This document shows, one piece after another, positions 1 through 64,000 of a stretch of 64,000 nt of DNA. Source of the stretch: Aselliscus stoliczkanus (taxonomy: Eukaryota > Chordata > Mammalia > Chiroptera > Hipposideridae); contig CM066727.1 of NCBI GenBank assembly GCA_033961575.1, positions 122,438,434 through 122,502,433 on the forward strand, written 5' to 3'. Positions within the stretch are counted from its first letter, which is position 1. Each line of letters starts with the position of its first letter. The position numbers and the translations under genes are program-made. A model generated the notes under the pieces. The model did not search any database, was not told the DNA's origin, and saw only the letters and a program-made list of their open reading frames with translations.

Positions 1-728
1 TAATTTTTAAAAAGCCTTTTAAAATGTGATAAGCAAGGAGTGTTAATATCTAGGTTTTAGTGACTTGTGAGCTTTAAATTTTTTCTATTTTTGACAAGTA
101 AAAATTGGATATATTTAAGGTATGCAAAATGATGTGTGTATATTGCCACATGGATATGTATATATGATTGATATATACATAAATGTGTATATTAAACTGA
201 TTAACATGTTCATCACCTCATTTTGTTACCTTTACCTTTTGTGTGTGTGTTCAGAACAGTGACTTGTGAGTTTTGACTTTTTTTCATGATTACTGTTCAT
301 CTGTATTTCTGAGAATTGCCCATTTTTATACACTACTAGTTTTTCTATTGTTTCGTTCATTTTAATATTGAACCTTGTCATTGTAATTAAGGTTGACACC
401 CTTTGCCATATGCTACAAATATGTTTTTCTTGTTTGTCATTTCCCTTTGAGTTTCGTTTCTGATTGGTGACAAGTTCAGTTGTATTCATTTCTTGAAAAA
501 ATATAATTATTTTAATTTTATGATTTCCTTGAAGTCTATGCAAACACAGTCCTTCCCTCCTCCCCAGTATATTTCCAGCTGCTCTTGTTAAGATTTTATT
601 TTTGACAATTAAATCTTAAATTCTAGATAATTTTAGTTATAAGGTACAGATTTATAGTTAACAAAGTGTCCTCAATCTGTACTGTTTTTTGCTTTACTTA
701 TTTGAATTACCTTCAAAAAACATTAAAT
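1..728. other. AT-rich POC1B intron sequence, no gene seen
   Basis: No exon, RNA gene or clear repeat family was recognised. The stretch is AT-rich. A short motif, GTGACTTGTGAG, occurs near 60 and again near 260, which may be chance or an old local duplication. It is the left flank of the U6-L1 insertion that follows. Confidence 0.5.
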
Positions 729-740
729 TCTTATGTTCTT

Positions 741-1965
741 TTTTTTTTTTTTTAATTAGTTTCAGGTGTACAACACAATGCAATAGTTATACTCTTTACC
801 CCCCAAAGTGAAAACCCCCTCCCCCAGTTCGCCAACCCACTCCCCCCCATATCATACATATCCATCACAACTCCCCTGACTCCCCTCCACAGTATACTCC
901 ACATCCCATGACCATCCACATATTCAGTTGCAGTTGGCATACAATACTATACAACATCAGCTTCAGGTGTACAGTGCAGTGATCAAGCCTCGACTCCATG
1001 AAGTGGTCTCCTAACAAGACATGTGACTATCTGACACGCCACAAAATTTTTACATTATTATATTCCCCGAACTGTGTTTCATATCCCTGTGGCAATATTG
1101 TAGTTGTCTATTTATGCTGTCTAATCCCTTCCCCTTCCCCCCCATCCCCACCCCCCTCCCAACTAGCAACCCTCAGTTTTTCCTCTACATCTACGAGTCT
1201 GTTTACTTTGATCGTTCACTCAGCTCTTCAGACTCCACACACAAGTGATATCACATGGTACCTGTCCTTCTCCGACTGACTTATTTCTCGCAACATAATA
1301 GTCTCTTCACAACATTATCAATTACATTCCCAGAACTGCCTCCATATCCCTGCGGGAACATTGTAGTCCCACATACACTGTCCAAAACCTTCCCCCTCTC
1401 CCTCTTCCCCCTCCCTCCCAGCCAGCAACCATCAGTTTTTCCTTTATATCTGCTTGATATGACTTCAATCTTCTTAAATTGTCTCTCTGGGTTAGCTTGT
1501 TTACCCCTTTCTTTTGTTTAAAAAAGCTCTTTTAACATTTCTTGCAATGCTGGCTTGGTGGTAATGAATTCCTTAAGCTTATTCTTTTCTGAGAAGCTCT
1601 TTATTTCTCCTTCAATTTTAAGTGATAGCCATGCTGGGTAGAGTAATCTTGGTTGTAGGCCTTTATTTTGTGTCACTTTGAATATCTCCTGCCACTCCCT
1701 TCTGGCCTGCAGAGTTTCTGTAGACAAGTCAGCTGTTAGTCTAACAGGAGTTCCTTTGTATGTAACCTGCTGTCTTTCTCTTGCAGCCTCTAGGATTCTG
1801 TCTCTGTCTTTTGCCATTTTAACTATGATGTGTCTTGGTGTGGACCTGTTTGGGTTCAGCTTGTTTGGAACCCTCTGCACTTCCTGGGCATGTATGTTGA
1901 TTTCCTTCACCAGGGTAGGGAAGTTTTCAGTCATTATTTTTTCAAATACGTTTTCAACCCCTTGC
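741..1965 (-). mobile_element. ORF1-only (HAL1-like) L1 part of the U6 chimera
   Basis: The 3' end (741 to about 1250 on the plus strand) matches the 3' UTR and last ORF2 codons of the L1 at 59423-60766, including the terminal GTACACCTGAAACTAATT. Upstream in element order, about 1255-1517, lies a second 3' UTR-like segment, and then the C-terminal part of ORF1. ORF2 is absent apart from its tail. HAL1 elements (ORF1 plus 3' UTR, no ORF2) have this design, but an internally deleted L1 would look the same. Confidence 0.8.
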
Positions 1966-2000
1966 AAAAATATGGAACGCTTCACGAATTTGTGTGTCAT
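1518..2000 (-). CDS. Open frame: U6-derived start fused to L1 ORF1p C-terminal half
   Basis: This is a 160-codon open frame. Its ATG and first 11 codons or so come from the U6 sequence; the rest is the L1 ORF1 RNA-binding protein from the RRM into the C-terminal domain. Family landmarks are visible, such as FEKIMTENFP, AQEVQRVPNK, PRHIIVKM and TLQARREWQEIFKV, and the frame ends in a normal ORF1-like C terminus. ORF1p normally forms a trimeric RNA chaperone; the coiled coil needed for that is missing here. U6 relies on promoter elements upstream of its transcript, which do not travel with a retrocopy, so I do not expect expression. It is best read as a fossil frame kept open by youth. Confidence 0.75.
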   Translation of the reverse strand: MTHKFVKRSIFLQGVENVFEKIMTENFPTLVKEINIHAQEVQRVPNKLNPNRSTPRHIIVKMAKDRDRILEAARERQQVTYKGTPVRLTADLSTETLQARREWQEIFKVTQNKGLQPRLLYPAWLSLKIEGEIKSFSEKNKLKEFITTKPALQEMLKELF

Positions 2001-2015
2001 CCTTGCGCAGGGGCC

Positions 2016-2065
<50 letters not shown>

Positions 2066-2072
2066 TGAGCAC
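1966..2072 (-). pseudogene. RNU6: Full-length U6 snRNA retro-copy
   Basis: The minus strand carries all 107 positions of U6, from GTGCT at 2072 to the five terminal T residues at 1966-1970. I see only two differences from the human U6 sequence known to me. Both are at CpG sites (near 2066 and 1998), as expected from methylated-CpG decay. The ACAGAGA region that pairs with the 5' splice site is intact. It lies inside a retroinsertion and lacks the upstream U6 promoter by origin, so it is called a pseudogene. Confidence 0.95.
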
Positions 2073-2084
2073 TCTTATGTTCTT

Positions 2085-2400
2085 CTATCTGTTAGGATAC
2101 TTTCTCTTCTGTCTTATTGATCTGTTTGTTCTTGATCCATTATCATACCTTGTTACTTATCGTAGCCTTAAAATATTTTTTTTACAATGCAGTACATAAT
2201 TTTTCCCTCAAAACTTTTTTGTATATTCTGACCTACTATTGATCCACATGAATTTTACAGCTATTTTGTCAGTTCTCCAGAAGCATTCCATTGGGATGTG
2301 AATTGGAATTGCATTGGAGTTATACAATAATTTGCAGAGAATCGCCAGCTTCACCATCTTGTGTCTGCTTATCAAGGAATGCAGTATTCTAGACAAGTGT
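2085..2400 (-). mobile_element. Old L1 ORF2 fragment, antisense
   Basis: The sequence reads like the antisense of L1 ORF2. It contains a TTGATCTGTTTGTTC-type segment and a later TTGGAATTGCATTGGA segment in the correct order for the antisense strand. It is strongly diverged. The U6-L1 unit inserted at its left edge. Confidence 0.55.
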
Positions 2401-2531
2401 CTCAGTGTTTAATGAATCAAGTTTAGGAGCGTTCTCATTACATACCTATGGTTCCCTTAAAAAAGCCGCCAGTTTTTTATATACTACTAAGCGTTTTACC
2501 TCCTATTAGTAAGGATGCACATGGATTCACT

Positions 2532-2973
2532 CCACAAATTTATCCTTTTCTTTTTTTTTTTTTTTTAAGATTTTTTAAATTGGGAAATTGGGGAAGGGGA
2601 ACAGACAAGTGCTGTCCTTTCATTCCTCAGTGTAGTTGTGGAGGATGTCACTTCATGGCCCATGTTGGTATTATCATTACGCTGTTCCCGTATGAGGCAG
2701 TGGCTCACTGGCCATTGGACAGCTGCTCACAGCTCATAGCAGCTCATGAAAGCTGACGCCAGCTGCCGGCCAGTCCCACTGCAGCCCATGCCATCACTGG
2801 CGACTCGTGGCAGCCCAGCTCCAGGTTGAGCTGTTGTTCACCATCTTAGCTGTAGAGGGCGCAGTGTCACTGGCCCTCATGTGGGATCCAAAGCAGGGCC
2901 CTGCTGCTCAGAGCTGGCATCCCAACCCAACTCTTAACCAATGTGCCACTCAGCCGGCCCCCACAAATTCATC
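2532..2973 (-). mobile_element. tRNA-derived long SINE (Rhin-1-like), antisense
   Basis: A T run near 2551 is followed by the reverse of the family tail (GGGGAAGGGGAACAGACAAG). The body ends in the reverse of the head, GCCGGCCC, near 2960. The flanking TSD CCACAAATTYATC is at 2532-2544 and 2961-2973 with one mismatch. The 3' tail region is rearranged compared with other copies. Confidence 0.9.
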
Positions 2974-2974
2974 T

Positions 2975-3105
2975 TAGAGAGGTAAGGTAATGTACCCAAA
3001 GTCATATCAGCTAGGAAGGAGGTGATGGAGGCTAGCCAGGGCTCAAATTGGACTAAGTTCAGAACCCAAATTTCCAAACCCTGTACTATACTGCTCCCCA
3101 AATAG
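2975..3105 (+). repeat. MIR-like fragment
   Basis: It resembles the 3' half of an old MIR: AGAGAGGTAAGGTAATGTACCCAAAGTCAT is reminiscent of the MIR core stretch about retained ground sequence and cleared accessions in divergent form. The match is by eye only and diverged. Confidence 0.4.
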
Positions 3106-3200
3106 TTAAGCTACCCAGATCACATGCCTTTCTCACTCTGAATCCTGGGTTTTTAATCTTCCTTATCAACATGGCTTAGTCTAAGAGAATATTTCTTCAG

Positions 3201-3230
3201 TGGTATGGTATGGTGTGGTGTGGTGTGGTA
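3201..3230. repeat. Short (TGGTR)n tandem repeat
   Basis: About six units of the pentanucleotide TGGTA/TGGTG run in tandem, with the A and G variants segregated left and right. This is an ordinary short microsatellite. Confidence 0.85.
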
Positions 3231-3737
3231 GCCATAAAGACCTGATCAGTATTTCTAGTTTAAAAGAAAAAAGAAAGGACAAATATTGAGGACCTCCAAT
3301 TCCAGTTTGGGAGCATATGGGGAAAGCGGCCCTAGAGTCAGTGCTTGTAATTGATTGTAGAGGCTACTTTAGGATTTTATACATTGTCTATTTCCACTTG
3401 CCAAGTACTCAAATCCTTGGCACATATCAGACTTTAGCAAGCACAAATCCTTAGCTTAGTATTAGCATCCTCATCAAAAAGAATTGTGTTTAAGACACAC
3501 TTGTTGCTTATTGGTTATCCAGAAGGTGTGCCATATGGTGTGCTTGTCATAGGTTGTTCAAGCCTAATTGTGTGGATAAAGCTTCCTGATATGAATAGTT
3601 ATTTCATCTATCATAGCTTTAAATCTATTTCATAATGCTAGAATGGCTTTACCTCCTTGGCAGGGCTCTGTTGTTACTTTACTTTTATTGCTCCCCCCAG
3701 ACCTCCCAGTCTTACTCTCTCACTAGTTTTCCTTTAT
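3231..3737. other. Intron sequence, nothing recognised
   Basis: No exon, RNA gene or confidently identifiable repeat was seen between the pentanucleotide repeat and the next SINE. Confidence 0.5.
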
Positions 3738-3740
3738 GTT

Positions 3741-4177
3741 TGTTCTTTTTTTTTTTTTTAAAGATTTTATTGGGGATTTGGGGGAGGGGAACAGTGCTGG
3801 GGAATCGGGGAAGGGGAACAGACAAGTTGTTGTCCTTTTGTTCCTCAGTCTAGTTGTGGAGGACATTGCTTCACTGGTCCATGTTGTTATCATCATTGCG
3901 TTCTTTCCGGCTGAGGCAGTCGCTCACCAGCCATTGAACGGCAACTCATGGAGGCTCATGAAAGTGCACGCCAACTGCCGGCAAGCCCTACTGCAGCCCA
4001 CACCATTGCCAGCGACTTGTGGCAGCCCAGCTCCATGTCGAGCTGTTGTTCACCATCTTAGCTGTAGAGGGTGCAGCATCACTGGCCCTCATGTGGGATC
4101 CAAACCAGGGCCCTGCTGCACAGAACTGGCGTCCCAGTCCAACTCTTAACCAATGCGGCACTGGGCCGGCCCTGTTC
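3741..4177 (-). mobile_element. tRNA-derived long SINE (Rhin-1-like), antisense
   Basis: It begins with a T run at 3746 and the reversed tail AAAGATTTTATTGGGG. The GGGGAACAG tail motif occurs twice, and the element ends with the reversed head GGGCCGGCCC at about 4163-4172. A weak TSD, TGTTC, lies at 3741-3745 and 4173-4177. It is similar in body to the copy at 34472-34913. Confidence 0.85.
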
Positions 4178-4181
4178 ATTG

Positions 4182-5424
4182 TTTTTTAAGGAAGGACATT
4201 CTTTGTGGGATAATTGTGTGTACATAAGATTCTTTGGCTTCGTTATTGCTATTAGTTCTGGGGTGTGCAGGCATTATTTCTTTTGTGGAATAGATGACAA
4301 CATCGGTTTCCATCAGATTTGGTTACAGTGTGAGTTTTATAAAGAGAATCCTATCTTCCATTGACTTTTATTTTTAAACAGAGCTATGTTTTCTTGGTAA
4401 ATATCCTCAGTTTATTGGGTTGAGAACCTTGTGGACAAAGCTCAAAAGCTTGTTCAAACCCATAATATTTAGGGTTTGTTTGTTTCCTAGTGACTGGAGG
4501 CCTTTTATGGCCACACACCTATTATTTGCAAAGACCTGGCTGTCACCTCCAACCTTTCTTTCTCTCTTGACATTGTTTTTCTTCAGATCACAAGTACTCA
4601 CAGTTCCAGGGGACCTAGGCCTTGCATGCTCATGGCCCCTCACACTCAGTTCTCATCGCTTCTTTGGCAATGATTATGTAATAGAGTTGTGTGACAGTGT
4701 TACACCGTGACCCCAGAGGTGGCACTTTCAAAGACATTGTACAGTTCCCTTAGACAGTTCTGTTTGAAGCTTCAGGCTCAGTGAAATGAATCTTTGTCTT
4801 CGTTCTCTAAGGTTGATGGTACATAAAATAAATTCATTTTAAATGATATCTAGCATCAGGCAAAGTACCATGCTGAGTAAATGTTAATTCTAAATTCATT
4901 TGGGGATAATAACTAAGAGTTTAATGAAATTTTGGGGATAATAATTAATAATTTAATGAAATCTCAGGATCATAAATAACATTTTAAATAGAACTGGAAA
5001 AGCATTATTAAGATAAAGTTAAGACAATTGTGTGCTTTTGAAAATTTGAAGAATTTAACTAGGGTATGTACTTTCAGGAAATACTGTGTACTTTTTATAC
5101 AATTCAGTGCACAGTAAAATTACTGAAAAGTTCTAGATATTAATGCTATTTAAAAGTTATATTGTCTTTTCTTTTTTAAGAAATCATTTATATAAGTGTT
5201 CTATGAATTATAAATGCCATAGAACTATGGCTGTTTTACATTTTGGGAACTAAAGTATAAGAGGGTCACATCCTTGTCCTCCCACCTCTGGAAAAAACAA
5301 TCTCTTTCTGAGATACCATTAAATGACATTTCTTACAATTAAATGACATGAAAAATTTCAAGCAAATAAGATTAGTCATCATTTTTTAAATTGAATATAC
5401 TGATAGATTTATCAACCAGAATTA
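4182..5424. other. Intron sequence, nothing recognised
   Basis: A 1.2 kb AT-rich stretch in which I saw no exon, structured RNA or clear transposon. Confidence 0.45.
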
Positions 5425-5615
5425 AGAAAACATTTTTTTAAAATTTTTTTTTTATTTTTTTTTTAGCTGAGCTATCCTGCCACCTGTTGGCAGCTTAGCA
5501 GCAGCTCAGCTTGGGCTGGGCATCAAACTGCTGTTGCTCAGAGCTCAGCTCACATTCTTGAGTGAGCTCTTAACCAACTGAGCCATTTGGGCAGCCCTAG
5601 AAAAACATTTTTTTA
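5425..5615 (-). mobile_element. Short SINE with the second tRNA-like head type, antisense
   Basis: The reversed head reads CTCTTAACCAACTGAGCC, matching the head of the copy at 58666. A T-rich tail lies at 5441-5464. The TSD AGAAAACATTTTTTTA at 5425-5440 recurs at 5599-5615 with one extra A. This is the short form that lacks the long 3' body. Confidence 0.88.
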
Positions 5616-6675
5616 AGTTTCAAGATAAATGATCTCTCTCCTTAAGTGTATTTAAAACTTTTTGTTTAGAGAGCACTGTTTTCTCCAAGATATATGATTA
5701 ATATTTTAATCAAGTATTGAGATCTTTATTTCTGCTGCAATGTGCTGTGAGTATTTTTATGTATTTATTAGTCAAGGGAAATTACATTCATGGGATTTAT
5801 ATCTCAATCTATGTTTTATTCTTTTATTTTTAGTTTTTGCTTTGACACTATTTCCAGGCAGTTCTTTGGCAACAGTGGCATTATTTCTGCTTGTCATGTG
5901 TTCTGTACAATTAATGACTTATATTCCCCATTACAACTTGTTTCTTACAAATATTCTAACTATTGTATCTAGCCATTAACTTATATAATTTTTTCTACAG
6001 TATTTTTAGTCAAAATTGTTTTCCTAAATGTAAAAAATAATAATTTTATGAGAGTTTTGGCAATGAATTTTGAATGGAAAAAAATCAGAATGTTCTAAAA
6101 GTTTTTGTCTTTTCCTCCTGCCCCTAACCCTCCTGGTGCCATTTTTCTTCCAAGGGTGGGAGATTTGGCCCCAACCACTGTAGGTAGTATTTGCTTCTTA
6201 GATATCTGGCACAAGAGGATCTGGGGTAGTGGTAGACTGTACATGGAGACTACAGCCAACCAACTTGTGAGAGCAGGAAGGCCAGTACATACGGAGACAA
6301 TTTTTCTCTGACCATAGCTCTGCAGACCCCAGATGAGTGAATCTTGACAGGAATAGAAAATCTCTTGGAGTATGAAGCACAGATGAGCTGGATTTCTGTA
6401 GGAGCTGAGCTCAGGGTGGTGTTAAAATCATGAAGGAAAGTGACTCAGCTTAAGTTGGGGGCTGGCTCAACAGACATTGTTCATTCATGTGTCAGGCACT
6501 AAATAGAAGCTGGGGGTTCGAGGATAGATGTGTATATGATATGAGGGTGAACAAGAGCCAGCATGGAAACTGACATGGTACAGTAAGAGTGTGAATTGGG
6601 GGGCATTTGACCAAATCAGTAGTGTGGGTGAGGTGCAACCAGAGAAGTTTCCCTGAAGAAAACATTTGAGGTGAG
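5616..6675. other. Intron sequence, nothing recognised
   Basis: No exon or clear repeat was identified. Confidence 0.45.
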
Positions 6676-6840
6676 GTCAAAATGTGGTCCATGAATAGTT
6701 TGTTTGGGCATCACCTGGGAGCTTATTAGCAATGTAGATTCTCAGGTCTACCCCAGACTGAGTGAACCAAACTCCGCATTTTAATAAGAATCTGGCGATG
6801 TATTGTACATTAAAGTCTGGGGAGTGCTGACCTAAAGTTT
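6676..6840 (+). mobile_element. MER5A-type non-autonomous hAT element
   Basis: Landmarks of MER5A appear in order: ATCACCTGGGAGCTTATTAG, ATTCTCAGGTCTACCCCAG, a TTTTAATAAG stretch, and a terminal GTCTGGGGAGTGCTG-like end. It is an old DNA transposon derivative without coding capacity. Confidence 0.75.
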
Positions 6841-6859
6841 TGTGGGAGTTGAGGTGAGA

Positions 6860-7342
6860 GGGTTAGGAGTATTGGAGTGTCTTAGGGAGCTGCATACGCA
6901 AAGACTGTGCCTTGTGGGGGAGCTTGGCGTGCTGTAGGGACTGAGAAGAGGGCTGGAGCCCAAAGATGGGGTTGGCGAGGGGACGTGGCACCACGGCTGC
7001 CGAGAGAGAAGTGTTTCAAGAGGATGGAAGTAGTCAACACAGCTGAGAGGCAAGAGAAAGGTTGAAGAATGTTTGATGAATTTAGTAGAGGTTTTTGGTT
7101 ACCTGTTGAAGAGCTTTTTTTGTTGGAGTAATACAGGTGCAAGCCAGTATGAAGTGGGTTGAACAGTGAATGGAGGGAGGGAAGGGAGTGAGAGACAACT
7201 AAAATATATTATTTCTTTTATTCCATATTTTTTCTGATTATGTGTCGAGCAATGAAAATGTCCAGATGAAAGAATAAGCCCAATAATAGTGATACACATG
7301 TAAGCTGCTATGGGAGTACATCAGTGGAGTGGTTAAATAAAG

Positions 7343-7377
<35 letters not shown>

Positions 7378-8110
7378 TGCGTGTGTGTATGTATAAGAAA
7401 ATTAGGGCGGATGCAGAAAATCTGATCAAAGATAGCTTCCCAGAACGTGTTGATACTTGAGCTGATTCTTTTAAGAATTTGCCTAATAACACACAGAACA
7501 GGGCAGAGCTCAGCAGTGCCAAGGCAAGAAGGTTTGAGAGGGGACATAGAATTCAGGGGACTGTGGAGAGTCCTGGTTGGCTGCAGCACTGGGTGGAGTT
7601 GGGGCATAGCAAGAGGTGAGGCAGGAGGGAAGAGATGAAGCTGGATCATGAATGACCTTGAATGCCATTTGAGGGTGTTTGGGTTCACCTTAAGAATTTT
7701 AGGAGGACCCGTGAAGGGTTTTAAGCAGGAGAGTGACAAGAGCAAATGCAGTTACTCTGGCGATGTGATAAAGGAGTGGTTGGAGGGAGGCGAGACTGGA
7801 GGCATGGAAAGCAAGAGGCAGCTACAGCCATAATACCGATGTGATGTAGAGCAGTGGCAGCCTAGGCAGTGCAGGGGACTGATGGTCTCTAAGATACTAC
7901 AGAGAAAGAGTCGGACAGTCCTGTTTACTGACTGGACATGGGAAGAGAGGGAGAAGTCCAGAATATCTCCCACCTGTGCAGCTGCTGGGTAGATAATGGC
8001 ACTGTTTACCAAGATAGGAAAGAGACAGGGCTCGGGTATGGCGCATCTAGTCCAGAAAGATAGATGTGAGGATCTGTACTTGATCGGTCAAGCCCTGAGG
8101 TCCCACGGGA
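6860..8110 (-). mobile_element. L2 (LINE2) fragment, antisense
   Basis: Antisense L2 landmarks include TTTTAAGCAGGAGAGTGACA near 7720, GTTACTCTGG, and TGACTGGACATGGGAAGAGA near 7930. These mirror the sense-strand L2 text seen at 48590-50740. It is strongly diverged and carries no open reverse transcriptase frame. A TG/CG microsatellite has grown inside it. Confidence 0.65.
7342..7394. repeat. (TG)n-(CG)n-(TG)n alternating microsatellite
   Basis: A TG run passes into GCGCGCGCGC and back to GTGTGTGT, giving about 50 bases of almost pure alternating purine and pyrimidine. A CpG-rich core inside a TG repeat is uncommon in mammals because CpG decays. Confidence 0.95.
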
Positions 8111-8292
8111 TATGCCGCTGAGCTCCATAATAAATACGTTAATGAGTATGATAAAGAGATGATGGGCATTAAACTTAGCTCAGTCATCAGGAGGGATCAT
8201 TAGAAGACTGTGTATATGAATGGTACTGGTTATTTGGTAAACACTGTGACTGGAATATGAAGCAGATAAAAGTGGTTACTTTTAATGGTTAT

Positions 8293-8430
8293 AAGTACCA
8301 CACATAGGGCCGGCCGAGTGGCGCGGTGGTTAAGCGCTGGGTTGGGAAGCCTGCGGCCCGGGTCGGAGCCCACATATGAGGGCCAGTAACACTGCCCTCA
8401 AAAAAAAAAAAAAAAAAAAAGTACCACACA
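8293..8430 (+). mobile_element. Short tRNA-derived SINE
   Basis: The head starts at 8305 (TAGGGCCGGCC) and carries an A-box-like TGGCGCGGTGG at 8319-8329. It ends in a pure A tail of about 20. The 12-bp TSD AAGTACCACACA is perfect at 8293-8304 and 8419-8430. Its B-box region is altered to GGGTCGGAGCC. It lacks the long body of other copies. Confidence 0.93.
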
Positions 8431-9639
8431 GAGTGTCACGGCTTCCTCTCTAAGAACTTCCTGCTTATTCCGTATGTGTCTGTGTGAGTGCAGAAAAATT
8501 ATGATTCTTAACCACTCTTTTTAAAAAGTTGTGAATCTAGTTCTCATTCTCTTGGACTCATGGCATCTGTGATAAATACTTTTGAAGTTTTATGGCAATA
8601 TTTGAATGTTATTTCTCCTGGACCATTTTCCCCATGGTAATTGGTTTAAAAAAAGAAAAAAAAATTTATAAACACAGTCATCTTTTCATTGTCTTTGGTT
8701 GTCGAGTTTCTGTCATCAACAAAATAGGGAAGAAAAACCCACACTTTTCTATACACAAAAATATAGGAAAGAAAAATGTAGAATCTCTATCAAACAGTAT
8801 ACTGTTATCAGAGCATCTTATTTTCAGGTATTTATAATTAAGTGTCTGTTATTGATTTTCTACTCATAAGTTATTCTTCCTGGAGATTTTATGCCATAAT
8901 TTTTCAACTATGTCCAGTTATTTGATAATTATCAAGTGGTTAAATATTTTAGATGAGACTCATAGATTTAAATGCTTAATGTTAAATTGGCTTCCTGTAT
9001 ATTATTAGGAAACCATTTTTCATCCATTAAAATGTTGAGACCAGAATTTTTAAAATAAAATTTTAAAAGACAAAGATGTTGGGTCTTTGTCTACTAAGTA
9101 CTTTTTAAAAGTATTATATACATTTTTTAGGCAGCTGCCTGAAAATAGGAAAACCTTTTTTCCTCTTTAAAACTACATCTGAAAATGCCTTAATAGTTTG
9201 TTTTGGATTTGTTGAACAGTGATTTAATTTTAAATGTATATTCAGCATATACTTATTCATATACTAGTTAGTTAACATTTATGTATCATGCTATGGCTGA
9301 TTCATTTATTTATTGAACTGTCACCTACCCTTAAATAGCTTATTATTTAATTTCAGAAATCAGACATAGATGGGAGAATTTTAAAAAAGACGCTTGCAAT
9401 ATAATGAATAGAGAAATATCTTTAATTAAAACAAATCTTATTAATTACTTTATGAGTGCCTTACGCATAGGAGTTACTTAGAGTGTTTTTAGCTGTCTGA
9501 ACAAAGGTATGCTATGGCTTTTGCCTTCTAGAAAGATACAATTTAGATTTTGGTGGCATGGTGTAGGACATAATATGATATTGATGACGATAGGTAATGG
9601 AATACAAACTATAGATTAAACTCTTTTCCTACATTCTCA
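8431..9639. other. Intron sequence, nothing recognised
   Basis: AT-rich sequence with no identifiable exon or confident repeat. Confidence 0.45.
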
Positions 9640-9790
9640 CAGAACCTTATAATATAGTACAGAATTATTTTCTTCATTTCATAGATGAGGAAACTAAACT
9701 TAGAGAAGTCAAGTAATTTGTCCAAGGCCACATAGTTAATACAAGGAAGAAATAGGATTAAACCCAAGTTGTGTGACTTGATGTTCCACT
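9640..9790 (+). repeat. MIR fragment
   Basis: It contains TTCATAGATGAGGAAACT followed by TTAGAGAAGTCAAGTAATTT and GTCCAAGGCCACATAG, the usual order of the MIR core and 3' part on the plus strand. Confidence 0.8.
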
Positions 9791-10650
9791 CATATAGCCA
9801 CCATATTATATGATAGCATAGATAAATAATATGATATCCCAAATAACAGAAATGCAAGGGAAAATTGATAATTACCTTAAAAAGCAAAATTGAATTTTTA
9901 TGTATTTAAAAGAGCGGCAACTTGTATCTACTTGGGGAAGAGAAGCAAATGCAAATAGAAGTCAACTAATATAATGTACACTGCGTATACTGAGTTCACA
10001 TAGAAAGCTTTCACTCTCTGTTTTTTGAATGATTTAGTGAATGCTAATAGATGGAAGGGTGGTTCTTAGTAGCCAGCTGTGAATATACATTACTGTTACA
10101 ATCATAGTTATCATTAATCATACTAAAATATTCACATGATGCTAGATGGTGAATAGAGCAATAAATAAATATAATATTTGCCCTCTAAAAGACGGTCCAC
10201 AGAGCTTGCCGGTTTTCTGAATGTAGCTTTGTTAAAGGATTGGTTGAATTCCTGCCTTAAAATTGCACCCTCATAGCATTAAAACAAATACAATAAGGAA
10301 GCTAAAGTCTTATTCGAGTGAGCAAAGCATGATTTACTTTGTATATGTAATTTAAAAGAATTATCTCATGACTTTTAACACACAGCTCACCTTTTTTTTT
10401 GATTTGGCACTTGAAAAAGTTTGAAGAGCAGAAAATTGGACCTGTCAGAAAGGTGAAGAGATGGCATTATTTGTCTCAGAATAAGCAAGCCCAGGAAATC
10501 ATTTTTCAGATATGTGTTGTCAATAATGCTTGTGATTCTTTGATAATTTTATGTTTCAAAAATAATGAGGATGGTTATTCAAGGATATAATTTGACTTGT
10601 TGATTTGGTTGGCTTTCTGTACATTATTGTGATGCTAAAGTGGTGGTGGT
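9791..10650. other. Intron sequence, nothing recognised
   Basis: No exon or confident repeat was seen before the U6-like sequence. Confidence 0.45.
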
Positions 10651-10757
10651 GTGTTTGCTTTGGAAGCACATATACTAAAGTTAAAATGATACAGCAAACA
10701 CCAGAGTGGCCTCCATGTGAGGAAAACATGAAATTTGTAAAGTATTCCATGTTTTTT
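10651..10757 (+). pseudogene. RNU6: Old U6 snRNA pseudogene fused to L1
   Basis: The whole of U6 can be aligned, from GTGTTTGCTTTGG to the terminal T run at 10752-10757. I count about 30 differences in 107 positions, including one deletion. The stretch AGCACATATACTAAA is unchanged. Many differences are C-to-T or G-to-A. The L1 ORF2 sequence begins directly after the T run in the same orientation. This is the same arrangement as the young unit at 729-2084, but much older. Confidence 0.85.
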
Positions 10758-12250
10758 GGAATTCCATGTTTGTAGATAAGGAGGCCCAATGTCGTAAAGA
10801 TGTTAGTTCTCCCCAAATAAATCTACAAATTCAATGCAATTCTATCTCAGTAAAATAAACATATCAGTAAAAATTTTCATCAAACCTAAAGAGTTGCTTC
10901 TAAAGCTTATATAGAAGAGCAAAGAGCCAAAAATAGCCAGGGCAATTTTGAAGAAATTTGAAGGTTGGGGACTCATTAACATTAAGTGTAATAGTGTTAT
11001 AAGGAAAGACGGAGAGTTTACCGCGAAGGGCCCATAAACACACCCACACAAATACAGATGGTGGGCATGTGGAAGGTCTGGCCTGGGAGCCCCACGAAGC
11101 TGGGTTAGTCACTACATGGACTTTTCAATAAATGTTTCCGGGACAACCAGCTATATGGAAAAAAATAAAATTGTGTTCTTTTAACCACAAACAAAATCAA
11201 CACCAGATGGGTTAAAGGCTTAAATGAGAAAAACAACATTTTAAAAGTTCTGAATGAAAACAGAAGACTATATTTATGCATTCTAGGTAGACAGGGATTG
11301 CTTAAACAAAATATGAAATGTGCAGATTATAAAGGAAAAGTTTAATAAATTTGACTATATGTAAAACAAGAACTTGTGTAAATAAAAGTGAAGACAAACC
11401 ATAGAGTAGGAGATGTATTACGAAGTAATGATATCCAGAATATATAAAGAAGTCTTAAGTATAAATTAGAAAAAAGAGAAGTAGACCAATTAAAAGTGGA
11501 CAAAGACTTAAATGGGTGACTTATAGAAGCATTATCAAAATACACGTAAAATATCCTCAAGCAATCAAGGAAATGCACAATGAAATTAAAACCATGAGAT
11601 ACCATTTCCTGCCCATAATTTTGTTAAAAATTTAAAATGTCTAACAATCAAGTATTGTTGATTTTGTAGAAAAATGGAAGAGTTTCTTCTATTCATAGAA
11701 GAATAAGTTGATTCTACCATTTTGTACAATATCTTGTAAAACTATGACTTAACTATTCCACGCCAGAGAAACTTTCATACATGTATATAGGAGACATTTC
11801 TAAGAATGCTTATCATAGCATTCAATACTAGCTAACAGTAGAAAGGATACATAAATTGTGGAATAGTCAATCAATGGAACACTATTTGGCAGTAAATGAA
11901 CTAGACTTACCTGCATCACCATGGACAAGTCTAAAAATGTTGATTAACAGAAAATACCAAAAGGATCTAATATAATACTATTTTATGTGACGTTCTAAAA
12001 CATGCAAAACCAATGCTATTGTTCAGGAATGTCTACATGTGTGATAAAACTAAAGGGACGTAGATTAGAATAATAGGCACCATATTCAAGATGGCAGTGT
12101 CATGTACGAGGGAAGGGTTGGGAGGTAGATTAGAAAAGGATACACTTTATATGTTAAGGTGGGGGAGAGGGTTGCTTTATTATTCTTTATACCTTTTCAT
12201 TGAATTTTTGAAAGTATAGTTGGAACTTAAATAAATCAGTTGTTATTAGA
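10758..12250 (+). mobile_element. Old 5'-truncated L1 (ORF2 3' part and 3' UTR), 3' partner of U6
   Basis: It opens with ATTCCATGTTTGTAGATAAG and continues through recognisable ORF2 segments: ATTCAATGCAATTCTATC, GAGCAAAGAGCCAAAAATAG, and ACCATGAGATACCATTTCC near 11592. A 3' UTR-like region ends about 12250. The reading frame is broken in many places. I could not find a convincing TSD, as expected at this age. Confidence 0.75.
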
Positions 12251-14019
12251 TAAAAAGAGAAGGATTACTGATTCATTCAAAATCTTGAGTATTCCAGTGA
12301 GGTTGCATTTCCTATTCACTCATGTTATTCATTTTATTTGATTGCTGTTGTGCATGCATAGGAGCAGCTTTCTGAGAGGTGAACAGTGGCTTTTTTGAGA
12401 CATGATATGGGTAAAGCCAAACTAAATATGGTTTCGAAGTCAAACTTCCACTTTTTCCAAGATGTAATACTTACATCTTGATATAAAATATCATTTTACT
12501 GTGTAGCCCAGGATTCACAAAAGCAATAATGGCTACTTGTTTTCCCTTTTGAATTTACAGAAAGTTTTATTGGTGTTATATTTGTCTAGAATATGGGGAG
12601 TAGCATATACCTATAGCATTTTAGTTTAATTTTAACATAGAAGAGAGAGTGCTAATTCTGTTTTGCTGACTACCTGCCCTCTGCTTCTCCCCTCCCCCCA
12701 CAATTAATTCTGGTCAGCACTTTATCATTAATTGAGACTTGTCTGGTGTGATGCACTATTCTGGCTCAGCATAGGACATTAGGAGACGGGTCTTCCTTTA
12801 AGGGATTCATAGTTTATGTTTGCAAATCATGTAAGAAGAGAAACAGAGTTTTTGTAAAGATTTTATTTGATCTTGTTGTATTCTACCTACCCATTCATGA
12901 GTTCAAAATTAATAAGCTTCTGTAGAGATGAAAATAAAGATTAAAGACAAACACAGACAGCAGACCTGTGACCTCAGCTGTCTTTTACAAGGAACTGAAT
13001 TAATCATTCAAGTATTCTAGCCGATAGCTGCATAGGGGTGTTTTTCAAGTCTCTGACAAAACTTAAATGTCCAACTTGGTTTGAAGAAGAAAAATCAAAG
13101 CTCTCTGTAAAACCTTATCCCTAAAGCTGGAAGGCACTCTCTTTGAGAAAAAAATACACGATTTCTCCCAGTGGACAAACAGAAGGCTTTCTCAGCTCAG
13201 TGACTTTAGTTTGGGAGACACATATTTCATGTGACATTCTCTGATTTTATCCTCAAAAATTTAAATCAATCAGACTTGATAAGATGGGTATTCTTACAAG
13301 GATATGTAATACACTGTGAAGATATATAAGATAGAAGAAATCAGCAGTCCTTTGTTCCTAAAAAATTTAGATATTGCAAACAAACCCTGTGTTGTGGTCC
13401 TGTCACAACCCCAAGCGGGTGACTCCATAGCTCATTTTTCTGTTTCCGTGATGGGCCCATCCACTTCTTATTTAACACTGGCTTTTGATCTCAAGGGAAG
13501 AAACCAAAGGTCAAGCGACACTCTGAGTCACTTCTGAGACAGCCACCCTCTGTCAGGATTCTCAGATGAACTCAGTGACTGTCTGAGCTCCTTGTGCTGA
13601 TGGTAAACTCGGTGGAAAGCCTCCCACTTTTTGGCCACCACTTCCTCTAGTCCTCCAATTTGCAGCAGGCCAGAAAGGCTGCCAGCGCACTGAGCTTCCT
13701 GCCTTCTCACTGCCCACCTCCTGTGTGTCTGTGTCTCCCTTCCTTTCTCTGGCTTAGATCCTCTAATCCATCTCTCTTGCCCCTTTCTCCCACTGTTATA
13801 CTCATCAAAAAAAACCCTTCAACCTATTTCCGTGCCTACTGTGCCCCTACACCCAAGCAACTGGACAGCCATGCTGACTGATCTCACCTTAAATTTATTT
13901 ACACAACGCCCCTGCTCTCATACTTCCTAGCCAACCCATTTCCCAAGTAGTTACTGCCTCGCTATCCTGTGACATCAGTGCTCTCTTCCTACCCAATCTT
14001 GCCCATCAGCAGACATTCG
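12251..14019. other. Intron sequence, no exon seen
   Basis: Mixed sequence. A few segments from about 13540 may belong to the following L2 but are too diverged to call. No exon with POC1B-like coding was found. Confidence 0.4.
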
Positions 14020-14890
14020 TAATGTATCTTCCATTGTTAAAAAGTAAAACTTCATTTGACTCTTCATCCCTCTTCAGCTACTTTATTTGCTCTGCTCCCC
14101 TTTATAGCAAAACTCCCCAAAAGAGTTGCCTATATTAAGTCTTTATTTTTTCACATTCCACTTTTCTGAATCCACTCCAGTTAAGCTTTTGTCCCCACCA
14201 TTCCACTCGTGTCAAAGTCCCAGTGATTCGTCGAAATCAGCTTCTCTAAGCACTTGGTCCTGGTGATGACTCCCTTCTGAAACTCTTTTTCACTTGATCT
14301 TTGGGCCGCTGTCTCTCCTATCTCATGAGCCACTAGTCACCTTTCCTGCTCCTTTTCTTCCTGCCTTATAAGGTCTTTGCAACTCTTCTCTTGTTTGACT
14401 CCTCCCTGAGTGCGCATTGACCCATGGGTGTAAATAGTTATATGCCAAGCACCCAACTCCAAGGCAACAGAGGCTCCTGAACCTGGGACCCTTTCAGATC
14501 TTGTGCTGTGTACCTCTTCATCTGGCTCTTCATTTGTATCTTTTATAAAAATGTGTGTGTGTGTACACACTATAAGTATTTATATTCTGATAGCTCTCCA
14601 CAACCTCACCACAGAAATGTGGAATCATATTTCCAATTGCATTCATGACTTTTCCCCTTAGAAGCCTAATAGGTATCTCAAACTTAACATGCCCCAAACT
14701 TATTCTCCATCTTCCACATTAAAAAAAATGCATCATCAGTGGAGCTATCTCATAATATAACACCTTACCTAGCTTTGTTTTTCTTCATAACCTTTGTCAC
14801 TACCTGACGTTCTATCACATATCTCTATGTATTTATCTTTCTGCTTTATCCACTGGACTATACCCATGTCAACAGGATCTCTTATTTATT
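14020..14890 (+). mobile_element. L2 fragment, sense
   Basis: Sense L2 landmarks: AAAGAGTTGCCTATATTAAG, TTTTGTCCCCACCATTCCAC, GGTATCTCAAACTTAACATG near 14670, and a 3' part with CCTTTGTCACTACCTGACG near 14790. It is diverged, with no open reverse transcriptase frame. Confidence 0.65.
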
Positions 14891-14896
14891 CATTCC

Positions 14897-15369
14897 TTAT
14901 AGTAGGCAAGCTAATGGTCCCATAAAGATGTCCGTGTCCTCATCTCCAGAAGCTGTGAATATGTTTCCTTACATGGCAAAAGAGACTTTGCAAATATGAT
15001 AAAATTAAGGATCTTGAGCTGGGGACGTTGTCCTGGATTATACTGTTGGGCCCAACGCAGTCACAGGGTGCTTATAAGGGAAAGAGGGATGCACGGGAAT
15101 TAGGGAAGGGGATCAGACAAGGGAAGCAGAGATTGGAGTGATGGGGACATGAGCCACGGAACGTGGACAGCCTCAAGGAGCTGCAAAGGCAAGGAACAGA
15201 TGTTCTCTGAGAGCCTCCTGGAGGGACACAGCTCTACAGGCACCTTAATTTCAGCCCTTTAAAAACTATTTTGAACTTCTGACCCCCAGAATTTTATGAT
15301 AATAAATTGTGCTGTTTGAAGCCACTAGACTTGTAATTTGTTACAGCTTCAGTAGGAAGCTAATACACT
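14897..15369 (+). mobile_element. MLT1-type (MaLR) LTR
   Basis: Segments typical of MLT1 LTRs occur in order: GTCCTCATCTCCAGAAGCTG, AAAGAGACTTTGCAAATATG, GGTGCTTATAAGGG, GATTGGAGTGATGGGG, an AATAAATTGTGCTGTTTGAA polyadenylation region near 15301, and a terminal GGAAGCTAATACA. MLT1 is an old ERVL-related LTR family; no internal viral genes are present. Confidence 0.8.
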
Positions 15370-16058
15370 TCTGTATCTCTGGAACCTAAAATTTTCTGGC
15401 ATATAGGAGCTAAATAAAATGCTTTTGTGCGAATAAATGGTATATCTTCACAATTTTAAATCCCAGATAGAAATAATTGAAGTTTCTGAATCCTATTTTA
15501 AATGTTATCATTGAAAATAAATGATCCATTCTTTCTTTGAAAAGTAAGATTCCCTTTTATTTTTGTCCAGGCAAAAGATATTGTTTTCTTATCCTAGTCT
15601 ATTTCAGGCATACATTTTGTAAGTCTGTGTGTGTGTGTGTGTAGTGATTTAAAACTCTCAGAATGTCAGGAATGGAAAGGACTTTAAAGGGCATTCACTT
15701 GAATTTCCTGATCTAGTGTTTGTGTATTTCTCACAGCATCCCTGACAAGTGACTATCCCGAGTCTATTTTAGAACCTTCAATGATGGGAAACTTGATTTA
15801 GCTGGAGGGGTCAAGACCACTTCTGAGCAGACTTTTCTGACTTCTGTCTGTTTTGTTCTTCTTTTACAGAATTAAATCAAGACTAAAAATGTTAGTTATT
15901 AGCCAAAACTGACGTATTTTAACCCATTTATTACAGATATATCTGAAGTTCAAGTCACTGCTTATCGTCACATGTGAAATGCCTACTTTTGCATTCACAT
16001 TTGTCAAAAAATCCTTATGCTATTCTATCAGAAACTATCAAATATGCTTTTGGGGGAT
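15370..16058. other. Intron sequence, nothing recognised
   Basis: No exon or confident repeat apart from a short (TG)n at about 15629-15643. Confidence 0.45.
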
Positions 16059-16538
16059 AAAAATAAAGAAGTTAGGGCCGGCCAAGTGGCGCATTGGTTA
16101 AGACCTGGCTTGGGACGCCAGCCATCGCGGTTCAGATCCCATATATGAGGGCCAGTGACACTGCCCTCTACAGCTAAGATGGTGAACAACAGCTCCACCT
16201 GGAGCTGGGCTGCTGTGAGTACCCCCAGGACAGCTTAGCTGCAGCCTCTGCTGCAGTGGGCTGCCATAGGCTACAGTGAGTGGCCGGCAGCCAGCGTGAG
16301 CTGCCAAGAGCCGCCATGAGTGGCTGTCCAGAGGCCGGCTACCGATCTGCCTCACCCGAGAAGAGCGCAATGATGATACCAACATGGGCTAATGAAGCAA
16401 CGTCCTCCACAACTAGACGGAAGAACAAAAGGACAGCAACTTGTCTGTTCTCCTTCCTCGGTTCCCCAGCACTGTTCCTCTCCCTCAATTCCCCAATAAA
16501 ATCTTTGAAAAAATAAATAAATAAAAATAAAGAAGTTA
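16059..16538 (+). mobile_element. Full-length long tRNA-derived SINE, sense
   Basis: The 16-bp TSD AAAAATAAAGAAGTTA is perfect at 16059-16074 and 16523-16538. The element (16075-16522) has a tRNA-like head with a B-box-like GGTTCAGATCC. The body is about 330 bases and contains GCTGCC/GTGAGT-rich repeats. The tail holds two GTTCC(T/C)-CCCCAATT-like motifs, AATAAA at 16495-16500 and TCTTT at 16502-16506. A polyadenylation signal directly followed by a Pol III terminator is the hallmark of T+ SINEs. This is the best sense-strand reference copy here. Confidence 0.95.
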
Positions 16539-17367
16539 TTTGCAGTCAAGTGATAAACTGTTGCTTTCCTCCCTCATTGTACCTCTGAGGAAGCATTTAA
16601 GACAGTAATTTTTAGTAGAGAATGCTATTGGTTTCACCTTGGATTTATACTTCTCTCCAAATATTGTCAAATTATTAATATTTGTATTTTATGAGTGGCT
16701 CAGCCAATGTAGGACAGTTGACTGAATTTAGTTCAACAAATGTAGAGCCCTGTCTGTGTCTCAAGAACTGTGTTTTGAGAAAGAAAAAGATGCCCTGTAA
16801 GAGCATCGCTTATAATTTAGTAGGGATAAAGACATGTGAACACAACTGTAACAAGGAGTGACAAGGACCCTACTGATGGCACAAGGACTTGTGAGAGTGC
16901 AGAGGCACCATGATTAGCTCTGATGTGCCAGCCCAGACGGTGGATGGGTGGGGAGGGCAGTAGAGCAGGGAGAGAAGAGGAGAGGAAGAAAGGCAGCAAA
17001 TATAACGTATGAAGTCTCATATGGAATTGAGCAGCACAACGTCTCGAGTCTTCCATTGTTAATTACAGAAATAGTAATATTTTAGGTGTGTGGACCTTGA
17101 GTACATTTTTGAACAGTTAATTTCCAAATAAAAATTTGCTTTCAAATGCCACCATTTTTACTTCCTATGGATGCATTAAAAGAATCCATCCTCTAATGTA
17201 AGTGACATATGAAAAATTATGCATTAAAATTAACTGTGGCAGTTAAATAACCTGTTAGGTGTCATTTGTGCCCATACTATGACAGGTTTTATATCTAGCT
17301 CTCAAGACTCTCAAGTTGTTTGCATCAGTCAACGCTGTATATGTACAGTATTTTATTTATTCAGATG
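16539..17367. other. Intron sequence, nothing recognised
   Basis: No exon or confident repeat was seen. Confidence 0.45.
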
Positions 17368-17860
17368 GAAAGTAAAGCCTTTTTTTTTTTTTTTAAGATT
17401 TTATTGTGGGATTGGGGGAGGGGAACAGTGTTGGGAAACCGGGGAAGGGGAACAGACAAGTTGCTGTCCTTTTGTTCTTCAGTCTAGTTGTGAAGGACAC
17501 TGCTTCACTGGCCCATGTTGATATCATCATTGCGCTCTTCTTGGGTGAGGCAGATTGGTTGCCGGCTTCTGGATGGCCGTTCACAGTGTTTCTTGGCAGC
17601 TCACTCCTGCTGCCGGCCACTCACGCTGGCTGCCAGCCACTCACTGTAGCCTATGGCAGCCCACTGCAGCAGGGGCTGCAGCTACGCCGTCCTGGGGGAC
17701 ACACAGCAGCCCAGCTCCAGGTGGAACTGTTGTTCACCATCTTAGCTGTAGAGGGCAGTGTCACTGGCCCTCATACGTGGGATCCAAACCGGGGCCCCTG
17801 GCGTCCCAAGCCAGCTGTTAACCAACACGCCACTCAGCTGGCCCGAAAGAAAAGCCTTTT
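17368..17860 (-). mobile_element. Long tRNA-derived SINE, antisense
   Basis: The TSD GAAAGTAAAGCCTTTT lies at 17368-17383 and, with one change, at 17845-17860. The T run and reversed tail AAGATTTTATTG lead into the body, with GGGGAACAG twice, then the reversed head CAGCTGGCCC at about 17835-17844. Same subtype as 16059-16538. Confidence 0.93.
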
Positions 17861-19139
17861 AACCTGCTGAGATAAGGATTTCTGAGCCACTCTGATTCAT
17901 TTCTTCACTTGGTGTAGCTGCACTGCCCATCTTTGAGATGGGAACTGTGGCCTGACCCAGGGAGAACTGAAGGGTGGTGTCTGTCCACCATCCTTTTGGA
18001 TGAAGTAGGTGCCTAGAGGGAGCATTTGTGAGTTCCCTGGAGGAAAATACCACACCTGACTTGTTTTTTGCTGTAGCTTTAATATTTACCGTAGGAGGCC
18101 TTTGTTTGCTGAATAAATCAATGAATGAGTTATTGTGTCCCCACTGTACTTCGAGTATCGGCAACTAAAGTAATAGGTAAGAGAACACGGTGTGATCTCT
18201 TCCTTTAATGGACTACAGAAGCATTTGTTCTTTGTCACAGCCTCTCAGTCATTGGTCTGCTTGTGTTTCCTGTTCATCCAACAGTTCCTTCATGTGCCAG
18301 GCTCTGCTCTGTCTTAATTCTCTCACAGCAGAGAATCCTCGCAAGTTGGCATCACCCACTTCTCACTTTTAACACTGGTAAATGCGTAGGGTGATGTTGG
18401 TACTCAGTAAGCATTCACCCCAAAAATGAATATCAGCAGCTTGGAAACAGGAGAGGACCTCGCTGTACTGGAAGCCGCAGGCACCGCAGCCTCATTTGCT
18501 GGACTCCTGATGGCCTAGAATCTTAAACATAGTTTTTCCCTTTTTGGTTCCGTTTTTGGGAATGAGTGCATTGAAACTTCCCCCAAGCTCTGTGTCTCAC
18601 CCTTTCACCATACATTGAGGATGCAAAGGCCGGGCTGTTTGGGGAGAAAGAACCTCCTGATGCCTAGATTCCAATATCTTTGAGAGACAGAAGGACCGAT
18701 GTGTCAGTGGGTAATGTCCTGGGATGGAGATCTAGTAACCTTTCTTGCCCCTGCCCATACCTGGCCCCTTTTCTGTTCATCTCCACATGTCATAAAATAG
18801 TAATGTATTTGTTGTTCCCAAAGAAGAAAACCACTATCAAAGCAAATTGAAACTTTTACTGCTTAGACTATCATCTTACACCTTTTCTTTGCCCGTTTTC
18901 CTATTTTCCTTTCTACCCTATCCACCCTGGTGCAAACCCCCAGAGTTTGATAACTGATTTGTTAATTAGGCCGAGGCCCTTTCCATGAATGGTTAGAGCT
19001 TCTATACCGTATGATGAGTGATATTGGCCGTCTGTACACACTTCAGTATGTTGTGATCCATGTAAACAAGACTGTCTTGGTTATAGAGTTTGGTTTTCAT
19101 ATGTGATGAGAATGGTAATAAAATCTGCATGTAAGGTAT
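17861..19139. other. Intron sequence, possible MIR traces only
   Basis: About 18270-18380 has a faint MIR look (TTCATGTGCCAGGCTCTGC). Otherwise nothing was recognised. Confidence 0.4.
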
Positions 19140-19440
19140 TACTGTGTTCAAAGCTATTCAAGTTCCTGCTAAGTCCAGGGGATATAGTGGTAAGAATAGT
19201 TAGAGAGACAGTCTAGTGTGGGAGACAGACCAGACAAGGAACAAATATACAGGCACAAGCTCTGATCATTTGTGGAGAAAACCATTAGGATGCTGTGTGA
19301 GAGAAGGACAAGCTCAGCTTCAGTAGAATGGTCAGAGGTTACTTTTCTGAAGATGTGACAACTGAGCTGAAATTTAGAGATCAAAAAGGAGTCAGTCATG
19401 CTAGGAGGGCAGAGCAGGCCATTGCAGGAAGAGTAGAAGC
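19140..19440 (-). repeat. Possible antisense L2 or related old repeat
   Basis: Text such as GATGTGACAACTGAGCTGAA and AGCAGGCCATTGCAGGAAGA resembles the antisense of L2 3' regions. The match is weak. Confidence 0.35.
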
Positions 19441-20519
19441 AAAGTTAAAAAGTTGGAAGTCTGTCTTTAGAGTAGGAATTATTTGTTTGGGGTGGGGATG
19501 ATTGCCTGGCCACCCATATGTTGTCCCCAGTCAGTGAGGTGGCTTTGCAGGATCAAAAATGCAGACTGGGATTGTGAGACAGGACTTCTTGGTGAATCCT
19601 TTGTAGATTCCATGCTCATCTTAAAACTGCTTTCATTTCAGTCTTTGCCTCTAGCCAGTAGCTGGGGACCCCGGTGGATGAGTGCTGCGTGCTTTTTTCC
19701 CATCTCCCGTAGTTCAGAGCATTAATAGGTAGGTCCTAGCTCCTTCAGGGTCTGTCTAATGAGATGCAACTAACATCCTTTATGGTAACTTATTCTTTCA
19801 TAATCTGTGATTGATGGAATTTTGCTTCTGGACATTTTAAGGACAATTTCAGCAGTTCTTTCTCACAGGGAGTTGAGTAATTCAAATGATAGTAATGAAA
19901 TCGTTTTGGGGGCGTGGATTTTAATGAGCGCTCCACACTCTCAAAAGCCATTCTGAGACATTTTAGGTTCACACTCTCGCACTGTCAGGCACATCCCAAA
20001 TGTGGAAAATGTGGAGATACAGAGCATAATTGCGCAGAGATCAGGATGGTTTTTAGAGCTAAATGTTAGACAATAAGACAAAAATGTAGCTTCATAAATC
20101 TCTGAGGAAGAAAAGTAGGAAAGACAAGTTACCAACTGACTGAAGGCACCAGAACCTCACCCTCAGGGCAGCAGGGTCTGGGCTCGTGCAGCCCACTGTG
20201 CGCTCCTCGCAGAGTGGGTTCTGGAAGTATCTGCTGAGTAAGACCCTGGGCTAAACACATGGCTAAACAGGAACACTGAGGTATATTGTATACATATCTT
20301 TAAAAGAAACTTGAATTGCGAATGGTAGATTTTAAGTTCGTTTTTATTATTTTCAACAAATGGTGAATTCGTAAGATTATGACAGGCAGAAACTTGAACG
20401 TTTTTATCTTCCTAACAAAAAGGTTGGGGGGATCGTGGGAACAATACGCAGAGAGAGGACTTGGGCACCTCTCAGACTCAGGGCTGATTGTGTTTTCTGT
20501 GTCTTTCCTGCCTGTGTGG
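19441..20519. other. Intron sequence, nothing recognised
   Basis: No exon or confident repeat was identified. Confidence 0.45.
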
Positions 20520-20690
20520 CCTTAGAGAAGTGATTTAATCTTTCTGTTTTTGTGTCCTCATTTATAAAATGAAAACAATAGTAGAACCTGCCTGATAGGC
20601 TTATGGGAAGAATAAAGCCAGTTAAAATGTGTAAAGCCCTTGAAACCGTGCCAATCGTGCAGTAAGCTCTGTATGTGCTAATTGTCCCGG
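20520..20690 (+). repeat. MIR fragment
   Basis: It contains TTAATCTTTCTGTTTTTGTG, TCATTTATAAAATGAAAACA and ATGTGTAAAGCCCTTGAAAC in MIR order, then a degenerate 3' end with GCAGTAAGCTCTGTATG. Confidence 0.75.
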
Positions 20691-20864
20691 TCGTTTTCTC
20701 CCTCTTCTCATCACCACCGTTAGAACTATACTTTCCATGTTTGCGGGCACTTCTGTCAGGGACTTTCACATCCCAAGTGATAACCAGAAATGAAAAATTG
20801 ACTACAGTCTTTAAAAACACAAACTTCTGTGATGCATATATTTGGATTTTTGTTTCCTTAACAG

Positions 20865-21270
20865 TGTAAATGAGATATAATTCACATACTATCAAATTCA
20901 CTCTTTTAAAGTGTATAATTCAGTATTTTTAGTATAGTCACAAAGTTGTATAACCATCATCACTATCTAATTTAGAATATTCCATCTCTCCAAAAAGAAT
21001 TTTAGAACATTTTCATCACCCACATACCCATTACTTACCTCTCCCCATTTTTCTACCTTCCCATGGGACATGGGATGTCTTTCCATTTATTTAGATCTCC
21101 TTTAATTTCTTTCAGTGATAGTTTGTAGTTTTCGGTGTACAAGTCTTACATTTCTTTTGTTAAATTTATTTCTAAGTATTTGATTTTTTTATGATGTTAT
21201 GTAAATGGAATTGTTTTCTTAATTTTATTTTCATATTGTTCACTGCCATATATTTGGAGGTTTTTGATTT
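20865..21270 (-). mobile_element. L1 3' end and ORF2 fragment, antisense
   Basis: Antisense L1 3' UTR text (AATGAGATATAATTCACATA, TTTTAAAGTGTATAATTCAG) is followed by antisense ORF2 text near 21120-21180 (GTGTACAAGTCTTACATTTC). It is the older of two adjacent antisense L1 pieces. Confidence 0.7.
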
Positions 21271-21275
21271 TTGTG

Positions 21276-22030
21276 TTTTTTTTTTATTTTATTGTGGTAA
21301 AATATACATCACTTACTATTTTAATCCTTTTTAAGTGTACAATTCACTGGCAGTAAGTAAGTATTCACAGTGTTGTGTAACTATTCCCACTATCTATTTT
21401 GAGAACTTTTTCATCACTCCAAACAGAAAGTCTTGTACCCATCAAGCAATAGGTGCACATCTCTGTTCCTCCTCCCCCCGCCCCAGCTCATAGCAACCTC
21501 TAATATACTTTTTGTCTCTCTGAGTTTGCCTATTCTAGGAACCTCATGGGTATAGAATCATACAGTATTTTCTCTTGTGTCTGGCTCACTTCACTCAGCA
21601 TAATGTTTCAGGGTTCATACATGTTGTAGCATGGATCAGAATTCCATTCATTTTTATGGTTAAGTGATATTCCATTGTCTGTATCTACCACATTTTGTTT
21701 ATGCATTTATCTGTTGGTGGATATTGATTTTTCCATCTTTTGCTATTTTGAATAGTGTTGCTATTAATATTGCTGTACATGTATCTGTTCAAGTCCTTGC
21801 TTTCAGTTATTTTGGATATTTACTTAGCAGTGGAATTGTTGTTTCATATGGTAATTCTATGTTTAACTTTTTGAGGAACAGTGAAACTGTTTCCACAGGA
21901 GCTGCAGCATTTTATATTCCTACAAGCAATGTAGGAGGGTTCCAATTCCTCTGCATCCTCACCAACACTTGTTATTTTCCACTTTTTAAAACAGTAATCA
22001 TCTTAATGGATGTGATATCTGGTTTTAGAT
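21276..22030 (-). mobile_element. 5'-truncated L1, antisense
   Basis: A T-rich start (21276) and a 3' UTR with AAGTGTACAATTCACTGGCA lead into antisense ORF2-tail text: AGTGATATTCCATTGTCTGT, ATGCATTTATCTGTTGGTGG, and ACCAACACTTGTTATTTTCC near 21961. It truncates about 290 bases before the POC1B exon. Confidence 0.8.
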
Positions 22031-22316
22031 TAAGAATTAGAATACATCTAACAATCTTTTTGATGGTACAACAGTTAATCTCTCAGACAGATACATACAA
22101 AGTATATTATATTGCAGAAAAACAAGGAAAATTGTGAATTTTTTCTATTTATTGTTAGCTTTATTTCCTTCTTATAATTGTAATTTCCATATTTTGCTGT
22201 AGTTGAGGATAAATAATTAAATGAAAACTGGGCTTTCAGAATATGGAAAACATATACAAAATGTAATTTTAAAGTTTGGAAAATATAACACTTCCTATCT
22301 TTTCTATGATGTGAAG

Positions 22317-22535
22317 ACGACGGAAACTATTATTAGAACTGTACCAGGAAAGGGTGAAGCGATGTGTGGATATTTCTCGAATCCTTCTTTAATGTCATCA
22401 GAATGTTTATCACCAACCTTGAAGAAGAGGGCAGAGGACATGAGCGACGTCCCTTCCGAGAGCCACAGAAGCATACCACTCGCTGTGACGGATGCGCTGG
22501 AGCACATTATGGAGCAGCTCCACGTGCTGACACAG
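22317..22535 (+). CDS. POC1B: POC1B penultimate coding exon
   Basis: POC1B is a WD40-repeat protein of the centriole and basal body; human defects cause cone-rod dystrophy. This exon encodes the variable linker and the start of the C-terminal coiled-coil POC1 motif. It follows a pyrimidine-rich tract with AG at 22315-22316 and ends CACAG before GTGGGT at 22536. It is 219 bases, 73 codons, phase 0 at both ends. Reading TTETI through [10 protein letters not shown] to VLTQ, it lines up without gaps with residues of human POC1B as I remember them (about 372-444 of 478). Conserved blocks are GYF-NPSLMS-EC and [18 protein letters not shown]; the stretch between them is looser. The start is set by the splice site, not by a Met. 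The rest of the gene lies off the left edge or in unseen upstream exons. Confidence 0.95.
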
Positions 22536-22704
22536 GTGGGTCGGCATGCTCTGCTCTTGGGGGTGAGATGTGCAGAGCCCCACTGGTCCCAGCAGGCTGC
22601 AGAACCAGCAGAGTGCTCGAGGCATATGCTCTGTTGAGCTGCTCTAGCAAGATCTTGCGGAGATACTGTCAGAGCCCATGCACATATACGGCGCCTGTGC
22701 ACGT

Positions 22705-22705
22705 G

Positions 22706-22738
<33 letters not shown>

Positions 22739-22757
22739 ACACACAGACACACACACA
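22705..22757. repeat. (CA)n microsatellite with GACA interruptions
   Basis: A CA run of about 50 bases with two AGACAC interruptions near 22733 and 22745, inside the last POC1B intron. Confidence 0.95.
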
Positions 22758-23414
22758 ACTATACCTGGCTTCCGAGAGCCGGAAGGGAGCAGTAGGGACT
22801 ATGGAGAGCTGTGATGACCCTGGGCAGTAATGTTTTCACCTAAGTATTTTTGATGTACTGTGTTCAGATTAGGACATTATCAAAGCCATATTTAGGGCCA
22901 TAAGAAAAGTGTATTGGGATTAACCATTTCTGGTTAGAATGAAATACTGGCTGTGTTTACAGTCTTCACTCTGAAGATAGTCTCACTGCCAATGTATAAC
23001 TTCCTTCATTTTCAAGCTTCTTATGTGGTGCTGTGTTTTTCTGGAGCACAGTGTTTTGCATTGCCATTGTAAAAAGTTACCCAGGCCTCTGATGCCTGTT
23101 TACCTTTGCACAGAAGGAATACAGTGGATGTTAATATACCAGAGGTCTCCTGACTGGTGGTCAGGAGATGCGGATGTCATTGAAGGAAGTGGTTGAAATC
23201 GATACACTGACTGTCTCTCTCCAGCCCTGCTGATTCAGTGTTTCCTTTTGAGAGTCTTCTGTTGTTCCTCTTTGATACATAGACGGAGGATACCAGTATT
23301 CGTCAGAGCAGACATTTTCACAAGTTAGAGGGGCTATAATGTGATCATGAGAGATGTCAATTACTTTTCCAGAACAAATATTTCAAATTGAAATAGCTCA
23401 TGCATAGAAAACTT

Positions 23415-23600
23415 CTAATTCTGTTCTCCACCGTGGCTGTATGTTGTAATCACCTGGACAGTTCAAAAGCATACAAATGTCTAGCTCTTGTCCCCAGAGG
23501 ATTCACTCAACATTGCTCTGGGATAAGGCCCTGGCATCGGTCTTTTGAGCACCCCATATGATTCTGTTTTATAGCCAGGGTTTAGATCCACTAAATACAG
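23415..23600 (+). mobile_element. MER5A-type element
   Basis: It has GGCTGTATGTTGTAATCACC, GAGGATTCACTC and the AAGGCCCTGGCATCGGT region, in the order of MER5A. Diverged. Confidence 0.6.
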
Positions 23601-24099
23601 GGTAAGATTATTCAGCTTCATGCCAAATTGAGTCTTGCTTGGCTTGTTCCCCATATTGCTGTGACTTGCCCACCTGTTGCATTCAGTGTTGGGTCCCTCA
23701 AGGCCTCTCCCAAGTGAATCTTTGCCTTCTCCACTCTTTCAGCGTCATGACCCATTTCTCCTTCTTTTTACCTGATTCAAGAATACATGAATCATTTTAT
23801 GCTTTATTGAACACCTCTATGATTTTTTATCTGTACTTTTGAAGGGCTGGCTTTCTTTTATGTATGAACGAGGTTGAAAGCAGGCACAGCACACGTGCAA
23901 GATGGGAACGGCTAGTAGCAAGTTAAGTGAACATGTTCTCATTCACTTAATTACAGATGACTGGGCCTCTAATCACTGCTGTGTTTATAACTGTACTGAA
24001 CTGTAATTAGAAATAAATTAAAGTATAACTATGTTTTAGATGGCAGATAAATGGAGTTAACCAGTGCTAAAGGTGTTGGTGACATATGAATCATCAGCC

Positions 24100-24190
24100 T
24101 TAGCATGTGGAACTGTGAGAATTTGTGCTTGTTAAAGTGTTGGCAAAATGCTTGACTCATAGTAGGCATTCAAGAAATGATAGAATATAT
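24100..24190 (+). repeat. Possible MIR/L2 3' end fragment
   Basis: TTGACTCATAGTAGGCATTC followed by AAGAAATGATAG resembles the shared end of old L2 and MIR copies. Short and weak. Confidence 0.4.
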
Positions 24191-24659
24191 TACCAGCATG
24201 ACTACTATTTTTAGTCATAATCTATAATATGGCATATGAAAGCAAAAATATTAAATTATGATATTTTTTTAAAAATTTGTTACCTTCAGAGGATGATAGG
24301 GCATCAATTCATTATCTTGGAACATGTTGACTAAAATAACCAAGCATTTATCCTACTTTTCCTCTGTGAACTCCACCACTGGGTAACCAAATATTAGATG
24401 AACAAAGTGTCTCTGATTTATAAATTATTCCAATTATAATTTTTAAATGATGGAATTAGAATATCATCATTTGCAATCCTCAAGAATTAATAGATCTTGA
24501 CATTGAGTAGTTACACACATCATGAAGAGAAATGACCAAACTTTAGTAATGTGTCTTCTGATGAAAGGATAGACCACCACTTACAGCCTTACCAAGGGAT
24601 CGAACCTAAATCTTAAGCAAGCCTTTGAATCCAGCCATCAATTAACAGAACATAAGGAG

Positions 24660-25135
24660 TGTGAAAGAACAGACTGTACTGTACCCTGAGTGTGCCATTC
24701 CTGACATCCAGGCTGGTAGAAACTTTCCAGGTCAAATGGTCTGAGCCTGTCGACAGACAAATTGTAAGGAAAAGAAAGGGAAGGGGTAGGAACCTACACA
24801 TTAAAAGAGACTTTAAATGACATATCAAATCTTGAAAATGAGGAAGACAGTATTATCGTGTCCAGGGATGTACACCTGAAAGATTAAATGATAAAGAAAT
24901 GCAAGCAAGTGATTACTATAGTGGTCAGGATAGTAGCTACTATGGGGGGGACAGGGGCGGTGATTCGAGGGCACAAGGAAGGCATTGGGGGGGCAGTGTT
25001 CTCGTCCTTGACCTGGGTGCTGGTTATCATTGTTTTTCTTATGAGAATTCATTAAGTGACATGTGTTTTATGCAGCTTCCTAAATCTGTTTTATTTCATA
25101 ATAAATTTTTTTAAAAAGATGTAAAAGACTAAAGA
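24660..25135 (+). mobile_element. Old L1 3' end, sense
   Basis: The 3' UTR-like text CCTTGACCTGGGTGCTGGTT near 25006, followed by TTCATTAAGTGACATGTG and an A-rich end with AATAAATTTTTTTAAAAAG near 25100, matches old mammalian L1 3' ends. Confidence 0.6.
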
Positions 25136-25229
25136 TGAAGTAGTCAACATCACAAAAAAATTGGATTTCCCAATGTGTGTGTTTGTGTATATGTGGTCAC
25201 ACTCATTTATTAGCTGAAGGAGTTAGACT

Positions 25230-25345
25230 AGTTGAGCTTCATCGAGCCCTAGATGCCAGGCACTAGCTGAAGCCTTGTCCATGCATTATTTCATTCAGTC
25301 TTCCTAACAGCCCTATGAGGTGCTGTATCTTTTGGGTGTGAGAAC
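25230..25345 (+). repeat. MIR fragment
   Basis: It contains AGATGCCAGGCACTAGCTGA, ATTATTTCATTCAGTCTTCC and AGCCCTATGAGGTGCTG in MIR order. Confidence 0.7.
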
Positions 25346-25842
25346 TGGTGGCAATCATCATGACATTTTCAAAGTCAACTAAGTATCCAGCTGTCTAGGG
25401 TGGTATAGGTATGGTCCATCATAAACTGATTGTGATGGTGTGACCAGTGATGATATTTAGTAGCACCTGGGCTGGGCAGGTGACATTCGTGCCCCCCACC
25501 CTGACCCCATTCCCCACACTCCCATGTAGCCTGTGGCACCACTCAGATCACTGTGTGGCCTCTTGCCTGGCATTGATGCTTTGGAAGATCAGACATAAGG
25601 ATTGTCTACAGAGACTGTTCTTTTATTCCTTTTTCCTCAGATGCATCAGGTCTTTTTCTTTTACTGACGCTGTTTGACAGTGCTTTGCACTGTGGTCGGG
25701 TCAGAAGCAGAGGAAATTCCGGGCTTATTTTTGAGCCACTTCCTGGTGGGCACTGCAGTCCTCAGCTCATCTGTGGAGATGATCATCAGCATCCTCACCG
25801 CCAGGTCCCCAGCCATTGATTATTTTGTTCTCCTTTTTGCAG

Positions 25843-25947
25843 ACTGTTTCAATCTTGGAGCAGCGACTGACTTTGACAGAGGATAAGCTGAAAGACTGCC
25901 TTGAAAATCAGCAAAAGCTTTGCAATGCTATCCAACACAAAAGTTAA
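25843..25947 (+). CDS. POC1B: POC1B terminal coding exon
   Basis: The exon starts right after the acceptor AG at 25841-25842 and encodes 34 residues plus TAA. It continues the phase-0 frame of the exon at 22317-22535, so the junction reads VLTQ then TVSILEQR. The peptide is the conserved POC1 coiled coil ([18 protein letters not shown]) followed by a short divergent end, CNAIQHKS. This coiled coil is shared by POC1A and POC1B and mediates centriolar partner binding. The [10 protein letters not shown] form and terminal KS favour POC1B; POC1A carries KQCLENQQL and a different end. Length of the tail equals that of human POC1B as I recall it. Confidence 0.96.
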
Positions 25948-26164
25948 ACAGAAAACTATGAGCAGAGGCAAGATAAACCAACACATGTTCCTATACACAG
26001 AAAGGCATAGGCTTCGTGTGACGCATCCGTGCTCTGATTATCATGACATTTCTGAAAGGACAAGCAACAGAACAAAAGGCAGGAGAGGCATAATTATGGG
26101 CTAATTTAAACATGCAAATCAATGTCAAGGACTAATTCAGATCATTACCATTTATGATTGCAGT

Positions 26165-26170
26165 AATAAA
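26165..26170 (+). terminator. POC1B: Possible proximal polyadenylation signal of POC1B
   Basis: AATAAA about 220 bases after the stop codon. Downstream sequence is only moderately GT-rich, so use is uncertain. Confidence 0.4.
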
Positions 26171-27335
26171 GTGATAAGCATTCGAGTGCCTCTATATTTT
26201 CCCCATGTTATTTAAATGTCAGTTTTCATTTATAGTCCAAATCTACCAGGAAAGTAACCAAATCTCTGGATTTCATTGTTAAATCATTTCAAATTGACCA
26301 TGTTCAGGCAACTCCTTAAAGCAATTAATGTATTCTTTTCGTGAACACCCTTGGGATAAAATAATTCACATACCGCTAAAACAGCATCCTATATGTAGAG
26401 AATGAGTTAATGTTCTGTCTTGCATCTCTTTCAGTTCAAAGAAAACATTTATCCTTTCTTACCAATGCCTTGGAAAGATAATCTTATAAAAATTCCCAAA
26501 ACACAGAATTTCCACAGCAGGAATACACTTAACTTTAACAATAATAGTACGTGCATGACAGAGGTCAGTGGGGTTTTATTTAATTTATGGTGTGTGTTGT
26601 TTATCCTTTGACCAACCTGAAAGAAAATGAAGAGTTAAAAATATGTGAAGCACACATATCTTTTCTTTCACAGATGAATTCACTGAATGATTTAAGTTGT
26701 ACTCAAACCTGCGATCCCAGTTTACAAAGATTATGTTTGTATGATTTCATTATGCTCCAAAACCTGAATGAAGCAACAGCAGTATTTAAAAATACACACA
26801 CACGTATGTTCACATGCTTCAGAAATGTTGCTCAGGGTTATTTTGGCAGCTGAATTACAAGTACTTAAAATAAAATTCGTATCATCTTCTTCCTATTTTT
26901 TTTTTTTAATGAATTGTGATTTGAAACTAAATGAAAATGAGCCAGGCTGATGTTAGCTCGCTTTTCTGTGAACCTGTACAAAGAACAAAGAAGGTGGGAG
27001 AAGGCAGTCCACATTTATGATGTCTGTAGGTAACATGGGGAAACGCTATCTATTTATGTTATGGAAAACAAGAAAAAGTGGAACCCTATTTGTGTAGGTG
27101 TCTATATTTAGAAGTTTTTCTCAAAGCAATTCCAATTGTATCTCTGAGATGTTTTTTTTAATCATCTCATTGTGTGTTTTAAGTGCCTTTTTATATTACA
27201 CTAAGTGTGAACTTCTAGACATTCTTAAGAGTAGTTTATAAAGACCAGTGACACTGTATTTTTATAACCTCATTAAGAAGATTAAGAAATGAAATGTCAT
27301 ACTGATTTTTGTTTACTCTTTTTTATGCTGCAAAC

Positions 27336-27341
27336 AATAAA
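27336..27341 (+). terminator. POC1B: Likely distal polyadenylation signal of POC1B
   Basis: AATAAA with a following GACATTTTACCTATTAAAA and then TTGTGCTTTTTTTTTAATG, a G/T-rich downstream element. This position would give a 3' UTR of about 1.4 kb. Confidence 0.6.
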
Positions 27342-27429
27342 GACATTTTACCTATTAAAAAAGTTGTGCTTTTTTTTTAATGATTAAAACCTGGAAATAC
27401 TAAACTTCTTATCATCTAGCTCACTCAAC

Positions 27430-27600
27430 TTTAATGTGCATAACAACCTTCTGAAAAACTTGTCAAAAAACGGTTTCCTGGGCCCCACTCCAAGTTTAGG
27501 ATTCACTGGGTCGGTGGGGCCCGATGATTTGCATCTCTCAGAAGCTCCCTGTGAGGTTGATGTTGGCCTGAGGTTTGCACTGTAGAAACCATTGATCTAG
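27430..27600 (+). mobile_element. MER5A-type element
   Basis: GGTTTCCTGGGCCCCACTCC, AGGATTCACTGGGTCGGTGG, GATTTGCATCTCTCAGAAG and a terminal CACTGTAGAAACC follow the MER5A order. Confidence 0.75.
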
Positions 27601-27734
27601 CTATGGCCACTTCTTAACGACATGTTGTTGCCACATAATTTTAGTTATCACAGACCTTTATAAGTGATATAAAAACAGTGATGAATGAAATAAATTAAAA
27701 TGCCTTGAAACTTTTTCAAGAGAATCATTTAATC

Positions 27735-28150
27735 CTCACCCTCTCCCCCATTTTTTAAAAGCACTTGCAGATTCTCCCTGGTATTTACCAGATTCCATCC
27801 TCTCATCTTTCCTAACTTGTATATTCACTGTCTGATCAACATCTCCACTTGGAAGACTAGTAGGCATCTCTAAATATGTCCAAAACCAAACGTTTGCCAC
27901 ACACCCCCAGCCACTACCCACCAGCCAGCTCCTTTCCTAGCCTTCCCATCTCAGTAAGTGGCAACTCGCCTTCCTGCTGCTTAGGCTAAAGACCTTGAAG
28001 TCATCCTTTACTCTTGTCTCTCACACCCCACATTCCATTCCTTCAGCAAAACTTGTCTGAACATATGAAGCAAATAATCACTTCTCACCACCTGCATCAC
28101 CCACTAAGGCCAAGACACCATCATCTCTTACCTGGATAACTACAGTTACT
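27735..28150 (+). mobile_element. L2 fragment (left half), sense
   Basis: L2 text in order: CAACATCTCCACTTGGAAGA near 27838, GTAGGCATCTCTAAATATGT, CATCTCAGTAAGTGGCAACT, TTGAAGTCATCCTTTACTCT and CACCATCATCTCTTACCTGG near 28118. It breaks off at a GGATAACTAC point and resumes at about 28690, implying an insertion between. Confidence 0.75.
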
Positions 28151-28154
28151 GTTA

Positions 28155-28645
28155 CCTTAGGCAGAAAAACAGGGTTGCAGAGATGGGGCGGGGAAAGGAA
28201 GGAGGATGTGAGGGAGACAAAGCAAAGGGAGGAGATGAGATCATTCCTAAGAAAAGGTGCAGCTACAGCGAATTGTAATGGATTGTAACACTTAGCATTG
28301 CAGGAAAAAATCGTCACCCCCCCCTCCAGTGTCACCGTGACAGTTCCATCAAGGGCCCAGAAAGAACAAGGGAATCCCACCTCCCGACAGGAAGAAGTGG
28401 TCAGCAGGGACAGCAGGACTGGCCTGGGAACACCTGTAATGGCCACCCCTAAAACTTGAATTTTTTGCGCCTTCTTGAATAAAATCCTAAGCTTCTTTGT
28501 TCTTTAGAGCAGTTGCTGTCCTCCTGGCCTGCCCACTCCCATTATTTTGGAAGTGTATGCTTTTTTTTTAACTTAAATATATCTACTGCTGGCTTGGCTT
28601 TGTTTGCGTGACTCATTCAGTACGTCCTGGAATTCCTTCCTGCAA
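28155..28645 (+). mobile_element. Candidate solo LTR inserted into L2
   Basis: About 500 bases split one L2 copy. They include an AATAAAATCCTAAGC signal near 28480 followed by GCTTCTTTGTTCTT, and an end near 28645 with TTTGCGTGACTCATTCAG, features usual for the R-U5 part of an LTR. I could not fix the TG...CA ends or a TSD, and did not recognise the family. Confidence 0.4.
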
Positions 28646-28679
28646 GGTACATGAACTCATTCCGCCTCCCACCCCATTC

Positions 28680-29235
28680 CGCCCCCCAGCATCATTATCT
28701 CCTAACTGTCTCCCTCTTGTCACCCTTGTATGGCAGGCCAGAGTGGTTTGTGAAAAGCCTCTTTGTGGCTCTTTGCCTCAAAACCCTTTAAGTCTTCCCA
28801 TATTAGAACGAAAGCCCAAGACTTGGCAGTCTGTGATACGCTCTCCTACCCGCTCCTCTGGGACCTGGTGCCCTCCCCCTTGGGTCATCCTCACTTGCTG
28901 TTCTCTGGCCATAGTGACCTCTGCTTGCCTTTGAGGAGGCAAACCAGCTCCCACCTGAGGGCATTTGTATTTACCACTGGACCGCTCTGTCCCCAGGTAT
29001 CCGTCATAACATCCCCAGCCCAGCTGACAGGCTGCCTTTTCAGATGTGCCCTCCCTAAGTGCCCATGATTAAACAGTAACCCCATCCCCTCCCTGCATAT
29101 CTGGTACAACACAGATTGCAATACAGCTGCAGGTTCTTCCACTTTGACCTGACCTCAAAAAGCAAGGACTGTCAGGGTTAGATTCCCTACCCAGCACCTT
29201 ATCTCATTCATAGGAGGAGATAAACGAATAGGTGT
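28680..29235 (+). mobile_element. L2 fragment (right half to 3' end), sense
   Basis: It resumes the L2 text with CTCCTAACTGTCTCCCTCTT at about 28698, then AAACCCTTTAAGTCTTCCCA and ACCAGGTGCCC-like text. It closes with the L2 3' region near 29160-29235 (AGCAAGGACTGTCAGGG, TAGGTGTTGAATACATGAGG). Confidence 0.65.
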
Positions 29236-29439
29236 TGAATACATGAGGAGTTTTCAGTTATTCAAGGGGCTTTTAAACATTGCTCTTCACTTAGAGCCCA
29301 AAGCAGTAAAACCTAGACGAGTGAACTGGAATAAATAACATTTCTGTTTTAGATGCTTTGGATCTAAATTTAGCTGTAAATTTTAGGTGCTTGGTGTTTG
29401 GGGCTGAGTGGGCCTTGCTCTGACCCGTGTGTGGCATAG

Positions 29440-29660
29440 CTCAGTCGTTATATGCGCGGTTTTGAAGCCAGAAAGACTTGGGTGAAAATTCTGGCTTTGC
29501 TTTTCTCTGCAGTGTGACTTCTAGGAAGGTGCTCACAAAGCTTAAGTTTCCTTAACTGTAGAAGGTGAACATAATAACGTAAATAGTGTTTGTGAAATGA
29601 TTAGTACAGTATCTGTAACAGAGCTAAGTACTCGAGAAATCTAGCTATTGTGGCTATGAA
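29440..29660 (+). repeat. MIR element
   Basis: A nearly full MIR: GGTTTTGAAGCCAGAAAGAC, GTGTGACTTCTAGGAAGGTG, TTTCCTTAACTGTAGAAGG, AGTACAGTATCTGTAACAG and GTACTCGAGAAATCTAGC. Confidence 0.75.
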
Positions 29661-29789
29661 CCATTTTGTTCCTCTGGACGGAATTTCTGAATAATACGAT
29701 TTCAATTACAACTATGGAAGACATACAGGGACTGTTATTAAGTTGTGTGGATGAAACAAAGGGGTTCTATAGAAAGTAACCTCACAGAG

Positions 29790-30170
29790 GGAACTGATCA
29801 TAAATTTCTAACAGGGTAGTCAGGCCCAGCCATATAACTTCTTTCTTAAAAGGCCTAGCTTTGGGCAAGCCGTGTCCATTGTTTCTGTGCATCTAGGTTA
29901 GCACACCTTTGAAACGCCTCCTTTCAAACCTCTCCTGCTAATACCTGCCTACCCTCAAGAATTTAACACTCTTGTAATCCAATCCTGGCCTTGCTTTCTC
30001 CTACCTTCATGTAATCTTCCTTATGTTTCCTCCTTAATTTCAAATGCATAAAAGAAAGTACAAAGCTGTTATTCTCCGAAGCATTCGAGATCTTGCTTCC
30101 TAGCATATATCATCAGTTTGGCTCAAATAAACTCTTATAAAAATTCTCTACAGGTTTGGATGTTCTTATG
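29790..30170 (+). mobile_element. Candidate ERV-type solo LTR
   Basis: The right part has GCATAAAAGAAAG (TATA-like), GATCTTGCTTCCTAGCATAT, then GGCTCAAATAAACTCTTATA with AATAAA near 30126 and a following CTCTACAGGTTTGG. This order is like the R region of a class I or III LTR. Ends and TSD were not resolved, and the family is not named. Confidence 0.45.
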
Positions 30171-31746
30171 TCAACAGTGGTAATAAATGAAAGCTTGATA
30201 TTTCATCCAAAGTTAATGTTTCATTTTTAAAAGCTCAACAAAAAGGATAAATCTATGTAGGAAATTAGCCTTCCTTACCTACAGGTTCAGGCTATTAAGT
30301 AACCCCAGGGGAACTCAGCCTGAGAATAAAAAATGCCATAATTATCCTAAATAAAGGTAAGACAAAAACAGGAAGTGGGAGAAGGGCCTGGAATGTGGAC
30401 CAACCTGGAACTCCTATCCTCGCTGCTGACAGCTTGGAGAACAGGTAGGATTTGCTCACTGCCTTTTCACTAAAGACAAGGCCATCCCAATCCTCACATA
30501 ACATTTCATTCATGTGTAGAGCAAACTTGGGAGTTTGTTGTTCCCAAAATGAATCCTATGCATCTAAGAGGATTAGGAGATAAACCATCTCTCCCCAGGT
30601 AGAAATATTTGGTGGCTGAGAGAAAAAAAAAAAATTATAATATTTGGAGGTGTTGACAAATAATCATGCTCAGCTCAATAGCAAATTTAATAATAAAAAC
30701 AGATGAGCCTATCGTATTTAAGTGGAATTATACCATCAATACATTATATACTTCATTTTCTCTGATAACTTATACAACATTTTGCCTTAGCAAGTCACGA
30801 AGCTTTAACTTCATGCACCAGAGGATTTATGAATGTACACTGAATCGAGGAAAACTGTATAATTGCCAGGTTGTCCTCTATAAGCCCCAACAGTGACTCA
30901 GCCAGGTAACACAATGGCAGCCTGGCCTTACTAGGAAAATATGTCAGTGGCTTGCCAAGAGGCAGTGGTTAATCAGGGTGGAGAAGGTGCCCACAACTGC
31001 GTGTTTCTTTGCAAAGGACATCTGCTGCGTTTTCTTTTGGGTCAAATCTCAAACTTGTTCCTATTAAAAATAAAGACTCCTATTTGAGGTTCTTCTGATA
31101 GTAAAGCGGATTTAACAACAAAAGCAGTAGGCGAAATAACTTGATCATCTAAAACCTCTAAATTTATAAAGCAAAAATACGTGAATAGAAACAATTGGTA
31201 GAAATGCAACACCTAATTGGGAATATCAACAGTTGAGAAGTAGAATTTAGAGAATCCATGTGGCATGAAATTACACAAAATTAATAAGACAGATTTAACG
31301 TCAAAGATCTATATGGACATATGAGCAAATAGGTTTTTGCCCACGTGTATTTTAAACAAAAATTGACCATGTTTGGTACCACACAATATAAGTCATAGCT
31401 CTATACTCCATATATCCAGAGAGATAATCATAAAATTAGAAATAACAAAATGAAATGCTCAATCACATAAGAAGTACAGAAAGGAAAACTTAAATTCCAC
31501 TAAATCATATTTGGGCCAGAGAGAAGTCCCCAAAATGTAGCAAAGACAATTTTTTAAGTACAAATAGAAAAGCAATTAAATGGGATACTGCCAAAACAAT
31601 GAAAAGAGGAACCAAGCATCTTCCTAAAAATATAAACAGAAAAGGCAGTAAGCAAATAATACCTGTTCTCCAAGTGGAGAAAGGAAAATATAACAAAGTT
31701 AAAATAAGAAATGTAAAAAATTGTTCCTCTTTGAAATTTTAGTCCT
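30171..31746. other. Intergenic sequence, nothing recognised with confidence
   Basis: No exon was seen. The A-rich stretch 31080-31740 may be a remnant of a very old L1 ORF2 in sense, but it is too decayed to call. Confidence 0.4.
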
Positions 31747-32565
31747 TAACTAAGAAAAAAAATGTTTTATTTATTATTTATTATTTATTTATTTATTTAT
31801 TAAACTTTTTGGGATGACATTGGTTAGTAAAATTATATAGGTTTCCAGTGTACATTTTTATAATACATCATCCATATATTGCATTGTGCTCACCACCCAG
31901 AGTCAGTTCTCCTTCCATCACTATATATTTGACCCCTTTTACCTACTTCTGCCACCTCCCCTCCTTCCTTCCCTCAGGTAACCACTAAACTGTTGTCTAT
32001 GTCTGTGAGTTTTTGTTTCTTTGTTTTTCTATTTTGTTCCTTTGTTTCTTTCAGTTTTATATCCCACATGTCAGTGAAATCATATGGTTCTTGACTTTTT
32101 CTGTCTGACTTATTAGCATAATAATCTCAAGATCCATCCATGTTGCCACAAATGGCAGCATTTCATCATTTTCTGTGGCTGAGTAATATTCCATTGTGCA
32201 TATGTGCCATGTCTTTTTACCCAATCATCTATGGAAGGACACTTTGGTTGTTTCCATATCCTGGCTACCATAACTAATGCTGCAATGAACATCAGGGTAC
32301 ATACAAGATATGATAATTAAGTTCACGAACTTGTTGCAACGATGTTGATAACCTTTCTGATATCAGAGGGATTATTCATTATGAATTTGTACCAACTGGA
32401 CAGACAGTTAACCAAGTTTACTATTTGGAAGCACTGAAAAGGCTGCATGAAAAAGACAAAAGCTAGCTGAACTTCCCACCAACAATCCATGGCTTTTGCA
32501 TCATGACAATGCACCAGCTTACAAGGCACTGTCTGTGAGCGAGTTTTTAGTCAGTCAACAAATTA

Positions 32566-32643
32566 TTGGAAAACCCTCCCTACTCACCTGATCTGGCCCC
32601 CAAGGACTTCTTTCTTTACCCAAAGATAAAAGAAATATTGAAA
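32566..32643 (+). pseudogene. Mariner transposase catalytic-region remnant
   Basis: The frame reads PPYSPDLAPKDFFLYPKIKE, the third-aspartate (D34D) block of mariner transposases, then runs into the LTR. The preceding aspartate block (HDNAPAY) is in a different frame at about 32500-32520. So the transposase cannot be active. Confidence 0.88.
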
Positions 32644-33056
32644 GTGGTAGGTCGGCCAGTAAAGGAACGCATACAGTCAGGCAAGTTAAGAAAGTTTAAG
32701 AAAGTCTATTTTATTAAGAGAGAGTCTATCAGGTTGAGCAAAGATGGCTACAGCACAGGCTGCACGTCTAAAGGAGACATGCAGCCCCGAGGGAGGGGGT
32801 GCGGAGGGTTATATAGGGCGGTGATGACAGGGCAGTTTTATTTGAACAGAAAATGCTGACTGCCTGTATGCCAGTAGCTGTCTTGGGGCATTTTCTGTTA
32901 TCACAAGCTGGGTTCCGTCTGCAGGTGCAGGCCAACAGACATTTTGTTGTTTTCTTGCAGACATGGCTCTGTCTGTAAGTTAAGGTCTCTGAGACCTAAC
33001 ATTCAGAGACCTAACATCAAGTCAAGGTCTTTAACAGTCAGAGACCTAACAGAAAG
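32640..33056 (-). mobile_element. Solo LTR of an endogenous retrovirus inside the mariner
   Basis: The LTR occupies 32645-33051 (407 bases), begins TG and ends CA, and is flanked by the 5-bp duplication GAAAG at 32640-32644 and 33052-33056. Read on the minus strand it has a TATATAA box (32809-32815) and an AATAAA signal (32710-32715) in the right order for U3, R and U5. No viral genes are present, so it is the product of recombination between two LTRs or a lone LTR. I do not name the family. Confidence 0.92.
32809..32815 (-). promoter_or_regulatory. TATA box of the solo LTR
   Basis: TATATAA on the minus strand, followed by GC-rich sequence and, about 95 bases further, AATAAA. The spacing fits an LTR promoter and R region. 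Confidence 0.7.
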
Positions 33057-34461
33057 AAAGACATTTAGATGACATTCAGGACATCAAGGGTAATAGGACG
33101 ACAGCTCTGATGGCCATTCCAGAAAAAGAGTTCCAAAATTGCTTTGAAGGGTGGACTAAATGCTGGCATCGAGTGCATAGCTTCCCAAGAGCAATACTTC
33201 GAAGTTGACCATAGTGGTATTCAACAGTGAGGTACATAGCACTTTTTCTAGGATGAGTTCACGAACTTAATTGCCTGAACTTGTATGTCTTTATGGATAA
33301 ATGTTTTTAGTTTCCGATTTTTTGGTTAGATACCCAGGAGAAGGATTGCTGGGTCATATGGTAATTCTATTCTTAATTTGTTGAGGGACATCCATACTGT
33401 TTTCTGTAGCAGCTCACTAATTTGCATTCCCACCAACAGTGTAAGAGAGTTCCCTTTTCGCCAGAGCCTTTCCAACATTTATTATTTGTCCTGTTGATGA
33501 TAACCATTCTAACAGGTGTCAAGTGATAACCTCATCATGGTTTTGATTTGCATTTCCTTAATAGCTAGTGAAGTTAAGCATTTTTTCATATATCTGTTGG
33601 CCATTCATATGTCTTCTTGAGATAAGTGTCTGTTCAGATCCTCTGCCCATTTTTTAGTTGGATTGTTTGTTTTTTTTGTTGTTGAGTTGTACAAGTTCTT
33701 TATATATTTTGTATATTAGCCTGTTATCTGAGGCGCTGTTTGCAAAAGTCTTTTCCCATTTTGTTGGTTGCCTCTTTGTTTTTCTGATGGTTGGTTTCTT
33801 TTGCTGTGCAGAAGCTTTTTATTTTAGTTTGATTTAGCCCCATTCATTTATTTTTGCTTTCACTTCCCTTGCCTTTGAGATCAAATTCATAAAATCCCCT
33901 TTAAACCTAAGGGTCCATAAGTTTAGTACCAATGCTTTCTTCTGTGCAGTTTATTGTTTCAGGTCTTATATTTAGGTCTTTGATCTATTTTAAGTCGATT
34001 TTCATATATGGTGACAGATAGCAGTCTAGTTTCATTCTTTTTCCCATGGCTTTACAATTTTCCCAGCACCATTTTTTGAAGAGGCTTTCTTTTCTCCATT
34101 GTATGTTTTTGGTTCCTTTGTCAAAAATTATCTGCCCATGCTCCTGGGTTTTCAATTCTATTCCATTGTTCTGTGTGTCCATATTTCTGCCAATACCATG
34201 CTGCTTTGATTATTGTTGCTTTGTCGTACAAATTGAAGTCAGGGAGTGTGACACCTCCAGCCTTGTTCTTTTTTCTTAGGATTGCTTTGGCTTTTGGGGG
34301 TCTTTTGTAATTCCATACAAATCTGATGACTTTTTTCCTTCAATTTCTTTAAAAAAATGTCATTGGGATTTTGATGGGGATTACATTAAACCTGTATATT
34401 GCCTTGGGTGACATGGTCATTTTAACTATGTTGATTCTTCCAACCCATGAACATGGAATAG

Positions 34462-34923
34462 CTTTCTATTTTTTCTTTTTTTTTTTTTTAAAGATTTTAT
34501 TGGGGAATTGGGGAAGGGGAACAGCGATGGGGATTCGGGGAGGGGAACAGACAAGTTGCTGTCCTTTTGTTCTTCAGTCTAGTTGTGGAGGACGTCGCTT
34601 CACTGGCCCATGTTGGTATCGCCATTGCGCTCTTCCTGGCTGAGGCAGTCGCTCACCGGTAATTGGATGGCCACTCACCACAGCTCACAGCAGCTCACGA
34701 AAGCTCACACCCGCAGCCAGCCAGCCCCACTGCAGCCTACGCCATCGCCGGCGACTCACTGCAGCCCAGCTCCAGGTCGAGATGTTGTTCATCATCTTAG
34801 CTATAGAGGGCGTAGCATCACTGGCCCTAATGTGGGATCTGAACCGGGGCCTTGCTGCTCAGAGCTGGTGTCCCAAGCCAACTCTTAACCAGCACACCAC
34901 TTGGCCAGCCCAACTTTCTATTT
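34462..34923 (-). mobile_element. Long tRNA-derived SINE, antisense, inside the old L1
   Basis: The TSD CTTTCTATTT is perfect at 34462-34471 and 34914-34923. The T run, reversed tail, two GGGGAACAG motifs and reversed head (TTGGCCAGCCC) are complete. It splits the ORF2 antisense text of the parent L1. Confidence 0.95.
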
Positions 34924-36576
34924 CTTTTTGTCTTCTTTAATTTCTTTTAAGAATGTCATGTAGTTTTCAGCGTATAGATCCTTCACATCCTTTGTCAAGT
35001 TTATTCCTAGATATTTTATTCTTTTTGTTGCAATTGCAAAAGGAATTTTTTTTTTAATTTCTTTTTCTGAGATTTCATTGTTAGTATATAGGAATGCAAT
35101 GGATTTTTGTATATTGATTTTGTAGCCAGAAATTTTACTGTATTTGTTTATTGTTTCTAATCATTTTTTTGGTGGAGTCTTTAGGGTTTTCTATATAAAG
35201 AATTGTGTCATCTACAAAAAGTGACAATTTAACTTCTTCATCCCCACTTTGGATGCCTTTTATTTCTTTCTCTTGCCTTATTGCTCTGGCTAGGACTTCC
35301 AATACTATGTTGAATTAACAGTAGTGATGGGGCATCCCTGTCTTGTTTTTGATCATTGAGGAAAAGCTTTCAGATTTTCACCATTAACTATATTATTATA
35401 GCTGAGTGTTTGTCATATATGACCTTTATTATATTAAGGTATTTTTCTTCTATACCCATTTTATTAAGTGTTTTAATCATAAATAGATGTTGTATCTTGT
35501 CAAATATTTTTTCTGCATCTATTGATATAATCATATGATTTTTATGTTTTATTTTGTTTATGTGGTGTATCACATTGGTTGATTTGCACATGTTGAATCA
35601 CCCTTGTGCCCCTGGAATGAACCTTACTTGATTGTGATGTATAATCTTTTTAATGTATTATTGTATTTAATTTGCTAGAATTTTGTTTAGGATTTTTGCA
35701 TCTGTATTCATCAGAGATATTGGCCTATAGTTTTCTTTTTTTGTGTTATCCTTACCAGGTTTTGGTATTAGGCTAATGTTGGCCTCATAAAATGAGATAG
35801 GAAGTATTGCCTCCTTTTCAATTTTTTGGAAGAGTTTGAGGAGGACAGGTATTAAATCATCTTTCAATGTTTGATAGAATTCACTAGTAGAGCCATCTGG
35901 TCCTGGACTTTTGCCTTTGGGAAGGTTTTGGATGATTGTTCCAATTTCCTTACTGTTGATTGGGTCTATTTAGATTTTCCAGCTCATCATGATTCAGTTT
36001 AGGAAGGCTATATGTTTCTAAGAACATGTCCATTTCTTCTAGGTTATTGAATTTGGCGGTATATAGTTCTTCATAGTATTCTTTTATGATCCCTTGTATA
36101 TCTGTAGTATCCATGGCAAGTTGTTTTTAATTTCTGATTTTATTTGTGTTTTCTTTTTTTATCTTAGTGAGTCTAGCCAAGAGTTTGTCAATTTTATTAA
36201 TCTTTTCAAAGAACCAGCTTTGTTGCATTAATTTTTTCTATTGTCATGATCTAAGATTATTTTCTTCCTTCTGCTGACTTTGGGTTTTATTTGTTCTTTT
36301 TCTAGTTTTTTAAGGTATAATGTTAGATTGTTTCTTGGAGATTTTTCTTGTTTCCAGAGATAGGCCTGTAATTACATAAATTTCCCTCTTATTACTGTTT
36401 TTGCTGCATCCCAATAATTTTGATAGAATGTATTTTCATTCTCATTCTCCTTTTATTTCTTCTTTGACCCAGTTGTTCTTTTTTTAAAAAAAAACTAATA
36501 ATTTCTTTATTGGATATATATGCATATTACACAGTTTTATGGTATACATTTATATGTACATATTTGTTATAATATT

Positions 36577-37010
36577 TTTTATAGAATTTTTTTTTCTTTA
36601 AAGATTTTATTGGGGAATTAGGGAGGGGAACAGATAAGTTGTTGTCCTTTTGTTCTTCAGTCTAGTTGCGGAGGACGTTGCTTCACTGGCCCATGTTGGT
36701 ATCGTCATTGCGCTTGGTCGCCGGCCTCTGGACGGCCGCTCACAACGGCTATTGGCAGCTCACGCTGGCTGCCAGCTGCTCACACTGGCTGCCGGCCACT
36801 CACTGTAGCCTATGGCAGCCCACTGCAGCAGGGGCTGCAGCCTACACCGTCGCTGGGGCTTGCACAGCCCAGCTCCAGGTGGAGCTGTTGTTAGCTGTGG
36901 AGGGCAGTGTCACTGGCCATCATGATGTGGGATCCAAACCGGAGCCCACTGGCATCCCAAAACGAACTGTTAACCAATGCGCCACTCGGCCAGCCCTTTT
37001 ATAGAATTTT
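36577..37010 (-). mobile_element. Long tRNA-derived SINE, antisense
   Basis: The TSD TTTTATAGAATTTT is perfect at 36577-36590 and 36997-37010. The element has one GGGGAACAG tail motif instead of the usual two, and the body includes a GCTGCC-rich section like the 16059 copy. Confidence 0.95.
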
Positions 37011-37693
37011 ATATCCTGCTTTTTAAAAAAAAATTCTTTTATTGTGAAATAAATATATTTTTAAATTAGTTTCAGTGTACAACACAGTGCAATAGTTATA
37101 CTTTTTATCCCTCAAAGTGACAACCCACCTCCTCCAAATTGCCACCCCATTCCCCCCCATATCATACATATCTATTAAAATTCCTTTGACTCCCTTCCAC
37201 AGCATACTCCACGTCCTGTGACTATCTATATATTCAATTACAGTTGGCATACAATATTATACAACATCAGCTTTAGGTGTACAGTGCAGTGATCAAGCCT
37301 CCACTCCATCCACGAAATGGTCTCCCCAACAAGACATGTGACCATCTGACAACCCACAAAATACTTACAACATTATTAGTTATATTCCCCGAACTGTCTT
37401 TCATATCCCTGTGGCAATATTGTAGTTACCTATTTTTGCTGTCTAATCCCTTCCCCTTCTCCCTCATTCCCAACCTCCTCCCAACTAGCAACCCTGTTTT
37501 TCCTCTATATCTATGAGACTGTTTCCTCGTTCATTCAGTTTTTCAGATTCCACGTATAAGTGAGATCATATGGTTTTGTCTTTCTCCTACTGACTTATTT
37601 CACTTAACATAATAGTCTCTAGGTCCATCCATATCTTTGCAAATGGTACGATTTCATTCTTCTTTATAGCGGAGTAATACTCCATTGTATAAA

Positions 37694-38158
37694 TGTACCA
37701 CAGTTTCTTTTTTCTTTTTTTATTGTGAAATAAACTTTTTTTTGTTTTAAATTAGCTTCAGATGTACAACACAGTGCAATAGTTATACTTTTTACCCCTC
37801 AAAGTGACAACCCTCCTCCCCCAATTCTCCACCCCACTCCTTCCTCCCATATCATACATATCTATTACAATTCCTTTGACTCCCTTCCACAGTATAATCC
37901 ACATCCCGTGACTATCTATATATTCAATTACAGTTGGCATACAATATTATACAACATCAGTTTCAGGTATACAGTGCAGTGATCAAGCCTCTACTCCATC
38001 CATGAAGTGGAATATATAGTGGTGTGATTTTTATTTTTATTTTTTTTGAGCGCAGTTTCACTAGCCCTCATATGTGGGACCCGAACCAGGGCCGCTGGCT
38101 TCCCAAGCCAGCGCTTAACCACTGTGCCACTCGGCTGGCCCCTGTACCACAGTTTCTT
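37694..38158 (-). mobile_element. SINE-L1 chimeric retroinsertion
   Basis: A perfect 16-bp TSD, TGTACCACAGTTTCTT, encloses the whole insert at 37694-37709 and 38143-38158. On the minus strand it reads: complete short SINE from its exact 5' end (38142) to an A-rich tail, about 18 bases of unknown origin (38011-38028), then a truncated L1 3' UTR (about 38010 to 37755) and A-rich end. The SINE has no TSD of its own. A single TSD pair around both parts means one insertion event, by template switch from L1 RNA to SINE RNA. A SINE landing exactly at the L1 5' junction is the alternative, but less likely. Confidence 0.8.
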
Positions 38159-38745
38159 AATCCAGTCGTCTACCAATGGGCATTTCGGTTGTTTCCAAGT
38201 CTTGGCTATTGTAAATAGCACTGCAATAAACATAAGGATGCATATATTTTTTCAAATTAGTGTCTTGGATTCTTCTGGGTAGATATCCAATGACCCAATT
38301 GTTCTTTAGAAGCATGTTGTTTATTCTGCACGTATTTGTGGTTTTTCCTACTTTCCTTTCACAGTTGATCTCCAATTTCAAAGCGTTGTGGTCAGAGAAT
38401 ATACTTGGTGTGATTTCAATCTTCTTAAAATTTGCTGAGGCTACTTTTATGTCCCAACATATGGTCTATCCTTGAGAATGTTCCATGTATACTACAAAAG
38501 AATGTATATCTGGTGCCCTAGTATGAAGTGCTCTGCAAATGTCAATTATGTCCATGTGGTCTAAGGTGTCATTTAAGGTTGATATTTCTTATTGATTGTC
38601 TGTTTGTATGATCTATCTATAGTTGTCAATGGCATATTTAGGTCCCCTACTATAGTTGTGTTTGGAGTTTCTCCCTTCAGATCTGTTAGTAATTTCTTTG
38701 TATATTTTGGTGCTCTCTAATCGGGGGCATATATATTGATAAGTG

Positions 38746-41049
38746 TTAAAAAAACAATAACACCTGTTTTACTTCAAAAGTAATTAATAAAAGCATGGTA
38801 AACTTAGAATTTGGTCACCACTGAACATTGTTCAAATACATCTCAGCCACAAATCAGAATGTAAAAATGTGAGTAACAAATCTAATAGAAATGTCATTTA
38901 TGTTCTTGTTTATTTCAAGATATTTTTAATGTCTCTTGAATAGCACCTAAGTATGTACTTTTTTATCTAAACCTGTGCAGACAAGAGATGGATGTAGTAG
39001 GCTGGCATTGGTGTAGCTGTTCTAACACAAATCCTTTCCCTTTACTGTCATACTCTGATCTTTCTGTAGACTTCTGTTTGGAATAAAAAGTGCGACTAGG
39101 GCAAATTTGTAGAGTAGCACATTGGCCTTCCGTGAACAGGAAGCTCTTAAGTTTCACCCCATTCTTTGTACAGATCTATCATTAAGAAAATTAATCATCT
39201 GTCTCATTCTTCAACCCTGTTCCTTTCAGTGACTCAGAACCATGACCTGGCAGGATGAGGACAGCACTTACTGATTTTTAAATATTTATTTCAAAATCAG
39301 TTAGTGTTAACAATATGATACATATAAAAACTTTTGAAAAACACAGAGAAGCAAAAAGCTACCATGGATCAATTATGGATCACTTTTGAATCAGCTCTCT
39401 GCCTTGCTCAAGAAATCCCTCCTGTTTGCCCAGATATTCCTGTGGCCAGGAGAGAGGAAAGTGAGGCAAGAGTGGTGGAGCGCTCTGCTGTGCATGGGGG
39501 CGGGCAGTCCAAGACAGGAAAAGGAGCTTCTTGTTGAGCTAACTTCAGGATCCTTTTGCATCTCATAATTCTAATGAAACACTATCGTTACCTTAGGTTG
39601 TTTCCCCTGCTTAATCCCCAAAGGAAATCCCTTTGCTTTTCAGAGATAAAAAGTTAGTAGAACAAAGAGAAAGTCGGGGAAGCGCCAGGGCCTTTTGCTA
39701 TAGAATTTCACTGAAGCCTGTCCAAGCCGGAGGATGGAACCTGAAGGCTATACTGTTTATTCCTACACCTGGATTGAATATCAAGGTCTGCGAGGAGATG
39801 AATCATTTAGAAACCTGATGTTCTTGTAGGGGCTGTTGCCTTTTTAGAACTCTTAATAACAACTGTGTCAAAGGCGAAAATCACATAAAAAGTTCAAAGT
39901 TGTTAAATCCCCTTTCTGCCTCACTTTCAGTCAGAATTGCCGAGAGCAGGGGCCAGCCAGGATCAGTGATGTTGATCATTCTGACTCTGAAAAAAAAGAG
40001 ACTGAAGACGTTTAACATTCAGGGCAAGAAGAGAATAAACTGCTTAAGGTGGCAGGTCTCATTCAAGGGAACACCTGTATAAGACTTTCACCATTTGTAT
40101 TTGCATTTTCCCCTTAAACTGAGTGATGAAGGCAAAAGATGCAGGACTTGATTTCAAACCAGGTGGGGTCATGAAAAATACACATAAGAAGGATTTGAAG
40201 CATAGGTGGGTCCCACCTTAGTTGTTTCCCATACACTATACATATATTCAAGAGGGCATATCAGTGCTCAGCTTAGACCCAGGGGCATTTTGGAATCAGC
40301 AATGGGAAGAAATTATACTGTCAATGTAAAAAACCAGAGATGATAAAATCCTAGACTCTCTTTTTTGACCATTAATATAAACATTTGATGTGTTTGACTT
40401 ACACTGATAATCCAGTTGCTGTATAGCCCAACTGTCTTATAAGCAGCTCTTCTTAACCCCTCTTCTGTACACCCTTTACCCAGTATTGATCAAGTTGGCT
40501 GCTGGTTTAGTTGGAGAGGCAACCTGGACACATGTTTTGTTTGGCCTCTACAGTATTTTGTTGTTCAAATTCAATGTCCATATTAAAGAATCAAACAATT
40601 TCACATGAAAATCCAGATTTTTGGCTTCTGCTGAAAAATTGGAAGACTTGATACATATTATTGTCATACATGACACATTACATATGATATATTACATTAT
40701 TTATCAATCGGGCATCAGTTTCACCTGGCAACAACCTCCAGCTCACCTGTCTGCATGTCTTGATGGCTCTACCTGCTATGTTGACTCAGTCTCTGAACAG
40801 TGTGGCTTGTGTGTCGCAAAGGCATGGCTCTCGAGTCCGGAGTCTCAGGAATGATGAAACTAAGGAACTGAGCCTCTTTATTTTGAGGAAATGGAAACGC
40901 AGTGATGGATTGATGCCAGTACTTGGGCCATAAGCACAGTCCCTTCACGCATGAGCCAGTGCCCTTTCTACTGTTCTGTGTGACCTCCTTTAGTTCACAC
41001 TGCATTTCAAAATGGTAAATATATTTCCAAAACCATAGATCCTTGATCA
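38746..41049. other. Intergenic sequence, nothing recognised
   Basis: About 2.3 kb with no exon, RNA gene or clear repeat. Two thirds of the following 10 kb are similar. Confidence 0.45.
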
Positions 41050-41230
41050 TATGTTAAGTAACAAACTAAATAAAAGAAAAAAAATCATACTATATACAGT
41101 GTGATTAGAACAGTGTTAAAATCGTGCATCAAGAAAAAGTGGCAGTAGGGCATTTTTTTCCTTCTATTTTTCCAAACTTTCTTTAATAATTATGGATTAA
41201 CTTTGGTAATAAAACAAAACCCTATTTTTA
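41050..41230 (+). repeat. Possible old L1 3' end
   Basis: A run such as AATCATACTATATACAGTGT followed by TTTTTCCAAACTTTCTTTAA resembles old L1 3' UTRs. Weak. Confidence 0.4.
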
Positions 41231-42119
41231 AATATTCTAAACACATCTAAGCAGACACTTTGCCTCGTCATGACAATCCCACTTCCCCTTGCCAGAAACT
41301 CACTTCCTGGCTTCCTTGGTAGCTCAGCTTGGCAACGAGCCTCCATCCTGACTAATGAGATGGAAGGGGAAGTCTTCTGGTGGTGCAAGATTCTAGGACT
41401 TTCAGTCTTGAACACAGTTATGTGAAAAATGCCAAACAAAACTCTGGAGGCAGAATTACAGATTTTAACTTAGAGTGGGGGAAAACAAAAAAACTACAGA
41501 AAACATAGATCTTACCCCTAGTTTTTAGGTACCTCATTAAATAATATCTTATGGTGTATACACTGTTAGGTTTTCTATGAATTGCAGCCAAAAAATGGCT
41601 ACATGTAAGGACATTTACATAACCGTTCAGATAATCAATTTAAACTTATCTGGAGTTCAGATTTTTAAAATTCTTTTTTACCGATACTACCTAAGTAAAT
41701 TGAAATGAGAGCCAATAATCTGGATTGCTTCAGCCAATAAAGGGGGTAAGCAGGAGATTTGTAGATGAGTCCACACCATATTACCTTCTAGAGTATCCAG
41801 ATAATCACCCACTTTAGTTTTCACACATTTGTTCTAATAATCCTTGGGATCCATGGGGCTAATCAGACAGGGAAATCTTTACACTGGTCATTCAGAAAAT
41901 GGGAAGAAGGTGTATATTTGATTTCACAGTGTTCTGCTTATGCTGGAGATGCAGGCACATGGTTAGGATGGGTTGCCATCTGATCATCTTCACTTGTGAT
42001 ACTGGTTCCTGGTGGGGAGAAGGTGGGACTAAGAGATTTAGAGAAAGGAGGTGGGAGAGAGAGGGAGGCAGAGAAGCTGAAGAGACTGGAAGCCATTTCA
42101 TAAGGATGGTTTAAATGTT
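41231..42119. other. Intergenic sequence, nothing recognised
   Basis: No exon or confident repeat. Confidence 0.45.
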
Positions 42120-43220
42120 TGGAGATGATTAGCCTAGAGAAGAGAAGACTTAGAAAATGGGAGAACTATTAGTTACATTCTTGTGGGTTCAACGATTAGA
42201 GATTCATTTAGTTTATTTCAGGTAATACAAGAATTTGTAGAAGTAGGGCTGGCCGAGTGGCGTGGTGGTTAAGCGCTGGCTTGGGAAGCCAGGGGCCCCG
42301 GTTCAGATCCCACATATGAGGGCCAGTGACACTGCCCTCAAAAAAAACAAACAAAAAAAAACGAATTTGTAGAAGTATATACATGAAAATTAAAAAGGCA
42401 AGAATTTCCTCTTACAATGTTAGGCATTATGACAACTCAGGAAGAGCTCACAGACAAGCTCGTTGGAATAGAGAAGAACCATGGTCTCCCTGGGCCTGAG
42501 CCTAGAATTTAGATCTAGTGCCATAAATCACTCAGAATTATTGATCTAGTTCACCAAAATGGTAGGTTATCTGGTGGCTCTTCCATACCCCTAGTAGCAG
42601 GACTCCAATCCTGCTGTTTCATCATTAACATGACTTGGCAATTTTTGTTTCATCTCTGCTTTGCTAACGTTACTATCTAATTAACCTTGCCTCATGTTTC
42701 CAGTCCAAATCTTGATTGAAAGAATCTCATTTCATTGATGAATTTAATTACCAGCATCTCTAGCAAGACAAACATTTATGCTGGGCCCACCCACAGGCCA
42801 CAGATCAGCCCGCAGGTTGCCCATGGCCTCTTAGGTACAAAGAAGCATGTTGCTTCCCTCAGCTGGGGACGGTGCACATGGCAGGACCACCTGCTCCTTC
42901 ATAAGATTTCTCTGTAGGAAATAGCTGACTCTGGGTATTTGAAAACATGCCACCTGGAAACGCTGGGAATTTTTAATATCATTCCAGGAGGCAGAAGTGA
43001 GTAGAGACTATAGAAAGGTAGACTTTAACCAGACTTAATGAAGACTTTCAAACAGTACTATCTGAAATGGGGCTCCTTTAGAAGTAGAGGGTAGCTCATT
43101 CCTGGAAATGTTTTAGGGGAGGCTAGATTCCCCCATTGGCAGGGAATTTGTAGTTTAGAGTAGAGGATAGAACATTCAAGATCATCCCCTGCCCTGAGAC
43201 TCCATGATCCTGTGGTTTCC
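42120..43220 (+). repeat. Possible L3/CR1-type LINE fragments, interrupted
   Basis: GCCTAGAGAAGAGAAGACTT at about 42132 and CCCTGAGACTCCATGATCCT at about 43193 resemble the start and end of an old CR1-like 3' region. Most of the intervening kilobase is not recognisable and a SINE sits inside. Low certainty. Confidence 0.35.
42231..42377 (+). mobile_element. Short tRNA-derived SINE, sense
   Basis: The 15-bp TSD GAATTTGTAGAAGTA is perfect at 42231-42245 and 42363-42377. The head has A-box-like TGGCGTGGTGG and B-box GGTTCAGATCC (42300-42310), then GCCAGTGACACTGCCCTC and an A-rich tail. It is the cleanest short-type copy in the window. Confidence 0.95.
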
Positions 43221-43539
43221 ATCTGCTGGATGGGTCAAAGCAGAGGTCACTCTGGGACCGGAGGAGACTTAGTCTCAGAAGGCCTGGAGAGGAATTTTCA
43301 GCCTCAAGAAACTTTCAGAATTGTCAGGCTTGCTCTAACTCTTCTCTGAAGCAGATATTTGGCAGGCAGTATTTATTAAGGGGTCCCTTGTACACCAAAG
43401 TGACCCTAAAACACTTCAAATCCAATTCTCCTCTAAGTTGATTTAAGAGAATAGCAGGCACTTGATGGTGAGGAGAAAGCCTGACAGTCTTAGCTCTTGT
43501 CACTATTTTGAAGTGAGGCATTGAAGACTCATATTAAAA

Positions 43540-43540
<1 letters not shown>

Positions 43541-43576
<36 letters not shown>
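43541..43576. repeat. (TG)18 microsatellite
   Basis: An uninterrupted TG run of 36 bases. Confidence 0.97.
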
Positions 43577-43577
<1 letters not shown>

Positions 43578-45650
43578 TACATCTTATCGCATAGCAATTT
43601 CTCAAATGAAATAGGCAGTAACTTATTCCATTTATTGTCAGTCATTTCTTGGATCATTTCCTCCGGGGCAGTGTTTGGAGGAAGGACGAAGGGAAAGGAG
43701 AGAGGTCACACCTAATTGGACACCTGCTCTGGGACAGGTGCCAAGCACTTTCTGAGGCCTGAGACCTAGAATCTATCTCTCATTGACTCTGGGTAAGGAA
43801 TGGCTGATGGCCCGCCTTCCAAACCAGCTGTGGTCATACGAAAGCTCTCTGCTTATGACATTTACTACTTCACGGGAAAAGAGAGGAAACCCAACCTGTG
43901 TTGATTTCTGTTCATTGTTTGCATTAGATGAAACTCAGGCTCCAGTATTAACCTAGCACTGGAATCTTCTGAGCAGCGGCCTGGCCGACCCAGGCAGAGG
44001 TACTTACAAATACTTGAATTTGCCAACGCTGTTTGAAAATGACTGCCAAGTATAATAATGACACATTGTTCAGTTCTTAGTACATGGTGAGGACCTGCCT
44101 CAAGAAGGATTTCACTTCAAAATTATGAGGCAAAGGCTGAGATTAAGGCTTGAGGAAAATAACCTTTGGAATTCAACATCCCATGTGGGAACTGGCAAGC
44201 AGTCTGTGTTCAATATTTTTTCCAGAAGTGTCTTGAATATAGGTTTGCTCGTAGAGACCAGGGCTTGTAGGAAAAGGAAGAGAAAAAGTCATTCACGTCA
44301 AAGCATGGGAATAAAAATAAAAAAAGAAAAGAAAAATATAGAAAAGGCAACTGACTACACTGGTATTCTTATCCATCCCTCTGTTCTTGCCTGTGCTTTT
44401 CCCTTGCCTTCTGCACTCCACCCGGAGAGGAGGGTATGCACTCAGGGGGCCCCTTCCTCGCCCCAAGAACAACCCAACCCAAAGTGTGGAGCTGCCCACG
44501 GAGACAGTGATGTCTGGGAGGCCCTGTGTGTGGGAGGCTTACCTGAGCTACAGGCAATGCCCCCAGTTCTCTCCTGACTTAAATTCCACATTGTAGAGGA
44601 CACTCTGCTACACCCCCAACATCTATCTCACCCCCTTCTCACTGTGTAGCCACTGTGTATGAATGGGACCCTGTCCAGCCACAGGGGCGAACCCCAGCCT
44701 GTCCAAACTAACAAGGCAACCCCACTTCCTTAGATCTGAGGACTGGTTCAGGGTTAGTCTGAGCAGGACCGGTACAATCCGTGGTCTGCCTGGCTGTGAA
44801 GGGAGAAACAGGAGACCCAGTTGCTACTGACATCATCTTGAAATCTCAGAGGGAAGTTACCCTGCGGATACAGCTGACGCAGACAAGAAGGCACAGCTGT
44901 GAGCATCACCGAGTGCCCAAGGACCACCCACCTTTAGGTGTTTCCCTTCAGCATCCTAAGTGGTTCCCACGCCTTCAGGAGCAAGTAAACCTGGAGAAAC
45001 GAAAGTGTCACTGGATGTTTTGTGAAAAGTATTGAGTGGGAGGGCCAAAAATGTTTGGAAAACACTGAATTACACACTAACGGCAGCCATTTGCCTATTA
45101 TAAATGTGCAGGAAAGAGCTCCTATATGAAGCATTATATTGACTTATTCCACCCAAGAACCAGATGGGTTTTTGTTCTGTTTTCACTTGTTTTCTGAGAA
45201 CACATGAGTGTTTCAAGGAACAGAGCTATGCTGAGTCATCATCAGGTGTTTACACCTTAGTGTGTGAAGAGGCAAGAGAGAGAACACAGTAGGACTTGGA
45301 CTTGGGATATGAGAGGAACAGGAGCAGGAAGCAAAATGTCCTCCTTCCTAGACCTGACCTGGACCTGAGAGGACTCGTCAGCAGGTGATGTGCCATGCTG
45401 GCTGTGTGACGATCATTACCTCCGGAGCTTCTAGGAGCCTTCAGCCCCATACTCTAATTCAGCAGGTCTGCAGGATCCCAGGCAAATGATATACATGTAC
45501 GTATATAAGACAGAGATTATATATCTTCTATATGATAACAGATACAGATATTTGTAATTTGGTTTATGGCAATGGTGAACATTCTCATTGTAACAGTAAT
45601 TGTAAGTAAACTAATGACTCTTGCTTCAAGATACTCTGTAATATTTCTTT
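43577..45650. other. Intergenic sequence, nothing recognised
   Basis: A faint MIR trace lies near 43705-43760 (CACCTGCTCTGGGACAGGTG). No exon-like block with splice sites was convincing. Confidence 0.4.
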
Positions 45651-46330
45651 CTCTCTCTCTTTTTTTTTTTTTTGATAATTTCAAACTTACAGAAAATTGA
45701 AAGAACAATACAAAGAACTGCCATATACCTTTTACCCAGTTTCCCTAATGGTTAACATGTGCTATATCTATGTATCTATGTATCTATCTTTCTATCCTAT
45801 GTTTCATCTATTTTCCTGAAACAATTGAAAGCTGCAGGTATGATAATGCCCCAATCCCACGAGAAATGTCCATGTGAATTTACTGAAAGACAAGGACGGT
45901 CTCCCACAGGACCACAATTCAGCCATCAAAAGCAGGAAGTTGACATTTATATAGTATCACCATGTAATTATACCTATTATTCTAATATGTACAGAACAAA
46001 AAAAAATTTTTTTTCTTCTGTGTCTCCATCCAATCCAGGGTAATGTTCCTCATTTACTTTTGAGGCCTCTTTAGTCTTCTTCAATCTGGAATGATTCTTC
46101 CATCTTTCCTTGTCTTTCATGACCCCAATATTTTTTTGAAGGTTTCACACCAGTTATTTTGTAGAATCTCCCTCATTTTTGGTTTGTATGATGTTTCCTT
46201 ATACAGTGGTATATGCAGTGGGCTGTGTTCCTCTCCCTCGGTGTGTCATATCAAAGGGCACAAAATGTCAGTTTGTCCCCTATTGCCATGTTTCTTTCAA
46301 TCTCTGGTCAGAGTTAGGCACACGTATTTA
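45651..46330 (-). mobile_element. Old L1 3' region, antisense
   Basis: A T run is followed by GATAATTTCAAACTTACAG, CTTTTACCCAGTTTCCCTAA, GCAGGTATGATAATGCCCCA, TTTTGAGGCCTCTTTAGTCT and TTATTTTGTAGAATCTCCCT, in the order of antisense L1M-type 3' UTRs. A similar copy lies at 62895-63410. Confidence 0.8.
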
Positions 46331-48589
46331 AAATCATAAACTTGAGGCTAAGTGCCACTGTTTCAGGTATGAGAGTTACTTTTGCTCCAGCCCTGCACAA
46401 AAAGATGAAAAAAGAATACAGGATGGAAAGAAAAGTCCAAGAAATGTATTGCTGAGGGCACCCAGATTTTCTCAGCTTAATAATTTCCTTGATTATGAAT
46501 GAGAAGAAAAGCATGGTTTTCTTTTTCTCCCTTCTAACAGAAAAGTGTGTATAATGGTTGACACATTCAGGAAGTGTCAAGTTTGCTGTTAAACAGATTA
46601 TAAAACATGTTTATGCAATACCAAGCCATGAGATTATTCTAGGTCATGTTTCTGTGGCTTACTCAGTCATCCATGTGCATGAATCAATTGTAACCTCCAA
46701 AGTTACCCAGTGTAATCCAAACATTAATAGTGTATAACTTGCCAATGGATCAGAGAAATGCCAACTTGGGGCTGGAAATTCCAATTCTGGAGCAGCCCTT
46801 TCAAAGGTCAGTGGCACATTGTGGAAAGAAGGCAAACGGGTCTTCTAAAGAATACTCAGAATGCCCTTGGGCATGGAGGTGGGTGGGGAGAGATCCCAGA
46901 GCCCCTGCATAGCAGGGGCTTAGGGCAACAATCAGGTTAAAAGAAAATTGTCTTAAAGCTATGTCACAAGCAGCACGGTTTTTAACTTAAATTATATATA
47001 TCAGATCAATAAAAGTGATCAAATTCTCTAAATGTGCTTTTACAACCACCTAATATACTACTGAGACAATGTCTGTTGTACCTAGCAAAGCATGTGGTTA
47101 TTTTTATTTGTAGCTAAGGGCCTAAACCAGTTTGGCCAACAGATGATTATGAGGTTCTTCCTAGTAAATTCTGGTCGTTTCTTCTAACAGGCTTGTGGGC
47201 GTTATTTGATCCAAACCAATTGGTGTGTCATAATCCAAGCCAGTTTCAGTACAAATCCACCAAATATATGCACACATTTTAGTAAGCGAGCACGCACAGC
47301 TTTGGCCAGCTCCCTGTCTGCCATTATGTATGTCTACTGACATCTTACAGAAAAGGTGTAGTCTGAAATGGACTTGCTGACATACTCACAGCAGGACTGT
47401 CTAGGTGACATTTGAGTTGTATCAGGCAAGAGCATCCTCCAAGGAGTGGAGGAGCTCAGGACTAAGAGACCCCAGACATGAGTGAGCCTGGGCCGCTGGT
47501 CTTGTCCATCCAAGGTCAATGGCTCCTGTTTCTCTCGCCACTGTTGACTCACAATTTTACCATAAACATTGTTTCTAACATTTTTGTGCTAATTAACTGT
47601 CCTTGAGTGTTGATTCACATCAGTATACTCCATATGCTAAGTAACTATAACATGTATTATTTAGATTCAGACAATACTAATTAATCACCCCTCATGTTGT
47701 TGACTAGAGTTAATGCTGACACACACAAATTACCTATACTAAAGTATTTTAAAATAAATTATCATTAGATATTTTTAGCTGGGGTGGTTTTGGTGGTAAT
47801 GGTGTCGCTGGTGCAGATTTTAGGTAGAGATGTAGCCACACTGTGGTGTTACCAGGGTTTGCTTTAAATTTAAGGACGTTCAGAGGAGACTGAGGCAGCA
47901 CAGAAAGCGGGCTGCAGGACATCTTGAGAACCACAATAAAAACCTCAAGGTACCACACAGCACAGACACACTGAGCAGGTGCTTGTGTTGTTTTCTTATT
48001 CCAAATTTCTCATTCTGCTCATTATAGAAAAATCAGAAAACATAGTCAAGAAAAAGAATTGGCAACCTATAATCCACTTTGGCAAGGATTACCAATTTTA
48101 AACGTGTAGATACATATAGATAGCTACAGATAGAGATATACAAATAAATATATTTTTCTACAAACACGGGAACTTTCTTTTTCTTCTAAATACATGGTCA
48201 ATAGCTTTCAGCATCAATGTACACATTTGAAAGGCTGCATTGATTAATATATTGGTTAAATGTAACCACTGGGCTATTTGTGAAGCTCTTAGATTGTTTT
48301 TAATTTCTTGTTCTTACAAACAGTCTTACCAGAGAACACCGTGGCAAAATTCCTTCATCTTTCCTTAAGAAAAATTCCCGGAAGTGGTGCTTCCAAGTGA
48401 AAGTTCATGCATATTTAAGTTTTCTTTCTTCCCTTGTCTCCTTGTCCTTAAGTAACACCTGTTCATCTCTTTAATACTTCCCAGTAATCATATCACATTT
48501 TCTCAGCTGGCTCATTTTTCCACTCTTTCAGACTCCCCACTCTCAGCTGATGGGATTGCTTCCTATTTAATGAGAAAACAGGTGCTGCC
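46331..48589. other. Intergenic sequence, nothing recognised
   Basis: No exon, RNA gene or confident repeat was seen in this 2.2 kb. Confidence 0.4.
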
Positions 48590-48955
48590 AGAAGATCATT
48601 TCCATGGTCTCCACCACCACTTCTATCCACCTCCCAATAACTGTGCCCACAAGCCCTGCTTTCCCTTCTCTTGCAGTAGAACTGGTTCCCCTCTGGGCAC
48701 TGGATCCCAGCCCCTCTTGCCTATTCATGGACACTGCTCTAGCAAGTCCTTTTTCTTCTTGCTGCATCATCCATTTTTTTCTCTTTCTTGTGCGTAAAAC
48801 AAATCTTACTCTTCCCATCTTTAAAACCAAATAAACAGAACCCTTCCCTTGGCCCCAATTCTGCTTCCAACTACAGATCTATTTCTCTTCTCCTGTTTGC
48901 AGCAAGACTCCTGAAAGGGTTGTCTTTATTGTTTCCAGTTATTTCTTTCTCTCTT

Positions 48956-49010
48956 TCCTTCCTTCCTTCCTTCCTTCCTTCCTTCCTTCCTTCCTTCCTT
49001 CCTTCCTTCC
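48956..49010. repeat. (CCTT)n microsatellite
   Basis: About 13 perfect CCTT units. It abuts the tail end of the SINE that follows (antisense), so it may have grown from that tail as a purine-rich repeat on the other strand. Confidence 0.95.
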
Positions 49011-49014
49011 TCCC

Positions 49015-49487
49015 TTTTTAAAGATTTTATTGGGGAATTGGGGAAGGAGAACAGCCAAGTTGTTGTCCTTCAATCTTAACTGTGGAAAACACAGCAAGCT
49101 CAGCTTCAAGTCCAGTCACGCCGCTCAGCTCAAGGTGCTGTGTTCAATTAGTTGCGGGTGGGCGTAGCGACCATCCCATGCGGGAGTTGAACTGGCAGCC
49201 TTGTTGTTAAGAGCGCGCACTCTATCCACTGAGTCATCCTGGTGGCAGTTCATCTCAAGGTACTGAGTTCAGTCTTAGTTGAGGGCAGGCATAGCCCACC
49301 ATCTGGAACACGCAGCTTTGTTGTTAGGAGCACACACTGTCACTAGCTGAGCCATCCTACCACCTGTTGGCAGCTCAGCTGAGGCACAGCTCACTGGCCC
49401 ATATGGGAATCGAACTGGCAACCCTGTTGCTCAGAGCTCGCACTCTTGAGCAAGCTCTTAACCAACTGAGCCACTCGGCCTGCCCCC
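49015..49487 (-). mobile_element. Long SINE with three tRNA-like modules, antisense
   Basis: The tail (AAAGATTTTATTGGGGAATT) is shared with the other long SINEs, but the body is different. Read on the minus strand it holds three tRNA-like units, each with a CTCAG or CTCAGT A-box-like stretch and a GTTC-type B-box-like stretch (near 49395, 49310 and 49195). The head is GGCCGAGTGGCTCAGTTGG. No TSD could be fixed because of the CCTT repeat. Confidence 0.85.
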
Positions 49488-50769
49488 CATTCTTTCTTAA
49501 ACCCACTCAATCAGGCTTCCATGTGCACATTCCACCAAGTCCATTCATGTCAAGGTCACCAATGATGACCTCCAAGTTGCTATAGCCAGTAGACAACTTT
49601 CAGTTTCATCTCACCTAACCCATCAGCAGCAGTTGAAACAGATCATCAGTCCCTATCCCTTGAAAACATTTTTTCTCTAGGCTGCAGAACCTCATGAGCT
49701 CATAGTTCATTTCTTCTTTCTCAGCATCTCTTGCTGGCTCCTCCTCTTCTCTGTGCCCTGATCTCTAGAGTGCCCAGGAGGCAGGGTTTGGGCATCTCTT
49801 CACTGTGGAAACTCAGTCTTCTGGTGATCTTATCCAGTCTCTTGGCCTTAATAACATAGAGATGTTGGCAAACTTCCGGATGTAACTCTCCAGCCCCAGG
49901 ATCCTTCTCCCACCTGCCCCTGAACTCCAGATCCAACTGCTTGACATTGCAAAAATAACATGTCCCAAACTGAACCCCTGCTCCCCTTTCCCAACCTGCT
50001 CCTCCTACGAATGTCCCTATCTCAGTCAATGGCAATCTCCAACTAGAACCTTGGAGCCTCCCTTGATCTCTCTTCATCTCTCACACTACCCATCCAAACC
50101 TTGAACAAATCCTGTTGCCCACACTTTCAGAATATTTCTAGGACCATACAATGTTCAGCATCCCTCTAGTCTGAATCACAAGAGCACCATGCCCAGATTA
50201 CTGAAACAGCCTCACAGCAGCTCTCCTTGCTCCCATGGAGACTATTCCAATGCAGCCAGAGTGATACCACTGAAGACTGTTCCAGATAATATAACTGTTC
50301 TACCCAAAATCAGACAGTGGGTTTCCATCTCAGAGCAACAGTAAAGGTCTTGTAAAGACCTTCAAGTCTCACATAGTTGGTCCCCTTGCCTTTCTAACCT
50401 CAGGTCTTGTTACTCCCCCTTCACTTGCTCTGTCCTCTGCCCCAGGACCTTTGCACGTGTTCTTCATTCTTTCTCCACTAACACCTGAAAGGCTTACTCT
50501 ATCACCTCCTTTCAGTCTGCTTAAATAATACCTTTCTCTGAGGACTTTTTTGACACTTACTTAAAAATCACCCCTCCTTTACCCCCAACATTCCTGATAT
50601 CCTTCTCCACTTTATTTTTCTCCATGTTGCTACACATTTCTCATTAGAATAGAAGTTCCTTGAGGTTTACTGCTGTGTCCCCTGTATCTGGAACAACTCC
50701 TAGCATGTGGCAAGTATTCAATGAATGTTTATTGTGTGAATAAATTTTTTTCCAAAAAATTAAAAAAGG

Positions 50770-51720
50770 AGAGAATTAGAAAAAAATCATTCACATATAA
50801 GAAATGGAATATTATTCAGCCATGAGAACGAAGGAAATTCTGCCATTCATGATGACATGGATGGACCTCAACATAAGTCAGACAGAGAAAGGCAAATATT
50901 GTATGACATCACTTATATGTGGTATCTAAAAAGGCTGATAGAAAAGGGAGTACATGAGTGGTTACTAGGGCCAGGGTGGGGGTGGAGGGAGAAATGGGGA
51001 GATGTGGGTCAAAGAGTACAAACTTCTAGTTATAAGTTCTGGGGATCTCATGTACAACATGGTAATGATAGTTAATAATACTGTATTATGTACTTGTAAG
51101 TTGCTCAGAGTGTAAAACTTAATTTTTTATTTTTTTTTAAGATTTTATTGGGGAACTGGGGGAGGGGAACAGCATTGCAGAATCAGGGAAGGGGAACAGA
51201 CAAGTTGCTGTCTTTTTGTTCTTCAGTCTAGTTGTGGAGGACTTTGCTTCACTGGCCCATGTTGTTATCATCATTGCGCTCTTCCTGGATGAGGCAGATG
51301 GGTCGCCGGCCACTGGATGGTCACTCACTGCGGCTATTGGCAGCTCACACCGGCTGCCGGCCACTCACTGTAGCCTATGGCAGCCCACTGCAGCAGGGGC
51401 TGCAGCCTACACCGTCGCCGGGGATCGCAGCTCAGCTCCAGGTGGAGCTGTTGTTAGCTGTAGAAGGCAGTGTCACTGGCCCTGTGGGATCCGAACCAGG
51501 GCCGCTGGCTTCCCAAGCCAGCTCTTAACCAATGCGCCATTCTGCCGGCCCTTAAATGTTTTTTTTGCCACAAAAAAGAAATGATAATTATGTGATGCAA
51601 ATGTTAGCTCAAGCTATGGTGGTAATCATTTTTCAATATACAAGCATATCAAATCAACACATTGTACATCTAAAACCTACACAATGTTATATGTCAATAA
51701 TATCTCAATAAAGCTGGAAA
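50770..51720 (+). mobile_element. 5'-truncated L1, sense, split by a SINE
   Basis: ORF2-tail text (AATGGAATATTATTCAGCCA, GACATGGATGGACCTCAACA) leads into an older-type 3' UTR (GTTACTAGGGCCAGGGTGGG, TACACAATGTTATATGTCAA) and ends with AATAAAGCTGG. The SINE lies at 51126-51551. The 3' UTR differs from that of the young L1 at 59423, so it is an older subfamily. Confidence 0.85.
51126..51551 (-). mobile_element. Long tRNA-derived SINE, antisense
   Basis: T run, reversed tail with two GGGGAACAG motifs, GCTGCC-rich body and reversed head TGCCGGCCC. The TSD is short and imperfect (CTTAA and neighbouring A/T bases on both sides), but removing the element restores L1 3' UTR text. Confidence 0.9.
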
Positions 51721-51849
51721 AAATTACCCATAACTATACTATTCAGAGAACCATCATTTACATGTGTATAATCTCACATTCTTTTCCCCATATTCATATA
51801 TATTTTTGGTGCGGTCACTCTAGACATTGTTTTAAAACCTGCTTTAAAA

Positions 51850-52283
51850 GTTTTTGATATGGGGCCAAGTACCTCAGTTGGTGGGGAGCGTGAGCTCTGA
51901 GCAAACGGGGTCACCGGTTCGACTCCCATATGGGCCAGTGAGCTGCGCCCAAGCTAAACTGCCACTGAGCTGTCAACAAGCGGCGGGATGGCTCAGTTGG
52001 TGAGAGCACAAGCTCCTAACAACAAGGTTTTGGGTTTGACTCCAGCGTAGCATGGTGGGCTGTGCCCCTCTGCGGCTGGGATTGAACATGGCACCTTGAG
52101 CTGGGCAGCTGGGAGCTGCCGAGGGGCAGCCGGATGGCAACTGGACTTGGAGCTGAGCTAGCTGTGCCCTCCACAGCTGGTATTGAAGAACAACAATTTG
52201 GCTGTTCCCCTCCACCAAATTCCCCAACGCTGTTCCCCTCCCCAATTCCTCAATAAAATCTTAAAACAAAAATTTTTTGATAT
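51850..52283 (+). mobile_element. Long SINE with two tRNA-like modules, sense
   Basis: The TSD TTTTTGATAT is at 51851-51860 and 52274-52283. Head 51861 onward has CTCAGTTGGTGGGG and a GGTTCGACTCCC B box; a second unit from about 51985 has GATGGCTCAGTTGGTGAGAG and GGGTTTGACTCC. The tail has two GTTCCCCTCC motifs and AATAAAATCTTA (52252-52263). It shows the same tail as the first SINE type joined to a different head. Confidence 0.92.
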
Positions 52284-52522
52284 TCATATAATTTAGATTT
52301 TGAACACATAGCCCCCACAACACCTTTCAGAAATACCAAGTTATATCTTGCTGGAAGTGTATGAGAATCCAATTTGTATTTCCTCCCCCAAAACTCGGTC
52401 TTATCAGATTTGTTTTGCGTATAGTCCAACCAATATAATAACTTCGACTGTGATCTTGAACTCTTTCTTGGTTTTACTTTCAGGGTCTCTCCAGATTCTC
52501 CTGTCACCTTAATCACTTGTCA

Positions 52523-52524
<2 letters not shown>

Positions 52525-52568
<44 letters not shown>
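52525..52568. repeat. (AC)22 microsatellite
   Basis: An uninterrupted AC run of 44 bases. Confidence 0.97.
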
Positions 52569-52570
<2 letters not shown>

Positions 52571-54039
52571 CTTTCTTCCCTAATAATTGTAGGGATTCAA
52601 GAGAATGAAAATTGTTCCTCAAAAAAATATTGAACACTCTTGCTAGAGGAAATTTCCAGAATTTGAGAAGCCAGATTGTTAAAACTGAGAGAGCCTAATA
52701 GTTTGGATTAGGATGCGTGAATTAGACAAATGTAGAGACAAGCTATTATTTCCTAGCGGATATTTAGACTACTGTCATAAACTGTTGCTTTCCTGTCAAC
52801 TGGTTGTGCATTGCTGACTCCAGGGGGTGCCACTTACACAGACTACAATGAGAAGCTGCCCCCTGGATTTATGCAATGTGCCCCCCCCTCAGGAAGATCT
52901 GACTGAATTATACTTAATTCGGTTTTAAGGAATCGTTTCTAAGATATTTTCTTTCTCTGGCTCTGCTCTTGCCCCTTACCCTCTATTGAGCATTTGTCTA
53001 AGAAAAGCAGACTTCCTGTCGTGATAAGTCAAACTTTAAAAATTATCCTTTTAGACCCTCTCTCTGGTGGACAAAGAAAGGGATGCAAGCCATTTAGTCT
53101 AGTAAAATGAGCAGACCTGTCTGTTGAGTTTGTTAATAGAGCTCTAGAGGGGGAGTTTGGAAGGAAGGCAAACAGCTGATCTCTGAAACCCGTCTTTGGT
53201 GGGCCCACCAGCACCTGGTATACTCTCACGCAGTCTGGTCTCTCTTCAGACCCTGATGCCTTACCTGCTTCACATTTCCTCTGTCCCTCACCCCCAACAC
53301 TTCAGCCCCATGATGGGCCTTATGCATTTGAATCTAATTTTTTTCTCATTATTATAAGAGCTTTTCAAATAGTTTTTAGACCTGAGAATCCCTTTCTACC
53401 AAACTGGGAATACAACAAAATCTTACACAAAATGCTATCAAGTAAAACAGATGGAGGCAGAACTGCTCCAGCTGAAAAGGTCCTACCTCTCCCCTGATGG
53501 GGCTCTTCAGAACCCATAGGCCTCTGGGAGGTGGAATCTGAATACCTTGTTGGTCTGCTGGAACTCACACAAAGGCCCCCCTTTTCCTCCCATCCCTGCA
53601 GGACCGCTGTCAGAGACCTCTAGAGACCACGTGAGGCCTTTGCCTAAGGTGCAAACTTTGAGAAGGGAGCACCAAAAAGAAACCTCAGTAATCAAGATGA
53701 AGAGTGGTTTAATATAATATTTTAAACAATCAAAATTAATTGATTTTCCAGGATCAATTAATTAGAAAATCCAGGATGAACAAAATATGAATATGTTAAA
53801 TAAAGACAGGTCAACAATAGTGCCTTGCTGAGCCTTATTGGAGCCTGAGCCGAAGGAAAAATCAGTCCTACTGATACCTTCTGTCTCTTGATTACCAGGT
53901 CTTTGGTGTCCCTTTAAATGTTGAGATCCAAGGGAGTGCCTCACTCTCCTTGCCTGGCTCCCCTAGTCCCTTTTACATCCATTATTCTCCATTGTCCTAG
54001 AACTGAAGATTTCTCTATCTCTTATTCCCTCATAGATTA
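52569..54039. other. Intergenic sequence, nothing recognised
   Basis: No exon or confident repeat was seen. Confidence 0.45.
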
Positions 54040-54260
54040 TTTGATCCCTGAGTATTAGGACCGTGTCATGCTCATCTTTGTATCTTCAACATATTAAAGG
54101 ATGTAGTAGGCATTTAATGAACATTTTTTGAATTAAATGAATTGGACTAGAAACCATTGCCCTTGGGTTTTTCCATCTGGCTCAACCTCTAACTAGCCTT
54201 GTGATCTTGAGCAAATCATAACTTCTCTGGTTTCAGCCTATTCATCTGTAAAATGAAAGA
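54040..54260 (+). repeat. L2 3' end and adjacent MIR fragment
   Basis: GGACCGTGTCATGCTCATCT and TAGTAGGCATTTAATGAACA (54060-54145) are L2 3' text. CCTTGTGATCTTGAGCAAAT and TCATCTGTAAAATGAAAGAC (54195-54260) are MIR text. Confidence 0.7.
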
Positions 54261-55583
54261 CATGGTTATCTTGAATGACCTTCTGTAGCTGTCTACAGAT
54301 GTCATGTATCGACAGAAGTCCAAGCCTCCCCAAACATTCCCCCACTGGTGGTTGATGGTATCAGTAAGGCAGCTAGCTGCAAGGGGGCTGGTGTTTTGCA
54401 ACTGGTTTCAGTAAAGCTCTGGCAGTCTCTGTAAAATGCCCTCCCGGCTCGATCATTGCTTTGATCTTATTTTCCTGAGACTGCACTTAAAAAGCTACAG
54501 GGTAATTTCTCTAGTAATGCCATCCTAGTTGGGAAAAGCAGGCATTGTCTTCTAGCTAGATCAACATTTCTTAATAAATGCTGCTCTCCTTCTAGTTCCA
54601 TTCCTTTGTCCTGTTATCTTTAAAGGTGAGGAAAGGTCATAGAAGTAAGTATTGAAAAGCATTTTGTGCATCCCCACCATCCCTTGTATGTGATTGAGAG
54701 GGAGGAAAAGTCAGACAACAGAGAAGGAGTTCATATCCACTGAGTATTTACTGTCCACCTACTATGTGTCGTCCTCTGTGGGAAGCACATCAGACAAGAT
54801 TCGGGTCCTCAGAGGGTTTTCAGACCCTTCCAGGAGAGAAAACGTGAACAAAGAAGCACCTCAAGTTGGTTATATAATCAAGTTTCAAGATGATAAGAAT
54901 TATAGGAGTCAGGCTAGTAGGAGAAAAAGAGGAAATGAGTTATTTTTTAGGTGACTACTCTGTGGAGACTTGAAAATCTTAATCTTGTGTATTCTTTATG
55001 ACTATCCTTTTGAATTAGGCATTGATATCTCTACTATACAGATACTGAGGCTTGGAGTGAAAATCAATCAGGAAGTATTATTTGCTTTCCCAAAATGTCC
55101 ATGTACAAGTCCTTCCACTGCATTTGAACTGTATTACTTGACCTGGGGACTGTTATGTTTAACCAGATTAGGAAATACCGCGTACCCTTCTTCTCCCTTG
55201 GTGACGCAGGCCTTATGTTTGGAAGTGGCTTTTATTTAACCATCTCATCCATGGAGCATTTACCTTTTGGGATATCACCAGGGTTTGGAAAGTCTAGTTA
55301 GGAAATTTAAAATAGGCCATTAGTTTCCTTTTCACACTAAATATGATCTAGGCCCTATTAAAGGTTTCCATGGATTATTTGGTACTTTCAAAAGCTCTGG
55401 GTTCAGTGATCAAAATTGCCCACCTGGCTCCATGCTCCAGGCTTTTTCTTTCTTCCTTCCAGAGGCAAGCTAGATCCTGCTCTTTTCATTAAGGGGGGCT
55501 CCGGTGGAAAGTTGCCTCTTGTCCTTGTAAAGCTGTAACCTTGAAATGACAGCTTTGAAGCAGCAGAGCCTGTAAAACTCGCT

Positions 55584-55588
<5 letters not shown>
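54261..55588. other. Intergenic sequence, weak MIR-like traces
   Basis: Weak MIR/L2-like phrases occur near 54740-54860 and 55000-55090. No exon was seen. Confidence 0.35.

Positions 55589-55633
<45 letters not shown>
55589..55633. repeat. (TC)n microsatellite
   Basis: A pure TC run of about 45 bases, followed by TTTCTTTCT. Confidence 0.96.
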
Positions 55634-55639
<6 letters not shown>

Positions 55640-56184
55640 CTGGAATGAATTTACCCTGTTGTTGATGGTCTACCTCTCCTCGCTCCTCCACCCCTGACCC
55701 AGGTGGTGGGAGAAGGGGTTGCGATTTAATCATCCATGAAGGATGGCTGCAGTTTGGCAGCCTTGGAATGTGGAGGCCTGTTTACCTAGGGGCCAACCAT
55801 GAGGCCAGAAACAGAGCACTCATCCCTCGCCTCAACCTCAGCCTGAGGGACTCAACAAAGCACTCACAGGTTCGTAAGACCCTGGCCTTCTGCCCACTGA
55901 GTATTTCTACCTTTAAATAAAATCAGATGAACCAAGGGTGCAACTTTTGAGGTAGCAATCACATCAATAAAAAAGGGGCTTTCAAGGCCTTATTTTTTTT
56001 TAAAAAATGGTCATTTTCTGTTTCTGTAGAATGATTAAAACTTCCATTCCATACTTGCTCAGTGACCTTTTTTTATTATCCAATGAAATCTTAATAGAAA
56101 TTTGGTGCAGAGCTTTTTGAATGTAAAATGTAAACCATCACCCCAAAGGATAACAATAGTATTTGATGGGGTCTGTGGAGTTTC
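55634..56184. other. Intergenic sequence, nothing recognised
   Basis: No exon or confident repeat. Confidence 0.45.
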
Positions 56185-56475
56185 CGAGGAAGTGGTGTGT
56201 TCTTTTTTTTTTAGTTTCAGGTGTACCAAACAATGTAATAGTTATACATTTCACCCCTCACAAAATGATAACCCCACCCCCAATCTATTGCCCCTCTGAC
56301 ATCATATATATCTATTACAATTCCATTGACGATTACTATGACGATACTCTATATCCCGTGACCATATATATATATATATATATACAAAATTATATTACAC
56401 CAGACTTAAAAGCTTTTTTCACAGCAAAGGAAACCAACAATGAAACAAAAAGGCAGCCAACCAAGGAAGTTGTTT
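56185..56475 (-). mobile_element. Short L1 with inverted 5' part (twin priming)
   Basis: From 56203 to about 56384 the L1 3' UTR is antisense (T run, then TTTCAGGTGTACC). From about 56385 to 56460 the L1 ORF2 text is in sense (ACTTAAAAGCTTTTTTCACA, GGAAACCAACAATG). The two parts are about 1 kb apart in a normal L1. Weak TSDs share AGGAAGT and following GT bases (56187- and 56464-). This head-to-head layout is the usual result of twin priming. Confidence 0.82.
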
Positions 56476-57053
56476 TGATGTCTCTGCCATTCAGGCAGCA
56501 TATTTGCGTCAAGTAAAGCTGTGTGTGTGTCTTCCTGGGTCTCAGATTACAACTAAGAGCGCGGTGCGTCTTTCCATGACCACACAGAGTCTTGTTAGCA
56601 CTGTTGGACAGGGTGCCCGGGAGATGGCCAGGAAGTCCGCAGTGTTTCCACAGATGGTGGAACACACTCTTTGGAAAACACTAGGAACTACAACAGACCC
56701 ATGGGGAGAAGGCAAAATAAGTAGGAAACATGGTTCCCTGGAAGAGTTTATAATTCAACTGTAGAAAAAGAACATGAACTCAGACCTTCTCATCAGCAAA
56801 TGGAGGGTCACTAATGCACCCAAGCACAACATGTCACACAGGCCCATCGTGTCTGTTCCTGGCCTCCGCCACTGAGTGCACACACTATCCATGCCTTCGC
56901 CACCATCCTGTACCTACCCAGCTTCTGCTCATCCCAGAAGATGCCACTCTGACATCAGCTTTTCCAGGAAGCCTCTGACTCCCTAAAGGATGGGTGTCTT
57001 TGTGCTTCCTTCCGCATGCCTATCTCACCCATTGCCCTTATCACATTTTATGA

Positions 57054-57056
<3 letters not shown>

Positions 57057-57089
<33 letters not shown>
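57057..57089. repeat. (GT)n microsatellite
   Basis: A GT run of about 32 bases. Confidence 0.95.
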
Positions 57090-57090
<1 letters not shown>

Positions 57091-58008
57091 ACTGTGACCT
57101 CCAGGAAGGCAGTGACAGGGATTTACTCATCATGCGGCCCCAGAGCCAAGCCCAATGCCACGTGCAAGTTAACACCCAGCAATAGTTAGAGAGCAAATCA
57201 ACAGACAAATAACTAGGGATTTCCAGTGATGAGGAAGGACTACAGGGTAATCAGGGGAAGTTCTCGGAGGAATGCTGAGCAAGGTTTGAAAGAAGTGGTC
57301 CTAATTGGATTGGGAGGAGTAAGATTGGGCATATCACTTATGGGAAATGTCAGTAGCTGCACTTGTGGAACATTGCACAGGGGATGATAATAACAGGAGA
57401 AGTATAGCTGGGGAACTGGAAAGCACTTTGTAATCTGGCTTTGATGGGCAGACCATGTACTGTAGTTGAGAGGGTGAGCCAATGCCAGCAGCACACTGAT
57501 CAAATTTTCACCAGAGAATCTATATTCAGCTTATTTAAATTGCACTGTGCTTTTTCTTTAATGCAGCATTTCCTTCATTTCCTGTCTGAAATCCTTATGC
57601 ATATTTCAGTGGTGGCTGTAGATTATTTCCATGGACGACAGTAAAACTATCCCCATAGAGGTCCAAGCCAATTCAAATTTTTCCTTAAGGCTGCAAGTTA
57701 TCTTCAAGCAACTTTAATCTCCCATTTATTATGACTTGAGTATCGGTTCTTATGTATTCTCATGTAATGAAAAGGCCTTACTCAAGTCCTGCAATCACAA
57801 CAGCACCATCAGGAAGAGGAAATGGGCAAGGTTGTTAACCAGAACATGCTGTACCTTTTTAAACATTAACCACTGTTCAGGTCTGCAGACCTGGCTGCTA
57901 CAGGCAATGATGGGAATCAGGAATGGCAAGTACAAAACCCTACCTGTGGAAAATTTTAGGGTTCCAATATCTGCCTTGATCCACTGAAGTTTTCTATTGT
58001 ATTGTATT
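57090..58008. other. Intergenic sequence, nothing recognised
   Basis: No exon or confident repeat. Confidence 0.45.
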
Positions 58009-58060
58009 ATATGATATGATATATGATACGTTATTATATCATATCACATATCATATTATA
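58009..58060. repeat. AT-rich imperfect palindrome
   Basis: The left arm (58009-58028), made of ATATGAT units, is nearly the reverse complement of the right arm (58035-58060), made of ATCATAT units, around a CGTTAT centre. It could form a hairpin or cruciform. Confidence 0.75.
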
Positions 58061-58429
58061 TATACTTTTTTTAAGAAATAGAAACACAACAAAGCACGTC
58101 ATGTTCAGAAGAGCAAAGTCGTCCCATCTGACAGCATTTAAGCTGGGATGACACTCTATTAGAACATCGCTACAGAAGGAAGGAGTTTTTGTTCCACAAG
58201 GAACTCTGTTTTAGCAATTATTAATAGAAGGAACTTGATAGTCTTTTGCTCTTTGCTGTGGCTTAGCCTGGGCATATGTGGGTTATCACTGGTGTTTATA
58301 ATTCAAGGAGCACTTTATGTTGCTCCCTTTGATTTTATTTGTTTTTCTATAAATGTGAATCATTAAAACCAGCAGTTAAATGACTCTATCAGTAATGTCA
58401 TAGCTGCAATCATCTCTGTCGTTGTCATT

Positions 58430-58649
58430 TGGTTATTGAGCATTTTATAATGTGCCAAGTATAGTGCAGATGATTTTTATACATTAGCTCATGGAAACTG
58501 GCACTTTGTCCTATTATTGTACTTTTCAAGGCGAATTAAAATATGCTGCATAAGCATCTGTGTTCTCTAGATCCTGTCTCCACTGCAGTCTCCTGAGTGC
58601 AGGGCTTATATTCATTTTGGTATCCCAGTACCTGCACATATCAGGCATT
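58430..58649 (+). repeat. MIR fragment and L2 3' end
   Basis: TTGAGCATTTTATAATGTGC and CATTAGCTCATGGAAACTGG (58435-58500) are MIR text. GAGTGCAGGGCTTATATTCA and AGGCATTCAATAAATGTCTG (58595-58663) are L2 3' text. Confidence 0.7.
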
Positions 58650-58869
58650 CAATAAATGTCTGGTAGGGCCGGCCGAGTGGCTCAGTTGGTTAAGAGCTCG
58701 CTCAAGAGTGCAAGCTGAGCTCTGAGCAACGGCGGTTCGATGCCAGCCCAAGCTGAGTTGCCGTTGAGCTGCCAACAGGTAGCAGGATGGCTCAGCTTAA
58801 AAAAAAAAACAAAAAAAAAAACGTGGGGTCCTCTGTCACTACCTCACTCCTTGCAATAAATGTCTGGTA
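58650..58869 (+). mobile_element. Short SINE (second head type) with 3' trailer
   Basis: The 16-bp TSD CAATAAATGTCTGGTA is perfect at 58650-58665 and 58854-58869. The SINE head (58666, GGCCGGCCGAGTGGCTCAG) has one tRNA-like unit, then an A-rich tail to about 58822. After the tail come 32 more bases (58823-58853, starting CGTGGGGTCC) still inside the TSD, so they were carried in with the SINE. Confidence 0.93.
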
Positions 58870-58969
58870 TATAAATAGAAACAACTTGAAGGAACAAAAT
58901 CATAACATTTCCAAGTTCTAAAAAAAATTATTATGATAGTACTACTTTGATACTGTGGTATTTCTAATA

Positions 58970-59340
58970 ACAAAATCTGGAAACAAACTACATCCCAACT
59001 ATAGGGGAACAGTTAAATATAAGCAACAGTATAACTATTCTGTGATATTAGGATACCCTTAAAAATAAAAATTTTTGAAGAGACACTTTGTAACCTTGAG
59101 AAAAAGTGTGGCAATGTCAGGTAAAAATGTCATGATATTAAATTGTATATATACAGTTTGGTGGCAACCATGTTAAAGAAGGAATATTATTCATAGAGAT
59201 GGAAAGTTACCTGAAAGAAAAGTACCAAAGTTCTAATAGTAGTTAAGATAGAATAATTATGGATGCTTTTTTTCTTTTCCACATGTTTATTGAACTTTTA
59301 TATTAAAAATGTAAACACGATTTTAAAAGAAAACAACAAA
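58970..59340 (+). repeat. Old L1 3' region, sense
   Basis: ATCTGGAAACAAACTACATC and ATAGGGGAACAGTTAAATAT, then later GATGGAAAGTTACCTG and TTTTTTTCTTTTCCACATG, follow the order of old L1 ORF2-tail and 3' UTR text. Confidence 0.55.
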
Positions 59341-59412
59341 GATAGCATTACCATTGGTTAACGACATAATGGGTGATATTTATTTATTTAGCTGGTCCTC
59401 ACTGTCAAAAAT

Positions 59413-60776
59413 GTTCACCATAGAAGTAAAAGAAAAAATGAACATATGGGATTATATCAGACTTAAAAGTTTTTTCACAACAAAGGAAACCATTAATAAA
59501 ACAAAAAGGAAGCCTACTGAATGGGAGAATATATTTGCCAACGATATATCTGATAAGGGGTTAATATCCAAAATTTATAAAACACTCATGAAACTCAACA
59601 CCAAAAAAACAAACAACCCAATTAAAAAATGGGCAGAAGATATGAAGAGACATTTCTCTAAAGAGGACATACAGATGGCCAACAGGCATATGAAAAAAAG
59701 TTCAACCTCACTGGTCATTAGGGAAATGCAAATAAAAACCACCATGAGATACCACCTCACTCCAGTCAGAATGGCTATCATCAACAAATCAACAAACAAC
59801 AAGTGCTGGCGGGGCTGTGGGGAAAAGGGGACCCTGCTGCACTGTTGGTGGGACTGCAGATTGGTGCAGCCACTATGGAAGTCAGTATGGAGGTATCTCA
59901 AAGAACTGGAAATAGAGCTACCGTTTGACCCAGCAATTCCACTCTTAGGTATATATCCTGAAAAAACCAAGACACTTATTCAAAAAAAGTTATACACCCC
60001 GATGTTCATAGCAGCACAATTTACAATAGCTAAGACTTGGAAACAACCAAAATGCCCGTCAGTAGATGACTGGATTAAGAAACTGTGGTATATTTATACA
60101 ATGGAGTATTACTCCGCTATAAAGAAGAATGAAATTGTGCCATTTGCAATGATATGGATGGACCTAGAGACTATAATGTTAAGTGAAATAAGTCAGTCAG
60201 AGAAGGACAAATACCATATGATCTCACTTATATGTGGAATATGAAAAACTGTATGAATGAGCAAAGTAAACAGAAACTGTCTCATAGATATAGAGGAAAA
60301 ATCAGGGTTGCTAATTTGGAGAGGAATGGGGATGAGGGAGAAAGGGAAGGGATTAGACAGCAAAAATAGGCAACTACAATATTGCTACTGGGATAGGAAA
60401 AACAGTTTGGGGAATATAATTAATAATGTTGTAAATATTCTGTGGAATGTCAGATGATCATAGGTCTTGTTAGGGAGACCATTTCATGGATGGAGTAGAG
60501 GTTTGATCACTGCACTGTATTACTAAAGTGGAGGTGGTATACCTACTGTAATTGAATATATATAGATAGTCACGGGATGTGGATTATACTGTGGAAGAGA
60601 GTCAGAGGAAGAGTAATAGATATATATGATATGGGGGGGTGTGGGGTGGTGTATTGGGGGTGGGAGGTTGTCACTTTGAGGGGTAAAATGTATAACTATT
60701 GCACTGTGTTGTACACCTGAAACTAATTAAAAATAAAATTAAATTAAATTAAAAAAAAAAAAAAAAGTTCACCATA
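59413..60776 (+). mobile_element. Young 5'-truncated L1 with TSDs
   Basis: The TSD GTTCACCATA is perfect at 59413-59422 and 60767-60776. The L1 runs from 59423 (ORF2 C-terminal region) through its stop at 60242-60244 and a complete 3' UTR to a poly(A) at about 60751-60766. Its 3' UTR has a G-rich stretch near 60637-60670 and ends GTACACCTGAAACTAATT. It is the best local reference for the L1 3' UTR in the other copies. Confidence 0.95.
59423..60244 (+). CDS. L1 ORF2p C-terminal segment, open frame
   Basis: This is the last 273 or so codons of L1 ORF2, with no stop or frameshift. The frame can be read further left to 59354, but those 23 codons are target-site DNA from before the insertion, so they are excluded. 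The C-terminal domain carries the cysteine-rich motif C-x3-C-x7-H-C-x3-C at 59804-59857. It includes landmarks such as [16 protein letters not shown] and IPLLGIYPE. The endonuclease and reverse transcriptase domains are missing, so no protein function is expected. Confidence 0.9.
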
Positions 60777-61924
60777 AACATGTGTACCTTTCTAATTAAG
60801 AGTTTTCTAAAATAATAGAGCAAAATAATGGCAGTAAAATTAAAATCTACATCTTCCTGCCCCCCACCCCCCATGGTTCAAAAGACCCCCATTTGGATCA
60901 AATATATAAATATCACTGTGAAATTCCTCGAAATCATATTTGGCCTAAATGATGGCTTGCTTGACAGCTGTAACTGTCACGTTCTAAAGCAGACTGTGAA
61001 TAATAATAACACTGAAAGTTTGGTTGTTTGACTTCAGTGTTGGTTTGATTTACAGAGAGGCAGAAGCCTTCTTACGTCAGCTAGATGTGAATTGTAGAGC
61101 CCAGCAGGTCACACTGTTGGAACAAGTCGTGCTAGAACAGACACACCTGATACATTTAACAGAACAGAGACCCACTTACTGGGAAGGCCCTGCCATTCAG
61201 AAATATCAATGGGCTGTGTGTTGGGAAAGCTTTCCTTTTGGAGTCCCCTATCAGGGTTTCACATTTGAACTTTCTTCAGATGTGAAGAAAGATTTAGATT
61301 GTCTCTGTATTGAGGGTTCTCTTCTTGTTCACCCTGCCTGGCCATTTCTCCTCCCCCTTTTCCTCCCCCTCTCCTTCCTCCTGCCCTACTCCTCCCCCTC
61401 CCTTTCCTCCTCCCCTTCCCCCTTTGACTTCCTTTTCCCCACCACTCTTATAATTCTTAGGTGCCTTGCTTCTTAATTATTTGTTCTCACAATTCTACCA
61501 AAGATGAGCGGCATCTTTTGCAAGGCATCCTGTTAGCAGACGTTTTCCAAATTGTTTTAAACAACCTCCTTTAGTGTATACTTTGCACAGCTCCTGGGTT
61601 CAATTAACCTTCATTGTTCAGAAGAGAACTGCCCAGACAATTTCTGGTGGGATAACACTGGACCTTTCCATTGACTAACAACAAAATAATAATAAATGTA
61701 AACACTAAAAGAGCATTAAGTGCTTCTGATTCTGCACAAGTTAGGAGAGGTTATTTGCACAGCTCAGCATTAATGATCAATGAATTAGCAGAATTCCTGG
61801 TCCTATTGGAATAATCTCCTGAGCACAGAGAAAACAGTTTGTGAAAGGGGCTGGGCTGTCCAGATGGGCCTGTCCCCACTGTCCTAGTTCTGTGAGAAAG
61901 AAATGAAAGGGGGAAGGGAAAGAA
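60777..61924. other. Intergenic sequence with a long pyrimidine tract
   Basis: No convincing exon. Bases 61341-61440 are almost pure C and T. An open frame at 61024-61476 is discussed under rejected items. Confidence 0.5.
61341..61440. repeat. Polypyrimidine tract
   Basis: About 100 bases, mostly C and T, made of CCTCC and CCCTTT blocks with only a few purine breaks. It is not a simple tandem repeat. Confidence 0.85.
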
Positions 61925-62150
61925 TATTGGTTCAGCACCTACTACATTCCAGAAATTGGGCATGGGGCTCTCACAACTTCCATGTACTTAATCCTTCCAG
62001 CAATCCTTCAAAGCGGAATTGTGCTCAGCCTTGTTGTTCCTAATGAAAAACCGGAAGCTCAGAGAGAGTGGGTAGGAGTCTGACCTGTGCCACACAGCCG
62101 GGGAGTGGCAAACTTGGAAGTGAACACTTGAACTCAGGGCTTTATGAGTC
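61925..62150 (+). repeat. MIR element
   Basis: GCACCTACTACATTCCAGAA, ACTTAATCCTTCCAGCAATC, AAAAACCGGAAGCTCAGAGA, CTGTGCCACACAGCCGGGGA and CTTGAACTCAGGGCTTTATG appear in MIR order, nearly full length. Confidence 0.8.
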
Positions 62151-62894
62151 CAAAATCTGTCATGTTCTCATTAGAGCAGTTGCACAGCGTGGTTAAACAG
62201 ATAGCAAAAACATCTCAGGTTATTACAGACAAAAAAGCAAGGTACAGGTCATCTCTGTGGCTGATGTCACTCTCCTGCTGCCACGGACTCCAGGGCTCAC
62301 TCCCACACTGTATCATGTGGACCTGAGATGAGAAGTCTCCTTATCCTTGATGGACTCCAGGGAGTCATGACCTTAGGAATCAAGATTTACAACCACTGCC
62401 CTAATCTTGACTTGCTGACCCTGTGTCATTTCAGTAGGGGCTGGCCCAACGACTAGCAAGGACTTGAAAGCCAGTGGAGGCATTCTCTATCCCTAAGCAA
62501 CTGCATCTTTTTTTTTTTTTTCAAATTCCACCACACCTGCTTTCCCCCTCTCCAAAACATCCTATTGAAATGTATAGACTCTTTAAAAGGTAAGACATGA
62601 AACTCCTTTAGTTCCCAGTATCCTGGAAGGAGGTAGTTGGGCAAGACCCATAGGCCAGTGCTTGAGTAAAGAACCATGTAGATGAGTTCTAGAAGAGAAA
62701 TTTCTCCTTTACCACATCATCCCTCACTTTGCATTCAGTCCTATCTTTATGTTTCAGCTTTCCTCTTGGTAAAAAAAAATCAGTAATAATGGGACATTAG
62801 GAACAGTTTAAACCCACTATAAATGGAAACCTAAAATGAAGTCAAATGATTGGTTTTGCAGAACCAGGAATCCCATTAACTTCTAACACTTACT
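62151..62894. other. Intergenic sequence, nothing recognised
   Basis: No exon or confident repeat. Confidence 0.45.
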
Positions 62895-63410
62895 TTTTAA
62901 TAAACATTTAATTTTAAAATAGTTTTAGATTTATAGGAAAGTTGTACAGATAGCACAGAGAGTTCTCATATATCTGACACCCAGTTTCCCTACTGGTAAT
63001 CTTACATCAGCATGACACATATGTTACAACTAATGGATAAAAAATGATATATTATTATTCACTAAAGCCCATACTCTATTCAGATTTTCTTAGTTTTTAC
63101 CTCATGTCCTTTTCTGTTCCAGGATCCCATCCAGAATATCATATTATGTTAGTTGTCTCATTAGGCTCCTCTAGATTGTGACAATTTCTCACACTTTCCT
63201 TGTTTTTGATGACCTTGACAGTTTGAGGAATACTGGTCAGGTATTTTATAGCATGTTTTTCAATTTGGACTTATTTGATGTTTTTCTCATGTTTTTACAG
63301 GGATTATGGGTTTGGGGGAGAACAACTACAGGGGTAAATTGCCCTTCTCATCACATCATATCAAGGGTATGTGACATATCATTATTGACTTAACATTTAT
63401 CTTTAAAGAT
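62895..63410 (-). mobile_element. Old L1 3' region, antisense
   Basis: TTTTAGATTTATAGGAAAGT, GACACCCAGTTTCCCTACTG, TTAGTTGTCTCATTAGGCTC and TTTTTGATGACCTTGACAG are antisense 3' UTR text of the same old L1 type as 45651-46330. Confidence 0.75.
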
Positions 63411-64000
63411 AATAAATCATGTGGTAAGCTGGTATGAACCAGAACTGGACCTGTACGTTTTCTAAAATAATTCAGCTGGCACAAAATCAGATTGCCAAAT
63501 TCTCTCGAAACAAACGAATGTTTCATTCAGTCCAAGTCCCTGGCTATCAGGTTTAACAAGCTCCTTCTGCAGAAAACATTTGGAGTTCCTAAGAAAAAAA
63601 TGGCTGTCTTAAATATAGAATGTAGTTAGGATGCTACCTATGAGGAATTTTACTAAACTGAGAGCAAGCAAGTGAGTAAGCACTGTCATTAGAGAATACC
63701 AGCTGTGGATCCCCTGCCTGTCTAACCTGCAGGACTCAAGTTCCCGGAAGACAATATTGACAATGAACCCGACTTTCACATTTCCTGCCTAGCCCAAATT
63801 GATAACATTTCCAAACTGCTGAGCTGCTCCCAGGAGCCTGCACCATTACCTTGTAGGGAAAACGCTGGCAGAATCACTTTTCATTTGTGTTACATAAGAA
63901 CATCATCTTCATTTCAATGATTTAACCCTGCTTAAATTTAGCTGTCAGCCCTTAAAGTTATCTGAGCAGCTTTCAAACTCAGAAAGGAAAGAGGCATGCC
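63411..64000. other. Intergenic sequence, nothing recognised
   Basis: No exon or confident repeat up to the window end. Confidence 0.45.

What the first reader, a model, noticed from the sequence alone, without database searches (positions are those of the whole stretch)
729..2084. Young U6 snRNA-L1 chimera with exact ends and a perfect TSD
A complete 107-base U6 (two differences, both CpG decay) joins directly to an L1 internal point, with TSD TCTTATGTTCTT touching the U6 5' end on one side and the L1 poly(A) on the other. U6-L1 chimeras are established in primates and rodents as template-switch products. A clean and young one in a likely bat would extend this and show the source L1 was active recently.
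Basis: partly seen in the sequence, partly recalled or inferred. Interest (0 to 1): 0.8.

Follow-up and report, generated by a model that had tools for sequence, protein, structure and literature searches.

The report
U6 RNA–L1 fusion insertion, ORF2-less
A copy of the U6 splicing RNA was pasted into the genome fused to a piece of an L1 jumping element, a well-known kind of accident already recorded in bats; the less usual point is that the L1 piece lacks nearly all of its enzyme gene.

Summary
A full-length 107-base U6 copy (2072–1966, minus) is joined without a gap, in the same orientation, to an L1 piece (1965–741). One 12-bp target-site duplication brackets both (729–740, 2073–2084). This is one retrotransposition event, most simply a template switch from L1 RNA to U6; RNA ligation is not excluded. 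U6/L1 chimeras are a known class. Doucet et al. 2015 list 10 repeat-associated U6 copies in the bat Myotis lucifugus, so this is a new member. Nearly all of ORF2 is missing, so the template looks like a half-L1 (HAL1-like) RNA that needed ORF2p in trans. Whether that is a family is untested: genome search did not complete. The U6 is young (0 changes at 93 non-CpG sites against a recalled reference); the L1 part is more diverged, probably from before insertion. A decayed full-length U6 at 10651–10756, with L1 ORF2-like matches from about 670 bp downstream, is a candidate ancient chimera.

The parts
729..740 (+). target-site duplication copy next to the L1 poly(A)
   Evidence: exact 12-mer
741..753 (-). 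poly(A) tail of the L1 part (13 T on the + strand, plus 2 T shared with the duplication)
   Evidence: sequence
754..1306 (-). last codons of ORF2 and L1 3'UTR
   Evidence: 84% to 37058-37620 and 80% to 60166-60738; ORF2 end read from the 60-kb copy
1309..1451 (-). second, partial copy of the L1 3'UTR
   Evidence: 79% to the 37-kb copy, 73% to the 60-kb copy, 76% to 1057-1192
1448..1478 (-). 31 bp matching ORF2 endonuclease-region codons (from about residue 216); overlaps the next segment by 4 bp
   Evidence: 84% to 38429-38399, E 5.7e-4; the translation there aligns to ORF2p from residue 216/217, E near 1e-3
1479..1517 (-). spacer after the ORF1 stop
1518..1965 (-). 3' part of L1 ORF1 (RRM-like and C-terminal domains), open to its stop at 1518-1520
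1966..2072 (-). full-length U6 snRNA copy
   Evidence: Rfam RF00026, 117.3 bits
2073..2084 (+). target-site duplication copy next to the U6 5' end
   Evidence: exact 12-mer

Best explanation
One L1-type target-primed reverse transcription event. ORF2p, supplied in trans, nicked the target and copied the poly(A) end of an ORF2-less, HAL1-like L1 RNA as far as a point inside ORF1. It then switched to the 3' oligo-U end of a U6 snRNA and copied it to its 5' end. Second-strand repair left a 12-bp target-site duplication. Shown: the order, orientation, exact ends, single duplication and lack of nearly all of ORF2. Inferred: the trans supply of ORF2p, the template switch rather than prior RNA ligation, and that the ORF2-less arrangement existed in the source RNA.
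For: U6 complete and in sense with L1, joined with no poly(A) or duplication between them. A single duplication brackets both parts. The same layout is the published norm: U6 typically full-length, 98.3% in sense, L1 frequently 5'-truncated. ORF1 reads open to its stop, followed by loss of nearly all of ORF2. HAL1 (ORF1 only) is a known, recurrent L1 derivative (passage). Low U6 change against a high L1-branch change (0 of 93 non-CpG U6 sites against 26 of 324 columns free of CG/TG/CA, Fisher P = 0.0024) is best read as source-lineage divergence before insertion.
Against: The endonuclease site is poor (3 of 6), whereas 19 of 21 human U6/U6atac copies joined to repeats are reported with duplications and the consensus site. 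No second copy of the ORF1 piece is in the window (it finds only itself), so a HAL1-like family is unproven. The ORF1 piece is CpG-poor (1 CpG in 448 bp, O/E 0.05), which fits an older copy as well as a CpG-poor source, and the L1 3' end is the most diverged of three copies. No empty site was seen. Ligation gives the same structure.
Confidence: 0.6

Rival explanations
1. The U6 RNA was joined to an L1 RNA by an RNA ligase (RtcB) before reverse transcription, and the chimeric RNA was then inserted by ordinary TPRT. (Differs from the best explanation in one step only, so the odds overlap.)
For: Named as one of two published routes for U6/L1 chimeras. The junction is blunt, with the full U6 3' end.
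Against: Nothing specific here; the DNA product is the same. RtcB needs a particular end chemistry (recalled), which cannot be read from DNA.
Confidence: 0.3
2. Several template switches in one event: RT hopped from one L1 3'UTR to a second L1 RNA's 3'UTR, then to endonuclease codons and ORF1, then to U6.
For: Internal joints in the L1 part. The two 3'UTR segments are only 76% alike over the shared stretch, as if from two lineages.
Against: Needs at least three or four switches. HAL1-type elements explain the ORF2 loss without them.
Confidence: 0.15
3. An ordinary L1 truncated in ORF1 was inserted with U6, and ORF2 was deleted from the DNA later.
For: Another L1 in the window (38450-38150) also seems to lack the sequence between the endonuclease region and the ORF2 end (read by eye).
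Against: Would need at least two deletions plus a 3'UTR repeat inside an insertion whose U6 has no non-CpG change.
Confidence: 0.1
4. Sequential insertions: L1 first, U6 later at its 5' end.
For: The L1 part looks more diverged than the U6.
Against: No duplication or tail of its own is seen at the U6. The 12-bp duplication lies outside both parts.
Confidence: 0.03

Closest known systems
U6/LINE-1 chimeric insertions (Doucet et al. 2015, PMC4476161; Law and Burns 2026, PMC13174262)
   Same: Full-length U6, in sense, at the 5' end of a 5'-truncated L1, flanked by one target-site duplication.
   Different: The L1 part here lacks nearly all of ORF2 and carries a partial second 3'UTR; the endonuclease site is a poor match.
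HAL1 (half-L1), described in a passage of PMC5753468
   Same: ORF1 and an L1 3' end with ORF2 missing; non-autonomous.
   Different: Copy number and family status not tested; short ORF2 remnants and a repeated 3'UTR piece are present; the 5' part of ORF1 is absent.
Double template-jump retrosequences of Magnaporthe (PMC2104539, search listing only)
   Same: Directly fused copies of different transcripts in one insertion.
   Different: Fungal LINE, other RNAs; multiple jumps are only a rival here.

Membership tests
U6/L1 chimeric insertion | full-length U6 at the 5' end | tested here: met
   Rfam match 1-105 of 105
U6/L1 chimeric insertion | U6 in sense with the L1 part and joined without a gap | tested here: met
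U6/L1 chimeric insertion | one target-site duplication around both parts, poly(A) at the L1 end | tested here: met
U6/L1 chimeric insertion | L1 endonuclease motif TT/AAAA | tested here: inconclusive
   3 of 6 matches; 25.8% of window hexamers reach that
U6/L1 chimeric insertion | both parts absent together in relatives | not testable with these tools
   no related eukaryote genome was at hand; the genome search unanswered in all 12 tries
HAL1 (half-L1) | ORF1 present, ORF2 missing, L1 3' end | tested here: met
   only the 3' part of ORF1 is present, and scraps of ORF2 remain
HAL1 (half-L1) | a family of copies sharing the ORF2-less arrangement | not tested
   ORF1 piece found once in the window; genome search did not complete

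The most novel reading that the evidence does not exclude
The host carries a recently mobile, composite half-L1 family (ORF1, a scrap of endonuclease codons, a doubled 3'UTR) whose RNA, moved only in trans, is itself a template from which RT switches to U6. That would show U6 capture does not require the RT to be on its own (cis) L1 RNA, here for an L1-derived template.
Probability: 0.4. Interest if true: 0.45.

Novelty: new member of a known kind. Interest (0 to 1): 0.25.

Why it matters
As a U6/L1 chimera it is one more well-preserved case of a known process. If the ORF2-less partner is a real family, it would be a datable mark that half-L1 RNAs were being mobilised in this lineage and that capture of U6 works on half-L1 RNAs served in trans.

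Tried and rejected
Sequential insertion was rejected because of the single outer duplication. Relatives of the ORF1 piece in viral contigs: 24 pattern matches, none confirmed. L1 part against phage records: no match. L1 divergence as a measure of insertion age was set aside: the insert has the longest branch of the three 3' ends at columns free of CG/TG/CA (26 of 324, against 13 and 16), which hardly fits post-insertion decay if U6 has 0 of 93. A 3' duplication for the old U6 at 10651 was sought and not found. Two peptide pieces from just downstream of that U6 found nothing in PDB. Splicing as the cause of the ORF2 loss was looked at by eye without a clear donor/acceptor pair. Papers not held: PMC2923044, Bao and Jurka 2010, and PMC1855177, Garcia-Perez 2007.

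Full report
Observation. Rfam finds one U6 above its gathering score in the window, at 2072–1966 minus, with 117.3 bits over the whole model. The next base begins an L1 piece in the same orientation. The 12-mer TCTTATGTTCTT touches the U6 5' end (2073–2084) and the poly(A) end of the L1 piece (729–740) and occurs nowhere else exactly in the window. As a mere count this is weak: with up to one mismatch, 22 of 100 shuffles gave two matches. At two preset borders it is strong: 3 of 198,737 random pairs reached 12 or more.

What the L1 part is. Read in sense, the first 448 bp are the 3' part of L1 ORF1: 148 whole codons open to the stop, with the RRM-like (PF02994) and C-terminal (PF17490) domains and the L1 ORF1 protein 2ldy as best PDB match (E 3.3e-46). 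An ordinary L1 would continue with about 4 kb of ORF2 (recalled). Here 39 bp of spacer follow, then 31 bp that match a stretch of another L1 in the window at 84% (E 5.7e-4); the translation of that stretch aligns to ORF2p from residue 216/217 (E near 1e-3). Then comes a partial 3'UTR of 143 bp (79% to the 37-kb copy), and then the last ORF2 codons with the 3'UTR (84% and 80% to the copies near 37 kb and 60 kb; the ORF2 end is read from the 60-kb copy). The L1 part is therefore an ORF2-less composite, like HAL1, which is described as an L1 derivative that encodes only ORF1p and arose independently several times in mammals (passage in PMC5753468).

The ORF1 piece against relatives. Of 120 listed relatives I aligned 15. 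At 138 columns covered by 12 or more of them, the insert departs from a residue shared by at least 90% at 5. It also has a two-residue gap that the other sequences do not show (by eye). This is a well-kept reading frame, but relatives within the length filter reach only about 74% identity among the 120 listed, so it does not date the copy.

Age. U6 has 0 changes at 93 non-CpG sites (95% upper limit 3.2%), and 2 of 7 CpG changed, both against the recalled reference. At a recalled mammalian neutral rate near 2.2e-9 per site per year the limit is about 14 million years; this rate is not calibrated for bats. Results that point the other way: the insert's 3' end has the longest branch of three copies (26 of 324 columns free of CG/TG/CA, against 13 and 16), and the ORF1 piece is CpG-poor (1 CpG in 448 bp). 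The 3' end keeps 8 CpG, against 5 and 1 in the other two copies. Since U6 and L1 arrived together, most L1 change should predate the insertion and reflect a distinct source lineage (Fisher P = 0.0024). The comparison uses only two other copies, and the site filters for U6 and L1 are not identical.

Mechanism. A single outer duplication, a complete U6, sense orientation and a blunt junction are the published signature (PMC13174262, section on chimeric insertions read whole; PMC4476161, sections 6 and 9 read whole). Two routes give it: template switching during TPRT or prior RNA ligation (passages and sections of PMC13174262). I favour switching, but the sequence cannot decide. The odds given for the best explanation and its rivals overlap, because the ligation rival differs in one step only. 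The endonuclease site is poor (3 of 6), against the published human set in which 19 of 21 U6/U6atac copies have duplications and the consensus site. ORF2p had to come from another L1, since this template lacks ORF2 (inference). Passages of PMC10239488 report intact LINE ORFs in three of the bats studied (Myotis myotis, M. lucifugus, Rhinolophus ferrumequinum), although recent LINE and SINE accumulation is said to be reduced in bats.

Host. The tRNA-headed repeats look to me like those of horseshoe-type bats, from recall only.

Known or new. Bats are already in the published survey: 10 of 111 analysed U6 copies in Myotis lucifugus are repeat-associated, and 0 of 4 in Pteropus vampyrus. Law and Burns count 180 U6/L1 chimeras in human (figure legend). 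A search for papers with both HAL1 and U6 snRNA gave two; I read only HAL1 passages of one (PMC4859970), and the other is on pancreatic RNase A by its title. I found no described U6/HAL1 fusion that way; that search covers only the held open-access library.

A second case. A lower-threshold Rfam scan gave a decayed full-length U6 at 10651–10756 plus (41 bits, below the gathering score of 44). Three collinear, weak tblastn matches to the window's own L1 ORF2 end lie downstream on the same strand, at about 11428–11538, 11561–11617 and 11847–11945 (E 0.012, 0.012, 0.047; best of the upstream control E 0.15). The stretch of about 670 bp that directly follows this U6 looks L1-like to me from recall only: no tblastn match of weight fell there, two PDB searches with pieces of it found nothing, and no duplication was found. 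It is a candidate ancient U6/L1 chimera, not a shown one.

Not done. Genome search gave no answer in 12 tries, so the empty site and the copy number of the ORF2-less arrangement are open.

Noticed in passing
10651-10756 (+), with 11428-11945 (+): Decayed full-length U6 with weak same-strand L1 ORF2 matches starting about 670 bp downstream; the stretch between looks L1-like by recall only. Candidate ancient U6/L1 chimera.
   Followed up: partly
16060-16524, 17380-17847, 51123-51566, 3732-4172, 34462-34911, 2581-2960, 36609-36998: A repeat of about 380-470 bp, seven copies or part copies on both strands, about 69-84% alike in pairs (best 60 matches listed); the 16-kb copy has a tRNA-like SINE head by eye, though ARAGORN finds no tRNA.
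   Followed up: no
38450-38150 (-): An L1 copy that passes from endonuclease-region codons to near the ORF2 end, apparently by internal deletion (deletion judged by eye).
   Followed up: partly
37034-38141: Two L1 3' ends in tandem, with a short repeat related to the tRNA-headed SINEs (38028-38141) beside them.
   Followed up: no
6705-6799 (-) and 52456-52658 (-): Sub-threshold Rfam matches to mir-544 (42.1 bits, gathering 66.5) and SCARNA7 (30.6 bits, gathering 65).
   Followed up: no
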